NCBI GenBank assembly: GCA_021794205.1
Contig: JAJYRH010000005.1
Span: 1-64,000 of the forward strand
From: a bacterium
Lineage (GTDB): Bacteria > Vulcanimicrobiota > Vulcanimicrobiia > Vulcanimicrobiales > Vulcanimicrobiaceae
Direction: 5' to 3'
Length of the DNA: 64,000 nt
Part shown: in pieces, positions 1 through 64,000 of the stretch
Position numbering within the stretch: the first letter of the stretch is position 1
Layout of the letters: each line of letters starts with the position of its first letter
Made by a program: the position numbers and the translations under genes
Notes under the pieces: generated by a model
Told to the model about the DNA's origin: nothing
Seen by the model: only the letters and a program-made list of their open reading frames with translations
The model's database searches: none

Positions 1-962
<962 letters not shown>

Positions 963-1110
963 TTTACTACGCACCGCTTGTTTGACACGGGAAGTTCTTC
1001 TTTATGTAGCTTTCCCGCCGCGATCGGCTTCGAGCTCAGGCTCGTCATCGCGGTTGGGGATCCGGTTTGGGTGCTCGAACGAGATTCTCGTTCCTGTCGC
1101 TCACCAAGTT
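963..1110 (+). other. 23S-5S internal transcribed spacer
   Basis: About 150 bp between the two rRNA genes. No tRNA is present. Two inverted repeats can be seen: cgggaa/ttcccg spanning 992-1018, and a 7-bp stem with a 3-nt loop at 1077-1093 (gaacgag att ctcgttc). They may be RNA-processing signals, but this is inference. Confidence 0.6.
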
Positions 1111-1226
1111 TCTGGCGCCCATGGCGGCGGGGTCCCACCCGTTCCCATCCCGAACACGGCAGTTAAGCCCGCCAGCGCCGATGATAGTCGGACCGCAGGG
1201 TCCCTCGAAAGTAGGACGGTGCCAGA
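1111..1226 (+). rRNA. rrf: 5S ribosomal RNA
   Basis: Terminal helix tctggc (1111-1116) pairs with gccaga (1221-1226). The conserved inner stretches cccatcccgaacacgg and gttaagcc are present in the right order. Length of about 116 nt is normal. It is the last gene of the rRNA operon, and no tRNA follows it. Confidence 0.95.
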
Positions 1227-1234
1227 TTACAGTC

Positions 1235-1271
1235 CCGAAGAGCTCGTAGCGTATCGCTGCGGGCTCTTCGG
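1235..1271 (+). terminator. strong hairpin after the rRNA operon
   Basis: A 17-bp stem (arms 1235-1251 and 1255-1271, with three G-U pairs) closed by a 3-nt loop lies 8 nt after the 5S gene. No U-tract follows, so it is either a factor-dependent or atypical terminator, or an RNase III-type processing stem. Its position at the end of the rrn operon favours termination. Confidence 0.6.
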
Positions 1272-1420
1272 CATGTCGCGCGAGGCCTCGGATGCGAAGA
1301 AGGAGCGCTGAGGGAAGTGGCGCTGCCGAGAAGGGACCCTGACGGGAGGATGCGCCTCGCAACCGACGGAAAGCGGAAAGGCGCTTGCTTTGTACGCGTC
1401 CTCACCGATCGGAGCTCGTT

Positions 1421-1687
1421 ATGTTACTCGCTCGCCGAATCCGCAGGGTACGCCCCCTCGCGCTTGCGTTCGCGCTCGTAGCGGGCGTAGCGTTTTTTTA
1501 CCCGCTCTCCTCGAACGCCGCCGCGGAATCGAACCATTCGATATGCGAAAATGGGGTGATCGCTGCGAGGCCGGCTTCGCCGACTGCGAGCTCCGACGAG
1601 GCACCCCGGGAGCACTCCGGTCCGTGCGGTAAGCTCGGCGGAGGTGGTCGCCGCTTGTACCGCCGAGATCGACTCGGGGCGCTTTAG
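1421..1687 (+). other. signal-peptide ORF, probable 5' part of the TPR gene in another frame
   Basis: An ATG at 1421 with a good Shine-Dalgarno (GGAG, spacing 6) opens a classic signal peptide: basic start MLLARRIRRVRP, a hydrophobic core, then SSNAAAES as the likely cleavage region. The frame runs on to a stop at 1687. The downstream TPR protein is in another frame, open only from 1560, and its first usable start (GTG 1644) has no correctly spaced SD. The most economical reading is one secreted TPR protein with a -1 shift somewhere in 1560-1640, either real or a sequencing error. Confidence 0.6.
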
Positions 1688-2972
1688 CGGCGCCGATCTC
1701 GCCGCTATCTACAACGACCGCGGGCTCGGCTATCGCGACGGTGGCGCGCCCCATCGCGCCATTGCGGACTATAGCGAGGCGCTTAGCCTCAATCCGCGGT
1801 CGGTGAGCGCGCTCGTGAACCGGGGCACGGCGTTCGCCGACCTCGGCGAGTATCGCCGCGCACTGGCCGACGTCGACCGCGCGTTGGAGATGGAACCGAA
1901 AAATCTCAAAGCGCTCTCGAACCGTGGCCTGATCTACATGGATACGCAACGATACGCGCTCGCGCGCGCCGATTTCAACCGAGTCCTCGCGATCGACCCC
2001 CACGACGGGAAGGCCTATGGGTTACGGGGGTTCGTCGAGTACATGCGGGGCGATCGTGCGCGGGCGCTTCCCGATTTCAATCACGCCATTGCGGCGAACC
2101 ATCGCGATGCATTGAGCCTCGGATTGCGTGGGAAGCTCTATTCCGATGAAGGGAAGGAGGCGCCGGCGCTCGGAGATCTCGATCGTGCGATCGCCCTGAG
2201 ACCCGGGGACGCGCTCGTCTACGAATGGCGTGCGCGCGTCAGGTACGTTCGCGGTGAGTTCCGGCTCGCCGTCGCCGACGACACGCGTGCGCTCGAGCGG
2301 AATCCCAAGATGGGCTCGGCATTCGACGGCCGCGGTTTCGCCGAGCTCGATCTCGGAGAGCTCGCCGGCGCGATCGCCGATTTCTCGCACGCGATAGCGA
2401 TCGATGCAAGCGACGCGAGCGGCTATGAAGGGCGCGCCGAAGCCGAGAACCTTCAGGGGCATCTCACGGCGGCATTCGCCGATTATGCGGCGGCGATACG
2501 CGTCGACCCAACGAGCCCGTACGGCTACGCATCGCGTGGGAACCTGTATTTCGAGCGTGGATCCTACGCCTTTGCCGCGCGCGATCTGGCGCGGGCGATC
2601 GCGCGGAAGGACCGCTCGCCGTACGCCGTCATTTGGCTGCATCTCGCTCGCGTGCGCTCGCACGCGAACGATACGAAGGAATTCGCGACGAATGTCGCGC
2701 GACTTCACGGCAAGGGCTGGCCGATGCCCGTCGTCGCGCTCTTCCTCGGGCGAGCGAGTCCGCCGGAGACCATCGCCGCCGCCAAGGCGAACGCTGCGGG
2801 CAAACCCAATCACGATCTCTGCGAGGCGAATTTTTACGTCGGCGAATGGGAGCTCGGACGCCGCGCGATCGCGGTGGCGAAAAAACATTTCACCGTCGCC
2901 GTGAAAACCTGTCCGCACACGTTCGTCGAATATTCCGGAGCGAGAGCGGAATTATCGCGTTTGCCCCGGTAG
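1644..2972 (+). CDS. TPR repeat protein, probably secreted, 5' end frameshifted
   Basis: The product (442 aa as drawn from GTG 1644) is almost entirely tetratricopeptide repeats from about residue 20 to 340. They form regular 34-residue units with the TPR hallmarks, for example ALVNRGTAFADLGEYRRAL and KALSNRGLIYMDTQRYALA. The opening AACTAEIDSGRFSGADLA followed by YNDRGLGYRDGG is the usual start of secreted bacterial TPR proteins of this class, where it directly follows a signal peptide. Here the signal peptide is in a different frame (1421). The C-terminal 100 residues are a non-repeat cap with cysteines near the end. Function is unknown beyond protein-protein scaffolding, probably in the periplasm. 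Confidence 0.8.
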   Translation: MVAACTAEIDSGRFSGADLAAIYNDRGLGYRDGGAPHRAIADYSEALSLNPRSVSALVNRGTAFADLGEYRRALADVDRALEMEPKNLKALSNRGLIYMDTQRYALARADFNRVLAIDPHDGKAYGLRGFVEYMRGDRARALPDFNHAIAANHRDALSLGLRGKLYSDEGKEAPALGDLDRAIALRPGDALVYEWRARVRYVRGEFRLAVADDTRALERNPKMGSAFDGRGFAELDLGELAGAIADFSHAIAIDASDASGYEGRAEAENLQGHLTAAFADYAAAIRVDPTSPYGYASRGNLYFERGSYAFAARDLARAIARKDRSPYAVIWLHLARVRSHANDTKEFATNVARLHGKGWPMPVVALFLGRASPPETIAAAKANAAGKPNHDLCEANFYVGEWELGRRAIAVAKKHFTVAVKTCPHTFVEYSGARAELSRLPR

Positions 2973-3017
2973 CGCGCTATGGGATTCCCTCGCGCCACGA
3001 CCGAAGACGGTGGGATC

Positions 3018-3476
3018 ATGGAATACGATGCGGTGCTCTTCGATCTCTTCGGGACGCTCGTCGACGACGGTGGGCGGGCGATCGAAGGTGCTGCGGCATT
3101 GCTCGCGCGCCTCGACGGCTATAAACGCGCGCTGGTAACGTCGTGCGGGCGCGGCTTGGCGCTCGGTCTCATTCGCCATGCGGGGATTCCTGCGTTCGAC
3201 GCAATCGTCACCTCCGACGACGTCCGCGCCAACAAGCCGGCGCCCGATGGTTATCTCGCCGCCGCGCGGTTGCTCGAACTTCCACCCGAACGCTGTTTGG
3301 TCGTCGAGGATTCACCGCAAGGTATCGCGGCGGGGCGCGCCGCCGGAATGGATGTGGTCGCGGTGTTGCGTGGGCGCGAGGGCAGCTTTGCAAACGCGGC
3401 GACGATAACGTTTGCATCGCTCCTCCGTTTGAGCGAGGCATTGCAGATCGGTCCCGACGGTCGCGTGCGACTGTAG
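3018..3476 (+). CDS. small HAD-superfamily hydrolase
   Basis: 152 aa from ATG 3018. A longer start at 2979 adds 13 uncharacteristic residues. Visible HAD motifs are: motif I FDLFGTLVDD with the nucleophile Asp near residue 9, motif II VTSCGRG, motif III NKPAPDGY, and motif IV VVEDSPQGIAAG. Two features are unusual. Only about 20 residues separate motifs I and II, so the usual HAD-IA cap domain is missing. The general acid/base at nucleophile+2 is Phe instead of Asp, as in some dehalogenase-like members. Substrate cannot be predicted. It follows the TPR gene by 45 bp and may be co-transcribed. Confidence 0.85.
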   Translation: MEYDAVLFDLFGTLVDDGGRAIEGAAALLARLDGYKRALVTSCGRGLALGLIRHAGIPAFDAIVTSDDVRANKPAPDGYLAAARLLELPPERCLVVEDSPQGIAAGRAAGMDVVAVLRGREGSFANAATITFASLLRLSEALQIGPDGRVRL

Positions 3477-3495
3477 GGACCGATCGAGCGCGATG

Positions 3496-3855
3496 CTACG
3501 GCGTCGCGAGTGGGCGAGGAGCGGGCGGAGCCTGACGCTGCGCGCGCATCGCTGCGAGCCGCTGTTGGAACGCCGCGCGTTGCTGCGGCGTGAGGACGGC
3601 CATAATGCGAGCGCGGAGCGCTTTCATCTGGGCTCGGGTCGGGCGCGTTCCGGAAGCGAGCGAACTACGGAACGATTGGCGAATGCTGCGAATTTGCTGG
3701 TGCTGTGCCTGGGTGAGATGCGCCGCGCGCATCGCCCGTGCGATCGGTGGCCGATGGTGACAGCTCTGCGCGGCATTCGAGATGCCGGTGCCGGCGAATG
3801 CGATGCCGGCGATGATGGCGGCGCCGAGGGCGCCTTTGATGGTGAGGGATTTCAT
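3496..3855 (-). CDS. CpxP/Spy-like periplasmic LTxxQ protein
   Basis: 119 aa with a clear signal peptide (MKSLTIKGALGAAIIAGIAF, then SNAAQS). The mature part is small, very basic and helical. It carries two copies of the LTxxQ signature typical of the CpxP/Spy chaperone family: LTQAQHQQIRSI and LTPQQRAAFQQRL. Family members buffer envelope stress and in E. coli CpxP inhibits the sensor CpxA. No two-component genes lie next to it here. The upstream region has an unusual arrangement (see 3856-3925). It lies 78 bp downstream of pckA on the same strand. Confidence 0.8.
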   Translation of the reverse strand: MKSLTIKGALGAAIIAGIAFAGTGISNAAQSCHHRPPIARAMRAAHLTQAQHQQIRSIRQSFRSSLASGTRPTRAQMKALRARIMAVLTPQQRAAFQQRLAAMRAQRQAPPAPRPLATP

Positions 3856-3907
3856 ACCCTCATCCTAGCCGCGGATCCTGGAGAGGAACCGAGGAGAGGA
3901 TGAGGGT
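3856..3907 (-). promoter_or_regulatory. leader hairpin that can sequester the SD of the CpxP-like gene
   Basis: An 11-bp perfect inverted repeat (arms 3856-3866 and 3897-3907, 30-nt spacer) ends directly at the start codon (3855). On the mRNA the 3' arm is AGGATGAGGGT, which contains the Shine-Dalgarno AGGA. Pairing would therefore block ribosome access. No U-run follows, so a terminator for pckA is less likely. A regulatory role is inferred. Confidence 0.5.
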
Positions 3908-3925
3908 TCGATGAGCGTTCGATGA
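3899..3925 (-). repeat. three GATGA direct repeats at 11-bp spacing
   Basis: GATGA occurs at 3899-3903, 3910-3914 and 3921-3925, exactly one helical turn apart. The last two extend to a 9-bp identity (GTTCGATGA at 3906 and 3917). Tandem direct repeats of one-turn spacing are the usual binding-site layout for OmpR/CpxR-type response regulators, so this may be the operator of the CpxP-like gene. The first copy is shared with the leader hairpin. Confidence 0.45.
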
Positions 3926-3933
3926 AAAATTCG

Positions 3934-5523
3934 TTAACGGGGAGCGCGAATCGCAATCGCGAGCACCTCGGGCGATGCGTGCTCCTCGAAGCGTCGGAAA
4001 TTCTCCTCGAAAAGTGTTGCGAGTTTGCCCGCCTGACGATCGTACGCCGCAGGATCGCTCCACGCGTTGCGCGGGTCGAGCACCTCGTTCGGAACGCCGG
4101 GAACTTCGTGCGGTATGTGGAGGCCGAAAAATGGTTCGCGCGAAAAACGTTCGGGGATCCGTCCCTCGATCGCCGCGTTGACCATCGCCCGCGTATGAGC
4201 GATCGCCATGCGTTTGCCGACGCCGTACGGACCGCCGCTCCATCCGGTATTCACCAGCCAGCATTTCACCTGGTGCTGCGCGATTTTCCGGCCGAGAAGC
4301 GCGGCGTAGACCGTCGGGCGGTGCACCATGAACGGCGCGCCGAAACAGGTGGAGAAGGTCGCGCTCGGTTCGGTGACGCCGCGCTCGGTCCCGGCGATCT
4401 TCGCCGTGTAGCCCGATAGAAAATGATACATCGCCTGGTCGGGGCTCAGCATGCTGATCGGCGGAAGTACGCCGAAGGCGTCGGCGGTCAGCATCACGAT
4501 CGTCTGCGGGTGCCCGCCTTTGCTCCCCGGCACGATGTTTGGGATATATTCGAGGGGATACGCCGCGCGAGTGTTCTCGGTTTTCGCTTCGGAATCGACG
4601 TCGAGCGCCCGCGTGCGTTCGTCGTAAACGACGTTTTCGAGCACGGTGGCAAAACGATGGGTCGCGGCCCAGATCTCCGGCTCCGCGCTGGCAGAGAGGC
4701 GGATCACCTTCGCGTAACAACCGCCTTCGAAATTAAAGACGCCGTCGTCGGACCAGCCGTGCTCGTCGTCGCCGATGAGCGGGCGGTTCGGATCGGAGGA
4801 GAGCGTGGTTTTTCCGGTGCCCGAGAGCCCGAAGAAGATCGCAGTATCGCCGAGACGACCGACGTTTGCGGAGCAGTGCATCGGTAATGTCGATCTCAGC
4901 GGAAGGAGATAGTTCATCACCGTAAAGATCGATTTTTTAATCTCGCCCGCGTATTTCGTTCCGCCGATGAGAATGATGCGACGTTGGAAATTCACCAGCA
5001 CAAAGGTGCTGCTGCGCGTTCCATCGCGTTTGGGGTCGGCTTCGAACGTCGCCGCATCGACAACCGTAAACTCCGGGATGAAAGCGGGATCGGGGCGCTC
5101 TGGCGTGATGAAGAGATGGCGCGCGAAGAGGCTGTGCCACGCAAATTCGGTATAGACGCGCACGGGTACGCGATAGCGCTCGTCCGCCCCGACGTAGCAG
5201 TCGAGGCTATAGAGATCGCGCTGCTCGAGAAACGCGGCGACCCGATCGAAGAGTGCGTCGAAGATCTCCGGGGCGATCCCTTGGTTGGCATCGCTCCAAT
5301 CGATATGCCCTTCGCTCTCCGGCTCGCGCACGAAGAACTTATCCTTCGGCGAGCGGCCGGTATGGGGGCGCGTATCGACGATAACCTGCCCATCGTCGCC
5401 AAGCACACCCTCGCCGCGCCGAACGATATGTTCGACGAGCTCGGCGGCGGTGAGGTTGTCGTACTGGGCTTTGCCCTTGAGACGTTCGGATACGGTGAGA
5501 ATGGCTGCTACCCCCTGCGTCAA
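3934..5523 (-). CDS. pckA: phosphoenolpyruvate carboxykinase (ATP)
   Basis: 529 aa, normal for the ATP-dependent family. It converts oxaloacetate plus ATP to PEP, CO2 and ADP, the entry step of gluconeogenesis in the cytoplasm. The sequence shows the substrate-binding [12 protein letters not shown] near residue 52, the metal-binding region around MHCSANVG, the kinase-1a P-loop [14 protein letters not shown] near residue 236, and the kinase-2 region LIGDDEHGW. The start is TTG at 5523: an in-frame TGA just upstream excludes a longer protein, and GAG lies about 6 nt before it. It sits beside acetoacetate- and fumarate-yielding catabolic genes farther along, consistent with growth on amino acids. 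Confidence 0.97.
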
Positions 5524-5601
5524 TGGATCTCATCGGTTCATTTCTCGGGTTTCGCGGTCGTGCCTGCAGGCCGTCGGAGGGGCCGAGTCGCAGGAATCCC
5601 T

Positions 5602-6768
5602 ATGAGTTCACGTACGATTGCACTCGCCGCGTTCCTCGCGGCCCTGTTTGTTGCGCCCGCTGCGGCGGCCCTTCCCTTTCACGTCGGATCGCTGCCCGCA
5701 GGGCCGCTCGATGCGATCACCGACGTCGCCGGCGTGCGCGTCGCCAATCTGACCATCGAGCGCGGAAGCTCGATTCGCACCGGCGCGACGGCGATTCTCC
5801 CCGACGCCGACCCCTGGGACCGAAAGGTTGCTGCCGCCTTTCTCCGTTTCAACGGCAACGGCGAGATGACCGGAACGCATTGGATCGACGAATCGGGTTA
5901 TCTTGAGGAGCCGATCGTACTGACCGACACCCTCGATATCGGTCTCGCCGACGACGGCGTCGTGAGTTGGATGATCTCCAAACACCCACAGCTCGGTATC
6001 ACCGACGACGTTCCGCTCCCCGTCGTTGCCGAATGCGACGATCAATTGCTCGACGACATTCAGGCGCGTGCGGTGCGGCCGAGCGACGTCGTCGCGCTTT
6101 TAAATCGCGCGCATACCGGGCAATTTCGGCGCGGCAGCGTCGGTGCTGGGACCGGCATGAAAGCGTTCGGATTTAAAGCGGGAATCGGCTCGGCATCGCG
6201 CGTGATTCCAGCATCGATGGGCGGCTATCGCGTCGGCGTTCTCGTGAACGATAACACCGGAATGTCGCACGCGCACTTGAAAATTGCGGGCGTCCCGGTC
6301 GGACGCGCGCTGAAGAACGAGTATCTGCCGCGCTTCCCTCAGCCGCTCGCGTTGCACGGGCGAATGAGTTCGGGAAGTATCATCATCGTCATCGCAACCG
6401 ACGCGCCGCTCGATAATCGGCAATTGCGCGCGCTCGCGCTGCGAGCGGGGATCGGCATGGCGCGCACGGGATTGATCTCCTCCGTCGGAAGCGGCGATCT
6501 CTTCGTCGCCTTTTCCACGCGATACGTCTATCGACGCACCGGCGACTTTCGCGTTCACGCGCCGCGCCTGGCGACCGTCGAGAGCGACCGCGTGCTCGAC
6601 ACGCTCTATCGCGCGACGAGCGATGCGGTCGAGGCCTCGATCGACGACGCGCTCTGGTCTTCCACGACGATGGTCGGGCGGCGCGGCATCACCGTGTACG
6701 GCCTGCCGCACGCTCCGGTGCTTCGCATGCTGAAGGCCGCGGGGGTGAAGTTATCCGCGCATCGCTAA
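5602..6768 (+). CDS. DmpA/BapA-type aminopeptidase (peptidase family S58)
   Basis: 388 aa from ATG 5602 with a signal peptide (MSSRTIALAAFLAALFVAPA). This is an N-terminal nucleophile hydrolase of the DmpA family, which releases N-terminal D-amino acids, glycine or beta-amino acids from short peptides. The family signatures are visible: GSVGAGTGMKAFGFKAGIGS, GVLVNDNTG, and SSGSIIIVIATDAPL. Autocleavage in this family falls between Gly and Ser of the last motif, here Gly258/Ser259, leaving Ser259 as the new N-terminal nucleophile. The reading frame continues upstream antisense to pckA, but that part is not coding. The 3' end overlaps the convergent ALDH by 18 bp. Confidence 0.9.
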   Translation: MSSRTIALAAFLAALFVAPAAAALPFHVGSLPAGPLDAITDVAGVRVANLTIERGSSIRTGATAILPDADPWDRKVAAAFLRFNGNGEMTGTHWIDESGYLEEPIVLTDTLDIGLADDGVVSWMISKHPQLGITDDVPLPVVAECDDQLLDDIQARAVRPSDVVALLNRAHTGQFRRGSVGAGTGMKAFGFKAGIGSASRVIPASMGGYRVGVLVNDNTGMSHAHLKIAGVPVGRALKNEYLPRFPQPLALHGRMSSGSIIIVIATDAPLDNRQLRALALRAGIGMARTGLISSVGSGDLFVAFSTRYVYRRTGDFRVHAPRLATVESDRVLDTLYRATSDAVEASIDDALWSSTTMVGRRGITVYGLPHAPVLRMLKAAGVKLSAHR

Positions 6769-8478
6769 GAGTGCCACGCGCAGCGCGCGTATCGGCGATG
6801 GGCGGTACTCGAAGTCGCAGAGTGCGGGGCCGATGCTCGCTCCGCCGCGATTGGTGACGAACCACGGCGGCTTCGGGAGGAGCGTCGCGCCGTAGCCGAA
6901 GAGGCTGCGTGGAAAGGGCGCAAAGGGTGCGCGAACGACGCTCTTTTGCGGTCGCGAAAAGAAGAAGCTGTTGTGGACGACCCCAATGCCGCTCCCCACG
7001 TCGGCGAGCGTGTGCCCGGGGAAGGCGCCCCACGTACTCTCGGTCAGTAAAAAGCCGACCCCGGTCCACGCGTTCACGGCGATACATCCGTATCGCAGCC
7101 CGGCGATCGCCCGATCGATCGCTGCGGCGTGGGCGCGTTCGCTCGCCGGGTGCACGATCATATTCGCTCCGAGCGTGCCGCGCAAGCGGTCGTTGGCAAA
7201 AGCCACCGCGTCGTTGAGATAGCGTTCCGTCTCACCCGGAATCGTCACGTAGGCGAGAAAGCTCGAGAACGCTTCGACGCTAAATGCCGGATCCTCGGGA
7301 TCGCCATACTCGGCGTGCCGGATCGTGCGCGCGGTATAGCCGTCGCCGCTCCGCCCGAGCGCGACGCTCTCGCCGACTTGCGAGAGTCGTTCGCAGCGCG
7401 ATCCGGCGCCGGGATAGTAGGCGGGGCGATCGGGGAGTTCGCGCAAGAGCCCTTCGATTGCGGCGACGAGCCGCGGCGTCCCCACCCAATTCTGCGGTAA
7501 CACCAAGACCTGCGACGCAATGCAATTAAAACCGTTGTTATGGAGCTTCTGCGTCACGATATTCTCGGCCTGAAAGCGAAAATCGGCGTCGCTCCACTCG
7601 CCGGGTACCACGATGGTGGGGCTCACGTTCCCGAGCTCGCTCGTGATCGGCTTCTGGAGGATCGCTTTCCCGGCGCGCTTGCGTGCGGCGCCCTCCTCGC
7701 CGAGTCCGAAGACGATGGCGTCGTGGGTCGTATCGCTTCCGGTGATATGAATTTCGTCGATTGCATCGGAGGCGCAGAGATATTGCCCGATCTCTGGGCC
7801 GCCGTAGGCGAAGCGAAGGTAGCCTTCATCGACCAGCGCTGCGAAGGCGCGCTCGAAGATCGGGCCGAGATAGTCGTTGACGGGATTCATTTTCAGCATG
7901 CAGACGGCGCCGTCGGCGAGCAATTTGTAGAGCACGTCGAGCGGCGGAATCGCCGCGATATTCCCGGCGCCGAGGACGAGCGCGACGCGCGGTTGCGGAT
8001 GCGCCTCGCGATACCAGGTCGCCATCGTTGCGGGGACCTCACTCGGCGCGAGCCCCGGCTCCATCCAGATCTCCGCGTCGATGCCGTTGAGCAGCAGTCG
8101 GTCGTAGAGCGTATTCGGAAAAACCTTTGCGACGCTTTGGCCGCCCTGACGGGCGTAGATGCGGCTTCCGGGGAGCTCGGGCGCACCGCTTTTCGCGATC
8201 CCCTCCAAGGACGCGATATAGCGATTGAGCGCGTAGAGCACGGCCCAGGGCCCACTGATCCACTCCTCGCCCTCGAGCCCCGTCCCGCGCAGCCCTTTCG
8301 CCTCGACGGCGGCCTCCGCCCAACGCCGACGGAGGGCGTAGACCCCGTCGCGAGAGTCCTCGAGCAGCGCGACTTTTGCGAGGATTGGCAGGCGAGCCCA
8401 TCGCTGGGCGCCGGCGCGGAGCTCCTGGAGTTCGGCATCGATGGCCGGATAGGCGGTGACGTCGTGCGGTGCGATCAT
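6751..8478 (-). CDS. aldehyde dehydrogenase family protein, long form
   Basis: 575 aa from ATG 8478 (a GTG at 8487 is an alternative). It belongs to the NAD(P)-dependent ALDH superfamily. ITGSDTTHDAIVFG corresponds to the nucleotide-binding GS loop, ITSELGNVSP to the general-base Glu segment, and NNGFNCIASQV carries the catalytic Cys. It is 80-100 residues longer than typical ALDHs. The extra length is an N-terminal domain with an ALYALNRYIASLEGIAK-like helix. The physiological substrate is unknown. It is a single gene between two convergent neighbours, and the sdh terminator lies just upstream of its start. Confidence 0.85.
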   Translation of the reverse strand: MIAPHDVTAYPAIDAELQELRAGAQRWARLPILAKVALLEDSRDGVYALRRRWAEAAVEAKGLRGTGLEGEEWISGPWAVLYALNRYIASLEGIAKSGAPELPGSRIYARQGGQSVAKVFPNTLYDRLLLNGIDAEIWMEPGLAPSEVPATMATWYREAHPQPRVALVLGAGNIAAIPPLDVLYKLLADGAVCMLKMNPVNDYLGPIFERAFAALVDEGYLRFAYGGPEIGQYLCASDAIDEIHITGSDTTHDAIVFGLGEEGAARKRAGKAILQKPITSELGNVSPTIVVPGEWSDADFRFQAENIVTQKLHNNGFNCIASQVLVLPQNWVGTPRLVAAIEGLLRELPDRPAYYPGAGSRCERLSQVGESVALGRSGDGYTARTIRHAEYGDPEDPAFSVEAFSSFLAYVTIPGETERYLNDAVAFANDRLRGTLGANMIVHPASERAHAAAIDRAIAGLRYGCIAVNAWTGVGFLLTESTWGAFPGHTLADVGSGIGVVHNSFFFSRPQKSVVRAPFAPFPRSLFGYGATLLPKPPWFVTNRGGASIGPALCDFEYRPSPIRALRVALLAMRG

Positions 8479-8528
8479 GAACCCCACTTCGACATCGCGC
8501 GCGCGCTCCCGGTTCGGCGCCGGAGAGC

Positions 8529-8563
8529 AAAAAAGCGCCGCTCTCGATGCCGAGAGCGGCGCT
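8529..8563 (-). terminator. rho-independent terminator of sdhABE
   Basis: A perfect 13-bp stem (8534-8546 with 8551-8563) and a 4-nt loop. On the minus strand it is followed by six T residues (8534-8529). It starts 22 bp after the sdhE stop codon. This is the cleanest intrinsic terminator in the window. Confidence 0.93.
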
Positions 8564-8584
8564 TCATGCTGCGGCGCGCGGTCG

Positions 8585-9535
8585 CTAGTTGATCAGATCG
8601 CGCGAGACCATGACCTCGCGTGGATCGATGAGGTGCTTGTTCAGACCGAGCTTCTCGGCGGGCACGCCGAGCGCGTACGCGACGAGTTGGGGAAGGTGAA
8701 AGATGGGGAGATCGGTGCGCCCCCAGCGAGCGGCGGCATCGGCCTGATAGCCGTCGAGCGCGAGGTGGCAGAGCGGGCAGGGCGTGATCACCGCTTCGGC
8801 GCCGTTATCCTTGGCCATGCGCATGTTCTGGCCGACCATCGACGATGCGATGCCGTCTTTCTCCAGCTGCACGTGGAAGCCGCAGCAACGCGTCTTCCCG
8901 GCATAATCGACTGCCTCGCCACCGAGTGCGACGATGACGTCTTCGAGCGAATGCGGGTGACGCGCCGATTCCCAGCCGTTCACCGATTCGGGGCGGATGA
9001 TGTGGCAGCCGTAGAAGGGCGCGACCTTCAGTCCGTTGAGCGGACGAACGACCATCGAACGCAGCGCGTCGAGCCCGATGTCGTCGATCAAGAGCCAGAG
9101 TAGGTGACGGACGGTCACGGTGCCTTTATAGTTCGCGCCGAACTTGCCGAGAATCGCATTCGCGTGCGCCATGCGCTCTTCGCTCTCGCGCAGCTCTTTA
9201 TTCGCCGCGCGCATGTGCCCGGTGCAGGTCGAGCAGATCGTGATGACGTCGTCGAGGCCGAGCGCTTCGGCCTGAGCGTAGGTGCGCGCGTTCAGCACGC
9301 GCGCCACGTCGCGATTGGTGTCGTTGAGCACCGAGGCGCCGCAGCAGGAGGCCGCGGTGAGTTCGACGAGCTCGATGCCGAGCTTGTCGGCGAGGAGCAT
9401 CGTCGAGTTGAAGAGTTCTTTACAGGACTCTTTCGCAACGCAGCCGGGGAAAAATCCGTAGCGCTTGCTCTTGGAGGAATTGGTGCGAACGTGCGCGTCG
9501 AGCGCGCGTTCTTCGGGAAGGAGCGTGCTGGACAT
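8585..9535 (-). CDS. sdhE: succinate dehydrogenase/fumarate reductase subunit E (two CCG domains)
   Basis: 316 aa with two cysteine-rich CCG domains, as in HdrB and in the SdhE/MfrE subunit of class E succinate:quinone oxidoreductases. Domain 1 has FFPGCVAKES, ASCCGAS and ICSTCTGH. Domain 2 has FYGCHIIRP, TRCCGFHV and TPCPLCH. In Wolinella and Campylobacter MfrABE and in Sulfolobus this subunit carries FeS cofactors and replaces or helps the heme-containing membrane anchor in quinone reaction. Its ATG overlaps the sdhB stop (TAATG), so translation is coupled. The symbol here means the CCG subunit, not the unrelated E. coli flavinylation factor SdhE. Last gene before the terminator. Confidence 0.9.
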   Translation of the reverse strand: MSSTLLPEERALDAHVRTNSSKSKRYGFFPGCVAKESCKELFNSTMLLADKLGIELVELTAASCCGASVLNDTNRDVARVLNARTYAQAEALGLDDVITICSTCTGHMRAANKELRESEERMAHANAILGKFGANYKGTVTVRHLLWLLIDDIGLDALRSMVVRPLNGLKVAPFYGCHIIRPESVNGWESARHPHSLEDVIVALGGEAVDYAGKTRCCGFHVQLEKDGIASSMVGQNMRMAKDNGAEAVITPCPLCHLALDGYQADAAARWGRTDLPIFHLPQLVAYALGVPAEKLGLNKHLIDPREVMVSRDLIN

Positions 9536-10494
9536 TATCGGACCGGTGCCTCCAATGCATCGAAAATGGTGCGAATTTCGTCGACCTTCGGTACGGGCTT
9601 GAGGAAGGGAGGCGGGAGTTTGCCCTTGAGTGCCATGCGCGCCCCGAGCGGTGCGACTTTCAGAAGGCCGCGAATGTTGAAACGACCGACGGTTCCTTGG
9701 ATCACTTCGGTCTCGGCGAGCATGCCGGTCTGTTTGATCGTCTTCGCGACGACGAGTGCGTGGCGTGGGCCGCGTTCGTTCATCATGACACGGTCTTTGA
9801 TCGTCGCTCGTTTCACGTCGATGATGCGATCGTTCGGATCGACGTGCTTCGGACAGTACGAGCACGCGTAGCAGTGCGCGCAGAGCCAGAGATAATCTTC
9901 GCTGATCTGTGCGAGGCGATCGGTGCGCTTCCCATCGCGCACGTCTTCGATGAAGCGGTAGGCGTACGCGATCGCGGCGGGGCCGGCGAAGGCCGGATCG
10001 ACGCTAACGACCGGGCAGAGCGAATAACAGGTCGCGCACATGATGCAGTTGGCAACATCGACGAGCTTTTTCATGTCGTCGGGGCTGACGCGCCGCTCGG
10101 TTGCGTGAGCGGAGTCTGCATCGTTGGGCTGGAGATAGGGTTTGAGCCGCGCGTATTTATCCCAGAAGGGATCCATGTGCACGACGAGATCTTTCATCGG
10201 CTGGAAGTTCGGCATCGGATCGATCTTCACCGAGCCGTCCTCTTCCATCGCCGAGCCGCAAGACGTTTTGCAGGCGAGCGAGGTCACTCCGCCGATGCTC
10301 ATCGAGCAGGACCCGCAGATCGCGGAGCGACAGGAGCGGCGGAACGAAATCGATCCGTCGACCTCGGCCTTCGCATATTCGAGTGCGTCGAGAACCGTCG
10401 TCGTTTCGGGAAGATCGACGGTCACCTCGTCGCGATGCGGTACGGTGTCGGTCGCTTCGTCGAAACGGAAGATATCGAGCTTGATCTTGGCCAT
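9535..10494 (-). CDS. sdhB: succinate dehydrogenase/fumarate reductase iron-sulfur subunit
   Basis: 319 aa, longer than E. coli SdhB (about 240). It passes electrons from the flavoprotein to quinone. The N-terminal ferredoxin domain has CRSAICGSCSM with a later Cys in LACKTSCG for the [2Fe-2S] cluster. The C-terminal domain has CIMCATCYSLCP for a [4Fe-4S] cluster. The third motif is CAHCYACSYCPKHVDP, with four cysteines (CxxCxxCxxCP) where classical SdhB has three for a [3Fe-4S] cluster. As proposed for Sulfolobus SdhB, this suggests a second [4Fe-4S]. The extra C-terminal 70 residues are family-specific. Start and stop overlap its neighbours (TAATG both sides). Confidence 0.96.
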   Translation of the reverse strand: MAKIKLDIFRFDEATDTVPHRDEVTVDLPETTTVLDALEYAKAEVDGSISFRRSCRSAICGSCSMSIGGVTSLACKTSCGSAMEEDGSVKIDPMPNFQPMKDLVVHMDPFWDKYARLKPYLQPNDADSAHATERRVSPDDMKKLVDVANCIMCATCYSLCPVVSVDPAFAGPAAIAYAYRFIEDVRDGKRTDRLAQISEDYLWLCAHCYACSYCPKHVDPNDRIIDVKRATIKDRVMMNERGPRHALVVAKTIKQTGMLAETEVIQGTVGRFNIRGLLKVAPLGARMALKGKLPPPFLKPVPKVDEIRTIFDALEAPVR

Positions 10495-12179
10495 TAGTAG
10501 CTCCTCACTTCAGGCTTGAAGTCGGTGATCTTCACGCTTCGCGAATAGTCGAGTCGCGGCAAGCCGTTTTCTTGCCGGTAGGCCAGCGTATGTTTGAGCC
10601 AGTTGACGTCGTCGCGATCGGGATAATCGGTCCGCGATTGCGCTCCACGCGACTCTTTGCGCTCCAGCGCGCCTTTTGCGAGGCAGAGCGCCGCGTCGAT
10701 GAGGAAATCCGTTTCGAACGTCGAGACGAGATCGGTGTTGAAGGTCTTCGATTTATCCATCACGATGACGGACTCATCGAACTCTTTGCGCACCGCTTCG
10801 AGGTCGGCGACGCCCACCGAGAGCCCCTTTTCGTCGCGGAAGATGAACGTATTCGCGCTCATCGTTTCGTTCATCTTGCGACGGAGGACCGGCGCCCGCG
10901 TTCCGCTGCTCCGCGCCAGCAGCGCGGCGACGCGTTCTTGTTCGGACTTGAGGGTTCGCGTCGAGGGGCGAACCTCACCGACCGATTTGACGTAGTCGAC
11001 TGCGTGCGCCGCCGCGCGAGCGCCGAAGACGATCGTGTCGAGCAGCGAGTTGCCGCCGAGACGGTTCGAGCCGTGGACGCTGACGCACGCGCATTCACCG
11101 GCGGCGTAGACGCCGGGGACGCGCGTCGCGCCGAACTTGTCGGTCTCGATCCCGCCCATCGTGTAATGGGCGCCGGGGAGAATGGGAATCGGCTCGTCGA
11201 TCGCGTCTTTGCCGGTCGCGTCGAGCGCGAGTTCGCGAATCTGCGGAAGCCGTTCGAGAATCTTTTCGCGACCGAGGTGACGCATGTCGAGCAGCACGCA
11301 ACCGTCGACGCCGCGCCCTTCGAGAATCTCGGTCCATTCGGCGCGCGAGACGACGTCGCGCGAAGCGAGCTCGCCTTTATTCGGCGCGTATTTGAACATG
11401 AAGCGCTCGCCCTCGGAATTGAGGAGATAGGCTCCTTCGCCGCGCGCGCCTTCGGTCATGAGGACGCCGTTCTCTTTGAGCGTCGTCGGATGGAACTGCA
11501 TGAATTCCATATCCATCAGCGGGATGCCGGCCTTATAGGCGATCGACATTCCGTCGGCGGTCGAGGCGTAGCCGTTGGTCGTCTTGGCATACATCCGTCC
11601 CGCGCCGCCGGTGGCGAAGATCGTGGCCTTCGCGGAGATCAACTCGAGCTCGCCGTTGCGCATGTTATACGCAACCACGCCCGATCCGATTCCATCTTCG
11701 ATCGCGAGCGCGGTGCAGAAGTACTCTTCGTAGACTTTGACGCCGAAGCGTTCGAGCTGCTCCCACAGGGTGTGGAGGATGACCAGTCCGGTAACGTCGG
11801 CGGAGTAGCAGGTGCGGGGTGCGCCGGCGCCGCCGAAGGGGCGCTGAGCGATGCGGCCGTCGGGGAGTCGGGAGAAGATGCAGCCGCGATGTTCGAGCCA
11901 GATAATCTGCTTGGGGGCGTCTTCGCACATCGCGGCGATCGCGTCTTGATCGCCGAGATAGTCGGAGCCCTTTACGGTATCGAAAGTGTGGCTGGCCGGC
12001 GAGTCTTCCTCGCGGTTGCCCAGCGCGGCGTTGATGCCGCCTTGCGCTGCGCCGGAGTGACTGCGGACCGGGTGCATTTTGGAGACGATGGCTACATCGA
12101 CTCCGCGCTCGGCGGCTTCCACCGCTGCGCGCATACCCGCGAGACCGCCACCGATGACGACGACGTCGTGCTTGATCAC
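10494..12179 (-). CDS. sdhA: succinate dehydrogenase/fumarate reductase flavoprotein subunit
   Basis: 561 aa. Oxidises succinate to fumarate (or the reverse) with FAD. Visible are the dinucleotide-binding [19 protein letters not shown] near residue 6, the segment carrying the FAD-linking His ([14 protein letters not shown]), the active-site [16 protein letters not shown], and [12 protein letters not shown]. There is no twin-arginine signal, so unlike Wolinella MfrA it should act in the cytoplasm. It is the first gene of sdhA-sdhB-sdhE. No SdhC/SdhD or other membrane anchor lies nearby, consistent with class E. Confidence 0.97.
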
Positions 12180-12269
12180 GTTGACCTTTCCGGGGAGAGG
12201 CGTTTGCCTCTTTGTATACCTCCGCGCGCCGCGCGAGCCCCACGACCTTGGTCGGGAGGAGCGGATCGC

Positions 12270-13433
12270 CTAGGGCGCCGTCTCGGCCGCGGCGGGAACC
12301 TCGCCGTCGGGCGCCTTCTTGCGCTCGTAGAATACGAAGCAGTTTTTGCCGCGCTGCTTCGCCTTGTAGAGCGCCTCGTCGGCGGCGTGAAAGAGGGTCT
12401 GTCCCTCGACGCCGTCGGTGGGAAACATCGAGACGCCGATCGAGGTGGAGAGCCCGCTCCGGCGCATCGCGGCGAGCATACGCTGGACGCCCTGCTGGGC
12501 GTGTTCGCGGTCGCTCTGTGCCATGACCAGCACGAACTCGTCGCCGGCGTATCGTGCGATGATATCGCCCTTTCGGGCGTTCTTTTTCAGCACTTGGGCG
12601 AAGCGTTTGAGCGCTAGGTCGCCAAGGCCGTGCCCACCGGTGTCGTTGATTTTCTTAAGATCGTCGAGGTCGAGAATTACGAAGGCGAAGGGGGTGTCGT
12701 ACCGCTCGGAGGTGTGGAGCTCGCGGTCGAGCATCTCGTTGAGCGCGCGCCGGTTGGGAATGCCGGTTAGGCTGTCGGTGAGCGCGAGTCGCTGCGATTC
12801 TTCAAGCAAGCGGCGGGTCTCTTCATGCAGCCGCGCATTCTCCACGGCGACCGCGGCCTGCGAGGCAAAATCGAGCATCATGCGGAGCTGGTTCTCGGTG
12901 ACTTCCTCGCCCGGCGGTGAGTCGGCGTAGAGGATGCCGCGCACGACTTCGCGAGCGATTAGCGGCACGGCGCAGTATGGGCCGCGTCCGTCCTCCAAGG
13001 GACGGTCGGCGTCGTCCTCGCTGCCGAAGGCGAGTTCGACGCTGCGCGAGACGAGATCGTCCATCGTCGACGGGGTGCGGTACGCACGAGGATCGGCGGC
13101 GTGTAGAACCGTGCCGGAGCTGTCGCATTCGAGTCGGCGGATGAGGCTGCCGCCGTCGATCGCGTCGAAAAGAATGACGCGCTTAAAGTGGAGCGCCTCG
13201 CTGACGCCGCGCATCACCGTCGAAAGAATATCGTTGATCTCGAGCGTGGAATTTAAGGTCGTGAAAACTTGTTGGAGTACGAAGAGTTCCGCGTTCTGTG
13301 CGGCGTATTCATCTCTCTCTGCTTCGACCATGGCGAGCCGGGAACGCAACCGAGCAACCTCCTCGGCTAGGGCCTCGGGGTCGGAGGATGGCAAACCGGT
13401 CCCAGCCTCGCCGGGGGAGAGGCTACTCTCCAT
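12270..13433 (-). CDS. GAF-GGDEF diguanylate cyclase
   Basis: 387 aa, no membrane segment. A short coiled coil (residues about 20-50) is followed by a GAF domain (about 55-200) and a GGDEF domain (about 215-370). The signature is AGDEF near residue 296, a functional variant. The Mg-binding DLDDLKKIND is intact, and RKGD five residues before the signature fits the RxxD inhibitory site. It should make c-di-GMP in response to a ligand or signal at the GAF domain, with product feedback. It stands alone between sdhA and dnaE, transcribed away from dnaE. Confidence 0.93.
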   Translation of the reverse strand: MESSLSPGEAGTGLPSSDPEALAEEVARLRSRLAMVEAERDEYAAQNAELFVLQQVFTTLNSTLEINDILSTVMRGVSEALHFKRVILFDAIDGGSLIRRLECDSSGTVLHAADPRAYRTPSTMDDLVSRSVELAFGSEDDADRPLEDGRGPYCAVPLIAREVVRGILYADSPPGEEVTENQLRMMLDFASQAAVAVENARLHEETRRLLEESQRLALTDSLTGIPNRRALNEMLDRELHTSERYDTPFAFVILDLDDLKKINDTGGHGLGDLALKRFAQVLKKNARKGDIIARYAGDEFVLVMAQSDREHAQQGVQRMLAAMRRSGLSTSIGVSMFPTDGVEGQTLFHAADEALYKAKQRGKNCFVFYERKKAPDGEVPAAAETAP

Positions 13434-13487
13434 CTCTTAAGGTTACGTCAGGCATTTGTAGAAGTTTAGGTAGCGTGTGTTAAGGGT

Positions 13488-16400
13488 TTGTACAGGTTGA
13501 GTCCATTCGTCCATCTCCACGTCCACTCGGAGTATTCCCTGCTTGACGGCGCCTGCCGGGTCGACGATCTCTGTCGACGGAGCGCCGAGGATGGAGCCCC
13601 TGCCGTTGCGCTCACCGACCACGGCGTGATGTATGGCGCGATGGAGTTCTACTATGCGGCTCGCGAACATCGCCTGACGCCGATTTTGGGCTGCGAGGCG
13701 TATATCGCCCCGCGAGGACGGTTCGATAAGAAAGTCCGCGACGAAGCGCACGTCACCCTTCTCGCCGCCGATCCCACCGGATACCGAAACCTCAGCACCC
13801 TCGTTTCCAAAGGCTTTCTCGAAGGTTTTTATTACAAGCCGCGTATCGATATGGATCTGCTCGAACGGTACAACGATGGGCTGATCGTGCTCTCGGGCTG
13901 TATGTCCGGGATGGTCGCGGCGCCCTTGCTCGCCGACGATCGTCCGCGCGCGATTGCAAACGCCCGCCAATTCTACGAAATTTTCGGCGACCGGTTTTAC
14001 ATCGAGGTCATGCGCCACGGGATGCCGGAGGAGGAGAAGATCAACACGGGCCTCGTCAGCGTCGCGCGCGAACTGGGGCTACCGATCGTCGCGACCAACG
14101 ACTCGCACTATCTCGCCCAACGCGACGCTCCGGCACACGACGTCTTGCTCTGCATACAGACCGGAAAGACCGTCGCCGATACGACGCGGATGAAATTTCA
14201 CGGCGATCAATTCTACGTGAAGTCTGCGGAGGAGATGGCCGAACTCTGGCACGACCTTCCCGAGGCGGTCGAAAATACGGTGAAGATCGCCGAACGCATC
14301 GACATGCGGATTCCCGAGCGGGTCTTTCACCTGCCGCAGTATCCGGTTCCCGACGATGCTGTCGTGCCGCGCGACGATGCCGCCTATCTACGCGAGCTCT
14401 GCGAACGAGGGCTCGTCGAGCGATATGGAGAGCGACGCATTGCCGAAGATGCCGCCCTGCGCGAGCGGCTCGATTATGAGTTGTCGATTATAACGAAGAT
14501 GGGCTTCGCGTCCTATTTCCTCATCGTCTGGGACTTTATAAAATTCGCGCGCGACCGGGATATCCCGGTGGGTCCGGGGCGCGGCTCGGCGGTCGGCTCG
14601 ATCGTTGCGTATTCGCTGCGCATTACCGATTTGGACCCGTTGCGCTTCAACCTAATTTTCGAGCGGTTTCTCAATCCGGATCGTATCTCAATGCCCGATA
14701 TCGATACGGATTTTTGCGTGGAGCGACGCGACGAAGTCATCGCCTACGTACGCGAAAAATATGGTGAAGATCGCGTCGCTCAGATCGTGACCTTCGGAAA
14801 GATGTTGGCGAGAGCGGCGGTTCGCGATGCGGGGCGAGCTTTAGGCGTGCCGCTTCCCGATGTCGATAAGGTTGCGAAGCTCATTCCCTCGGGGCCGGGC
14901 GGAATGACGATCGGCGAAGCGCTCGAGCAAATTCCCGAATTGAAAATGCTCAACGACCAGCGCCCGGAGATTCGCGAACTCTTAAAAACTGCGCGCGCGA
15001 TCGAGGGGCTCGCGCGCAGCGCCGGTACGCACGCCGCGGGCGTCGTCATCGGAGCCGAGCCGCTCGTCGAACACGCTCCTTTGGTGCGATTGAACGAGGG
15101 GGGAGTGAACACCCAGTACGATATGACGTGGATCGAAAAAATCGGTCTGCTGAAAATGGATTTTCTCGGGTTGCGCAACCTCACGGTCATGCACGCCGCC
15201 GTGCGAGAGATTCGCAGGACCGGCGATCCCTCATTCTCGCTCGAAGGGATCCCGCTCGACGATCGCGCGACCTTCGAGATGCTCTCGCGCGGCGATACCG
15301 CCGGCGTCTTTCAACTCGAGAGCGAAGGAATGAAACGCGTCTGTACCGAGCTTCGTCCATCCCGCTTCGAAGATATCATCGCGTTGGTCGCGCTCTATCG
15401 CCCCGGACCGATGGATTGGATTCCGCAGTATATCGCGATCAAACATGGACGGCAGAGACCGACCTACCTCCATCCCGTCCTCGAACCGATCCTCTCCGAA
15501 ACCTATTCGATCGCTTGTTATCAAGAGCAGGTCATGCAGATCGCTCGCGATTTTGCCGGCTTTACCATGGGGCAGGCCGACGAACTCCGCAAGGTCATGG
15601 GCAAAAAGCAAAAGGAGAAGATTCCGGTCTTCCGACAGAAATTCGTCGAAGGCGCGGTCGCGCGCGTCGGCGTTAGCGTCGCCCTCGCGGAGCAAGTGTT
15701 TACCTTCATCGAGCCGTTCGCCGGTTACGGGTTTAATAAATCGCACGCCGCCGCCTACGCGCTGATCTCCTATCAAACCGCGTATCTCAAGGCGAATTAT
15801 CCGCTTCCCTATTTAGCGGCGCTCATGGACTCCGTGCGCGATAAGACGGAGAAACTCGTCGAATATATCGATGTCGCTCGTCGTCTGGGAATCGAGGTGC
15901 TGCCGCCCGACGTGAATGAGTCGATCAGCGATTTCGGCGTCGTCGGAACGAGTATTCGCTTTGGTTTGGGCGCGGTTAAAGGTGTCGGTGAGGGCGCGGT
16001 GGCCTCGATCGTCGAAGCGCGCGAACGTGGCGGACGTTTTCGCGATCTCTTCGATTTCGTCGAGCGGATCGACGGCAAACAAGCGAATAAGCGCGTCCTC
16101 GAAGCGTTGGTAAAGTGCGGAGCGCTCGATGCGCTACCGGGAAATCGAGCCGAGAAATTAGAGGGAATCGATCGCGCGGTCGCGCTCTCTGCGACGCGCG
16201 CGAGAGAGAGCGCACTCGGGCAGACCTCGCTTTTCGGCGACCTTTCGAGCGAGATCGGCGTCGCTCCGGCGCTCGAGCGTAAGCAGGCTCCGACGCAGCG
16301 GCAAATCCTCAAATGGGAGCGAGAGACGTTGGGAATCTTCGTTTCCGGGCATCCGCTCGCCGAACACGAAGAGCGCTTCGCTCGCATGGGCATTTTGCCG

Positions 16401-16937
16401 ATTCGCGATCTCGGAACCCGTCAGGACGACGCCGAGGTGAAGATCGCCGGACTCGTCGCCTCCGTGCGGCGAACGATGACGCGGAGCGGAGCGCAGATGC
16501 TCATCGCGCAGATCGAGGATACGACGGGCACCTGCGAAGCGATCGTCTTTGCAAAGTTATACGCTACGGCATCCTCGCTTTTCGTCGCCGACGACATTCT
16601 CGTGCTGCGTGGGCGCGTGCGCGTACGCGAGCGGCCCGGAGAGAGCGAGGATGCCGTCCCGGTCGTCTCGCTCTCCGTCGATGAAGCGACGCCCTTTAAC
16701 GCACCTGCCGCCGACGCGCTCCCTCCGGTACGAGGGTGGCTGCTCGATCTGCGGTCGCGCGATCAGATCGATCGGCTGACGGTCCTGCTGGAACGGTGCC
16801 CGGGCGACGCGCGCGTCACCCTTCGAGCGAAGGATCGCCAGCGAGAATTGCCTCGACGTCTCGGCGGAGAGCGACGCGTGCGCGCAGAACTCGTCGCGAT
16901 CTTCGGTGACGACGGCGTTCACCTTCAGACCGAGTAA
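13488..16937 (+). CDS. dnaE: DNA polymerase III alpha subunit
   Basis: 1149 aa, the replicative polymerase. It has an N-terminal PHP domain ([14 protein letters not shown], residues about 9-22, and [14 protein letters not shown]). The polymerase palm carries [13 protein letters not shown] and the catalytic Asp triad in MPDIDTDF (residues about 402-409). It ends with the fingers region, helix-hairpin-helix segments and an OB-fold ([19 protein letters not shown]). There is no proofreading exonuclease insertion, so it is DnaE-type and not PolC. The start is TTG at 13488 or TTG at 13497; the sequence [13 protein letters not shown] common to homologues begins there. It heads a run of genes with minimal spacing, and hisZ follows after 11 bp. 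Confidence 0.97.
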
Positions 16938-16948
16938 CGAGGAGAGGC

Positions 16949-18142
16949 ATGAGGCTTCCACCCGGAGTTCGCGATTGGCTTCCGCAAGAGTTTGCTTTCA
17001 AGCAGAGCGTTGAAGACCGGATAGCGGTCGTTTTCGATCACTGGTCGTACGCGCGCATACTCACCCCGACCTTCGAAAGCTACGAATCGCTCGAGCGCGG
17101 ATTGGGGGAGAAGCTCATGCGGCAAACTTTTCGGTTCAGCGATCCGCTCGGTGAGGAACTGGCGTTGCGCACCGAAATGACGACCCCGATCGCTCGCGTG
17201 GTCTCGACGCGATTGCGCAACGCGAGCCTACCGATTCGGCTTTCGTATATCGCTCCAGCCTATCGCTACGAAGAGCCGCAGCTCGGGCGCATGCGCGAAT
17301 TCACGCAAGCCGGCGCCGAATTGATCGGAGCGCCCGGTGCCGACGCCGATGCCGAAGCGCTCTTCATGGCGATCGAGACGCTCGATGCCGTTGGGCTCGC
17401 CGACGCGCAATTCGATATCAACGACTCGGCGATCGTCGACGGAGCGCTCGTCTCGCTCGGGCTCTCCGGCTCGGCGGTGCGTTCGTGGAAAGCGGCGATC
17501 GCGGCGCGCAACCTCGTCGATCTCGATGGCTTTGCATCGCGCGACGGCGTGCGCTCCGAGCGCTATGCGCTCTTGCGTCGTTTGGTCGTCACGCGCGGAA
17601 CCGAGGACGTGCTCGCGATGGCGCGCGAGCTCGCAATGAATCCGGAGGCGCAGGCGGCGATCTATCGCCTCGAACGGATTTTGGCGCGCGCCGCCGCGCT
17701 CGGCTTCGGGGCGCGCATCGCCATCGATCCGGCACTCTTACGCGATCTTGAATACTATACCGGCTTCGTTTTCGAAGGCTTTCTCGGCGATCTCGGGTTC
17801 TCTCTCTGCGGCGGCGGGCGCTACGACGGGCTGTTGCCGCGTTTTGGTTACGACGTGCCCGCCGTCGGGTGGATGGTCGGCGTCGAAAGAATTCTCCTCG
17901 CGCTCGAGCGGCGCCGCATCGGTGAGCGCCGTAGCCGAGAGGTCGATGTCTTCGTCGTTGGCTCGGATCGCGCGGCGATGTCGGAGCGCGCACGCGGCCG
18001 TCGCGTTCGTGTCGACGTTCGCGGGCTCGACCGGAGCGCGGCGATCGCTTACGCGCGACATAAGGCGATCCCGCGGGTCCTCATCGCGTGCGGCGAGGAG
18101 GTCGAAGAGATCCTCCTCGAAGCCGACGAGCGAGCGCTATGA
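16949..18142 (+). CDS. hisZ: ATP phosphoribosyltransferase regulatory subunit
   Basis: 397 aa histidyl-tRNA synthetase paralogue. The opening [17 protein letters not shown], class II motif 2-like [20 protein letters not shown] and motif 3-like [13 protein letters not shown] are HisS-fold features. HisZ proteins lack the anticodon-binding domain and full aminoacylation motifs. They form a complex with short HisG and confer histidine feedback. The neighbouring hisG is indeed the short form, and the hisZ stop overlaps the hisG start (ATGA), which confirms the assignment. The SD is strong (GAGGAGAGG before ATG). Confidence 0.93.
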
Positions 18143-18774
18143 GTTCGTTGACGATCGCGCTGCCGAAGGGGAGCCTCTACGACGAGAGCTCCGCGCTGCT
18201 CGGAGCGATCGGGATCGAGATTCCCGGCGATCCCGGGCGACGGCTGACGATGAAGAGCAACGACGGCTCCGCGGAGTTGCTATTGCTGCGCCCGACCGAC
18301 GTCCCCGCATACGTGGAGTTCGGAGCCGCAGATTGCGGCATCGTCGGGAAAGACACGCTCTGGGAGAGCGAGCGCTCCGTCAGCGAGGCGGTCGACCTTC
18401 GCTTCGGGGCCTGTCGTCTCGTGGTTGCGGCGCGTCGTTCCGACGGCTATCACGAAGGTGCGCGCTATCCGACGTTTTTGCGGGTCGCCACGAAATTCAA
18501 GCGTATGGCAACGCAATATTTTTCGGAACGCGATATCCCTTGTGAAATTATCGCGTTACACGGTTCGGTCGAACTCGCACCGATCGTCGGTCTCGCCGAC
18601 GTTATCGTCGATTTGGTCGCGACGGGAAGTACGTTGCGCGAGCACGATATGGTCGTCGTCGATGAGATCGCGGCATCTTCGGCGCGCTTCGTGCTCAATC
18701 CGGTCGCGTATCGCAGCAAATACGCTCGCCTCTCCGCGCTTTGCGAGCGCCTGCAACGGATGGTCGCATCGTGA
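18139..18774 (+). CDS. hisG: ATP phosphoribosyltransferase, short form
   Basis: 211 aa. Catalyses the first step of histidine synthesis, joining ATP and PRPP. The start TIALPKGSLYDES and the PRPP-binding segment VGLADVIVDLVATGSTLREH are characteristic. The C-terminal regulatory domain of long HisG is absent, which matches the presence of hisZ. Start ATG 18139 overlaps the hisZ stop; the stop overlaps hisD (GTGA). Confidence 0.97.
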   Translation: MSSLTIALPKGSLYDESSALLGAIGIEIPGDPGRRLTMKSNDGSAELLLLRPTDVPAYVEFGAADCGIVGKDTLWESERSVSEAVDLRFGACRLVVAARRSDGYHEGARYPTFLRVATKFKRMATQYFSERDIPCEIIALHGSVELAPIVGLADVIVDLVATGSTLREHDMVVVDEIAASSARFVLNPVAYRSKYARLSALCERLQRMVAS

Positions 18775-20057
18775 AGTTCGTTCGTGCCGACGATCCGGTG
18801 GGGATGGCTGCGGTCCTGCGGCGCGGTTGGAGGCCCGATCCGGACCTGGTCGCTCGCGTCGCGGCGATTCTCGCCGACGTAGAGACGCGGGGGGATCGAG
18901 CGATTCTCGAGTATTCGCAGCGTTTCGACGCACCCGAGTACCGGCTGACGCATTTGCGCGTTCCGATTCCCATGCCCTCGGTCGCGCGCGTCGCATTACA
19001 AGAGGAGGTCGCTGCGGCGATCGAGCGCGCTCGCGAGCGCATCGTCGATTTCCATCGTCGACAGCGCTGCGAGGACATCGCCTATCGTTGCGATGACGGA
19101 ACGGAGTACGCGTTTCGACGCGAACCGCTCGGAGCGGTCGCGGTCTATGCCCCCGGCGGGAGCGCCGCGCTTCCCTCCTCGGTGCTGATGGGCGCCCTGC
19201 CCGCGAAGATTGCCGGCGTACGGCGCACCATCGTTCTGACGCCGCCGCAACGGGACGGGCGCGTGCATCCCGCGGTCCTTTTTGCTGCGAGTCTCTGCGA
19301 AGTGGACGAGTTGTACGCCGTCGGCGGAGCGCAAGCGATTGCCGCAGCGGCGTTCGGCACGCAGAGCATCGTACCGGTCGATAAGATCGTCGGTCCGGGC
19401 AACTCCTACGTGACCGAAGCGAAGCGTCAGGTCTTCGGTCTCGTCGGGATCGACGGGCTCGCCGGGCCGTCGGAAGTATTGGTGGTTGCCGATGCGGCCG
19501 CTTCGTCGGAACTGGTGGTCGCCGAACTGCTCGCGCAGGCCGAACACGACGCGGAGGCCCGCGTCGCCGCGATTAGCGACTCGTACGAGCTTCTCGAGAG
19601 TTGCGCGCAACTACTCGGGGCGCTCGACGTTTCGCGCCTACCGAGGGGGGCGACGATCGCGGCCGCGCTCGATCGCCACGGCTTCTTTATCGAGGCGCGC
19701 TCGAAAGGCGAGATCGCCGCGACGATCGCCGCATTCGCGCCCGAGCACTTGAGCCTGCAAGTCGCCGACCCGGAATTTTACCTCACGCACCTGCGCAGCG
19801 TCGGCGCGGTATTCGTCGGCAGCGCGACCCCCGTCGCGTGCGGCGATTATCTCGCCGGCACGAACCACGTCCTTCCCACCTCGGGCTCGGCCCGCTTCGC
19901 ATCGGGGCTCGCACTCGCCGATTTCGTACGGTCGTACAGCGTGGTACGCAATTCCGAGTTGCGTATGAGCGGTGATGCGGCCGCCATCGCGGCATTCGCC
20001 GCCTTCGAAGGGCTCGACGCGCACGCGCAGAGCGCACGTTTGAGGATGAAACCGTGA
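18771..20057 (+). CDS. hisD: histidinol dehydrogenase
   Basis: 428 aa. Performs the last two oxidations of histidine synthesis, L-histidinol to L-histidine with NAD and Zn. Visible motifs are YAPGGSAALPSSVLMGALPA, GPGNSYVTEAKRQVFG, AGPSEVLVVAD, and AEHDAEARVAAI, followed by the Zn-associated CGDYLAGTNHVLPTSG. The GTG start at 18771 overlaps the hisG stop. The next gene (HAD phosphatase) overlaps its stop by GTGA. Confidence 0.97.
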   Translation: MKFVRADDPVGMAAVLRRGWRPDPDLVARVAAILADVETRGDRAILEYSQRFDAPEYRLTHLRVPIPMPSVARVALQEEVAAAIERARERIVDFHRRQRCEDIAYRCDDGTEYAFRREPLGAVAVYAPGGSAALPSSVLMGALPAKIAGVRRTIVLTPPQRDGRVHPAVLFAASLCEVDELYAVGGAQAIAAAAFGTQSIVPVDKIVGPGNSYVTEAKRQVFGLVGIDGLAGPSEVLVVADAAASSELVVAELLAQAEHDAEARVAAISDSYELLESCAQLLGALDVSRLPRGATIAAALDRHGFFIEARSKGEIAATIAAFAPEHLSLQVADPEFYLTHLRSVGAVFVGSATPVACGDYLAGTNHVLPTSGSARFASGLALADFVRSYSVVRNSELRMSGDAAAIAAFAAFEGLDAHAQSARLRMKP

Positions 20058-20851
20058 ACGTCGATTTCGTTGCGCTCGACCTCGATGGAACCTTAATTGG
20101 GCGCGACACGCGTCTCTCTCCGCGCATTCGTACCTGCGTGGCGGCGGTACTCTCGCAAGGAACGGCTATCTGCATCGTTACCGGACGGATGTTTCGGGCC
20201 GCCGCTCCGTTCGTTCGCGAACTCGGATTACGCGCGCCGACCATTTGCTACCAAGGCGCGTGGGTAGTCGAGGGCGAGAGCGGGCGGCGCATCCTCGACC
20301 GACCGATCGCCGCGCCTCTCGTCGAAGAGATCCTCGACGAATTTAACTCCGAGGATTTGCACCTCCAACTTTATGCGGACGACCGCTATTACTGCGAACG
20401 GAACAATCGTTTCGCCGAACTCTACGCGTCGTTAGCCGGCGTCGCGCCGATCGTCGCTCCAATGCGGGAAAGGTTTGCGGGGCGGAGCGCGACCAAGGCC
20501 GTGGTGGTGAGCGATCCCGATATCGCAGCGGAGGTCGAGCTCCGGGCGCGGCGACGCTTCGGCGAGCGGCTCTACATTACGCGCAGCTATCCCGAGTTCG
20601 TCGAAATGCTCGATCCTACGGTCGATAAGGGAAGCGCGTTAGCGTTCGTTGCCGAACGCTCGGGGATTCCGATGGAACGGGTGCTCGCGATCGGCGACTC
20701 CTGGAACGATCTTCCGATGATCGAACGAGCGGGCATCGGTGTAGCCATGGGAAACGCGCCGGTCGAAGTACGCGAACGCGCCGATGCCGTCGTTGGGCGC
20801 GTCGACGAAGACGGCGTCTGCGATGCGCTGGAGCGCTTCGTCCTACGATGA
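20054..20851 (+). CDS. Cof-type HAD phosphatase
   Basis: 265 aa, HAD subfamily IIB. Motif I is VALDLDGTLIGRDTRLS with both Asp residues, motif II IVTGR, motif III Lys in TVDKGSALAFV, and motif IV IGDSWNDLPMIERAGIGVAM. Such enzymes dephosphorylate small phosphometabolites with low specificity, and the substrate cannot be read from sequence. It is translationally coupled to hisD upstream (GTGA) and ftsQ downstream (ATGA). Histidinol-phosphate phosphatase is a context-based possibility only; known HisN/HisB enzymes belong to other HAD branches or to the PHP and IMPase families. Confidence 0.9.
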   Translation: MNVDFVALDLDGTLIGRDTRLSPRIRTCVAAVLSQGTAICIVTGRMFRAAAPFVRELGLRAPTICYQGAWVVEGESGRRILDRPIAAPLVEEILDEFNSEDLHLQLYADDRYYCERNNRFAELYASLAGVAPIVAPMRERFAGRSATKAVVVSDPDIAAEVELRARRRFGERLYITRSYPEFVEMLDPTVDKGSALAFVAERSGIPMERVLAIGDSWNDLPMIERAGIGVAMGNAPVEVRERADAVVGRVDEDGVCDALERFVLR

Positions 20852-21768
20852 ATAATCATCGGCGTGCGAGGCGACGCCGCCGCGGGAGTTCGCGAATTCG
20901 GCCGTTCGCGCTGGTGGCGCTTCTTGGGGTGCTGCTTTTGGGAGCGGGCTTCGCCTGGGCCGCTTCTTGGCCCGGTTTCCGCCCGGGAATCATCGGCGTT
21001 TATGGAAACGCTCGAGTTTCGTCGTCGCGGATCCTCGCCGCAGCGGCCGTCGACCCGCGAATGAATATTTGGCTTCAGTCCTCGAACGGAATCGCATCGC
21101 GCGTGCTTCGTATTCGGGCGATCGCGCAGGTCGCCGTGCATCGGTATCTTCCGAATCATCTTTCGATCGTCATCCGCGAACGGAGACCCGTCGCGCGGCT
21201 CGTCGCCAAGGATGGGAGCTGCGCGGTCGATCGCCGGGGATACGTTTTCCCGAACGAGGCGCGGGATCGATCCCTTCCGGCCCTGCTGAGCGGTCGGAGG
21301 CTCTGTGCGGTACGTCGGCTGCCCGGGAGGGCGAGGGCGATGCGTTTGCTATCGCTCCTTCGGCGATCCGAAGCCGCCGGGGTGCGCCTGGCGATACTCT
21401 CGCACGACCGCTACGGTGGGGATCTCGGAGTTCTCGCCGACGGAACGTTGCTCTATATCGGCGACGGGACGCACCTCGAGCGAAAATTCGAGGAGATCCG
21501 TGCCCTGAAAGAACGTTTGCGAGGGAGCTGGAAAAAAATAAAAGCCCTCGACCTTCGAGCTCCGTCGACGCCGATTGTCGTCGATGGAAAAAAGATCGAG
21601 GGCGGGGGGCTTCTATCGATTAATGCGACGAAAGGTCGAGATAGACCAGAACTTCACCGTTCGCCAACGAAAATTTCATCGAATCGTTCGCGTGCAGTTT
21701 CGAAAAATCGACCGTCGGGCGCCCTGCAGCGAGCGTTGTCTCCAACCCATTCTGCATCGTCACCGTAA
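20848..21768 (+). CDS. ftsQ: cell division protein FtsQ/DivIB
   Basis: 306 aa as read. A basic cytoplasmic start (NNHRRARRRRRGSSRIR), one membrane helix (about residues 20-40), then an extracytoplasmic POTRA domain (GVYGNARVSSSRILAAAAVD) and beta domain ending KALDLRAPSTPIVVDGKKIE. It belongs to the FtsQLB complex of the divisome. The normal end of the family is near residue 255. The last 50 residues are basic, of low complexity, and overlap the convergent gene at 21620. A one-base change in the G6 run (21604-21609) would instead end the protein at TAA 21621. ftsA lies 2.4 kb away, separated by two inverted genes. Confidence 0.88.
   Translation: MNNHRRARRRRRGSSRIRPFALVALLGVLLLGAGFAWAASWPGFRPGIIGVYGNARVSSSRILAAAAVDPRMNIWLQSSNGIASRVLRIRAIAQVAVHRYLPNHLSIVIRERRPVARLVAKDGSCAVDRRGYVFPNEARDRSLPALLSGRRLCAVRRLPGRARAMRLLSLLRRSEAAGVRLAILSHDRYGGDLGVLADGTLLYIGDGTHLERKFEEIRALKERLRGSWKKIKALDLRAPSTPIVVDGKKIEGGGLLSINATKGRDRPELHRSPTKISSNRSRAVSKNRPSGALQRALSPTHSASSP
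21533..21603 (-). terminator. possible intrinsic terminator for the small secreted gene
   Basis: On the minus strand, gccctcga (21603-21596) can pair with tcgagggc (21551-21544) across a 44-nt loop. A TTTTATTTTTTT run follows (about 21543-21532). It lies inside ftsQ and downstream of the 21620 stop. The long loop makes it weak, and the A-rich run on the plus strand encodes WKKIK of FtsQ. Confidence 0.3.
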
Positions 21769-21913
21769 CGTGTTTCGCATCCACGACCTTAATGACTTTC
21801 GCGGTATAAGTGCCGTCGGGAATCATCGTGGCACTGACGACGTTGGCGGCGATTGCCGTTGCGCCGAGCGCGAGCGTGGCGAGCACGGTGGTAATAAACG
21901 TACGTATCTTCAA
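21620..21913 (-). CDS. small secreted protein of unknown function
   Basis: 97 aa with a signal peptide (MKIRTFITTVLATLALGATA, then IAANVVSA). The mature 75 residues look like a small beta-rich domain (DGTYTAKVIKVVDAKHVTVTMQN), with no cysteine and no recognisable family motif. It lies between ftsQ and ftsA on the opposite strand, just upstream of the chemoreceptor's 3' end. Its 3' end overlaps the apparent C-terminus of ftsQ by 149 bp. Confidence 0.7.
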   Translation of the reverse strand: MKIRTFITTVLATLALGATAIAANVVSATMIPDGTYTAKVIKVVDAKHVTVTMQNGLETTLAAGRPTVDFSKLHANDSMKFSLANGEVLVYLDLSSH

Positions 21914-21954
21914 AGTTGGTACCTTATCTTCAGGGGACGGGGGGAGGCAGTAGT

Positions 21955-23997
21955 CTAGGATTCTAGCGCAAGTGCCGCCCGCTCATCAAGCCCCGCGTTC
22001 TTCCGCGCCTCGCCGGCGGCCCCATGCGCCTCGTCGATGGCGAACTGGTCGACCAGCTCTTCGAGCCCTCCCGACTGCTCCTGGAGCAACATCGCCTCCT
22101 CGGCGAGCCGGGTGGCCGCGTCGGCGTTCTGGGAGCCCAGGGTGCTCGACCGCTCGATCCGGGTGCCGAGCGCCTCGATCGCCGACTGTTGCTCGGTCGA
22201 GGCACGCGCCACGTCGGCGGTGCGCTGTTCGATCTCCGAGACGCTCTCGAGTATCTGGTTCGCGGTGATGGTTTGCTCACGCATCGTCGCCGCCGCCTCG
22301 TGGGTCATCGCGCCCATCTGTTCGCTCGCCTTCGCAAGCTCCTCGGAGGCACGAGCCTGCTCGTTGGTGGCGAGGCTGATCTCGCTCATGAGCGTTGCGA
22401 CCTCGGAGACGCGCTTGGAGACGTCGGACATCATGGCGTTCACCGATTGCGCGAGGGTGGCGCTCTCCTTGACCTGGACGTTGGCGCGCCCGGTCCGTTC
22501 GAGCACCGCCGAGGTACGGCGCTGGATATCGGCGACGAGCGAGGCGATCTGTTTCACCGAGCTGGCGGAGTTCTCGGCGAGTTTGCGGACCTCGTCGGCG
22601 ACGACGGCGAAGCCGCGCCCGTGCTCGCCGGCACGTGCCGCTTCGATTGCGGCGTTGAGCGCGAGCAGGTTCGTTTGGTCGGCGATCTCTTCGATGAGGC
22701 CGAGAATTTCGCCGATCTGTCGCGAGGCACCGTCGAGGCTCTCCATCTCGACGACGACCGAACTGACCAGCGAGGTCATTTGGTCGATCCCCGTGGAGAG
22801 GCGTGAGATTTCATTCTGTCCGGTGCGAACGTGCTGGTCGGTCTCCGTCGATTCGACGCCTACGCGTTTGGCGTTTCCCGCGACCTGGACGATCGAAGCC
22901 GACATCTCCTGAGTATTGGCGACGGCCTGTTCGACGACGGTCGCAAGGTTAAGGAGGTTCTGATCCATCTCTTGGATCGAGGCCGTCATCTCGGCGATCG
23001 AACTCGAAATATCGGAGACGCGACGGGCGACCGCCTCGGCATTATCGGCGACCGTGCCGGAGCCGCGAGCGACGTCGGCGGAGTAGCGGAGTGCATCTCC
23101 GAGCGTTGCGAGTTCGTCCTGAACGCGACGGTCGACATCGCGCGAGACCTCGGTGCTCGTCGCGCTCGCGGCCTTTACCGAGCGCGTCGCGATTTGGATG
23201 CGCCCGACGAGCGCGCTGAGCCGATCTCCCAATTCGTCGATCGATTGACCGAGACGGCCGAGGACGTCGTTTCCGCTCCAACCGGTGCGCGCGGTGAGAT
23301 CGCCGCGCCCCATCGCTTCGAAGATCGTCACGCAGCGAGTGATGTTGCGGAGCAATCGAATGCGTAACAGCGAGAATGCGATGACGACGACGATTAGCGC
23401 GAAGACCGCACCGGCGACGAGGACTACCAAGGCGAGATTTTTTGCTTGAATCAGCGCGGCGTAACGAATATCGGCAGCCCGATTGAGAGCATCGAGTACC
23501 GCCCGACCGTCGATGTTTTGTCGGGTGTACGCATCTGCGAGCGTACTCTGCAATTGCACTAAGGCTTCCGCCTTTTTCCCCTGCTGCAGCAGCCCGATCG
23601 TCGCCAAGGATTCAAAATCGTACGCGCCGGCGCTCTTGGTAAAAGCGGCGACTTGTTTGCTGGTGCTCGAATCTTTTCCGGTCAATGCGGCGAGCGTGCG
23701 TTCGTCCTTCGGAAATTTACTTACGAGCGTGATGGCCGATTTCAACGACGCCGCAGCGCGGGCTGGATCGGCGTTCGTCGCCGCCTCGAGCGATGCGGCG
23801 CGCAATCCGTTCGCATCGTCGGCGACGCGCGCGTATGCGAGCTCGCCTTTCACGATTTTGTCGTGCAATGTTGCAGCTTGCGTTGCAATCAAATTGGTAA
23901 CGAAGAATGCCGCCGGAATAACCGCCAAAACGACGATAAAGACGATGACGGCGGAGATCACGAGGCCGCGCTCGATAGAGGTTCGCTTTTGGCTCAT
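21955..23997 (-). CDS. methyl-accepting chemotaxis protein
   Basis: 680 aa from ATG 23997 (a TTG at 24036 would add 13 residues). Membrane helix 1 is at about residues 12-36, followed by an extracytoplasmic four-helix sensor to about 180 and membrane helix 2 ([20 protein letters not shown]). A HAMP domain (about 215-270) and a long cytoplasmic coiled coil come next. The conserved hairpin tip is [20 protein letters not shown] followed by [20 protein letters not shown]. It should signal to CheA/CheW, which are not in this window. No C-terminal CheR tether is seen. Its location inside the division cluster is unusual. Confidence 0.94.
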
Positions 23998-24156
23998 CGC
24001 AGGCAGGCTTCGTCCTATGCCGGGCGTTCTCCTCAAGAGGAGCTGCGCGAGGAGGCGCCAAGATGCTCTGGATAGCCATTTTGGGCAGGGATAGTAGGGG
24101 TTCTTACCCGATAGCCCAATATATGGTGGATATCGCCGTTAATGTTTAGGATGTGA

Positions 24157-25371
24157 ATGAAACAAGGCACCCTGTGCGGTCTCGACATCGGCACCACGAA
24201 GACGTGCGTCGTCGTCGCTGCCGAAGGGCCGAACGGCCTCGAGATTCTCGGCTTCGGCGAGGCACCATCCTTGGGGATGCGGCGCGGCGTGGTGGTCGAT
24301 CTCGAGCAGACGGTGAAATCGATCGAAGCGGCGACCGAGAAGGCCGAGCGGATGTCCGGAGTCCACATCGAGGAGGCGATCGTCGGCATCACCGGGGAGC
24401 ACGTTCGCAGCGTCAATAACCGCGGCGTCGTTTCGGTTGCGAATGACGACCGGGAGGTCGAAGCCTCCGATGTCGAGCGCGTCGTCGATGCCAGCAAGAT
24501 CATCAACGTTCCTAGCGATCGGCAGATCGTCCACGCTCTCCCGCGTTTTTTTACGGTCGACGGCCAAGATGGCATCGTCGATCCGGTCGGCATGGCCGGT
24601 GGCCGCCTTGAGGTGGACACGCATATCGTCACCGCGGCGAGCAGTTTTCTCTCCAACGTCCTCAAGTGCGTTCATCGCGCCGGCATCGAATCCGCCGGGA
24701 TCGTCTTCGAACCCCTGGCGAGCGCCGCAGCCGTCCTGCTCCCCGAGGAGGAACACGTCGGCGTGTTGCTGCTCGATATTGGCGGCGGCACCACCGATAT
24801 CGCCGTCTACTCCGGGGGGAGCGCGATCTACACCGCGACGATTCCGGTCGGCGGGCAGATCCTCACCAACGATATCTCGCTCGGCCTCAAGACCTCGCTC
24901 GCCCAAGCGCAGGAGGTCAAACATCGCTTCGGAGTTGGCGACGAACAGAGTGGGGCGGCTCGGAGCTTTCCAGTGCAATCGCTCGATGGCCGGGCGCAGC
25001 GCGAAGCGACGACGCACGAGCTCAACGCGATCGTCGTTCCGCGTGTCCTCGAGACGCTGCGCATGGCCCGCGCGAAAGTCTTCGAAAACGTACCGCGCGA
25101 TCTCGTCATCGGTGAGGTCGTCCTCACCGGAGGCGGCGCTCAGTTGCCGGGGCTCGAGGCGATCGCCGAGAAGATCTTCGAAGCCCCGGTGCGTATCGGC
25201 ATTCCGGCGCATCTCGGCGGATCGATCGACGCCTTGGCCTTTCCGCAATATGCGACGGCGATCGGACTCGTGCTCTTTGCGCGCAAGAGCGAACTGACGG
25301 GTGTCGAATCGGCGCGAAACGGCTCGATCTTTGCTCGGCTTCGCGGGTGGCTCGCGGCGCTGTGGAATTAA
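24157..25371 (+). CDS. ftsA: cell division protein FtsA
   Basis: 404 aa actin-like ATPase that tethers FtsZ to the membrane. Phosphate-1 loop CGLDIGTTKTCVVVA near residue 7, the 1C domain (GVHIEEAIVGITGEHVRS), and phosphate-2 LLLDIGGGTTDIAVYSGG near residue 207. The C-terminus ends in IFARLRGWLAALWN, an amphipathic helix of the membrane-targeting type. It is followed by ftsZ after 23 bp. Confidence 0.97.
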   Translation: MKQGTLCGLDIGTTKTCVVVAAEGPNGLEILGFGEAPSLGMRRGVVVDLEQTVKSIEAATEKAERMSGVHIEEAIVGITGEHVRSVNNRGVVSVANDDREVEASDVERVVDASKIINVPSDRQIVHALPRFFTVDGQDGIVDPVGMAGGRLEVDTHIVTAASSFLSNVLKCVHRAGIESAGIVFEPLASAAAVLLPEEEHVGVLLLDIGGGTTDIAVYSGGSAIYTATIPVGGQILTNDISLGLKTSLAQAQEVKHRFGVGDEQSGAARSFPVQSLDGRAQREATTHELNAIVVPRVLETLRMARAKVFENVPRDLVIGEVVLTGGGAQLPGLEAIAEKIFEAPVRIGIPAHLGGSIDALAFPQYATAIGLVLFARKSELTGVESARNGSIFARLRGWLAALWN

Positions 25372-25394
25372 ATCTCTTTCATACGGAGGAAACG

Positions 25395-26465
25395 ATGGCT
25401 GAAGCTAAACGCTATGTTCCCGAACATGCCGCGACGATTCGCGTTATCGGCGTCGGCGGGGGCGGCTGCAACGCGATCAATCGCATGATCGAAGCGGGGT
25501 TGACGGGCGTAGATTTCTTCGCCGTGAACTCCGACGTTCAGGCCTTGCGCAATTCGCTCACGGAAAACACCGTGCAGATCGGAACCGGGATGTCTCGCGG
25601 TCTGGGAGCGGGCGCGAACCCGACCCTCGGCCGGGACGCCGCCGAAGAATCGCGCGAAGATCTCGCGATGATCGTCGACGGAGCCGATCTGGTCTTCATC
25701 GCCGCAGGAATGGGCGGCGGAACGGGAACGGGAGCGGCGCCGGTGCTCGCCGAGCTCGCGCGCGAATCCGGAGCGTTGACGATCGCGGTCGTCACCAAAC
25801 CGTTCGCGTTCGAAGGGCGCAAACGGATGGAGGCCGCCGAACGCGGGATCGCTCAGCTCGAGGCGAAAGTCGATACCCTGATCACGATTCCCAACGAACG
25901 TATCTTTCAGGTGATCGAGAAGAAGACCCCGTTAAACGAAGCATTCAGTTTCGCCGACGACGTGCTCCGTCAAGGGATCGCCGGCATTAGCGACCTCATC
26001 ACGCAACCGGGGCTCATTAACCTCGATTTCGCCGACGTGAAAGCGGTGATGACCGATGCGGGTACGGCGATGATGGGGATCGGCGAAGGATCGGGAGAGC
26101 ATCGGGCAGCCGATGCCGCGCAGAAGGCGATCGCTTCGCCGCTTCTCGACACGACCATCGACGGCGCGCGCGGCGTCATCTTGAATATTACCGGCGGAAG
26201 CGATCTCTCGATGTATGAGGTCAACGAGGCAGCCGAAATGATCAGCCGCAGCGTCGACCCCGACGCGCAGATTATTTTTGGCGCGAGCCTCGATCCGAAT
26301 CTGCAGGGTCGGGTGCGCGTCACGGTGCTCGCTGCGGGCTTCGGCCCGATCCGCCGGACGGAAGCGAACGGTTTTGCTTTCGAAAAGACGCGTATCGAGA
26401 CCGTCACGCCGGTCAATATGGACGATATCGAAGTCCCGGCGTTTCTCCGCTATCGCGGGGGCTAA
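25395..26465 (+). CDS. ftsZ: cell division protein FtsZ
   Basis: 356 aa tubulin-like GTPase that forms the Z-ring. It shows IGVGGGGCNAINRM at residues 18-31, the tubulin signature GGGTGTGAAP at 107-116, and NLDFADVKAVM of the T7 loop. The C-terminal peptide DDIEVPAFLRYRGG binds FtsA. ATG 25395 is chosen because a perfect AGGAGG-type SD (cggaggaaacg) precedes it. The unstructured linker before the C-terminal peptide is very short, about 15 residues. Confidence 0.98.
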   Translation: MAEAKRYVPEHAATIRVIGVGGGGCNAINRMIEAGLTGVDFFAVNSDVQALRNSLTENTVQIGTGMSRGLGAGANPTLGRDAAEESREDLAMIVDGADLVFIAAGMGGGTGTGAAPVLAELARESGALTIAVVTKPFAFEGRKRMEAAERGIAQLEAKVDTLITIPNERIFQVIEKKTPLNEAFSFADDVLRQGIAGISDLITQPGLINLDFADVKAVMTDAGTAMMGIGEGSGEHRAADAAQKAIASPLLDTTIDGARGVILNITGGSDLSMYEVNEAAEMISRSVDPDAQIIFGASLDPNLQGRVRVTVLAAGFGPIRRTEANGFAFEKTRIETVTPVNMDDIEVPAFLRYRGG

Positions 26466-26469
26466 TCCA

Positions 26470-27288
26470 TTGGCGGGGTACGGCGCGAAGATACTGCTCG
26501 ACTCGGTCGCACCGACGGGGGAACGCTTGACCACCATGGAGGTCTGCTTTCCCCGCTTCGTGTTGGCCGAGTTTAATACGCATCGACAATTTTCGCGCAA
26601 TAGTGCGAGTTCGCGCGCGATTCCGACATCGAAGCTCATCGAACGGGTTCTCAGCGAGCCCGTTCTCCCGCTGGAGTGGGGGCGCAACCAACCCGGTATG
26701 GCGGCTTCGTCGCTCCTCGATATCGAAGCCGTGCGCATCGCCGAGCGCGCATGGTTACGCGCTCGCGATGAAGCCGTCGAATCGGTACGCGAGCTGCAGA
26801 CGCTGCAGGTCCACAAACAGGTCCTTAACCGGCTCCTCGAGCCGTTTTTGTGGCACACCGTTATCGTGACCGCTACCGAATGGGCGAATTTTTTTGCGTT
26901 ACGGTGTACGCCGCAAGCGCAACCTGAGATTCGCGAAGTTGCCATGAAAATGCGGGCGGCGTACGAGCGCCATCAACCGACGCCGTTGATGGAGGGAGAG
27001 TGGCACACGCCGTTACTCCAGGAAGACGAGTTCGGGCTCGATATCGATTTACGCAAGCGCGTAAGCGCCGCGCGTTGCGCGCGCGTTTCGTACCTCACTC
27101 ATGACGGGGCGCGAGATCGCTCGAAGGATCTCGACCTCTGCGACCGTCTCATGGAGCAGCATCACCTTAGCCCCTTCGAACACGTGGCGACTCCCGCATC
27201 GGGAGCGAACGCAAATTTTCGCGGGTGGCGCCAAATGCGCGCCGAGGTGGAGGAGCGCTCGTGGCTTACGCGCTCAGCGAGCGCATGA
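26470..27288 (+). CDS. thyX: flavin-dependent thymidylate synthase
   Basis: 272 aa if started at TTG 26470, 4 bp after the ftsZ stop; ATG 26536 is an alternative but cuts a conserved start. ThyX makes dTMP from dUMP with FAD, NADPH and methylene-tetrahydrofolate. The motif THRQFSRNSASSR corresponds to the ThyX signature RHRxxSxNxxSxR, with Thr for the first Arg. Other typical stretches are QVHKQVLNRLLEPF and HLSPFEHVA. At 272 residues it belongs to the longer ThyX forms. Its last 23 bp overlap the convergent EAL gene. Confidence 0.88.
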   Translation: MAGYGAKILLDSVAPTGERLTTMEVCFPRFVLAEFNTHRQFSRNSASSRAIPTSKLIERVLSEPVLPLEWGRNQPGMAASSLLDIEAVRIAERAWLRARDEAVESVRELQTLQVHKQVLNRLLEPFLWHTVIVTATEWANFFALRCTPQAQPEIREVAMKMRAAYERHQPTPLMEGEWHTPLLQEDEFGLDIDLRKRVSAARCARVSYLTHDGARDRSKDLDLCDRLMEQHHLSPFEHVATPASGANANFRGWRQMRAEVEERSWLTRSASA

Positions 27289-28069
27289 CGCCGAGATGCG
27301 GGTCGAAGGCCGCGGCAAAATCGGTTGCCGGAAGGGCGCGTCCGTAGAGAAACCCTTGAGCGAGTTCGCAACCGCAGTCGCGTAAGAAATCCGCCTGCGC
27401 TTTCGTCTCGACGCCTTCCGCCTGAACCTGTAAACCGAGTGCATGCCCCATCGCAATGATCGCCGTGACGATGGCAAGGTCGTTCGCATCGTTCGGAATA
27501 TCCTGAACGAAACTTTTGTCGATTTTGATCTTATCGATAGGGAAGCGTTTGAGGTAGGAGAGGGAGGAGTACCCCGTTCCAAAATCGTCGAGAGCGAGGG
27601 AGATACCGAGATGTTTGAGCTGGCGCATAATGCCGATCGAATCCTCGGCATTATGCATCGCCACCGATTCGGTAATCTCAAATTCGAGACGTTCCGGAGC
27701 GAGCGAGGCCTTGCAGAGGGCATCTTCGATCGCAGCGACGAGTTGGAGATGAAGAAACTGACGGCTACTGAGATTGACTGCAAGATCGAGCCGAATCCCA
27801 TATTGCGACTCCCAACGATGGATTTGCTCCGTCGCCGTGCGAAAGACCCACTCTCCCAGTGCGATGATGACTCCCGAGGCCTCTGCTTGCGGTATGAATG
27901 CGTCGGGCAGGCCGACGACATTCCCCGATTGGGGCCACCGGCAGAGCGCTTCCACACCGACGATCCGATCGTTCCGTAAGTCGACGACCGGCTGATAATG
28001 GAGGCAAAATTCACCAAAATCCAGCGCTCGCGCGAGGCGCTGCCCCGGAGAATATCGGCGTGGGTTCAT
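27266..28069 (-). CDS. stand-alone EAL domain c-di-GMP phosphodiesterase
   Basis: 267 aa made of an EAL domain only. The catalytic set is complete: VGVEALCRW, the metal-binding Asn in AVNLSS, LEFEITES, LALDDFGTGYSS, IDKIKIDKSFV, and QAEGVETKAQ. It should hydrolyse c-di-GMP to pGpG in the cytoplasm. No sensory domain is attached. It lies 9 bp downstream of the class II aldolase stop on the same strand, so it may be co-transcribed with the aldolase. Confidence 0.94.
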   Translation of the reverse strand: MNPRRYSPGQRLARALDFGEFCLHYQPVVDLRNDRIVGVEALCRWPQSGNVVGLPDAFIPQAEASGVIIALGEWVFRTATEQIHRWESQYGIRLDLAVNLSSRQFLHLQLVAAIEDALCKASLAPERLEFEITESVAMHNAEDSIGIMRQLKHLGISLALDDFGTGYSSLSYLKRFPIDKIKIDKSFVQDIPNDANDLAIVTAIIAMGHALGLQVQAEGVETKAQADFLRDCGCELAQGFLYGRALPATDFAAAFDPHLGVMRSLSA

Positions 28070-28077
28070 GCGTCGGC

Positions 28078-28719
28078 TTAGAAGATCGCGCGATACGGCG
28101 GCATGCAGAGTGCTTCATCCTCCTGGCACGACTCACCTTGCCGGAAAGAATCGGCCGACGTCGTGCCGATCGCAATGCGGGCACTCTCTTCGGCGAGGTC
28201 GGTCAAAATAAACGCGCGTTCCATCGTTGCGGCGAGAACGGAGAGCCCGTGCCGTTCCATCAGAATGGTATCGACGCCGCGCGCGAAGATCTCGGCACCC
28301 GATTCGGCGAGCTCGGCGCTCCCGGCGGCGGCGTATGGGACCCATCCCACCGCTCCTAACGTCTCCATCGCACCGACGGTATCGCGCGCGAAGAGCCGGC
28401 CGAATTTGCTCCAAATCACGCACGCGGTCGGATGGGTGTGCACGAGAACCACGGCGTCGGGACGAACCCGGTACGCCGCGAGGTGGAGCGGTAATTCACT
28501 GCTCGGACGAGCGGCCGTATTGCGCGGCGTTCCCGTTCGATCGACGCGTACGATATCGTGCTCGTTCAGGCGCTCGAGCGAACGCCCCGAGGGCGTCACG
28601 AGGATATCGCCGTCCTCCATGCGCGCGCTGATGTTGCCGCTGCTCCCGGTGACGAGGCCGCGACGCCAGAGGCGGGCCGCGCAATCGACGATCTCCGCGC
28701 GTAACTTCGCTTCGGCCAT
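28078..28719 (-). CDS. class II aldolase/adducin family protein
   Basis: 213 aa from ATG 28719 (TTG- or ATG-type alternatives at 28731). Family members, such as L-fuculose-phosphate aldolase, cleave phosphorylated ketoses or decarboxylate substrates using Zn. The core motifs are present: GLVTGSSGNISAR, ILVTPSGRSLERL, the metal ligands HTH in VLVHTHPTACV, and the third His in MERHGLSVLA. A cysteine-containing tail (SCQEDEALCMPPYRAIF) extends the usual end. The upstream gene is an ALDH-like protein, and an aldolase plus aldehyde oxidation pair is biochemically sensible. Confidence 0.9.
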   Translation of the reverse strand: MAEAKLRAEIVDCAARLWRRGLVTGSSGNISARMEDGDILVTPSGRSLERLNEHDIVRVDRTGTPRNTAARPSSELPLHLAAYRVRPDAVVLVHTHPTACVIWSKFGRLFARDTVGAMETLGAVGWVPYAAAGSAELAESGAEIFARGVDTILMERHGLSVLAATMERAFILTDLAEESARIAIGTTSADSFRQGESCQEDEALCMPPYRAIF

Positions 28720-28739
28720 AGGTAGGTCCATCGCGGCAA

Positions 28740-29636
28740 TCAGAATCCGACCGGATGCCAGATCGTTTTGATCTCGCAGAAATCGGCGATCGCATCGAGC
28801 GATTGCGCGCGCTCCTCAAGGTACTCTTCCGCACGTCGGACGGGGAACGAGCGTATGCGTTTGATCGAGGCGGCCGATTCTCGTTCGATCTCGTTCCATC
28901 GTTCGAGGTCTTCGCGGGGGGCGGCGATCGCTTCGATGCCGTCGTGTTTGGCCATAGCCGGTGCGATCTCGTTGCGGTACCCGGTGAGTACGTTCGCGAC
29001 GCCGGGGGGAATATCGGAGAGTGCGATCGCTTCGGCGAGCGCGATTGCGGGGCGGGGATCGCGTTCCGATGCGAGCAGAATCACCGCATTGCCGGCGACG
29101 AGGGGCGGAAGGAGGACCGAGAGGGCGCCGAGGAAGAGCGGCGTTTGCGGCGCCAGAATCCCAACGACTCCCATCGGCTCGGGCGTCGAACAATTAAAGT
29201 GCGGCCCGGCGACGGGGTTTTTCGAGGAGAGGAGCGCCGAAAATTTGTCGCACCATCCCGCATACCACACGACCCGATCGATGGCGGTGTCGACCTCATT
29301 GCAAGCGCTCCGCACATCGGCCTCGGAACTCGCCACGATCGCGTCGATGTACTCCAAACGACGTGCCTCGAGCATCTCCCCGAGTCGGTAGATCGTAAGT
29401 CCGCGCAATTGCGGATCCATCGTCCACCAGCGCGTTTGCGCCGCGCGCGCTGCAGTGACGGCATTACGAAGATCTTTGCGCGATGCTTGGGCGATATTCG
29501 CTTGAAACTCCTTGCCGTTCCAGAGCGGCGTGCTACGCCCCGATTCCGAGCGCACGAATGCGCCGTCGATGAAGAGTTTGTACGTCTTGCGAATGCCGAT
29601 GCGCTCCTCGCGCTTCGCGCTCGTTCCGTCGCCCAT
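28740..29636 (-). CDS. short ALDH-like protein lacking the catalytic domain
   Basis: 298 aa from ATG 29636. The N-terminal two thirds align with the ALDH N-terminal and coenzyme-binding region: YKLFIDGAFVRSESG, NIAQASRKDLRNAVTAARAA, MGVVGILAPQTPLFLGALSV, and VANVLTGYRNEIAPAMA. Where real ALDHs have the GS loop, ELGG and the catalytic Cys, this protein instead has a 60-residue tail ending EIKTIWHPVGF. It cannot be an active dehydrogenase by itself. Short ALDHs of this kind are known next to full ALDHs in deoC clusters of Actinobacteria (from memory), and a deoC-ALDH pair lies 6-8 kb away. Possibly a partner or regulatory subunit. Confidence 0.75.
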   Translation of the reverse strand: MGDGTSAKREERIGIRKTYKLFIDGAFVRSESGRSTPLWNGKEFQANIAQASRKDLRNAVTAARAAQTRWWTMDPQLRGLTIYRLGEMLEARRLEYIDAIVASSEADVRSACNEVDTAIDRVVWYAGWCDKFSALLSSKNPVAGPHFNCSTPEPMGVVGILAPQTPLFLGALSVLLPPLVAGNAVILLASERDPRPAIALAEAIALSDIPPGVANVLTGYRNEIAPAMAKHDGIEAIAAPREDLERWNEIERESAASIKRIRSFPVRRAEEYLEERAQSLDAIADFCEIKTIWHPVGF

Positions 29637-29694
29637 GCCGGTGCGCTTTCGACGTGCAGGAAGGGCAATGCTGCAGCGAGCATGAGGGGAGACC

Positions 29695-30351
29695 GTGGAA
29701 CTCTTGCTGATCAGGCATGGCCTCACCGCCTGGAACAGTTCCGGGCGCTTTCAGGGCCGCAGCGACGTTCCGCTCTCCTCCGATGGATTGGCCCAGGCGC
29801 GCGCGCTCGCCGACGCACTCGCCGACGAACGGATCGATGCGGCGTTCTCGAGCGATCTTCAGCGGGCGGTAACGACCGCGGAGACGATCCTTCTGGGACG
29901 CTCGCTCCCGCTCGTGCGCGACGTTCGTCTCCGCGAATTCGATTTTGGTGCGTGGGAAGGGAAGACGTGGTTGGAGATCACCGCAGCCTTTCCGAGCGCG
30001 GGGGGGACGTCGTTGACCTCCGCGCGCGATTACCAGCCTGAGGGCGGCGAGACGTTTGCCGACGTCCGATCGCGCGTTCGAGCGTGGTGGAAAGAGCGAT
30101 TCTCTGACGACGTGCGGCGTATGCTCGTGGTCGCGCATGCCGGGACGCTTCACGCGCTGCTCGCGGAGCTGCTTGGGGAGCGCTTCGACGCGATGAAGGT
30201 GCGTTTTTCGCATGCGTCGATCACGCGCGTGGAATGGGTTGACGGCGCGGCGCGTCTGCTTACGCTCGACGATACCGCCCATCTTCGAGCGCCGCAAGCG
30301 CCTCGAACAACCGCTCCGTCCCTTCGACCAAACGCACGCCGGGACGATTGA
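29695..30351 (+). CDS. histidine phosphatase family protein
   Basis: 218 aa phosphoglycerate-mutase-like phosphatase. The catalytic LLIRHGLTAWN (RHG near residue 8), RFQGRSDVPLSSDG, SSDLQRAVTTAETI, LREFDFGAWEG and the second His in LVVAHAGTLHAL are intact. This family includes alpha-ribazole phosphatase (CobC). The convergent BtuF-like gene makes a cobalamin role conceivable but unproven. GTG start at 29695 with GGGAGA upstream. The last 92 bp overlap the convergent gene, and the final 20 residues are outside the normal fold. Confidence 0.88.
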   Translation: MELLLIRHGLTAWNSSGRFQGRSDVPLSSDGLAQARALADALADERIDAAFSSDLQRAVTTAETILLGRSLPLVRDVRLREFDFGAWEGKTWLEITAAFPSAGGTSLTSARDYQPEGGETFADVRSRVRAWWKERFSDDVRRMLVVAHAGTLHALLAELLGERFDAMKVRFSHASITRVEWVDGAARLLTLDDTAHLRAPQAPRTTAPSLRPNARRDD

Positions 30352-31153
30352 AGTACGCGTTGCCATCGAGAACGATCGTGCGCCCATCGCGAACCGCGCG
30401 CAGGCCGCGCCAGGTTTCGTTCGCTTGAAGGTCGGTGAGCGCACGACGAGCCATCGCGAGATCGAAGCCGCAGGGCGCGAGGACGATGCAATCGGGATCG
30501 CTTGAGGCGATCTGCTCCCACGTGACCGCGCGAGCGGGTGCGCGCGGAAATTCGATCGTCGAGTGAATGCCGAGCAATGCGAGAAGGTCGGGGGTCCAGT
30601 GACCCGGAGCGAACGGCGGGTCGCTCCATTCGAGAAAAAGCAGGCTCGGCGGATCGGGCATATCGCGTCGCGCGCGCGTGCGTAGCCGTTCCGCGCTGCG
30701 GCGGAGATCCTCGGCGACGCGCTCACCTTCGCTCGCGCGTCCGACGAGCGAGCCGAGCGTTCGGATCGTTTCGAGGACGCCGTCGAAGGAACTCGGCTCG
30801 AGCGCGACCACGCGAGGGTCGCCGTGCAATCGTCGAACGGCGGAGCTCACCCGGTCGTAGGAAACGGCGCAGACATCGCAGAGTTCCTGCGTCACGATGA
30901 GGTCGGGCTCGAGGCGTTCCAATAAATCGGCATCGAGGTGATAGATGCTCGAACCCTCATGGATCCCACGTCGCACGTGACGATCGATTTCTGCTGCATC
31001 TGCCGACGTGGGTAACGCCGAAGATGTCAGCGCCGGAAGCGCGCGCGCCTCCGGCGGATAATCACACTCGTGCGTGACGCCGACGAGTTCGTCGCCTGCC
31101 CCGATGGCATAGAGAATCTCGGTCGCGCTCGGGAGCAGGCTGACGATCCGAAT
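30260..31153 (-). CDS. BtuF-like cobalamin/heme-type substrate-binding protein, AUU start
   Basis: 297 aa when read from an ATT codon at 31153. Only a late GTG (30976) exists among the usual starts, and it would cut off the conserved N-terminus RIVSLLPSATEILYAIGAGD. The ATT sits exactly where homologues have their initiator Met (M-R-I-V-S-L-L-P-S). It lies one base after the icd stop and 7 nt after an AGGGG Shine-Dalgarno. Family features follow: GVTHECDYPPEA, YHLDADLLERLEPDLIVTQ, and EWSDPPFAPGHWTPDLL. There is no signal peptide, as in many cytoplasmic BtuF-like proteins of unknown role. No permease or ATPase gene is nearby. Confidence 0.82.
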   Translation of the reverse strand: MRIVSLLPSATEILYAIGAGDELVGVTHECDYPPEARALPALTSSALPTSADAAEIDRHVRRGIHEGSSIYHLDADLLERLEPDLIVTQELCDVCAVSYDRVSSAVRRLHGDPRVVALEPSSFDGVLETIRTLGSLVGRASEGERVAEDLRRSAERLRTRARRDMPDPPSLLFLEWSDPPFAPGHWTPDLLALLGIHSTIEFPRAPARAVTWEQIASSDPDCIVLAPCGFDLAMARRALTDLQANETWRGLRAVRDGRTIVLDGNAYFNRPGVRLVEGTERLFEALAALEDGRYRRA

Positions 31154-31154
31154 G

Positions 31155-32600
31155 TTACTGCCCCTGGGCGAGCGAGTACCCGCGCTCTCCGTCGAAGGTA
31201 TAGAGCCCTTCGGTCTTTATGACGTCGAAGCCGGCGTCGTGCATTGCCGCGATGATCTCCGCAACGCGTTTGCCGTCAAAGGACTTGCCTTCGAAGCGAA
31301 GCGACCATTGATCGCTCAAAAACGTGTCGGGATTTCCGTCGGGCCACACTTTGCTGCCCCGATTGGCGATAACAACGAGTTTCACGCCGTCCACGGCGAT
31401 GCGTTTTGCGCGCGCGGCGATCTCTTCGGGGTCGCCGTTTCGTTGATCGATGAAAATATCGACCCCGACGTGTTCCTTTTTCGGAGGCACGCCGCCCGGA
31501 CGGACCGAGAGATCCATCGCAACGCCGACGGCGTATCGAGCGGGCGGCAGCACCTTCGGCTCGCGCCCGAGGCGCGCGATCACGGCGTCGGCAAATTCGC
31601 GCGTGCCGACTTTTTGCTTCGAGACGCCTTCTTTGTAAATGTCGTAGGTATGGATGCCGTCTTCGATCGTCGTTAGCCAGGCATTGTGCACGCGTTCGGC
31701 GATATCGCCTTGCCCGATATGCACCAGCATCAGCAGAGCTCCATGCAAAAGGCCGGAAGGGTTCGCGAGATTTTGGCCGGCTCGTCGCGGGGCCGAGCCG
31801 TGAATCGCTTCGAACATCGAGCAGTGATCGCCGATATTCGCCGAGCCGGCGAGCCCGACCGAGCCGGTGATTTGCGCGGCGACGTCGGAGAGAATATCGC
31901 CGTAGAGATTCGGCATGACGATGACGTCAAAGGCCTCGGGGGTGTCGGCGAGCTTTGCCGCGCCGATATCGACGATCCAATGTTCGTGTTCGATATCGGG
32001 ATATTCCAACGCAATTTCTTCGAAAGTCCGATGGAAGAGGCCATCGGTGATCTTCATGATGTTATCTTTGGTAAAGCAGGTAACTTTCTTCCGTTTATTC
32101 GCGCGAGCGTACTCGAACGCGTAGCGAACGATTCGTTTACTCGCCGGGCGCGAGATGAGCTTCAAACATTGAGCGACCTGATTCGTCTGGCGATGTTCGA
32201 TGCCGCCGTAGACGTCTTCTTCGTTCTCGCGCACGATCACGATGTTCATCTTCGGGTGCTTGGTCGAGACGAAGGGGTGCAGCGAGGCGCAGGGGCGGAC
32301 GTTCGCGTACATGCCCAGCGTCTTGCGCACGGTTACATTGAGGCTTTTGAAACCGCCGCCTTGAGGCGTGGTTATCGGAGCTTTTAGGAAAACCTGAGTT
32401 CGCCGCAGGGACTCCCACGACGAAGGCTCGATCCCGCTGTCGAGCCCGCGGCTGTAGACGGCCTCGCCGATTTCGATCTTTTCAATCGCGATGCGGGCGC
32501 CCGCTTCGGTGATGATCCGTAGCGTGGCGTCCATGATCTCCGGGCCGATGCCGTCGCCGTCGGCAACGGTGATGGGAACGCGTTTTTCATTTGCACTCAT
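31155..32600 (-). CDS. icd: isocitrate dehydrogenase (NADP-type, long form)
   Basis: 481 aa. Oxidative decarboxylation of isocitrate to 2-oxoglutarate in the TCA cycle. Family signatures are VADGDGIGPEIMDATL, VTVRKTLGMYANVRPCASL, NIVIVRENEEDVYGGIEH, the metal-binding DVIVMPNLYGDILSDVAAQ, and the nucleotide-binding FEAIHGSAPRRAG. The roughly 140-residue C-terminal extension (KEHVGVDIFIDQRNGDPEEI onward) is like that of the Thermus/Rickettsia-type enzyme. The BtuF-like gene follows after one base. Confidence 0.96.
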   Translation of the reverse strand: MSANEKRVPITVADGDGIGPEIMDATLRIITEAGARIAIEKIEIGEAVYSRGLDSGIEPSSWESLRRTQVFLKAPITTPQGGGFKSLNVTVRKTLGMYANVRPCASLHPFVSTKHPKMNIVIVRENEEDVYGGIEHRQTNQVAQCLKLISRPASKRIVRYAFEYARANKRKKVTCFTKDNIMKITDGLFHRTFEEIALEYPDIEHEHWIVDIGAAKLADTPEAFDVIVMPNLYGDILSDVAAQITGSVGLAGSANIGDHCSMFEAIHGSAPRRAGQNLANPSGLLHGALLMLVHIGQGDIAERVHNAWLTTIEDGIHTYDIYKEGVSKQKVGTREFADAVIARLGREPKVLPPARYAVGVAMDLSVRPGGVPPKKEHVGVDIFIDQRNGDPEEIAARAKRIAVDGVKLVVIANRGSKVWPDGNPDTFLSDQWSLRFEGKSFDGKRVAEIIAAMHDAGFDVIKTEGLYTFDGERGYSLAQGQ

Positions 32601-32726
32601 AGGCCGATGTAGTTAGACGTGCCTTGGGGACCGCCTCTTCGCGCAATCGTTTATCGAACGCGCCGATATCGGCGTACCGCAAGACGAAGGAGGTTCGATG
32701 CGTCGCGCGCTCGGTGGCTTCGAGGA

Positions 32727-35630
32727 TCAGCGAGCGGCGATCGTCGGCCCCGCCGCGAGTAGCTCGTCGATCGCGCTTGCGGGGAGCGGTGGCCGGTAGA
32801 GAAATCCTTGGGCGAACCGGCAACCGTAATCGCGGAGAAATTGCGCCTGCCTCGCGTGTTCGACGCCCTCCGCTACGGTCTCTAGGCCTAAGCTATCGGC
32901 CATTCCGACTAACGTTTTAACGATCGTCTCATCTTCGCGTTCGTTCCCGATACCGTCGACGAACGATCCGTCGATCTTCAATACGTCGAACGCAAATCGG
33001 CGCAGATAAGCGAGTGACGAGTAGCCGGTTCCGAAATCGTCGATCGCCGTGCGGATGCCCGCACCTTTTATATCTCGCACGATCGCAATCGCATGCTCGA
33101 CATCGCTCATCGCGACGCTCTCGGTAATCTCCAACTCCAAAAGTTGAGGGTCGAGCCCCGAGATATCGAGCGCTCCAAGAATCTCTTGCCGTAAATGCCG
33201 GTGGTGTAACTGGCGGGCGGAGAGGTTTACGGCGATGCGCAGCGGACCGAAGCGTTTCACCCAGGCGGCAGCCTGCAGTGCGGCGGTCTCGAGCACCCAG
33301 CGCCCGAGGTGAACGATGAGCCCCGAGATCTCGGCGCTCGGAATGAAATGTCCCGGCTCGATCAACCCGGATCCGGGATGTTGCCAACGGACCAAAGCCT
33401 CGAGTCCAACGATCTTGCCGTCGAGGAGAGCTATTTGCGGCTGATAATAGACAAGAAACTCGTTGCGGTCTAATGCTCGGCGTAATAGCCGTTCTTGCGA
33501 GAGGCGCATGAGAATCGGCGATTCCAGCGTGGCGTTATAGAAATAAAAGCCGCCGCGACCCCGATCTTTCGCACGCGACATCGCGATATCGGCGTTCTTC
33601 ACCAAGGCGTCACCATCGGTTCCGTCCTCTGGATATACCGAAATGCCAATGCTCGCGGAGAGAAATTGTTCGAAATCGTCGACGGGGAAAGGCTCTTCGA
33701 TGGCGGCGATGACTTGCTCGGCGAGATCGCGCAGGCGATCGTTCGAGCCGGCGTCCTGAATCATCAGTGCGAATTCGTCGCCGCCCATACGAGCGACGGT
33801 GCCGACCGATGAGAACAAGCCTTCGATACGGGTTCCGACCGCTTGTAGCAGCCGGTCGCCGAGCCGATGCCCGAGCGTCTCGTTGATATCTTTGAATCGA
33901 TCGAGGCCGAAGAAGAGCACGGCAACCCGCTGCATTCGAAGCGGAGCCGCTTCGATCGCGGAGCGCAAGCGATCGCGAAAGCCGCTTCCGTTGGGGAGGC
34001 CCGTCAGAACGTCGACATAGGCCATCCGTTGAAGGTGAAGACGGACGCGGCTCCGTTCGATAAAATTCTGCAACAAGCTCGCGATCAGGCCGAGAAACTC
34101 GGCGTCGGTTTCGGTGAAAACTCTATTTCGAGAAATATGCGAAAAGATCGCCGCTCCGAAACGTTCGCCGCCGACATCGATGGGTGCGACGAGCGCATCC
34201 TGCGTCACGACCGGAGAAGCGTTGGGACCGGATCCGGCGCTCCGTAGGGCGAGCGCGAGAATATCCGGGTCGATCTCCTCGGGCGACGACGAGCTTGCCG
34301 ATGCCTCGACGTTCGGGGTGCGTCCCGTCGTATCGACGATTAGGCCGACCTCCGCTTCGAAGACACGACACCCGAGCTGGAGCGCCTGGACGATACCGAC
34401 CAGAGGATCGCCTATCGCACTCGCAATAGCGTAAAGGTCGCGAACGCGCTGGGCTTGGATGCGGGCGCGCTCCTGCGCTTCGACTCTCAGTGTAACATCC
34501 TGGAGAACTGCGTAAACGCCCACGATGCTCTCTCCGCTATATTGAGGAATGAGCGTGACGTCGAGGGGAACGATACTCCCATCGATGCGATAGCATTCCA
34601 GTGCGAACGAACAACCCTCGCCGGCGATTGCCGTAGCGAAATTTCGGCGAGCCGTCGCGAGGTACGCTTCGGTAAGGAAGGTTTCGAAGGAGCGCCCGAC
34701 GAGAGAGCCCACTTCGTAATCGCCAATCCGCGCCGACGCAGCATTAGCCTCGGCGATCCGCCCGAGGCGATCGAGCGCGATGACGCCGTCGGGATTCGCT
34801 TGAAAGAGTGAGTGTAGTCGGCGGGCACTCTCATATCGTTCGCGTTCGGTTTCGGCGAGCGCCGCTTGTTCGGTTCTTCGGAGCGTCTCGTCGTGCAGGA
34901 TCGAATAGACGCCGGCGAACGCCCCATTTTCAAAGAGCGGAACCGTGGTAACGAAGAGAAACCGCTCGGTGCCGGCCTTGTCGCAGACGGTGATCTCATA
35001 CTCTTGCGTGACTCCCGAACGCGCTCGTTCTAAATAGACGTCGAGTTCGGTGCGTCGCTCGACCGGTACGAGGTCGCGAAAATGTGAACCGATCGCATCT
35101 GCATACGCCGCATCGGGGACTCGGCGCGCCGTATCGTTGACGTCGATGATGAAGCCGTCTCGATCTACGATGAGAATGGGATCGGGATTATCGGCATAGA
35201 TCGTTCGAAAACGAGCCTCGCTTTCGAGGATGCTGTCGCGCGCCGCATATTCTCTGGTAATGTCTTCGACGAAAGAGATAATGGCGAGACGGTCGTCGTC
35301 TTGTTCTGCGGCTCGCGTCCAACGACACACGATCGTTCTTCCGTCGCCCCGAGTATTTCTGTTAATGTGAATGCGTTCGCGTTGCCGTCCCTCGCGAAGA
35401 CGGGCGCTGCTCTCCACGACGGAGACGTAATCCGCAGCGTGAACGAGCGCGCTCTCCTCTACGGTTTTCCCCAACATGTGTTGGGCGTCGATGCCGAAGA
35501 GATTCGTCGCGCTCTGCGACCAATAGGAGATACGAAGATCCCGATCCCATCCGACGATCGCCGTCCGAACGTGGACGAGGAGCCTCTCCATACGATCGAG
35601 GAGCGTTGCGTCGTAGGCGCTATGCGACAT
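32727..35630 (-). CDS. PAS-PAS-PAS-GAF-GGDEF-EAL c-di-GMP protein
   Basis: 967 aa, soluble. Three PAS domains (about 5-130, 135-255, 275-395), a GAF domain (about 400-540), GGDEF (about 545-700) and EAL (about 715-955). The GGDEF signature MGGDEF is intact, but the Mg-binding D of the usual DLDxFK is Gly (VLFFGLDRFKDIN), so cyclase activity is probably lost or weak. The EAL part is complete: GLEALVRW, AVNLSARQ, LELEITES, IDDFGTGYSS, LKIDGSFV, and AEGVEH. It is likely a phosphodiesterase tuned by PAS/GAF input and GTP. The stop lies 6 bp before the next minus-strand ALDH region upstream. Confidence 0.94.
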   Translation of the reverse strand: MSHSAYDATLLDRMERLLVHVRTAIVGWDRDLRISYWSQSATNLFGIDAQHMLGKTVEESALVHAADYVSVVESSARLREGRQRERIHINRNTRGDGRTIVCRWTRAAEQDDDRLAIISFVEDITREYAARDSILESEARFRTIYADNPDPILIVDRDGFIIDVNDTARRVPDAAYADAIGSHFRDLVPVERRTELDVYLERARSGVTQEYEITVCDKAGTERFLFVTTVPLFENGAFAGVYSILHDETLRRTEQAALAETERERYESARRLHSLFQANPDGVIALDRLGRIAEANAASARIGDYEVGSLVGRSFETFLTEAYLATARRNFATAIAGEGCSFALECYRIDGSIVPLDVTLIPQYSGESIVGVYAVLQDVTLRVEAQERARIQAQRVRDLYAIASAIGDPLVGIVQALQLGCRVFEAEVGLIVDTTGRTPNVEASASSSSPEEIDPDILALALRSAGSGPNASPVVTQDALVAPIDVGGERFGAAIFSHISRNRVFTETDAEFLGLIASLLQNFIERSRVRLHLQRMAYVDVLTGLPNGSGFRDRLRSAIEAAPLRMQRVAVLFFGLDRFKDINETLGHRLGDRLLQAVGTRIEGLFSSVGTVARMGGDEFALMIQDAGSNDRLRDLAEQVIAAIEEPFPVDDFEQFLSASIGISVYPEDGTDGDALVKNADIAMSRAKDRGRGGFYFYNATLESPILMRLSQERLLRRALDRNEFLVYYQPQIALLDGKIVGLEALVRWQHPGSGLIEPGHFIPSAEISGLIVHLGRWVLETAALQAAAWVKRFGPLRIAVNLSARQLHHRHLRQEILGALDISGLDPQLLELEITESVAMSDVEHAIAIVRDIKGAGIRTAIDDFGTGYSSLAYLRRFAFDVLKIDGSFVDGIGNEREDETIVKTLVGMADSLGLETVAEGVEHARQAQFLRDYGCRFAQGFLYRPPLPASAIDELLAAGPTIAAR

Positions 35631-35636
35631 CGCTAT

Positions 35637-37070
35637 TTATGCCAGGTATTCGCTAAGGCCGTGAACGCCGCCCTCGCGCCCGAAACCGCTCTCGCGGAAG
35701 CCGCCGAAGGGCGAGGCGGGATCGAAGCGATTGAACGTGTTGCACCAAACGACGCCCGCAGTCAGTCGCTGCGCTACAGCCATATTCGTGCTGCCGCGCT
35801 CGGTCCAGACGCCTGCGGAGAGTCCGTACGGTGTGTCGTTTGCTTTTTCGATCGCCTCCTCGGGGGTGCGGAACGTCATGACCGCCAGAACGGGGCCGAA
35901 GATCTCTTCGCGCGCGATGCGGTGCGCACTCTGCACGTTGGTAAAGAACGAGGCGCGATAGAAATATCCTCGCTCGGGGAGGTCGCAGCGCTGTTGCATC
36001 AGCGTCGCGCCCTGATCGACGCCGCTGCGGACGAGCTCGTCGATGCGCTCGAGCTGAGAGCGGGAGTTGATCGCACCGATGTCGGTATTTTTATCGAGTG
36101 GATCGCCGAGGCGCAGGCGGTCGATACGCTGTTGGAGCCGCGCGACGATCTCATCGAAAATGGACTCTTCGACGAGCAGTCTCGATCCCGCGCAACAAAC
36201 GTGTCCCTGGTTAAAGTAGATGCCGCGCACGACTCCTTCGATCGCTTGGTCCAAAGGAGCGTCTGCGAACAGTATGTGGGCCGCCTTGCCGCCGAGTTCG
36301 AGCGTGAGGCGCGTCTCGCGCCCTGCAAGCGCGCGAGCGATCTCGCGACCGACCTCGGTGGAACCGGTAAATGCAACTTTATCGAGGCCGGGGTGGGCGA
36401 CGAGGGCGGCGCCGGTCGCACCGTCGCCGGTTACGACGTTGAGCACGCCCGGCGGCAGATCGGCATCGCGCGCGATTTCGGCGAGCAGCAGCGCGGTCAT
36501 CGGCGTGGTTTCTGCAGGCTTGAGGACGACGGTATTTCCGCAGGCCAGAGCGGGAGCGATTTTCCAGGCCGCCATGAGTAGGGGGAAATTCCACGGGACG
36601 ATTGCGCCGCAGACGCCGAGCGGTTGCGGGCGTCGACCGGCGCGAAGCACCCATTCCAGTTTGTCCGCCCACCCGGCGTAGTAGAAGAAGTGCGCCGCCG
36701 CCGTCGGTACGTCGAAATCGCGCGCCTCGCGGATTGGTTTGCCGCCGTCGATCGATTCCAACACGGCGATCTCGCGCGAGCGTTCGGTAATCGCTCGTCC
36801 GATTCGGAAAAGATATTTCGCCCTCGTTGCCGGCTTCATGGGAGCCCACCAACGCTCGTACGCCTTTCGCGCGCTGCGTACCGCTCGCGCTACGTCGTCA
36901 GAGCCACCGTACGCGATGCGAGCGATCGGTTCTTCGCGGGCCGGGTCGATCGTGACGTCGTAACGGCCGCTCTGTGGCGCGCACCACGTGCCGCCGATAA
37001 AGAGGCCGTACTCGTTACGGATCTCCGGGCGAGCGCTCTCGGGGGCCGCGGCGTATGCTGATGAGCTCAT
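35637..37070 (-). CDS. aldehyde dehydrogenase next to deoC
   Basis: 477 aa from ATG 37070, preceded by GAGGCGAG; a TTG at 37085 is less likely. A complete NAD(P)-dependent ALDH: PWNFPLLMAAWKIAPALACG, VAFTGSTEVGREIA (GS loop), LTLELGGKAAHIL (general base) and QGHVCCAGSRLLV (catalytic Cys). The C-terminal half is canonical, ending FGGFRESGFGREGG. It follows deoC, whose reaction yields acetaldehyde and glyceraldehyde 3-phosphate, so acetaldehyde oxidation to acetate is a reasonable inferred role. Confidence 0.93.
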   Translation of the reverse strand: MSSSAYAAAPESARPEIRNEYGLFIGGTWCAPQSGRYDVTIDPAREEPIARIAYGGSDDVARAVRSARKAYERWWAPMKPATRAKYLFRIGRAITERSREIAVLESIDGGKPIREARDFDVPTAAAHFFYYAGWADKLEWVLRAGRRPQPLGVCGAIVPWNFPLLMAAWKIAPALACGNTVVLKPAETTPMTALLLAEIARDADLPPGVLNVVTGDGATGAALVAHPGLDKVAFTGSTEVGREIARALAGRETRLTLELGGKAAHILFADAPLDQAIEGVVRGIYFNQGHVCCAGSRLLVEESIFDEIVARLQQRIDRLRLGDPLDKNTDIGAINSRSQLERIDELVRSGVDQGATLMQQRCDLPERGYFYRASFFTNVQSAHRIAREEIFGPVLAVMTFRTPEEAIEKANDTPYGLSAGVWTERGSTNMAVAQRLTAGVVWCNTFNRFDPASPFGGFRESGFGREGGVHGLSEYLA

Positions 37071-37081
37071 AATATCTCGCC

Positions 37082-37960
37082 TCAATCCTTCGGGATGCGT
37101 TCCGGGCGCGTGTAGTGACCGGTGCGAATGCGTTCGCGTTGTAGCAAGAGGTCGTCTAGCAGCGCGCTCGCCCCGATACGAAACGATCCTGGTTCCAACC
37201 AGGATTCGCCGAGCGTCTCATTGAGAATCGCGAGATATCCCAGCGCCTGTTTCGTGTTTCGAATGCCTCCGGCGAGTTTGAGCCCACGTCGAACGCCGGC
37301 ACGCCGAAAAAAAGCGGCGAGGGAATCGCACATCGCTAGGGCCGTCGGGAAGGTCGCATTCGTACCGATCTTTCCAGTCGAACTCTTAATCGTATCGGCA
37401 CCCGCTTCGAGCGCGAGGTCGCAGGCACGACGGATCGCGGTGTAACTTCCCAACTCGCCGGTTTCGAGAATCACTTTGAGGTGTCGATCGCCGCACCGAC
37501 CTTTGATCGCGTGGATCTCGGCCGCGACTCGGTGCTCGTCACCGCTGAGAAACGCACCGCGGTCGATAACCATGTCGATCTCATCGGCGCCAGCGTTTAA
37601 GGCTTGTTCGGTGTCGGCGAGTTTTACGGCGAGCTCGCTCTGTCCCGCGGGGAATGCCGCCGCTACCGATGCGACGCGCACATCGCTCCCATCGAGCGCT
37701 CGGCGCGCGATGCCGACGAAATTCGGATATACGCAGACCGCAGCGACCGATGGGGCGTCGCTTCCTGGAAGCGGAGTCCGAGCCTTCGCGCAGAGCGAGC
37801 GCACTCGCCCCGGAGAGTCCCTTCCCTCCAACGTCGTGAGATCGATGCACGATATTGCGAGGTCGATCCACGCCCGTTTCGTCTCGCCTTTGATCGATCG
37901 AGCCGCCAGCTCGTTCGCGCGCGATTCGAGCATGACGGCATCGACGCAGACCCGTTTCAT
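37082..37960 (-). CDS. deoC: deoxyribose-phosphate aldolase
   Basis: 292 aa, longer than E. coli DeoC. Class I aldolase cleaving 2-deoxyribose 5-phosphate. The Schiff-base Lys is K192 in DTIKSSTGKIGTNA, the proton-relay Lys is K228 in GLKLAGGIR, and AVCVYPNFVGIARRAL and DEIDMVIDRGAFLSGD are typical. The ATG directly follows the hppD stop (TAGATG), and the ALDH follows 11 bp later, giving hppD-deoC-aldh in one likely transcript. Confidence 0.95.
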   Translation of the reverse strand: MKRVCVDAVMLESRANELAARSIKGETKRAWIDLAISCIDLTTLEGRDSPGRVRSLCAKARTPLPGSDAPSVAAVCVYPNFVGIARRALDGSDVRVASVAAAFPAGQSELAVKLADTEQALNAGADEIDMVIDRGAFLSGDEHRVAAEIHAIKGRCGDRHLKVILETGELGSYTAIRRACDLALEAGADTIKSSTGKIGTNATFPTALAMCDSLAAFFRRAGVRRGLKLAGGIRNTKQALGYLAILNETLGESWLEPGSFRIGASALLDDLLLQRERIRTGHYTRPERIPKD

Positions 37961-39088
37961 CTACAAGGTGCCGCGCTTCTCTTGCTCTTTTTCGATCGAC
38001 ACGAAGAGTGCTTTGAAATTGCCCTTCCCGAATGAGAGGCTCCCTTTGCGCTGGATGATCTCGAAGAACACCGTCGGTCGATCTTGCAGCGGCTTGGTGA
38101 AAATCTGCAACATGTAGCCGAGGTCGTCGCGATCGACGAGAATTTTGCGCGCGTGCAAAACGTCGATATCTTCGTCGATATTCCCTACCCGCGCCCGGAG
38201 GTCTTCGTAGTAGGAGTCCGGCGTATCGAGAAACTCGACGCCGTTATCGCGGAGGGCGTCGATCGTTGCAACGATATCGTCGGTACGAATTGCAATATGT
38301 TGAACGCCCGCCCCGCGATAAAAATCGAGGTACTCTTCGATTTGGGATTTCTTTTTTCCATGAGCCGGTTCGTTAATAGGAAACTTCACGCGATGGCGGG
38401 GATCGCTCATCACTTTCGATTTCAGCGCGGTGTACTCGGTCGAGATGTCTTTATCGTCGAACGATATAAGCTGAGAAAAACCGAACACTTTCTGATAAAA
38501 CTCACCCCAACCGTCCATCTCTCCCCAGCCTACGTTGCCGACGCAATGGTCGATCGCCAAAAGGTGCGGCTGCGAGGCGCGCGCGTAGCGCTTACGGGCG
38601 GATACGAAGCCCGGCAGAAAGACTCCGTCGTATCCGTCGCGTTGAACGAAGGTATGCACGGTATCGCCGTAGGTGGCGATCGTCGCCACCACGACCCGTC
38701 CGCGATCGTCGCGGCGTTCGGTCGGTTCCAGCAACGAGCGCGCTCCGCCGCGAACCGCCATCTCCCAGGCTCCGCGCGTGTCGTTCACGCGAATCGCGAT
38801 GTCTCGGACGCCGTCGCCGTGAAGCTTGACGTGCTCGGCGATCGCGTCGTCCCCGCGCAGGCTCGAGGTGAGCACGAAGCGGAGGTCGTGTTGCTCGAGA
38901 ACGTAGCTCGCGCGGTCGTGTAGTCCCGTTTCGGGCCCGGCGTACGCGATTTGTTCGAACCCGAACGTGGCTTGATAAAATTGCGATGCTTGTTTGGCGT
39001 TCCCGACGTAGAACTCCACATGATCCCAGTCGATTTTTGAGAGCGGAGTCGTACCTTCGGAGGCCGGCGAGGCGTGCGTTGTGCTCAT
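37961..39088 (-). CDS. hppD: 4-hydroxyphenylpyruvate dioxygenase
   Basis: 375 aa from ATG 39088. Converts 4-hydroxyphenylpyruvate to homogentisate with Fe(II) and O2. Two vicinal-oxygen-chelate domains are seen: an N-terminal one starting DWDHVEFYVGNAKQ, and a catalytic C-terminal one. The Fe ligands are His in LLAIDHCVGNV, His in VQHIAIRTDD and Glu in VFFEIIQRKG. The start of the longer frame at 39154 runs into the divergent neighbour's promoter region and is rejected. Divergent from the fahA pair with a 64-bp gap. Confidence 0.96.
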   Translation of the reverse strand: MSTTHASPASEGTTPLSKIDWDHVEFYVGNAKQASQFYQATFGFEQIAYAGPETGLHDRASYVLEQHDLRFVLTSSLRGDDAIAEHVKLHGDGVRDIAIRVNDTRGAWEMAVRGGARSLLEPTERRDDRGRVVVATIATYGDTVHTFVQRDGYDGVFLPGFVSARKRYARASQPHLLAIDHCVGNVGWGEMDGWGEFYQKVFGFSQLISFDDKDISTEYTALKSKVMSDPRHRVKFPINEPAHGKKKSQIEEYLDFYRGAGVQHIAIRTDDIVATIDALRDNGVEFLDTPDSYYEDLRARVGNIDEDIDVLHARKILVDRDDLGYMLQIFTKPLQDRPTVFFEIIQRKGSLSFGKGNFKALFVSIEKEQEKRGTL

Positions 39089-39152
39089 GGGATCCGTCTT
39101 AGCGGGGATGTCGGCAGGGCCCTTGTGCCCCCTCGGGCAAACGGCGCGAACC

Positions 39153-40085
39153 ATGATAACCGAGGCGCTCGCACGGGCGATGTTTACCGGATCGATCGAC
39201 TACGCGGGGCTCTTTCCGCCGGCCCAACTCCCGTTACCCGAGGCTCACGCCGCGTATCGCCGGGCGCTGCAATCTCGGCACGCGTGGATGCTCGGTCGCT
39301 ACGTGGTTCCGTTCTCGCAATTTTCGGATCTGTTCGCCCTTCATGTCGATGCGCCCGCAATCGAAGCGAGCGTCATTCTCGATGCGCCTCGGGAATCCAC
39401 ATTCTGGCTCAACGAGATCTCCGAGCGACTCGAAGCGCTCGCCGATCGATCGCACGGCGCCGCGACGCTCCGCGTCGGCTCGCTGGAGATTCCGGTTCCG
39501 CCGCTGAGAGCGGCGAGGGAGAATTACGGGGCCGTGCTGTCGCAGGTCGGGGCGCTGCTCGATCGGTTCGGATTGCGTCACCTGCCCTGTTATGTGGAGT
39601 TTCCGCGCGACGAGCGCTGGCCGCGCGAGATGCTCGGCGCCGTCGAATCGCTCGCCCGCACGCGATTGCGCTCGAAAATTCGCTGCGGCGGGCTCGTCGC
39701 CGAGGCGTTCCCCTCTCCCGCGGAGCTTGCGTCGCACGTGCTCGCTTGTTCCGAGCACGGCGTTGCTTGGAAGGCGACCGCCGGCCTGCACCATCCCATC
39801 GCGCGGCGGGCCCTCGATTCGGGGTTCGAGATGCACGGTTTCGTCAATCTCTTGACGGCATCGTGTTTTGCGGCTCAGGGCGCGCCCTTCGAAGAGATCG
39901 AAGCGGTTCTTGTCGAGCGTTCGAGCGAGGCCTTTCTTTTTGCCGAGGGCGGGCTCTCGTGGCGCGGTCGACGCTGCGATATGGCGACGATCGAGCGCGC
40001 GCGCGCCGCTGGGTTTCTCTCGTTCGGCAGTTGCAGTATCGACGAGCCGGTCGAGGATCTTATTGCGCTCGGGTGGCTCGTATGA
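39153..40085 (+). CDS. conserved protein of unknown function coupled to fahA
   Basis: 310 aa, soluble, no signal peptide. I do not recognise a characterised family. Recognisable conserved-looking stretches are SKIRCGGLVAEAFPSPAELA near residue 170, GVAWKATAGLHHPI near 205, and FEMHGFVNLLTASC near 225. The alternation of strands and helices with a lysine at the end of a strand (IRCGG, WKATAGLHH) suggests a TIM-barrel-like fold, but this is inference. Its stop overlaps the fahA start (ATGA) and it diverges from hppD, so it very likely acts in tyrosine/homogentisate breakdown. Confidence 0.8.
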   Translation: MITEALARAMFTGSIDYAGLFPPAQLPLPEAHAAYRRALQSRHAWMLGRYVVPFSQFSDLFALHVDAPAIEASVILDAPRESTFWLNEISERLEALADRSHGAATLRVGSLEIPVPPLRAARENYGAVLSQVGALLDRFGLRHLPCYVEFPRDERWPREMLGAVESLARTRLRSKIRCGGLVAEAFPSPAELASHVLACSEHGVAWKATAGLHHPIARRALDSGFEMHGFVNLLTASCFAAQGAPFEEIEAVLVERSSEAFLFAEGGLSWRGRRCDMATIERARAAGFLSFGSCSIDEPVEDLIALGWLV

Positions 40086-41392
40086 GTGCCCTCGATCTCG
40101 ACGAAACCCACGATCCGCAGCGAACGAGTTGGGTCGAGGTCGCTCCGGAGAGCGATTTTCCGATCCAGAACCTGCCGTTCGGCATCTTTTCGACGGAGCG
40201 TCGCGATCCTCGCATCGGCGTTGCGATCGGCGACAGCATTATCGATCTGCGCGCGCTTGCCGAAGCGGGGCATCTCGATCCGATCGCCGATCGTGCGATG
40301 TTCTGTGCTGACCGTCTCAACGCGCTGATGGCGGCGGGGCGTCCGCTCTGGCGCGCGCTGCGCGGAAGGCTCGGCGAGCTGCTACGCGTCGGCGGAGAGC
40401 GCACGCTGCGCGACATGCCGCAGGCATTGTGCGGTTTCGAAGAAGCGCGGATGCATCTTCCGGCGTCGATCGGCGACTACATCGATTTTTATTCATCGAT
40501 CGAACACGCAACGAATTTGGGGCGGCTCTTTCGCCCCACCGGCGACCCGCTTTTGCCGAATTGGCGCTGGATTCCGATCGGCTATCACGGGCGGAGCGCG
40601 ACGATCGTTCCCAGTGGGACGCCGATCCGTCGCCCGTGCGGCCAGCGCAAGAGCCCCGATCTCGAGGCGCCGGTCTTCGCTCCGAGCAGACGGCTCGATA
40701 TCGAACTCGAGATCGGATTCTTCGCCGGGCCCGGCACCGAGCTCGGCGACCGCATTCCCATCGAGCGCGCCCGCGAGCATATCTTCGGTAGTGTCTTGGT
40801 CAACGATTGGAGCGCCCGCGACATTCAAGCCTGGGAATATCAGCCTTTGGGTCCCTTTCTCGGAAAGTCGTTCGCGACGACGATATCGCCGTGGGTGGTG
40901 ACGATCGATGCTCTGGAACCCTTTCGCGTCGCGGGGCCCGCGCAGGTACCGGCGCCCCTGCGCTATCTGCAGCGGCACGATGCGGACAATTATGCGATCT
41001 CGCTCTCAATATGGTTATCGAGCGACGCGATGCGGAAACGTGGGCTCGATGCCTCGCCGATCGCGCGGACGAGCTTTGCGACAATGTACTGGAGCCAGGC
41101 GCAACAACTCGCGCATGCCGCGAGTAACGGCGCGACGATCCGCCCCGGCGATCTCTTCGCATCGGGAACGATCAGCGGCGATCTCCCCGGCTCGCAGGGG
41201 AGCTTGATCGAACTCACCGAGAACGGCGTCCGCCCCCTGCGCCTCCCAGGCGGCGAGGAGCGCGCCTTCCTGGAGGATGGAGACGAGGTTACGCTGGTCG
41301 CCCGCTGCCAACGCGAGGGATTTCGTTCGATCGGATTCGGGAAAGTCGTAGGGCGGGTGCTGCCGGCGACGAACGAAGGGTGTGAGGCCTAA
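40082..41392 (+). CDS. fahA: fumarylacetoacetase
   Basis: 436 aa. Hydrolyses fumarylacetoacetate to fumarate and acetoacetate, the last step of tyrosine breakdown. It has the N-terminal SH3-like domain (IQNLPFGIFSTERRDPRIGV) and the catalytic region with IGDYIDFYSSIEHATNLGRL, PIGYHGRSATIVPSG, LDIELEIGFFAGPG and the metal-binding VNDWSARDIQAWEYQPLGPF. ATG 40082 overlaps the stop of the upstream gene. The open frame extends far upstream, but only as a shadow. Confidence 0.97.
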   Translation: MSALDLDETHDPQRTSWVEVAPESDFPIQNLPFGIFSTERRDPRIGVAIGDSIIDLRALAEAGHLDPIADRAMFCADRLNALMAAGRPLWRALRGRLGELLRVGGERTLRDMPQALCGFEEARMHLPASIGDYIDFYSSIEHATNLGRLFRPTGDPLLPNWRWIPIGYHGRSATIVPSGTPIRRPCGQRKSPDLEAPVFAPSRRLDIELEIGFFAGPGTELGDRIPIERAREHIFGSVLVNDWSARDIQAWEYQPLGPFLGKSFATTISPWVVTIDALEPFRVAGPAQVPAPLRYLQRHDADNYAISLSIWLSSDAMRKRGLDASPIARTSFATMYWSQAQQLAHAASNGATIRPGDLFASGTISGDLPGSQGSLIELTENGVRPLRLPGGEERAFLEDGDEVTLVARCQREGFRSIGFGKVVGRVLPATNEGCEA

Positions 41393-41442
41393 AAGAAAGA
41401 ATTGGCTCGACTAAAGAAACCTCGTCCTTTGGGAGATAGGTG

Positions 41443-42153
41443 ATGACTCGTCTTTTTTTCCGTATATCCGGCCTGGTTGCCGTTCTCGCTCTCGCAGTCG
41501 GGTGCTCTTCTGGCTCGAGTGGAGCGAGCATTACCGGCGGCAGTGGAAGCGGAACGAGCGTTCCGCCGCTCTCGGTCAACCTGATCGGGCCGCTCCAGTA
41601 CCTCGGAGAGACCGCGGTGCTCCAGGTGAGCCAACCGGGGTTCATCGGTCCCTACACCATCACGTCGAGTAACGGTAGCGTGCTCACCCTCTCGCAGAAA
41701 CTGACATCGACGCAGCGCGGAGCCGCCTCGACGGGCTCTCCGCAAACGATCATTTCACCGAATGGACAAGCCTACGTGACCGCCGTCGGCCAGGGCACGG
41801 CCTCGATTAGCGTCAACGGGGTAAACGGTATTCTTGTCGCTCCAACGTCTCTGCAAAGCATCACCATCGGCGGCGGAGTGCCGGGCAGCTTGGTCGCGAC
41901 GCCGGCCGCGTTCGCCTTCACGGCAACCGGGCAAACGGGTAGTTTCACGTTGACGGAGACCGGCTATCCGGGCCCGTGGACGGTGACCAGCTCGAACTCC
42001 GCAGTGGTGAGTGTCTCGCCCGCATCCGGAAGTGGCCCCTTCACCGTGACCGCGGTCTCCGCCGGGGCGGCGACGATCTCCATCACCGATGGGCAGACGA
42101 ACACGATCCCACTCCCGGTCGGGGTGACGGTTACCAGCGGGGCGATCCAGTAA
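41443..42153 (+). CDS. lipoprotein with two Ig-like repeats
   Basis: 236 aa from ATG 41443 (GTG 41440 also possible; GGGAG lies upstream). The N-terminus is a lipoprotein signal with lipobox LALAVGC (Cys near residue 21). A Ser/Gly-rich linker follows. Two related beta-rich units come next, recognisable by GFIGPYTITSSNGSVLTLS and GYPGPWTVTSSNSAVVSVS, each closing with AxGxGTASIS or AVSAGAATISI. This is the pattern of bacterial Ig-like (BIG2-type) repeats. Likely surface-anchored; function unknown. It lies convergent to hmgA with 12 bp between the stops. Confidence 0.82.
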   Translation: MTRLFFRISGLVAVLALAVGCSSGSSGASITGGSGSGTSVPPLSVNLIGPLQYLGETAVLQVSQPGFIGPYTITSSNGSVLTLSQKLTSTQRGAASTGSPQTIISPNGQAYVTAVGQGTASISVNGVNGILVAPTSLQSITIGGGVPGSLVATPAAFAFTATGQTGSFTLTETGYPGPWTVTSSNSAVVSVSPASGSGPFTVTAVSAGAATISITDGQTNTIPLPVGVTVTSGAIQ

Positions 42154-42169
42154 GCCGAACGAGGCTTAC
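42150..42169. terminator. hairpin spanning both convergent stop codons
   Basis: gtaagcc (42150-42156) and ggcttac (42163-42169) form a 7-bp stem with a 6-nt loop. The lipoprotein stop TAA and the hmgA stop TAA both lie in the stem. It could serve as a bidirectional terminator, but no U-tract is present on either side. Confidence 0.4.
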
Positions 42170-43320
42170 GTCGTCGACCACGAACGATAGTATCCTTCGT
42201 CTTCGCAGAGGGTCGCTTCGCGAGCGACCCTCAGCGGTTTGAACGTATCGACCATGATCGCGATTTCATCGGTCTCCCGCTTCCCAAGGCTCGCCTCAAC
42301 CGCACCGGGTTGCGGCCCGTGCGGCGCCCCGGCGGCGTGGAGCGTGATCGAGCCTTCAACGACCCCGCGCCGACTCATGAAGTTTCCGCTCACATAATAG
42401 AGCACTTCATCGCAATCCACGCTGGAGTGGTTGTACGGCACGGGAATCGCGAGTGGATGGTAATCGAAGAGCCGCGGTACGAAGGCGCAGAACGCCGCGC
42501 CCGGCGCTTCGAAGGTTGCGTGCGCGGTCGGAGGCTGGTGGAGTTTCCCGGTGATCGGCATGAAATCCAGAAGATTGAAAGCGTACGGATAGCAATATCC
42601 GTCCCAGCCGACGACATCGCACGGGTGATTTTCAACGACGTAGAGGGCATTCCGCCCGCGATTGGTGACGCGAATTTCGTACGAGCCCACCTCGGCGTTC
42701 GGCGCTCCCAAGATCGGGGCTCGAAAATCGCGCTCGTAGTACGGCGCGTGCTCTTCGAGTTGCCCGAATTCGTTGCGATATTTGCGCGGCACGCTGACCA
42801 TGCCGACCGATTCGTGAACCACCATGTCGGTCGGTTCCGTGGGTACGATCCGCCACGTGGTGCCCGTCGGCATGAGAATGTAATCGAGCGGGCGATAGTC
42901 GAGGCGGCCGAACGGCGTCTCGAACGTTCCCGTCCCCCGATGGATAAAGAGCAGCTCGTCGCCGCCCACGTTGCGATAAAAGCTCGCCATCGGTTCGCGC
43001 GCGGTCGCCAGTGAGAGTAACACGTCGTCGTTGCCGAGGATCGGGGTGCGCGAATCGATCGCGTCGCCGGAGAGCGTTAATTTTCCGGTGAGGAAATGCC
43101 GATTGCGCAATGGATCGTTTTCGTGGAGATCCACGCGCGAGCGATGCCATTTGCGAACCTCGCGGGTCGCCGTCGGCGGGTGCTCGTGATAGAGCAACGA
43201 GTAGATGCTCTCGAATCCGCGCGTCGAGAAGAGCTCTTCGGCATAGAGTCCGCCGTCGGGGCGACGAAATTGGATGTGGCGCTTCTCGGGCAGTTCGCCC
43301 GCTGCATGATAGCTCGGCAT
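42166..43320 (-). CDS. hmgA: homogentisate 1,2-dioxygenase
   Basis: 384 aa, shorter than the human enzyme (445). Opens the ring of homogentisate to maleylacetoacetate using Fe(II). A cupin fold is evident: MPSYHAAGELPEKRHIQF, ELLFIHRGTGTFETPFG, DYILMPTGTTWRIVPTE, FDYHPLAIPVPYNHSSVDCDE, and LHAAGAPHGPQPGAVEAS, with Fe-ligand His/Glu in the last two regions. It lies 3 bp downstream of the CDGSH gene on the same strand, not with hppD and fahA. Confidence 0.95.
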   Translation of the reverse strand: MPSYHAAGELPEKRHIQFRRPDGGLYAEELFSTRGFESIYSLLYHEHPPTATREVRKWHRSRVDLHENDPLRNRHFLTGKLTLSGDAIDSRTPILGNDDVLLSLATAREPMASFYRNVGGDELLFIHRGTGTFETPFGRLDYRPLDYILMPTGTTWRIVPTEPTDMVVHESVGMVSVPRKYRNEFGQLEEHAPYYERDFRAPILGAPNAEVGSYEIRVTNRGRNALYVVENHPCDVVGWDGYCYPYAFNLLDFMPITGKLHQPPTAHATFEAPGAAFCAFVPRLFDYHPLAIPVPYNHSSVDCDEVLYYVSGNFMSRRGVVEGSITLHAAGAPHGPQPGAVEASLGKRETDEIAIMVDTFKPLRVAREATLCEDEGYYRSWSTT

Positions 43321-43323
43321 GTC

Positions 43324-43530
43324 CTATGCCTCGGGCGCGCGCTCGGTCGCGATAAACCCGTCGCGGTGCGAGCCGTCGCAGAACGGTTTGCTCTTCGAGC
43401 GGCCGCAGCGGCAGAGGACCGCGTTCTCTCCTTCGATGCGATAGGGGCGGCCGTCGACATCCACGATCGTCACCGGACCTTTTACCAGGTAGGGGCCGCT
43501 TTCGCGGACCTTAATCGTTACGTCAGCCAT
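43324..43530 (-). CDS. CDGSH iron-sulfur domain protein
   Basis: 68 aa from ATG 43530. A single CDGSH motif, CRCGRSKSKPFCDGSH, supplies three Cys and one His for a redox-active [2Fe-2S] cluster (mitoNEET/MitoNEET-like family). The N-terminal half is a small beta domain (GPYLVKGPVTIVDVDG). Such small bacterial proteins are thought to act in electron transfer or Fe-S delivery. It is the first gene of a two-gene unit with hmgA, so supplying or protecting iron of the dioxygenase is possible but only inferred. Confidence 0.9.
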   Translation of the reverse strand: MADVTIKVRESGPYLVKGPVTIVDVDGRPYRIEGENAVLCRCGRSKSKPFCDGSHRDGFIATERAPEA

Positions 43531-43636
43531 GAAGAGCGCTGTTCTTCCAGCGGTTCCGCGAGCCCCGCAAGCGGAAGGGAGGAGGGGCGACGTTTCGAAG
43601 CTCGTAGGGCAATTCAAGCAAGGGAGGACTCTCTTC

Positions 43637-44701
43637 ATGACGTCTCTACGATATGCGGCAACCGCTGCAGCTCTCTGCACGTTCGTTCTTGCCGCGGCCC
43701 CGCTCGGGGCGCATTCGACGCCGCCCGGAAAGCCCGCGGCGCCGAGGCCGACGCCGACCCCAACCCCGGTCGCGCTCCAGTACGATCAAATTTCGCGCAT
43801 GGTGATGCCTCCGGCGACGGCTCCGCCGCCGGGAAGTTTCGATGAGAGCTATCGTCGATTGATCGCGCTCGCCGACGCGACCCCGTCGCCGCAACCCGCG
43901 CACAACGGTTTTCCGAGCTTGGGCGGCATGCTCGCCCGCGGCATGATGAAGCACGTCGCCGGCGGGCCGGCGGCGATGCAATCGATGCTGGAGATGATGC
44001 GCGACGGCTCGCTCGAACGGATGACCTTCTACAAAAGCTGGGTACGGATCGACCAGCCGGTGCAGCATACCGCAACGATCGAGAAGTGCGATCGGCACGA
44101 GACGATCTTTCTCGACCTCGCGAAGAAGACGTATCGGGTCGTCAAGACGAGCGATGGATGCGTCGCCGCACCGCCGGCTTCGGCGACGATGCCGCAGATG
44201 CCCGGAAATATGGTCGACATGGCTCCGGGAACGGCGACGATGACGCTCTCGAGTTCGGAGCGGAGCCTCGGATCGAAGATGCTCGAGGGGTATCGCACGG
44301 AAGGGACGCAAACGCACCTTGCGATGACGATCTCCAGAGCGACGGGCTCGTGCCGGAACGGCTCTTCGCGAATGAGCATCGTTCGCTATATTTCGGGGAT
44401 CGACAAATGGCGCGCGTACTGTCCGCTACCGCGCGTGGCGGGGGCACCGCCGACCTCACCGGAGAGTGCGATCGCTCGCGGAGGCTGCAAGCCGCACGTG
44501 GCGACGAACGATGTGGGCTCCGCCTCGGTGTTCCGTCCCGGCAACAAACTGGTGCTCTATCGGCTCATGGAGATGCAGAGCGGCGCGAACAACGGCCACT
44601 TCGGCTCGCTGCTCGAACGCGGAAACGTGCGCTGGCTCTACCGCCCCGAGGCCGAGCAGCTCTTTAGGATCCCGCCAGGCTTTACGGAAAGCTCCTCCTA
44701 G
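43637..44701 (+). CDS. secreted protein of unknown function
   Basis: 354 aa from ATG 43637 with GGAGGA upstream. Signal peptide MTSLRYAATAAALCTFVLAA, then a proline-rich linker (PGKPAAPRPTPTPTPVAL). The rest is a globular domain with methionine-rich helices (GGMLARGMMKHVAGGPAAMQ) and several cysteines that could form disulfides. No family is recognised. SRP RNA follows downstream. Confidence 0.75.
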   Translation: MTSLRYAATAAALCTFVLAAAPLGAHSTPPGKPAAPRPTPTPTPVALQYDQISRMVMPPATAPPPGSFDESYRRLIALADATPSPQPAHNGFPSLGGMLARGMMKHVAGGPAAMQSMLEMMRDGSLERMTFYKSWVRIDQPVQHTATIEKCDRHETIFLDLAKKTYRVVKTSDGCVAAPPASATMPQMPGNMVDMAPGTATMTLSSSERSLGSKMLEGYRTEGTQTHLAMTISRATGSCRNGSSRMSIVRYISGIDKWRAYCPLPRVAGAPPTSPESAIARGGCKPHVATNDVGSASVFRPGNKLVLYRLMEMQSGANNGHFGSLLERGNVRWLYRPEAEQLFRIPPGFTESSS

Positions 44702-44800
44702 GCGGCTGGGCAGGCGCCTCGGCGAGCGGCGACGGCGAGCTGCGACTTCTCTCGCTTTACCCCCGCTGGCAGTCGCGTGCTATCATGCGCAGGCCATGAT

Positions 44801-44903
44801 GGGGGCCGGGCCTCGCGCGGCGCGCCCTCGTCAACCCCGCCAGGCCCGGAAGGGAGCAACGGTTCGCGAATCGGTGCGGGTGCCGCGAGTCAACCCGGCT
44901 TCC
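44801..44903 (+). ncRNA. ffs: bacterial small signal recognition particle RNA (4.5S)
   Basis: The conserved Ffh-binding core is present: gtcaaccccgccaggcccgg, then aagggagcaacgg, around 44829-44862. Flanking arms pair: gccggg (44805-44810) with cccggc (44894-44899), and cgcgcggc with gccgcgag. This gives the single long hairpin of the roughly 100-nt bacterial type without an Alu domain. A TATCAT box at 44781-44786 may be the -10 of its promoter. The exact ends are uncertain by a few bases. Confidence 0.9.
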
Positions 44904-44940
44904 GTCGTGGTGTCTATCGAAGGATCAACGTTAGGAGAAG

Positions 44941-45483
44941 ATGCTGTCGTCGAATTTATCGCCCGAGCTGCTCGCGGCGCTCGCCCTCGGTGGGATTCTC
45001 CTAGGAGCGATCGCGCTCGTGGTGGGGATCCTCGCCTTGCTTCGTCTTGGCAAGAGCCTCCCGGCGCTGGTGAAACTTTTGCAGATTCACGACGATCTAC
45101 TCGGCGGCTCGGCCGGGCGCGCTTCGGAGCGGATCGCGAGCCTCGAAGCGGCGCTGCGCGCGGCGGATCGACGTGCCGATGAGATTTCCGCACGGACCGC
45201 ATCGCTCGAAGGACTCGCAGGGACCGACCTCGCGCTCGTTGGATTCGTCCGCTACGACGCCTACGACGATACCGGCTCCACGCTCTCCTACGCGCTCGCG
45301 CTGCTCAATCGGCAGGGGGACGGCGTCGTTTTGAACAGCATCTATTCCCGCGCCGATACGAGGACCTACGGGAAGAGCGTGCGCGGATTTCTCTGCGAGA
45401 GCAACGCTTCGGAGGAAGAGATCGCCGCGATCGAACGCGCGAAGGAATCCGCGACGCGCGTTGCCGTCGCCGCGGGAGAATAA
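44941..45483 (+). CDS. DUF4446 family membrane protein
   Basis: 180 aa. One N-terminal membrane helix (LLAALALGGILLGAIALVVG), a coiled coil to about residue 90, then the conserved DUF4446 core: LVGFVRYDAYDDTGSTLSYA, LLNRQGDGVVLNSIYSRAD, and RTYGKSVRG. The function of the family is not established. It begins a plus-strand run leading to lepA, and the M23 gene starts 2 bp after its stop. Confidence 0.88.
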   Translation: MLSSNLSPELLAALALGGILLGAIALVVGILALLRLGKSLPALVKLLQIHDDLLGGSAGRASERIASLEAALRAADRRADEISARTASLEGLAGTDLALVGFVRYDAYDDTGSTLSYALALLNRQGDGVVLNSIYSRADTRTYGKSVRGFLCESNASEEEIAAIERAKESATRVAVAAGE

Positions 45484-45485
45484 CG

Positions 45486-46406
45486 GTGTTCCTGGACCGC
45501 TATCACGTGAAATTGGTGCCGCAGAACGGCGAACGTATCTGGCGCTTCGTGCTCTCGCGTCGCACGATCGTGGTTGCTTGTACGGTACTCGCCCTGTTGG
45601 TGATGGGTTCGGCGACCTTCGCACTGGTCGCGGCGGGTATGGCGCATCACGAAGTCGCGCACCTGCAATCGGTGACCATGCATCAGCGGCGCGCCGTAAC
45701 CTCGATCGACCGGCAGACCGAAGAACTCCGCGCGACGCTCGAACGCGTCGAACGCGAAAATCGACGCATCGAAGCGGCGATCGGCATGCCGGTCCATCCC
45801 TCAAAAACCGTTCGCATGGAGAAGAAGGCCTCGCGCGGTGCTTCGAAGGTGAGTCTCGTTCGCGCTCGGCTTCGCGAACTCGCCGTCGTCGCCGCGCGTG
45901 CTGCGGCGCTCTCGCAACGCTCGCGCGCGCGGGCGGTGCGGGTGTTGAACCTCGGCAACATTACCGCGCTCGCTCAGGCCGCGCTCGTCGCGCATATTCC
46001 CTCGATCGATCCCGTCGTCGGCGCACCGATCGTCGGATGCTTCTGTTACCGCACCTACCCCGACGTCGAATTTCACGAAGGCGTCGATCTCGGCGCCGAC
46101 TGGGGCGAGCCGGTGCGGGCCACCGCCGCCGGCATCGTGACCGCGGCCTCGTACGATGGCGGATATGGCCTCATGGTCGATATCGATCATGGGAATGGGT
46201 ACGCCACCTGGTACGCCCATCTTTCGAGCGCCGATGTCCGCGTCGGCGAGCACGTCCTCAAGGGGCAAACGATCGGGCGCGTCGGAATGACCGGGTTCGC
46301 CACCGGTCCGCACGTTCATTACCAGGTCATGCACGACGGCACGCCGATCGACCCGACGCCGTTTCTCGACGGCGTGCCGCGGAATGTCATCGCCGACAAG
46401 TCGTAG
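45486..46406 (+). CDS. M23 family metallopeptidase (LytM domain)
   Basis: 306 aa from GTG 45486. A membrane helix at about residues 27-52 and a coiled coil (about 60-110) precede a C-terminal LytM peptidase domain. Zn ligands are seen in EFHEGVDLGADWG (HxxxD) and GPHVHYQVM (HxH). It should cleave or regulate cleavage of peptidoglycan cross-links in the envelope. The coiled-coil plus LytM layout resembles EnvC/NlpD-type proteins, but here the metal site is intact. Confidence 0.92.
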   Translation: MFLDRYHVKLVPQNGERIWRFVLSRRTIVVACTVLALLVMGSATFALVAAGMAHHEVAHLQSVTMHQRRAVTSIDRQTEELRATLERVERENRRIEAAIGMPVHPSKTVRMEKKASRGASKVSLVRARLRELAVVAARAAALSQRSRARAVRVLNLGNITALAQAALVAHIPSIDPVVGAPIVGCFCYRTYPDVEFHEGVDLGADWGEPVRATAAGIVTAASYDGGYGLMVDIDHGNGYATWYAHLSSADVRVGEHVLKGQTIGRVGMTGFATGPHVHYQVMHDGTPIDPTPFLDGVPRNVIADKS

Positions 46407-46418
46407 AAGCCTCTATAC

Positions 46419-46700
46419 GTGAACGCTATCGCCTGCACGCTCGGGCCTCTGCTGCTCGAGTTGCTCAATATCTATATGATCGTGCTGGTCGTGTACGCGG
46501 TTATTTCGTGGATTCCCGACCTGCAGGGAGCCTGGGTGCGCTATCTCGCCGCGGTGATCGAACCGGTCCTGAATCCGATACGGCGGATCATTCCGCCGAT
46601 GGGCGGCTTCGATATCGCGTTCATCGTCCTGATCTTACTCATTCAGTTCGTCGTTCGCCCGGTAATTATCTCGGCAACGCTTCACGCCTGCGCGTTTTAA
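46419..46700 (+). CDS. YggT family membrane protein
   Basis: 93 aa from GTG 46419. Two membrane helices ([17 protein letters not shown] and [16 protein letters not shown]) flank the conserved loop [18 protein letters not shown], the hallmark of YggT/Ycf19. Family members have roles in envelope or thylakoid organisation and are often near cell-division genes; precise function is unclear. lepA follows after 7 bp. Confidence 0.92.
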
Positions 46701-46707
46701 GCATCCG

Positions 46708-48537
46708 ATGGAGAGAGCCACCGACCACGCGCATCGGCTGCAGACGATTTCGAATACTCGAAATTTTTGCATCATCGCGCATATCGATCATGGGAAGACC
46801 ACGCTCTCCGATCGCCTTTTGGAGATGACCAAGACGATCGAGTCGCGCGTTTTGGAAGAGCAGCAGCTCGATGCGATGGATCTCGAACGGGAACGCGGCA
46901 TCACGATTCGCATGCATCCCGTAACGCTGCGCTACCCCGCCCTCAACGGCGAAATCTATCGGCTCAACCTCATCGACACCCCGGGACACGTCGATTTTTC
47001 GTACGAGGTCTCGCGCTCGCTCGCGGCCTGCGAGGGCGCGCTACTCATCATCGATGCGGCGCAGGGCATCGAGGCGCAGACGTTGGCGAACTATCACCTC
47101 GCGCTCGAACACAACCTCACGATCATTCCGGTAATCAATAAAATCGATCTTCCGGCCGCGGATCCGGAGCGCGTGATGGCCGAGATCGAAGAGCTGCTGG
47201 TGATCGAGCGTAGCGAGTGCATCCTCGCCAGTGCGAAGAACGGCATCGGAATCGAGAATATTCTCGAAGCGATCGTCGCTCGGGTCCCCGCGCCGCAAGG
47301 GCACACGGATCTCGTACGCGGCCTCGTGTTCAACGCTCAATTCGACCCCTACCGCGGCGTCGTGAGTTACGTGCGCGTCGTCGATGGAGCGATCGAGAGC
47401 GGCACGAAATTTATGTCGATGGCGCACGAACGGGTCTACGAATGTACCGAAGTGGGGCTCTTCGCCCCGCAGATGCGCCCGACGAAACGCTTGAGCATCG
47501 GCGACGTCGGCTACGTTATCGCCAACGTCAAATCGTTGGGAGATATCGATGTCGGCGATACGATTACCGCTGCGAACAATCCCGCGCACGTGGCGCTTCC
47601 GGGCTATCGGAAGGCCGTCCCGATGGTGTACTGCGGTCTCTATCCCAACGAAGGTGCCGCCTACGATTCGCTCCGCGATGCGTTGGAAAAGCTGAAGCTC
47701 AACGACGCCGCCTTGGTTTTCGAACCGGAAACCTCGATAGCGCTCGGCTTTGGATTTCGTTGCGGCTTCCTCGGCTTGCTGCACATGGAGATCGTTCAGG
47801 AACGCCTCGAGCGCGACTATTCCTTGGACCTCATCGCTACCTCGCCTTCGGTGGTTTTTCGCGTCACGCGGACCGACGGAACCGTCGAACTCGTCGATAA
47901 TCCGTCGAAGTTGCCGCCTTCCAATCTCATCGCGCAACTCGAGGAGCCCTACGTCAAAGCCACGATCATCTCGCCGCCGGAGTACGTTGGGGCGATCATG
48001 GAGATCATTCAGTCGCGTCGCGGCGCGCTGTTGAATATGGAGTACCTCCACGACGGCCGGGTGATTCTCAGTTACGAGATGCCGTTGATCGAGGTGATCG
48101 TCGATCTCTTCGATCAATTGAAATCGCGAACGAAGGGCTACGCCTCGCTCGATTACGAACCGATCGGCTATCGCGAGGGCGACCTCGTGAAATTGGAGAT
48201 CCTCCTCAACGGCGAAGCGGTCGACGCGCTCTCGTTCATCGTCGCCCGCGACAAGGCATCGAATCGCGGACGCCTCTTAGCGGAGAAGCTCAAAGAGCTC
48301 ATTCCGCGTCAGATGTTCGAGGTCCCGATTCAGGCCGCGATCGGCGGAAAAATCGTCGCGCGCGAAACCGTTAGCGCGATGCGCAAGAACGTCCTCGCAA
48401 AATGCTACGGCGGCGATATCAGCCGCAAGCGGAAGCTGCTCGAGAAGCAGAAGGCCGGCAAGGAGCGCATGCGTCGCGTCGGACGAGTCGAATTACCGCA
48501 AGAAGCGTTCATGGCGGTGCTCCAGCTCGAGTCGTGA
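46708..48537 (+). CDS. lepA: elongation factor 4 (LepA)
   Basis: 609 aa translational GTPase that acts on stalled ribosomes. GTP-binding motifs are [16 protein letters not shown] (residues about 23-38), RGITI in switch [11 protein letters not shown], and [10 protein letters not shown]. The LepA-specific C-terminal domain is present ([19 protein letters not shown]). Length is standard (about 600). Its stop overlaps the rdgB GTG start. Confidence 0.98.
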
Positions 48538-49130
48538 GCGAGCGCATCTTTGTTGCCAGCACGAACGACGGCAAACGAGCGGAGTTCGCCGCGCTGCTTG
48601 CCGAGCACGGGATCGAACTCGGGCCGTCGGTTCCCTATCCCGACGTGGAAGAGGATGCCGACGATTACCTCGGCAACGCGGCGTTAAAGGCCGCGGCACT
48701 GCGCGAGGAGCTTCTCCGCCGCGGAATTGCGGCGACGCTCTTTGCCGACGATAGCGGCTTGGAGATCGATGCGCTCGATGGCGCGCCGGGCATTCGTTCG
48801 GCACGGTACGGCGGGCTCGAACTCTCGTGGTCGCAGCGGCGCGCGCAACTCCTCGCAGCACTCTCTGCGGTGCCCGCCGAGCGACGTACGGCGCGATTTT
48901 GCTGCGCGTTGCTCGCGATCGATGAAGGAGGTCGTCGTTTCGAGGGCTTCGGCACGACGCGCGGCTCGATCGCGTTCGCCGAGCGCGGTACCGCCGGCTT
49001 CGGTTACGATCCGCTCTTTCTCCCCGAGGGTGAGACGCGTACCTTCGCCGAGATGAGCGCGGCGGAGAAGGCGCGCTCGAGCCATCGCGCGCGCGCACTG
49101 CGGGCGCTCGTGGCGGCGATGCGGGGATGA
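48534..49130 (+). CDS. rdgB: XTP/dITP diphosphatase (RdgB/HAM1)
   Basis: 198 aa from GTG 48534, overlapping the lepA stop (GTGA). Removes non-canonical purine nucleotides such as dITP and XTP. Signatures are the start [38 protein letters not shown], and [20 protein letters not shown] followed by [11 protein letters not shown]. The next gene starts inside its stop (ATGA). Confidence 0.96.
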
Positions 49131-49993
49131 ACTCGCCGACGATCGACCTTCGCACCGCAACGCCGAACGAAGCCGAGATGCTGCTCGGGGGCGCGGCCTT
49201 GACGCCGACGCTCGCCGCGCTCGTGGCGCGCGAGCGCGCGCTGCTGGCAATTATCGATGGCGAGCCGAGCGCTCTCGCCATCTATACCGGCGACGAGCTA
49301 GCGGTCGAATTGCACGCTATTGCGGTGGCCCGCGAGGCGCGCGGACGCGGCGTCGCGCGCGCGTTGGTGGAGGCGCTGCGCGGCTCCGCGAGTCGTTCCG
49401 TGCGCGCGCTCGTCTCGGCCGCGGCGCAGGAATTCGCGCCGATATACGGCGTGCTCGGTTCGCCCGGCGAGATCTATTGCGGCTATACGCTCTCCTTGCC
49501 GACTCCCGATACTCTCGCCGCGCAACTCGACGGCGCCGGAACGCTTGCGGTGAGACCGATTCAACGGAATACCGATCTTGGAGATCTACTCGAACTCGAT
49601 GCGCTCGCGGGTCGACCGCGCGATCCCGCGCTCCACGAAGCCTTGCAGGTTTCGGCGCAGGGTCTCCTTTTCGCTCGCTCCGACGGCGAGAGCGTCGCAT
49701 ATCTCTACGTCTTCCCCGATGGAGAGATCGGCCCGGGGGCGGCGACGAGCGCGGCGGGCCTCGGCGATGCGATCCTCTATGCCTTCGCGCGTCTGCGAGC
49801 TCGGGGACGAGATCTCGCGCGCGTCCGCGCGCCGGCGGCGGGCGGACGGCTCGCGCGGCTTCTGCGTCGATGCGGCGGGAGGATCGTCGAACTCTCGGTA
49901 CTCCTCGGCGATGGGCCGGAAGCGCGCGCGCTCGGCTTGCCTCTCTGTGGTATGCTCCGCGGGGAGCCGGCGGGACGTAGCTCAGCTTGGTAG
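49127..49993 (+). CDS. GNAT acetyltransferase, tandem-domain
   Basis: 288 aa. The first half is a GNAT fold with the acetyl-CoA loop VAREARGRGVARALVEALRG. The second half (from about residue 140, LAVRPIQRNTDLGDLLELD) looks like a degenerate second GNAT domain without a clear Q/RxxGxG/A. Substrate is unknown. ATG 49127 overlaps the rdgB stop. The TAG stop lies 23 nt inside the tRNA-Pro gene, so the C-terminal residues GRSSAW are encoded by tRNA sequence. Confidence 0.82.
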   Translation: MNSPTIDLRTATPNEAEMLLGGAALTPTLAALVARERALLAIIDGEPSALAIYTGDELAVELHAIAVAREARGRGVARALVEALRGSASRSVRALVSAAAQEFAPIYGVLGSPGEIYCGYTLSLPTPDTLAAQLDGAGTLAVRPIQRNTDLGDLLELDALAGRPRDPALHEALQVSAQGLLFARSDGESVAYLYVFPDGEIGPGAATSAAGLGDAILYAFARLRARGRDLARVRAPAAGGRLARLLRRCGGRIVELSVLLGDGPEARALGLPLCGMLRGEPAGRSSAW

Positions 49994-50044
49994 AGCGCTT
50001 GCTTTGGGAGCAAGAAGTCGCAGGTTCAAATCCTGTCGTCCCGA
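49971..50044 (+). tRNA. tRNA-Pro (TGG)
   Basis: Acceptor arms cgggacg and cgtcccg pair fully. The D-arm is gctcagcttggtagagc, the anticodon stem-loop cttgctttgggagcaag with anticodon TGG, and the T-arm caggttcaaatcctg. The 3' CCA is not encoded. The 5' 23 nt overlap the end of the GNAT gene. Confidence 0.95.
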
Positions 50045-50070
50045 GATGGATCGCATGCCGAAGGGCTCGC

Positions 50071-50144
<74 letters not shown>

Positions 50145-50161
50145 TTTCGATGCGCATGCGT

Positions 50162-50236
50162 GGTGATTGTAGCTCAGCTGGTTAGAGCGCCTGACTGTGA
50201 CTCAGGAGGTCGCCGGTTCGAACCCGGTCAGTCACC
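50162..50236 (+). tRNA. tRNA-His (GTG)
   Basis: Acceptor gtgattg (50163-50169) pairs with cagtcac (50229-50235). The extra G-1 at 50162 lies opposite C73 at 50236, the identity feature of tRNA-His. The anticodon loop ctgtgac gives GTG. CCA is not encoded. Confidence 0.95.
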
Positions 50237-50253
50237 CCATTTTGACTCGATCC

Positions 50254-50281
50254 GCGGCCCCGTTTGAAAAAGTGGGGCCGC
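50254..50281 (+). terminator. hairpin after the Pro-Arg-His tRNA cluster
   Basis: gcggcccc (50254-50261) and ggggccgc (50274-50281) form a perfect 8-bp GC stem with a 12-nt A-rich loop, 18 nt after tRNA-His. There is no U-run after the stem, so it is a possible terminator or processing site only. Confidence 0.4.
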
Positions 50282-50331
50282 CTCGCGTTGGGGAAGGAGT
50301 TATTCGGCGCTCGCCGTCGTATGCTCGCTCT

Positions 50332-53127
50332 ATGGCCGAGCGTACGCGATGGGCACATCGGGTTCCCACCATCCTCGCGATCGTGCTGCTTCTGGTCGGA
50401 ATCGCGCTCGCGGTTTCACAGTTGCTCGCTTACGCGCGCTTTATTTCATCGGGAACCGCGCCCGCGATTTCATCGCGAGAGCGCATTGCGGTCGAAGCGT
50501 TCAAGATCTCCCAACCGCTCACAAATGCCGTTCTCGCCTATCGCGATGCCACCATCGCCGGTAACGCCGCCGCACGCGTGCGCGCGGGAAAAAACGTCGG
50601 CACGGAGATGGCGGCGATGAAGGCGTTGCTGCTCGCGCCGAACGCACGCGCGCTCGACGCCGCCAGCTCGCTCGCGCAGGTAGAATCTGGATGGGTGAAG
50701 GCGCAACGCGCGCCGATGGGCTGGAAGGGGATCGATGCGGTGAGCGCCCCGTTGGTCCCCATCTGGAATTTGATTCAAAATCTCGGCGATACGTCGAATT
50801 TTAGTTACGAGCGCTCGCACGTATCGCAAAATCTCGCGGATATTGCCTTTAACGACCTGCCGAGTTCGTTGATGTTCCCGCGTCGTGCGACCTTGGAGGT
50901 GAGGCACCTCCTCGCCGCTCGCACCTTCGCGCTCCCGGTCCGCATAGGTTTCAACGGCATATCGACGGCGGTAAGCGGTTCGTACAGCCTCACTCAGGAC
51001 CACATCACGCATACGGCCGCGCAGTTGCGCTCGTCGTTGCCGCCCGGCGATACTCCCGCGGTCGACCGTTTCGTGGCGCGTGCGAAGACCTACGTCGCGG
51101 CCGGAAACGCGCTCTCCAACGCGCTCGCTAGCGCGGCGTTGCTCCCGCGAATCGACCGCGCGACGGAGCGGAACATTTCGTCGCTGAGCCTCGCTGCATC
51201 CCGGAGCACCGACGCGCTCTACGGGTCGGTCGTGACGTTGCTCCTCGCCGATCTGCACACGCGCGAAGCGAACTATGCGAGTGCGCAACGAGCTCGTTTT
51301 CTCACGGTGCTCGGCATTCTTTTCGTGCTCTTCGGGACACTGATTTTGGCTTGGGCGATTGCGAACGTGCGGGCGCAGCGAGCGCTCGACGAGGCACAGC
51401 GCGAACGGGAGCGTCTTGCGAGCGAACTCGCGCGCCAAGATGCCGAACGCGCCCTCCACCTGAGCGAGGCGCAGTTCCGTGCCGTATTCGACGGCTCGAC
51501 GATGGGGATCGCGATTCTCGACCGTCAGGGCAAAGCGATCGATGCGAACGCCGTCTATCGCAGCGTCATCGACGTGCACCACCATCTTCTCGACGGGCAC
51601 GAAAGTGAGTTCGCCGAAGTAATGAACGGCGCGCGAGATGCGTTTACGGTCGAACGGCGGATCTCCGGTTTGAGCGAAGAGATGTGGGTCGACGTCACCA
51701 TCTCCGGCGTCACCGACGCGAACGGCGAGCATCCCTTTGCGATGTGCACGTTTGCCGACAAGACGACGATCAAGCAGCAGGAGCGCCGGTTGAACTTCCA
51801 GCGTCTCCACGACGCGCTGACGGGGCTGCCGAATCGGCAGGCCTTCGAGGAGCAGCTTGCGGTGCGCTTCGAGCATGCTCGCAGTGAAGCCGGTGCGCTC
51901 TTCTCGGTCATCTTCGTCGATCTCGAGCACTTCAAAGACGTCAACGAGAGCCTCGGGCACTCGGGAGGCGACGCGGTGCTCCGGCAGATTTCGACGCGTC
52001 TTCGCGGTTCGCTCAATGCCGACGATACGGTCGCTCGCCTTGGAAGCGACGAATTTGCGATTCTCGTCGGAACGCTCGGCGACGTCATTCACGTCGAGTC
52101 GCTCGCGCGGCGGCTGCTCGAAAATCTCTCGAAACCGTTTCTCGTCGAGGGGCGTCCGATCTTCCTCGGCGCAAGTATCGGCATCGCGATCGGCCCCGAG
52201 AGATACGAGCGCGGCGACGAGGTGTTGCGCGATGCGGAGATCGCGATGCAATACGCGAAGACGGTCGGGCGCGAGCGCTTCGCGGTCTTCGATGCCGAGA
52301 TGCAGACCGCCGCTGCCGAACGCGTTGCGCTCGCCGCCGATCTGCGCTTCGCCGTGGAGCGCCGCGAGTTTCGCGTGCTCTATCAGCCGGTCGTCGATCT
52401 TCGTACCGGGGCGATCAAAGGGGCGGAGGCACTCCTGCGCTGGGATCACCCCACGCGCGGCGTTATCTCTCCGATGCTCTTCATTCCGCTCGCCGAGCGC
52501 GGTGGCTTCGCCCGGAGTATCGGCGCCTTCGTGCTCGATACCGGTTGTTCGCAGCTCGCCGCGTGGCGCCGCGCCGGGATCGATATCGCCAACTTCACGC
52601 TGCACTTTAACGCCACGCCGACGGAGTTGCTCGAGCCGGGCTTCGACCGGACCTTAAGTGCGGCGATCGACGAGTATGCGCTCAAGCCGAGCAACCTCGC
52701 GATCGAGATTACCGAGAACTCCATGCTCGACGATACCGACATGGCGATGGAGAGAATCGAGCGGGTTCGAGAACGCGGCTTCGCCGTCTGCATCGACGAT
52801 TTCGGGACCGGCTACTCCTCGATGCGCTACATGCAGCACTTTAAGATCGATGCCATTAAAATCGATAAAGGCTTCGTCGCCGGCACGAACGGCGAAGTCG
52901 CGAGCGAACCGATCGTCCACACGCTCGTCCGGCTCTCGGAGGCATTCGGCGTCCGTGTCGTCGCCGAAGGCGTGGAGACCGAACGGCAGCGCGAGTTTCT
53001 CATCGCCGCCGGGTGTATCGATGCACAGGGCTTTCTCTTCGCCGAGCCACTCACGGCGGCGGAGTTTCGCGAGCGCCTGGTCGCCCAAGCCGAAAATCTC
53101 TCCTCGATGGCTGCGACCGGTACGTGA
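50332..53127 (+). CDS. membrane PAS-GGDEF-EAL c-di-GMP protein
   Basis: 931 aa from ATG 50332 (no convincing SD). Membrane helix 1 at about residues 12-34, an extracytoplasmic helical sensor to about 320, membrane helix 2 (VLGILFVLFGTLILAWAIA), a coiled coil, PAS (about 375-480), GGDEF (about 490-650) and EAL (about 665-915). The GGDEF signature is LGSDEF near residue 569. The second Gly is Ser while the Mg-binding VDLEHFKDVN remains, so cyclase activity is doubtful. The EAL site is complete (GAEALLRW, LAIEITENS, IDDFGTGYSS, IKIDKGFV, AEGVET). Probably a signal-regulated phosphodiesterase. It lies alone between two tRNA clusters. Confidence 0.94.
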   Translation: MAERTRWAHRVPTILAIVLLLVGIALAVSQLLAYARFISSGTAPAISSRERIAVEAFKISQPLTNAVLAYRDATIAGNAAARVRAGKNVGTEMAAMKALLLAPNARALDAASSLAQVESGWVKAQRAPMGWKGIDAVSAPLVPIWNLIQNLGDTSNFSYERSHVSQNLADIAFNDLPSSLMFPRRATLEVRHLLAARTFALPVRIGFNGISTAVSGSYSLTQDHITHTAAQLRSSLPPGDTPAVDRFVARAKTYVAAGNALSNALASAALLPRIDRATERNISSLSLAASRSTDALYGSVVTLLLADLHTREANYASAQRARFLTVLGILFVLFGTLILAWAIANVRAQRALDEAQRERERLASELARQDAERALHLSEAQFRAVFDGSTMGIAILDRQGKAIDANAVYRSVIDVHHHLLDGHESEFAEVMNGARDAFTVERRISGLSEEMWVDVTISGVTDANGEHPFAMCTFADKTTIKQQERRLNFQRLHDALTGLPNRQAFEEQLAVRFEHARSEAGALFSVIFVDLEHFKDVNESLGHSGGDAVLRQISTRLRGSLNADDTVARLGSDEFAILVGTLGDVIHVESLARRLLENLSKPFLVEGRPIFLGASIGIAIGPERYERGDEVLRDAEIAMQYAKTVGRERFAVFDAEMQTAAAERVALAADLRFAVERREFRVLYQPVVDLRTGAIKGAEALLRWDHPTRGVISPMLFIPLAERGGFARSIGAFVLDTGCSQLAAWRRAGIDIANFTLHFNATPTELLEPGFDRTLSAAIDEYALKPSNLAIEITENSMLDDTDMAMERIERVRERGFAVCIDDFGTGYSSMRYMQHFKIDAIKIDKGFVAGTNGEVASEPIVHTLVRLSEAFGVRVVAEGVETERQREFLIAAGCIDAQGFLFAEPLTAAEFRERLVAQAENLSSMAATGT

Positions 53128-53148
53128 CGAAAGGCGCACCTTTTTCGC

Positions 53149-53177
53149 TTGCAAAAGCCTGGGCGGCCGTTTACACT
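53149..53177 (+). promoter_or_regulatory. sigma70-type promoter of the second tRNA cluster
   Basis: TTGCAA (53149-53154), a 17-bp spacer, and TACACT (53172-53177). The predicted start is near 53184, 7 bp before the first tRNA. It is the best consensus promoter I can see in the window. Confidence 0.7.
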
Positions 53178-53190
53178 GATACGCGCCTCT

Positions 53191-53263
53191 GCGCCTTTAG
53201 CTCAGTCGGTAGAGCAGCGGACTTTTAATCCGTTGGTCCTGGGTTCGAGTCCCAGAGGGCGCA
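53191..53263 (+). tRNA. tRNA-Lys (TTT)
   Basis: Acceptor gcgcctt pairs with agggcgc (two G-U allowed). The D-arm is gctcagtcggtagagc, the anticodon arm cggacttttaatccg with TTT, and the T-arm ctgggttcgagtcccag. The discriminator is A; CCA is not encoded. Confidence 0.96.
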
Positions 53264-53269
53264 AAACAC

Positions 53270-53345
53270 GCACCGCTAGCTCAATTGGTAGAGCAGGTGA
53301 CTCTTAATCACTTGGTTGGGGGTTCAAGTCCCTCGCGGTGCACCA
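53270..53345 (+). tRNA. tRNA-Lys (CTT)
   Basis: Acceptor gcaccgc pairs with gcggtgc, the anticodon arm gtgactcttaatcac gives CTT, and the T-arm is gggggttcaagtccctc. Discriminator A73 is at 53342 and the 3' CCA (53343-53345) is encoded, unlike the previous tRNA-Lys. It starts 6 nt after the TTT gene. Confidence 0.96.
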
Positions 53346-53419
53346 AACTTTTCTCTTGCCGGTAGCTCGGCGGCGCAGGATTTGGTGGGTTCTCGTTATA
53401 GTATGGGGCGTTCGCCTGA

Positions 53420-53504
53420 GGGCAAGTGGCGAAACTGGTAGACGCGCTGGATTTAGGTTCCAGTGGGGAGACCCGTCAGAGTTCGAGTCTCTGCTTGCCC
53501 ACCA
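53420..53504 (+). tRNA. tRNA-Leu (TAG)
   Basis: Acceptor gggcaag pairs with cttgccc. The anticodon stem ctgga/tccag encloses tttaggt with anticodon TAG. A long variable arm (tggggagacccgtc) marks a type II tRNA. CCA is encoded at 53502-53504. A TATAGT box at 53397-53402 may be its -10. Confidence 0.95.
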
Positions 53505-53529
53505 TCCCGCGCGCGGCGGGCCGTTCGAT

Positions 53530-53604
53530 GCGGAAGTAGCTCAGTGGTAGAGCATCGCCTTGCCAAGGCGAGGGTCGCGAGTTCGAATCTCGTCTTCCGC
53601 TCCA
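53530..53604 (+). tRNA. tRNA-Gly (GCC)
   Basis: Acceptor gcggaag pairs with cttccgc, the anticodon arm tcgccttgccaaggcga gives GCC, and the T-arm is cgagttcgaatctcg. Discriminator T is at 53601 and CCA (53602-53604) is encoded. It lies 40 bp before tig. Confidence 0.96.
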
Positions 53605-53643
53605 TCGCGGCGCGCCGACCCCAACCAAGTGAGTAAGGATCCC

Positions 53644-54936
53644 GTGACGACCTCAACCCTCACCCGACTCGATGCGACGAGCGTCGAACTCGTTATCCCC
53701 GTGCTGCCCGATGCACTCGATCGCGCCCGCGAGGTCGCTTTTCGGCGCCTGAGCAAGAACGCGCGCATTCCCGGTTTTCGCAAGGGGCATATCCCCCGTC
53801 GCGTCTTCGAGCAGACCTACGGCACCGCGGGTATCGAATCCGAGGCGATGGAGGATCTCGTTCCGGAGCTCTATAGCTCGGCGGTTCGCGAACACGAGCT
53901 CGCGCCGGTCGCGCGTCCCAAGCTCGAGATGCTTCCCAGCGCGGAGAACGAGCCGCTGCGCGTGAAGGCGCGCGTTGAGGTGCGCCCGACGTTGGAGTTA
54001 GGAACCTACACCGGGCTCTCGGTCTCGGTCCAGGAGCGCACCGTCAGCGACGAAGAGGTAGCCCGTACGCTCGAAGGGCTCGCGCGCGATCGCGGCACCC
54101 TCGCTCCAGTCGAACGCCCGGCCGCACTCGGCGATATCGTGACGATCGACTTCATCGGTCGGATCGATGGGACGCCCTTTGAGGGAGGCTCCGCCGAGGG
54201 GCAGGTCGCCGAGTTGCTCGAAGATCGGTTTATTCCAGGCTTTGCGACCGGGATCGTCGGCATGAACGCCGGCGAACGCCGAGAGATCGAGACGCATTTT
54301 CCCGAGGGCTATCACGCGAGCGAACTCGCAGGAAAGACGGCGATCTTCGAGGTGACGCTCCACGACGTGAAGCAGCTCGAAATGCCGACGCTCGACGATG
54401 CCTTCGCCGCCGAGGTCAGCGATTTTGCGACGATCGAGGAGTTGCGAACGGAGGTCCGCAAGCGCCTCGAAGGGATCGCCGAGGCCCGGGTCCGCCGCGA
54501 GATCGGCAACGCGGTGATGGAGCAGCTCGTCGCTTCGCACGATATTCCCGTGCCGCCGAGCCTGCTGGTCGCCGAACGCGAGCAGCTCGTCGAAGAGACG
54601 CGGCGCATGGCTCAGGAGCAGGGTGCGAATTTTGCAGAGTATCTCGCCTCGATCGGCAAGACCGAAGAGGAGCTCCGTGAGGAGCTGACCGGTGATGCCG
54701 AACGCCGCGTGAAGGGGACGCTCCTGATCGAAGCGATCGCCGATACGGAGGGCATCGAGGCGAGCCCCGGCGAGATTCAGGCCGAACTCGCTCTCCTCGC
54801 TCGCCGATACGGCCAGCCGGTGGATCGGGTACGCGAGGCGCTCGCGCAGAACATGCAGTCGGTCTACGACGGCATCGTCCGGAATAAGACTCTCGAATTT
54901 CTCATCGACAAGGCGCAGCGCGTCGCCGCGCCGTAG
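53644..54936 (+). CDS. tig: trigger factor
   Basis: 430 aa ribosome-associated chaperone and peptidyl-prolyl isomerase. GTG 53644 is preceded by AAGGA at the right distance. The ribosome-binding signature is [16 protein letters not shown] (close to the family GFRxGKxP). The FKBP domain spans about residues 155-240 ([20 protein letters not shown]), and the C-terminal helical arms follow. It heads the tig-clpP-clpX group, a standard arrangement. Confidence 0.96.
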
Positions 54937-55004
54937 AGAACGTACACGCAGCGTCAACGCGACGGCATCATGCCGTCGGTGAAGAAGGGATAGGTCGTTC
55001 TCCG

Positions 55005-55616
55005 ATGGGGCACTTGGTACCGATGGTCGTCGAACAGTCGTCGCGCGGGGAGCGCGCGTACGATATCTATTCGCGGCTTCTCAAGGATCGTATCGTCTTC
55101 GTCGGTGGCCCGATCGACGATTCGATCGCGAGCTTAACGATCGCGCAGCTGCTCTTCTTGGAAAAAGAAGATCCCGACAAAGACATCGATATGTACGTCA
55201 ATAGCCCGGGGGGCAGCGTGACCGCCGGTCTGGCGATCTACGATGCGATGCGCTTTATTAAGCCCGACGTCGCGACGATCTGTATGGGCATGGCGGCATC
55301 GATGGGCTCGATTCTCCTGACCGGCGGCGCTCAAGGGAAGCGCTTCGCCCTTCCGCATGCGAAAATTCTCATCCATCAGCCCTGGGTCTCCCAGCTCGGG
55401 GGCCAGGCGACCGACGTGGAGATCGCCGCGCGCGACCTGATCGCGACCCGACTGACGGTGGCGAAAATTTATGAAGCGACCTGCAAGAAGCCCCTCGACG
55501 ACGTCCTGAAGGACATCGATCGCGACTACTATATGACCGCCCAGGACGCCAAAGAGTACGGGATAATCGATAGCATCATCGAAGACCGTAGCTCGATGCC
55601 GTCTCCGGCACCGTAG
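55005..55616 (+). CDS. clpP: ATP-dependent Clp protease proteolytic subunit
   Basis: 203 aa. The catalytic triad is visible: Ser99 in [12 protein letters not shown], His124 in [11 protein letters not shown], and Asp174 in [20 protein letters not shown]. The oxyanion region [15 protein letters not shown] is canonical. It forms the 14-mer protease chamber that works with ClpX, encoded 23 bp downstream. Confidence 0.98.
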
Positions 55617-55639
55617 CCGAGGGAGGTCGCCCGTCCGCC

Positions 55640-56908
55640 ATGTTTCGATTCGGGGATGAAAAGGGGCAACTCAAGTGCAGCTTCTGCGGAAAATCGCAGG
55701 AGAATGTGCGGAAATTGATCGCCGGACCCGGTGTCTACATCTGCGACGAATGTATCGAGCTCTGCAACGAGATTATCGAAGAGGAGCTCTACAAGGCTGC
55801 CGACGACGGCGCGCGTCTGCGAACGTTGCCGAAGCCGCGCGAGATCAACCAAATTCTCGACACGTACGTCATCGGACAGGATCGCGCGAAGAAAGCGCTC
55901 GCAGTTGCGGTGTACAACCACTACAAACGCATCAATGCCGGCCCCGCCGGCAGTGGGGCGGATGACGTCGAACTGCAGAAATCGAATATTCTTCTCGTCG
56001 GGCCGACCGGCTCGGGGAAGACCTATCTCGCGCAGACGTTGGCGAAGATTCTCGACGTTCCGCTCGCGATGGCCGACGCGACCTCGCTCACCGAGGCCGG
56101 CTACGTCGGCGAAGATGTCGAAAATATTTTGCTGAAGCTCATCCAAGCCGCCGATTACGATGTTAAACGCGCGGAGCGTGGGATCATCTATATCGACGAG
56201 ATCGATAAAATCGCTCGGAAGAGCGAGAACCCGTCGATCACGCGTGACGTCTCGGGTGAGGGAGTGCAGCAAGCGCTGCTCAAAATTCTCGAAGGCACGA
56301 CGGCAAACGTACCGCCGCAGGGCGGTCGCAAGCATCCGCACCAAGAGTTCATCCAGATCGATACCACCAACGTGCTCTTCATCTGCGGCGGAGCCTTCGA
56401 CGGCTTGGAACGAATCGTCGAATCGCGCGTTGCGGCGAACAACATGGGGTTTCGTGCGAACCCGGAGAGCAAACGCGTCGCTCGGGCGAGCAAAATGCTC
56501 GGTCAGCTCCTTCCCGAAGATCTGCTGAAGTTCGGTCTCATCCCCGAATTTATCGGGCGTCTGCCGATCGTCGTAACGCTCGACGCGCTCGACGATCTCA
56601 CGCTGCGGCGCATTCTTACCGAGCCGCGGAACGCACTCGTGAAGCAGTTCCAGCGCATTCTAGCGATGGATGGCGTCGATCTGCAATTCACCAAAGACGC
56701 GCTCGTCTCCATCGCTACGAAAGCGCAGGGCCGCAAGACCGGCGCGCGCGGGCTTCGTTCGATACTCGAAGAGATCATGCTCGATGTGATGTACGATCTT
56801 CCGTCGCTCGTCGGCGTCAAGAAGTGCGTCGTAAATAAAGATGTCGTCGAAAAACGCGAACAACCGACGTTGATCTACGGCGACCGCCAGAAAGAGATGC
56901 CCGCATAG
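55640..56908 (+). CDS. clpX: ATP-dependent Clp protease ATPase subunit ClpX
   Basis: 422 aa AAA+ unfoldase. An N-terminal C4 zinc finger (CSFCGK and CDECIELC), Walker [17 protein letters not shown], Walker [17 protein letters not shown], the [10 protein letters not shown]-type pore-2 region, and sensor 2 in [15 protein letters not shown]. The pore-1 motif [10 protein letters not shown] is intact. The stop is convergent with the peroxiredoxin-like gene 10 bp away. Confidence 0.98.
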
Positions 56909-56921
56909 CGCATCGGCGCTA
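56906..56921. terminator. small hairpin covering both convergent stop codons
   Basis: tagcgc (56906-56911) and gcgcta (56916-56921) form a 6-bp stem with a 4-nt loop. It contains the clpX TAG and the TAG of the opposite gene. No U-run. Comparable to the element at 42150-42169. Confidence 0.3.
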
Positions 56922-57422
56922 GCGTGCGAGCAACTCCTCCACCGGCGGAAGGTCGCCGGCGTGTTCGCCGCGGTAGATCCAGGCAACTCGTCCATTTTTG
57001 TCGATTCGCATCGCACCCGGCACGCGTCCGAGGTCGTCCCATCGCGCCTTCGCCCAATTTTGGCGAAAGCCGGCGCGTCGATTTTCCAACGCACGCCGTA
57101 CGAGGTCGCGCGAGAAGAAGGTGAGGATCGAGGCCGGGCGCAGCCGCGCGGCGCGATGCGTGCGCCGTTCTGGGTCGGCGATACAGGAATCGGCGACGCC
57201 GTAGCCTTCGCAGAGCGCTGCGGTCGTCGCCGCATCGGCGGCGACGACGATATAGACGCGGTCGTCGCGCTTCGTTTTATCGGACTCGCGCAACTGCGCG
57301 AGCGGTTCGCCGAAAAACGTTCAACCGGTATGTCGCGGCCAAATAATGAGCGCGGGGAGTTGAATCGGTCGGGGGAAGAGATCGAGCGGGGCGGCCTCGC
57401 CTACGGTAAAACGTTCGTTCAT
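56919..57422 (-). CDS. peroxiredoxin-like protein, candidate selenoprotein (in-frame UGA)
   Basis: Read from ATG 57422 with UGA at codon 34 (57323-57321), the product has 167 aa. The ATG overlaps the surE stop (ATGA), which is strong evidence for this start. The start VGEAAPLDLFPRPIQLP, strand ALIIWPRHTG, then UGA, then TFFGEPLAQLRESD matches the thioredoxin-fold AhpC/TSA layout (RHxGCxFCxExxAxL), with UGA at the active Cys. The later part continues the fold: VYIVVAADAATTAALCEGYG, LRPASILTFFSRDLVRR, and GAMRIDKNGRVAWIYRG. Two other Cys are at 71 and 80. A SECIS-like stem follows the UGA. Alternatives are a nonsense mutation or a shorter protein from TTG 57293, which would lack the catalytic segment. 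Confidence 0.75.
57285..57302 (-). promoter_or_regulatory. candidate bacterial SECIS stem-loop
   Basis: On the minus strand CTCGCGC (57302-57296) pairs perfectly with GCGCGAG (57291-57285) around the loop AGTT. The stem begins 19 nt after the UGA and the loop 26 nt after it (25 nt between). A G is in the second loop position. These fit the published bacterial SECIS consensus (loop 16-37 nt downstream of UGA, a G among the first two loop bases). Confidence 0.55.
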
Positions 57423-58204
57423 GCCCCTGGAACCGGAGCGAGCCGCAAACGGTTGAGCTCCTCGCGATCGGTTCGGTCGATCGCGATCGGCGTAATGCTG
57501 ACGTAGCCGTGGAGGACGGCGCCGATATCGCAGTCGGGGTCCTCGCTATCGCCGCGCCCGGGAAGATTCCAGACGCGGTAGTACCGAGCGTCTCGGTGCT
57601 CGTCGATGCGGGAGATCGTGTCGCCGTAGCGCTTGCGCCCGAGATTGGTAAATCGGTGCCCGAGCAGCCGTTCGGGAGCGAGATTGGGGACGTTGACGTT
57701 CCAGTACCGTTCCGGGGGCAATTCGGCGAAGGCCTGCGGGACGAGGAGGAGCGCCTGCTCGGCGGCGCTCTCCCAGCGGCGCGGCATCGTGCCGTCGTCA
57801 GGGTCGCTCGCGAGCGAGACGGCGAGTGCGCGGACGCCGAGGAGGACCGCCTCGACGGCGCCGGCGACCGTCCCAGAGTAATTCACATCGTCGGCGAGAT
57901 TCGGGCCGTCGTTGATGCCGCTCACGACCAGGTCGGGGCGCTCTCCGCAGAGTTCGCCGATACCGATGACCGCGCAGTCGGCCGGCGTCCCCGTACAGGC
58001 GTAGGCACGGACTCCCTCGATGCCGTGGTACGCGGTAATGCCGACGGAGTCGTCGGTCGTGATCGCGTGGCTGACGCCGCTGCGGTTGCCGTCGGGGGCG
58101 ACGACGACGATCCGCGCGATCTCCACGAGCGCGAGTGTGAGCGCGCGCAAGCCGGGCGAAGCGATTCCATCGTCGTTGGTAAGCAATATCGTCGGGGTAC
58201 GCAT
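57419..58204 (-). CDS. surE: 5'-nucleotidase SurE
   Basis: 261 aa from ATG 58204. Metal-dependent nucleoside 5'-monophosphate phosphatase. The N-terminal signature ILLTNDDGIASPGLRAL (Asp11, Asp12), the PDGNRSGVSHAIT segment, VVSGINDGPNLADDVNYSGT and ALAVSL are all typical. The peroxiredoxin-like gene begins within its stop codon. Divergent from the MFS gene with a 73-bp gap. Confidence 0.95.
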   Translation of the reverse strand: MRTPTILLTNDDGIASPGLRALTLALVEIARIVVVAPDGNRSGVSHAITTDDSVGITAYHGIEGVRAYACTGTPADCAVIGIGELCGERPDLVVSGINDGPNLADDVNYSGTVAGAVEAVLLGVRALAVSLASDPDDGTMPRRWESAAEQALLLVPQAFAELPPERYWNVNVPNLAPERLLGHRFTNLGRKRYGDTISRIDEHRDARYYRVWNLPGRGDSEDPDCDIGAVLHGYVSITPIAIDRTDREELNRLRLAPVPGA

Positions 58205-58277
58205 CGTGGCGCGCTTCGAGCGCGCTCGCGCCCCTGCCTGCAGGCGATTTGCGCGCGCGCAGACAACAGTGCGCGCC

Positions 58278-59681
58278 GTGCCGTCAACTACCACCGCGCC
58301 GTCGCCTTCGAAACCGACGTTGCTGTCGCGCCTCGATGCGCTCGCATGGTCGCCGATGCACACGCGTATCGCCGTCGCGCTCGGTATCGCGTGGGTGCTC
58401 GACGGTTTCGAGACCGCGATCGTGGGCCCGGTGCTGGCGAGTATCGCTTCGCACTTGCACTTCAGCGCGAGCTTGGCGGCGTGGGTCAACCCCATCTATA
58501 CCATCGGCATGCTCGTCGGCGCCTTGGTCTTCGGCGAGCTCGCCGATCGTCTCGGACGCAAGCGCCTCTTTATGGTGACGCTCGCGATCTATGCGGTGGC
58601 GACGATTCTCACCGGATTTTCGTGGAATTATCTCTCGCTGGCATTCTTTCGTTTTCTTACCGGCATTGGGATCGGCGGAGAATTTTCCGCGATTAACTGC
58701 GCGATCGACGAATTCGTTCCGGCGCGTTTTCGCGGCCGCACCGACGGGCTGATCAATGCCTCCTGGAATATCGGAGCGATTGCCGCCTCGAGCATCGCGC
58801 TCTACGCGCTCGGAAACGTCGGCGGCGCGACTTGGAGGCTCGTCTTTTGGTTCGGAGCGCTATTGGCGATCGGCGTGCTGATCGTCCGTCGCTTCGTTCC
58901 GGAGTCTCCTCGCTGGCTACTCGCACGCGGGCGCGTCGCCGAGGCGCGCGAAATCGTCGCGGTCGTCGAAGCCGCGAGCGGCGCCGCGACCGTCGTCGAT
59001 CCCGATCTTCCTATCGAATTTACCCCCTTGCTCTCTACGACGGGATATTTCGGACAGATTGCCGAGCTCTTCCGCGCGACGCCGCGGCGATTACTCTTCG
59101 CCTTCGTCGTCAATCTCGCGCAGGTGATGCCGTATTACGGCATTCTCGCGATCGCCGGTATCGCAATTTTTCCCGCCGTCGGCATGCACGGGCAACAGAT
59201 TCCGCTCCTCTATCTCTTGGGCGCGTTCTGCGGGCTGAGCGGCCAGGTCGTCTCCTCGCTGCTGATGGATCGCTGGGGGCGTCGCCCGACGATGCTACTG
59301 GGCTTTACGCTCGCGGCGCTCGGATCGCTCGCGCTCGCCCTCAGCCTGGAGAGCGGCGACACTTTTGTCGCATCGTTCGCCGTCTTTAGCATCTTTAGCG
59401 CGTGGGTCGGTTCGGGGGCGTACGTGATTACGAGCGAACTCTTCCCGACGCACCTGCGAGCGACCGGTATCGGGCTCTCGGTCGCGGTCGGGCGCGTCGG
59501 TGCGATTGCGGCGCCGTTGGCTTTCTACGCACTCTTCGCGCGCGCGGGCGTCGCGCCGGTCTTCGTGGCGATGGCGGCGATCTTTGCCCTCGGTTCGCTC
59601 GCGCTCCTTTGGTGGCTGCGCTACGGCGTCGAAGGGCGGAATCGCTCGCTCGAAGCGATGTTGGTCGACGGCGTATTATAG
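58278..59681 (+). CDS. MFS transporter (metabolite:H+ symporter type)
   Basis: 467 aa from GTG 58278, with twelve predicted membrane helices. MFS motifs are seen after helix 2 (GELADRLGRKRLFM) and in the sugar-porter-like PESPRWLLARGR after helix 6. MDRWGRRPTMLLG follows helix 8, and SELFPTHLRATGIG precedes the last helices. The helix 1 segment WVLDGFETAIVGPVLASI, with Asp and Glu in the membrane, is common in aromatic-acid/sugar symporters. Substrate is unknown. valS starts 8 bp after the stop. Confidence 0.9.
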   Translation: MPSTTTAPSPSKPTLLSRLDALAWSPMHTRIAVALGIAWVLDGFETAIVGPVLASIASHLHFSASLAAWVNPIYTIGMLVGALVFGELADRLGRKRLFMVTLAIYAVATILTGFSWNYLSLAFFRFLTGIGIGGEFSAINCAIDEFVPARFRGRTDGLINASWNIGAIAASSIALYALGNVGGATWRLVFWFGALLAIGVLIVRRFVPESPRWLLARGRVAEAREIVAVVEAASGAATVVDPDLPIEFTPLLSTTGYFGQIAELFRATPRRLLFAFVVNLAQVMPYYGILAIAGIAIFPAVGMHGQQIPLLYLLGAFCGLSGQVVSSLLMDRWGRRPTMLLGFTLAALGSLALALSLESGDTFVASFAVFSIFSAWVGSGAYVITSELFPTHLRATGIGLSVAVGRVGAIAAPLAFYALFARAGVAPVFVAMAAIFALGSLALLWWLRYGVEGRNRSLEAMLVDGVL

Positions 59682-59688
59682 AGCGAGC

Positions 59689-62298
59689 ATGACGAACGAA
59701 GAATTGCCGGCGACCTACGACCCGCAGCGTGTTGAAGCATCGCGGTATGCGTGGTGGGAAGAGAAGGGACTCTTTCACGAGGAGCCCGATCCCGCGCGCC
59801 CACCTTTTATCATCGCGATGCCGCCGCCCAACGTCACCGGTCGCGCGCACCTCGGACACGGCTCCACCTATACGCCGATGGATATTCTCACGCGCTACCA
59901 TCGCATGTTGGGCGATAACGCCGATTGGTTACCCGGTACCGATCATGCGGCGATTGCCACCGAATCGGTTCTCGTGCGCGAGCTTGCGAAGAGCGGTGAG
60001 AGTCGCGAGTCGCTCGGGCGTCCGCGCTATCTCGAGCGCGCGTGGGAATGGGCGAAGGAGTACGGCGGAACGATAAAAGGACAGTTTCGCACCTTGGGCT
60101 TCGGTCCCGACTGGGATCGCTCGCGCTTCACCATGGATGAAGGGCTCTCGGCAGCGGTCTGCAGCGCATTCGTGCGACTCTATCGCGAAGGGCTCATCTA
60201 TCGCGGGAAGCGGTTGATTCATTGGGATCCCAAATCGCAAACGACGCTCTCCGATGCAGAGATCGATCGCGAGGAATGCGATGCGACGCTCTGGTTCGTG
60301 CGCTATCGCAGCGTCGATGGAGGGGATGGCATCGTCGTTGCGACGACGCGCCCCGAAACGATGCTCGGCGACGTGGCGATCGCGGTCCATCCCGACGACG
60401 CGCGCCTTTCCGCGCTGGTGGGTACGCAGGTCGTGATGCCGCTGACCGGACGCGCGATACCGGTGATCGCCGACGATGCCGTCGATCCGAGTTTCGGCAC
60501 CGGTGCGGTGAAAGTCACGCCGGCCCACGATGCCGTCGATTACGAAATCGGTCGTCGTCACGATTTGCCGATGCCCTCGATTTTCGATCTTCACGCGCGC
60601 ATCAGCGGCGCGGAAATCGAGGTCGGGCCCTATAACGGGCTCGATCGCTACGTCGCGCGCGACCGCATTCTCGCCGACCTTCGCGCGTCGGGCGCATTGC
60701 TGGAAGAGCGCGCGCATCGGATGGCGATCGCTCGCAGCGAACGCAGCGGTGAGGTCGTCGAGCCGATGCTCTCGTTGCAATGGTTCGTGCGGATGGAGTC
60801 GCTCGCGAAGCCCGCATTGGCCGCATACCGCGAAGGACGGCTCCGATTCGTTCCGGAGCGCTACGGGCGTACCTACGAACAATGGCTCGAGCAGATTCGC
60901 GATTGGAATATTTCGCGACAGGTGTGGTGGGGGCACCAACTACCGGTCTGGTATACACCCGACGGCTCGATCGTCGTCGCGCACGATGAAGGCGAGGCGC
61001 GAGCGATCGCGGAGCGCGAGCACGGAGGCGTACCGTTAACGCGGGATCCCGATACGCTCGACACGTGGTTTAGCAGCGGGCTCTGGCCCTTTTCGATTCT
61101 CGGTTGGCCGGCGTCCACACCGGAGCTCGAGCATTGGTATCCGACCAGCGTCTTAATTACCGGCGGCGAGATTATCTTTTTATGGGTGGCGCGTATGGTC
61201 ATGATGGGCCTTCACCTGCTCGACCGGTTGCCGTTCCCCACCGTCTTCGTCACGCCGTTGGTCTTCGACGCGCAGGGCCGGAAGATGAGTAAATCGCTCG
61301 GGAATGCGATCGACCCGATGGATTTAGTCGTGAAATACGGCGCCGACGCTTTTCGCGTGGGCATTCTGCGACAGATGCGGCTCGAGGGACAAGAGATTCG
61401 TTTCCAAGAGTCGCGTTGCGAAGAGGCGCGGAATTTCAACAGTAAGATTTGGAATGCGTTGCGGTACGCTCGCGCGCTTCCCGAGGGACTCCCCGGGGCG
61501 ATGCAGTTGCCGTTGCCGGCGGCGCGCACCCTCGCCGATCGCTGGATCGTGGCGCGCTTGCGGGCGACGATCGAACGAACGAGCGCGCTCTTCGACGGTT
61601 TCGATTTCGGCAATGCGGTCGAGACGCTCTGGCGTTTCGTCTGGTACGAACTCTGCGACTGGTATATCGAGGCGACGAAGATGCCCGAAGCGCGGGCGAC
61701 GCGGGCCTCGGTGCTCTCCTACGTGCTCAACGCATCGATGCGTCTCTTGCACCCGATCGCGCCCTTTATCACCGAAGAGGTTTGGCAGGCGCTCCCGCAC
61801 GACGGCGAGAGTATCGTCACGGCGGCCTGGCCCGATTCCTTCGAATGTGCCGAGGATGCGCGAGCGGTCGCCGAATTCGAAGCGTTTCAGCGTTGCATCG
61901 AACGCATTCGCAACGAACGGGTCGCCTACGGCCTCGCTCCACGCGCGCCGACGAACCTCCGCATCCCGACGAACCTTCCCGATGAGCTCCGCACGCTGGT
62001 GCTGCACTTTGGCGTGGCGACGGGGCTCGAAAGCGAGGCGGCGGGAGGGGATGCGATCGCGGCGCTCGATGCGGTGAGCGTCGAGGCCCCGCGCGAACAA
62101 ATGACCGAACGCTACCGACGCGAGGTCGAACGATTGCTCGCCGAGGTCGCTCGCTCGGAGAAGAAGTTGGCAAACGAGGCGTTTGTGGCGCGAGCGGCCG
62201 CCGAGGTCGTCGGTGCCGAACGAGCGAAACTCGATGGATATCGTAACGATCTACGGCGGGCGCGCGAGGCGCTCTCCGCGATGGAGGCAGGCAAATGA
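59689..62298 (+). CDS. valS: valyl-tRNA synthetase
   Basis: 869 aa class I synthetase. HIGH-type motif PPPNVTGRAHLGHG near residue 45, KMSKS in DAQGRKMSKSLGNAIDP near residue 527. The CP1 editing domain contains ATTRPETMLGDVAIAVHPDD and PAHDAVDYEIGRRHDLP. The C-terminal coiled coil (EVERLLAEVARSEKKLANEA) is characteristic of ValS. ATG 59689. Its stop overlaps the pyrR start (ATGA). Confidence 0.98.
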   Translation: MTNEELPATYDPQRVEASRYAWWEEKGLFHEEPDPARPPFIIAMPPPNVTGRAHLGHGSTYTPMDILTRYHRMLGDNADWLPGTDHAAIATESVLVRELAKSGESRESLGRPRYLERAWEWAKEYGGTIKGQFRTLGFGPDWDRSRFTMDEGLSAAVCSAFVRLYREGLIYRGKRLIHWDPKSQTTLSDAEIDREECDATLWFVRYRSVDGGDGIVVATTRPETMLGDVAIAVHPDDARLSALVGTQVVMPLTGRAIPVIADDAVDPSFGTGAVKVTPAHDAVDYEIGRRHDLPMPSIFDLHARISGAEIEVGPYNGLDRYVARDRILADLRASGALLEERAHRMAIARSERSGEVVEPMLSLQWFVRMESLAKPALAAYREGRLRFVPERYGRTYEQWLEQIRDWNISRQVWWGHQLPVWYTPDGSIVVAHDEGEARAIAEREHGGVPLTRDPDTLDTWFSSGLWPFSILGWPASTPELEHWYPTSVLITGGEIIFLWVARMVMMGLHLLDRLPFPTVFVTPLVFDAQGRKMSKSLGNAIDPMDLVVKYGADAFRVGILRQMRLEGQEIRFQESRCEEARNFNSKIWNALRYARALPEGLPGAMQLPLPAARTLADRWIVARLRATIERTSALFDGFDFGNAVETLWRFVWYELCDWYIEATKMPEARATRASVLSYVLNASMRLLHPIAPFITEEVWQALPHDGESIVTAAWPDSFECAEDARAVAEFEAFQRCIERIRNERVAYGLAPRAPTNLRIPTNLPDELRTLVLHFGVATGLESEAAGGDAIAALDAVSVEAPREQMTERYRREVERLLAEVARSEKKLANEAFVARAAAEVVGAERAKLDGYRNDLRRAREALSAMEAGK

Positions 62299-62831
62299 GT
62301 GCACGCAGTCGACGGCTCGTCGGAGCCGAGGAGATCGAACGGATCATCGCGCGGCTCGCGCACGAAATTTTAGAGCCGGAGGACGCGCGAAAGGGGATCG
62401 AACTTTTCGGAATCCGTCGCGGCGGCGAGGCGCTCGCGCAGCGACTCGCGGCGCATATCGAACGCATCAGCGGCCTCGCACCGACGTTGGGCTATCTCAA
62501 CGTCAATCTTTATCGCGACGATAACGTCGTCCACGCGCTTCCGGAGTCGCAGATCCCCGACGCGGTCGATGGGCGTTCGCTCGTGATCGTCGACGACGTG
62601 CTCTTTACCGGACGAACGGTTCGCAGCGCTCTCGACGCGCTGATCGATCTCGGCCGGCCTTCGGCGATTCGCCTTTGCGTGCTCGTCGATCGCGGCCTTC
62701 GCGAGTTGCCGGTCCAGGGCGATTACGTCGGGCGGCGCATTCCGACGAGCCGTCGCGAACGCGTCGTCGTAACCTTGAATCCGACGCCCGCCCCGACCGA
62801 CGAGGTCTTGCTCGTTGACGACGACGCGTAG
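62295..62831 (+). CDS. pyrR: PyrR bifunctional regulator/uracil phosphoribosyltransferase
   Basis: 178 aa. The PRPP-binding signature is LVIVDDVLFTGRTVRSALDA; IRRGGEALAQRLAAHIERI and the tail VVVTLNPTPAPTDEVLLVDD are typical. In Gram-positive bacteria PyrR binds pyr mRNA and controls attenuation with UMP. No anti-terminator/terminator pair is visible between valS and pyrR, so here it may act elsewhere or as an enzyme. It overlaps pyrB by 17 bp. Confidence 0.95.
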   Translation: MSARSRRLVGAEEIERIIARLAHEILEPEDARKGIELFGIRRGGEALAQRLAAHIERISGLAPTLGYLNVNLYRDDNVVHALPESQIPDAVDGRSLVIVDDVLFTGRTVRSALDALIDLGRPSAIRLCVLVDRGLRELPVQGDYVGRRIPTSRRERVVVTLNPTPAPTDEVLLVDDDA

Positions 62832-63717
62832 CCTGCTCGATATCGACGACCTCACTAACGAGGAAGTCGATGCAATGTTTTCGCTCGCGCACGAATTCGC
62901 GCAGCGCCCGGCACCGCGTTCCCTCGAGGGACGATTCTGTGCGAATCTCTTTTTCGAACAGAGCACGCGAACGCACGTTTCTTTTCAGTGCGCGCAAATG
63001 CGCTTGGGAGCGAACGTCGTCAACCTCTCGCCGGCACAATTAAGCCTTGCGACCAAGGGCGAGCGGCTCGACGACACGGCGATCACGCTGCGTGCTTTAG
63101 GAATCGACGTGCTGGTCGCGCGGCATCCACTCGTCGGTGCCGTCGCCGAGCTCGCCGCGGCGTTCGACGGCTGTACGGTGAACGCGGGTGATGGAACCAA
63201 CGCACATCCGACCCAAGCGCTGTTGGACACGTTTACGTTGCGCGATATTCTCGGCGACCTGCGCGACCGCACGATCGCATTCGTCGGTGACATCCGGCAC
63301 AGCCGCGTCGCGCACTCCTCGATGCGCCTTCTACATCGCTACGGTGCGCGGGTGCTCGCGATCGGCCCCGAGGCCTTCCTCTTGCCGACCGACGTGCCTT
63401 CGGACGTGCGTATCGCGCGCGATTTCGGTGCGGCGCTCGGAACGATCGACGCGCTCGTCATGCTGCGCGTGCAGCGCGAACGCTTCGATAGCATGCCGAT
63501 CGACGATAACGCCTATATCGCGGCATACCAACTCAACGACGAACGCCTCGAACGGGTCGGCCCGCGAACGCCGATTCTCCATCCGGGGCCCTACAATCGC
63601 GGCGTGGAGATCGTCGACGCCGTAACCCTCGATCCTCGGTGGCGTTACCGCGAACAGGTGCGCAACGGCGTGTTGGTGCGGGCCGCCCTCTTGCACCATC
63701 TCGTTCACGGCTGGTAG
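62815..63717 (+). CDS. pyrB: aspartate carbamoyltransferase catalytic subunit
   Basis: 300 aa from TTG 62815, inside the pyrR 3' end. Forms N-carbamoyl-aspartate in pyrimidine synthesis. The carbamoyl-phosphate site is FFEQSTRTHVSF, the 80s loop region LSLATKGERLDDTA, and the aspartate-binding region includes DGTNAHPTQALLDTFTL and PILHPGPYNRG. No pyrI gene is next to it. pyrC starts 3 bp after the stop. Confidence 0.96.
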   Translation: MTTTRSLLDIDDLTNEEVDAMFSLAHEFAQRPAPRSLEGRFCANLFFEQSTRTHVSFQCAQMRLGANVVNLSPAQLSLATKGERLDDTAITLRALGIDVLVARHPLVGAVAELAAAFDGCTVNAGDGTNAHPTQALLDTFTLRDILGDLRDRTIAFVGDIRHSRVAHSSMRLLHRYGARVLAIGPEAFLLPTDVPSDVRIARDFGAALGTIDALVMLRVQRERFDSMPIDDNAYIAAYQLNDERLERVGPRTPILHPGPYNRGVEIVDAVTLDPRWRYREQVRNGVLVRAALLHHLVHGW

Positions 63718-63720
63718 GCG

Positions 63721-64000
63721 ATGCTCGTTCGAGGTGGGCGCATCGTCGATCCGCGGCAACGTCTCGATGCATTACGCGATCTTCGAACCGAGGGCGACCG
63801 CATCGTCGAGATCGGCGAGCACTTGCGCGCGCGCGCGGGCGAAGAGACGATCGATGCGGTGGGCTGGGTCGTCGCACCGGGATTTATCGACGCGCACGTG
63901 CACTTGCGCGAACCTGGATTCGAGGCGAAGGAGACGCTCGCTTCGGGAACTGCGGCTGCGGTACGCGGCGGCTTCACCACGCTCTGCGCGATGCCGAATA
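63721..64000 (+). CDS. pyrC: dihydroorotase, N-terminal part
   Basis: The first 93 codons are inside the window; the gene runs off the right edge. It starts [20 protein letters not shown] and reaches the metal-binding signature [20 protein letters not shown] (HxH ligands) followed by [18 protein letters not shown]. This is the class I (long) dihydroorotase type found in pyrB-pyrC operons. Co-transcribed with pyrR and pyrB. Confidence 0.95.

Follow-up and report, generated by a model that had tools for sequence, protein, structure and literature searches.

The 64,000-nucleotide stretch of a Vulcanimicrobiaceae genome analyzed here (hereafter the window) carries, at 39153..40085 on the forward strand, an open reading frame that runs from an ATG at 39153 to a stop codon at 40085 free of internal stops. 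It encodes a 310-amino-acid protein that we call X as a working name and that we propose to be a thiol-cofactor-independent maleylacetoacetate isomerase with a predicted TIM barrel fold. The next gene on the same strand, fahA (40082..41392), starts inside the stop codon of X, and its product is by sequence a true fumarylacetoacetase (TIGR01266, 523 bits at a cut-off of 375). On the reverse strand, the longest open reading frame for hppD, encoding 4-hydroxyphenylpyruvate dioxygenase, occupies 37961..39154 (TIGR01263, 452 bits), and the products of hppD and fahA both score above the curated cut-offs. Because the longest-frame start at 39154 would overlap the start codon of X, hppD probably begins at an ATG at 39088, which would leave a divergent intergenic region of about 64 bp between the two genes (39089..39152). 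A third partner, the 384-amino-acid homogentisate 1,2-dioxygenase HmgA (42166..43320, reverse strand; PF20510, E 9e-9), is of a short, divergent type that stays below the cut-off of TIGR01015 (62 bits versus 511) and shares 50% identity over 382 residues with a Priestia protein annotated as homogentisate dioxygenase. The arrangement described in the original prediction, with X overlapping fahA by ATGA (40082-40085), diverging from hppD on the opposite strand, and lying close to hppD, hmgA, and fahA, is thus confirmed throughout. Just downstream of hppD, genes for an aldehyde dehydrogenase and a DeoC-type aldolase are found at 35637-37960; this pair is kept beside hppD in close relatives (loci L002 to L007, with DeoC of L003 detected by phmmer only), and many other loci of the X family have a DeoC-like open reading frame near X.

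X is under purifying selection, with dN/dS values of 0.16 to 0.24 against six relatives of 62% to 89% identity. Across 50 distinct X sequences, the residues D16, K175, K207, N232, and R284 are invariant, and E112, R177, T209, G211, H213, G292, C294, and S295 are each found in 49; E149 is also conserved in the family. The segments SKIRCGGLVAEAFPSP and KATAGLHHP, which had been picked out as conserved-looking, indeed both fall into the best conserved parts of the family. The sole departure at the eight near-invariant positions comes from one locus next to fahA (L051, 4944-5762, in genome G061) in which the KATAGLHH and GSCS motifs are gone and D16, K175, and K207 are kept, which could reflect either a decayed enzyme or an altered function.

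No Pfam model matches X at E<=5 and no NCBIfam model at E<=1, and X is therefore not an ordinary annotation miss. When 24 members of the family were searched at E<=10, only scattered single-member matches were obtained, the best of them (E 0.0018) to an unrelated radical-SAM model. Several known families gave no sequence match: the MaiA (zeta-class GST) model TIGR01262 is absent from the 7 NCBIfam families and the DeoC model PF01791 from the 9 Pfam families matched by these 24 members at E<=10, and neither X nor the 24 members match PF11716 (mycothiol-dependent maleylpyruvate isomerase, MDMPI) or PF17645 (maleate isomerase/Amdase). A profile search for relatives among solved structures gave chance matches only (ThyX with E 0.025, polyubiquitin with E 0.37), and no relative of X was found in viral contigs.

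Two AlphaFold2 models of X, each built with 7 sequences (pLDDT 70.9 and 68.4; pTM 0.77 and 0.74), both predict an alternating beta/alpha barrel with structure matches to TIM barrels, though strand 8 is unresolved in the second. In the first model, where residues 1-25, 210-228, and 287-310 mostly have a pLDDT below 50, K175 lies on strand 6 (173-177), K207 on strand 7 (206-210), E112 on strand 4, E149 on strand 5, and C294 just past strand 8. The two models, which are of moderate confidence, and residue conservation thus support the suspected barrel with a lysine-rich site. The best PDB matches of the first model are deoxyribose-phosphate aldolases (DERA; Z 13.9, rmsd 3.9, 230 aligned residues), 1.6 Z units above pyruvate kinase (Z 12.3, rmsd 3.8, 207 aligned), and for the second model beta-amylase (Z 12.6, rmsd 3.4, 207 aligned) is level with the DERA-type aldolases (Z 12.3, rmsd 3.7, 200 aligned). 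Foldseek returned no PDB match for the X model at E<=0.001, and no match to X was found in a viral structure library at the same threshold.

The likeness to DERA extends to the placement of charged residues. The solved E. coli DERA chain carries D16, D102, K167, and K201, compared with D16, E112, K175, and K207 of X, so that the acid and the first lysine are 65 residues apart in the E. coli aldolase versus 63 in X, and the two lysines 34 versus 32. We take the catalytic residues of DERA to be an aspartate on strand 1, an acid on strand 4, and lysines on strands 6 (forming the Schiff base) and 7; X shares the aspartate, the acid, and the lysine placement on strands 6 and 7 as a matter of modelled position, not of Schiff-base chemistry. 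Homology between X and DeoC was not supported by hhalign, which gave no significant result at four settings (probability 0.2%, E 0.26); its best local register pairs both lysines, and the -global register is meaningless. With a profile comparison that is not significant, DERA resembles X in build rather than being a demonstrated relative, and X additionally has the KATAGLHH and GSCS motifs and its linkage to fahA.

Among 118 genomes of the phylum, X is present in 71, comprising 71 of the 75 genomes with fahA and none of the 43 others (Fisher p 6e-28, a value that ignores relatedness). FahA matches were found in 83 genomes at E<=0.001, and the 75 carriers counted here are the 69 above the cut-off plus six with partial or sub-cut-off matches (G029, G100, G106, G027, G110, and G081), the remaining 8 genomes being excluded as having other FAH-fold proteins. 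In 67 of the 71 carriers, X and fahA share a strand and X immediately precedes fahA. As for the other four, X precedes fahA by 1.4 kb on the same contig in G108, diverges from hppD while fahA lies near an HmgA-like gene on a separate contig in G094 and G113, and is truncated by a contig end in G111; the equivalent 1.4-kb gap in G063 is filled by an HmgA-like open reading frame, and a second X-fahA pair of that genome is adjacent. Many Eremiobacterota loci share the divergent arrangement of X and hppD. MaiA scores above its cut-off in none of the 118 genomes, 84 of which have a completeness of at least 90% and a contamination of no more than 5%, and sub-cut-off GST matches to the MaiA model occur in 13 genomes, 7 of them X carriers.

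Four genomes have fahA and no X (G012, G027, G088, and G098), as confirmed with a broader profile that reached only E 0.2 in G088. The 99% complete genome G012 (locus L042) encodes hppD, hmgA, and fahA, yet neither X nor a MaiA match nor a recognisable isomerase. The genes beside fahA in G012, G088, G098, and at the second copy of G108 comprise exoribonuclease-like, HbpS-like, integrase, and flavin oxidoreductase genes and include no evident isomerase.

Beyond the phylum, tblastn with either of two queries detected X in 24 plasmid records, i.e., from Streptomyces (11), Priestia (6), Pseudonocardia (2), Rhodococcus (2), and one each from Kovacikia, Nonomuraea, and Tsukamurella. In all 24, fahA follows directly downstream on the same strand, 8 to 110 nt past the end of the match. 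Homologues tied to unrelated pathways, which the original prediction had named as evidence against itself, did not appear either among these 24 records or among the 71 genomes with X, where X is directly 5' of fahA in 67, 1.4 kb from it in one, beside hppD in two, and cut off by a contig end in one. The plasmid homologues are annotated as hypothetical proteins in all 22 annotated matches (two of the 24 bear no annotation). Gene orders vary from hppD-X-fahA-hisC-hmgA in Priestia and hppD-hmgA-X-fahA in Tsukamurella to hmgA-X-fahA in Pseudonocardia, in Rhodococcus (with an HmgA-type gene that bears a cupin protein annotation), and in Streptomyces Alt3 (where CoA-transferase genes follow). The cyanobacterium Kovacikia has X-fahA with hppD and hmgA adjacent on the opposite strand, and Streptomyces NBC_00525 has X-fahA with no hmgA within the stretch shown. 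The gene annotated as histidinol-phosphate transaminase in the Priestia operon (L037, 3659-4762) more likely encodes a tyrosine aminotransferase.

The HmgA-type proteins of the Priestia, Pseudonocardia, Tsukamurella, and Rhodococcus rhodochrous loci (one each) score 57 to 61 bits on TIGR01015, and FahA exceeds the TIGR01266 cut-off in all three loci scored (Priestia, Pseudonocardia, and Tsukamurella), which indicates that X is accompanied there by an HmgA of the short type and a standard FahA. Kovacikia probably makes glutathione, and a lack of glutathione is therefore no universal correlate of X.

A total of 119 plasmid records carry fahA, and the best 60 of these divide into 11 with X, which belong to Actinomycetota and Bacillota, and 49 without X, which are all Pseudomonadota as read from their genus names. 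At least 13 of these 49 show a MaiA-type match no more than 2 kb away from fahA, counted among the best 60 of 229 MaiA records. Sphingobium has hppD-hmgA-fahA-maiA without X, and no Sphingobium is among the 24 X records. In the actinomycete Nocardia farcinica (L094, NZ_LN868939.1), unlike in the X-bearing plasmid records of actinomycetes, hmgA is followed directly by fahA, and X was not found in the stretch read. The X family is bound to fahA in four phyla, and the known isomerase is missing where it was looked for.

The genome that harbors the window (2.2 Mb, 90% complete) was searched as a whole for isomerases of known type. The MaiA model TIGR01262 has no match in it even at E<=1, so that the reported lack of maiA near X extends to the whole assembly. 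The caveat that maiA may simply lie elsewhere found no support in this genome or, at the curated cut-off, in any of the 118 genomes of the phylum. Glutamate-cysteine ligase (gshA) was not found with TIGR01434 or PF04107, and PF17645 for Amdase-type maleate isomerases gave no match at E<=0.01; among the host and the four fahA genomes without X, this model, which matched none of 14 control genomes, hit G088 only. MDMPI (PF11716) left a single sub-cut-off trace with a stop inside in the host genome and is above its cut-off in none of these five genomes. A GST_N_3 search of the host gave four matches, one of them over the cut-off, and the matches followed up are a 98-amino-acid glutaredoxin-like protein and a 308-amino-acid protein with GST_N_2 and GST_C_2 domains. 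The latter, which resembles Xi-class GSTs, is encoded on contig C5 away from X, matches neither NCBIfam nor the MaiA model, and is a weak rival for the isomerase step.

Taken together, these observations make it nearly certain that X belongs to the lower homogentisate pathway, where we take it to act as a dedicated enzyme. Most likely, with a probability that we put at roughly 0.7, it isomerizes maleylacetoacetate to fumarylacetoacetate with no need for glutathione or any other low-molecular-weight thiol and is unrelated to MaiA. We infer this reaction from the position of X, its co-occurrence with fahA, the lack of a recognisable maiA in the genomes searched, residue conservation, and the modelled fold, and the earlier idea of a glutathione-independent isomerase thereby gains strong comparative support. 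Maleylacetoacetate is the product of HmgA and fumarylacetoacetate the substrate of FahA, and X would connect the two. In a speculative mechanism, one of the lysines K175 and K207, which the predicted barrel places as in DERA-type class I aldolases, would activate the C4 ketone via a Schiff base or by protonation, and a built-in nucleophile, for which C294 is the best candidate, would add to C2. The bond between C2 and C3 would then turn single and could rotate before elimination yields the trans isomer, so that an internal cysteine of X would replace the glutathione thiolate of MaiA. The chances seem about even that X represents an undescribed family of maleylacetoacetate isomerases with all of these features, i.e., a TIM barrel, a lysine pair, and a cysteine of its own that stands in for glutathione.

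It seems unlikely that X instead serves a different dedicated reaction or a side reaction in the lower pathway, such as an aldolase-like cleavage or the removal of dead-end tautomers or adducts that arise from maleyl- or fumarylacetoacetate, with isomerization occurring spontaneously or by FahA itself. A barrel with two lysines would likewise be fitting for an aldolase, and fahA genomes with neither X nor MaiA do exist (for Nocardia, X alone was looked for). X is therefore not strictly required, judging from the four fahA genomes of the phylum and Nocardia farcinica, and maleylacetoacetate may self-isomerize or be hydrolyzed directly. A maleylacetoacetate hydrolase has been described in some Bacillus (Crawford 1976, as cited in a passage of PMC4457819). 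Speaking against such a role of X are bare hmgA-X-fahA operons, where X sits in the position of maiA, and a host genome that, in searches for MaiA, MDMPI, and Amdase, yielded no other good candidate for the isomerase.

An isomerase that depends on a thiol could also be encoded elsewhere in the genome, be it the 308-amino-acid GST-fold protein, an enzyme of MDMPI type in the case of actinomycetes, or a maiA that falls in the 10% of the genome missing from the assembly, and X would then have nothing to do with isomerization. The GST_N_2/GST_C_2 protein and the incomplete assembly leave room for this reading, and the plasmid of Streptomyces NBC_00525 carries a gene annotated with a maleylpyruvate isomerase N-terminal domain about 3.3 kb upstream of X (L039, 1982-2638), which slightly lowers our confidence in the isomerase assignment. 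A figure legend in a study of Streptomyces albidoflavus likewise places a gene of the mycothiol-dependent maleylpyruvate isomerase family next to homogentisate dioxygenase (PMC11012174), and a mycothiol-type isomerase may thus serve in these organisms. Given the searches with the MaiA and MDMPI models described above, which stayed empty over their cut-offs in 118 and five genomes, respectively, we regard this explanation as very unlikely. We give similarly little credence to X being a non-catalytic partner of FahA or HppD, e.g., a scaffold, chaperone, or accessory factor. Its tight coupling to fahA and its divergent orientation to hppD in many Eremiobacterota loci would be compatible with such a role, and there is a precedent in the fungal protein HmgX, for which such a partnership with HppD has been suggested and which according to a passage of PMC3203155 is needed for the HppD step. 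However, the invariant charged residues on the predicted barrel strands look catalytic, plasmid X-fahA loci without hppD in the stretch shown argue against a helper of HppD, and FahA proteins of the same family appear in Proteobacterial records without X.

Assignment of X as the maleylacetoacetate isomerase would fill a textbook pathway step that is without an assigned gene in some bacteria. Such a gap in Gram-positive tyrosine catabolism stands in print: PMC4457819 states for Bacillus anthracis that no maiA gene is identifiable and that it is unclear what becomes of maleylacetoacetate. The operon of this organism given there consists of hppD, fahA (as HmgB), and hmgA, so that the B. anthracis group may solve this step differently. 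In a proteomic study, Rhodococcus globerulus showed HmgA and HmgB on phenylalanine or 2-hydroxyphenylacetate, and the relevant excerpt of PMC11889516 names no isomerase. Among the matches listed from open-licence PubMed Central, no title or beginning of an abstract named the X family or a glutathione-independent maleylacetoacetate isomerase. A report from the 1980s is said to have described glutathione-independent isomerization of maleylpyruvate in Bacillus megaterium. Should the isomerase assignment of X hold, it would give a role to a family of "hypothetical proteins", close the tyrosine degradation pathway in bacteria that lack glutathione, and offer for study a barrel enzyme that catalyzes cis-trans isomerization without a cofactor. 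A thiol-cofactor-free homogentisate pathway composed of short HmgA, X, and FahA would then operate in Eremiobacterota, Actinomycetota, some Bacillota, and a cyanobacterium.

X can be compared to several known systems. HmgX of Aspergillus fumigatus is, like X, an uncharacterised protein in a tyrosine-degradation cluster, but it is encoded by a 771-bp transcript and its cluster includes maiA. MDMPI, known from Corynebacterium, is reported as a variant with another thiol that replaces a glutathione-dependent cis-trans isomerase in Gram-positives (Feng 2006, cited in PMC3937715). This enzyme (PF11716) acts in the gentisate pathway, whereas X has a homogentisate context and no PF11716 match. The fold of MDMPI also differs from the one predicted for X. 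Maleate cis-trans isomerase of the Asp/Glu racemase superfamily achieves cofactor-free isomerization by means of an active-site cysteine and hence serves as a model for the proposed chemistry of X, although its family (Amdase, PF17645) has no sequence match to X and a fold different from the predicted barrel. MaiA itself (a zeta-class GST, TIGR01262) differs from X in sequence, in length (211 model positions versus about 310 amino acids), and probably in fold, given the TIM barrel predicted for X; X further has a conserved lysine pair and cysteine and a host without visible glutathione synthesis. What the two proteins share is their pathway and their place in the operon with HmgA and FahA.
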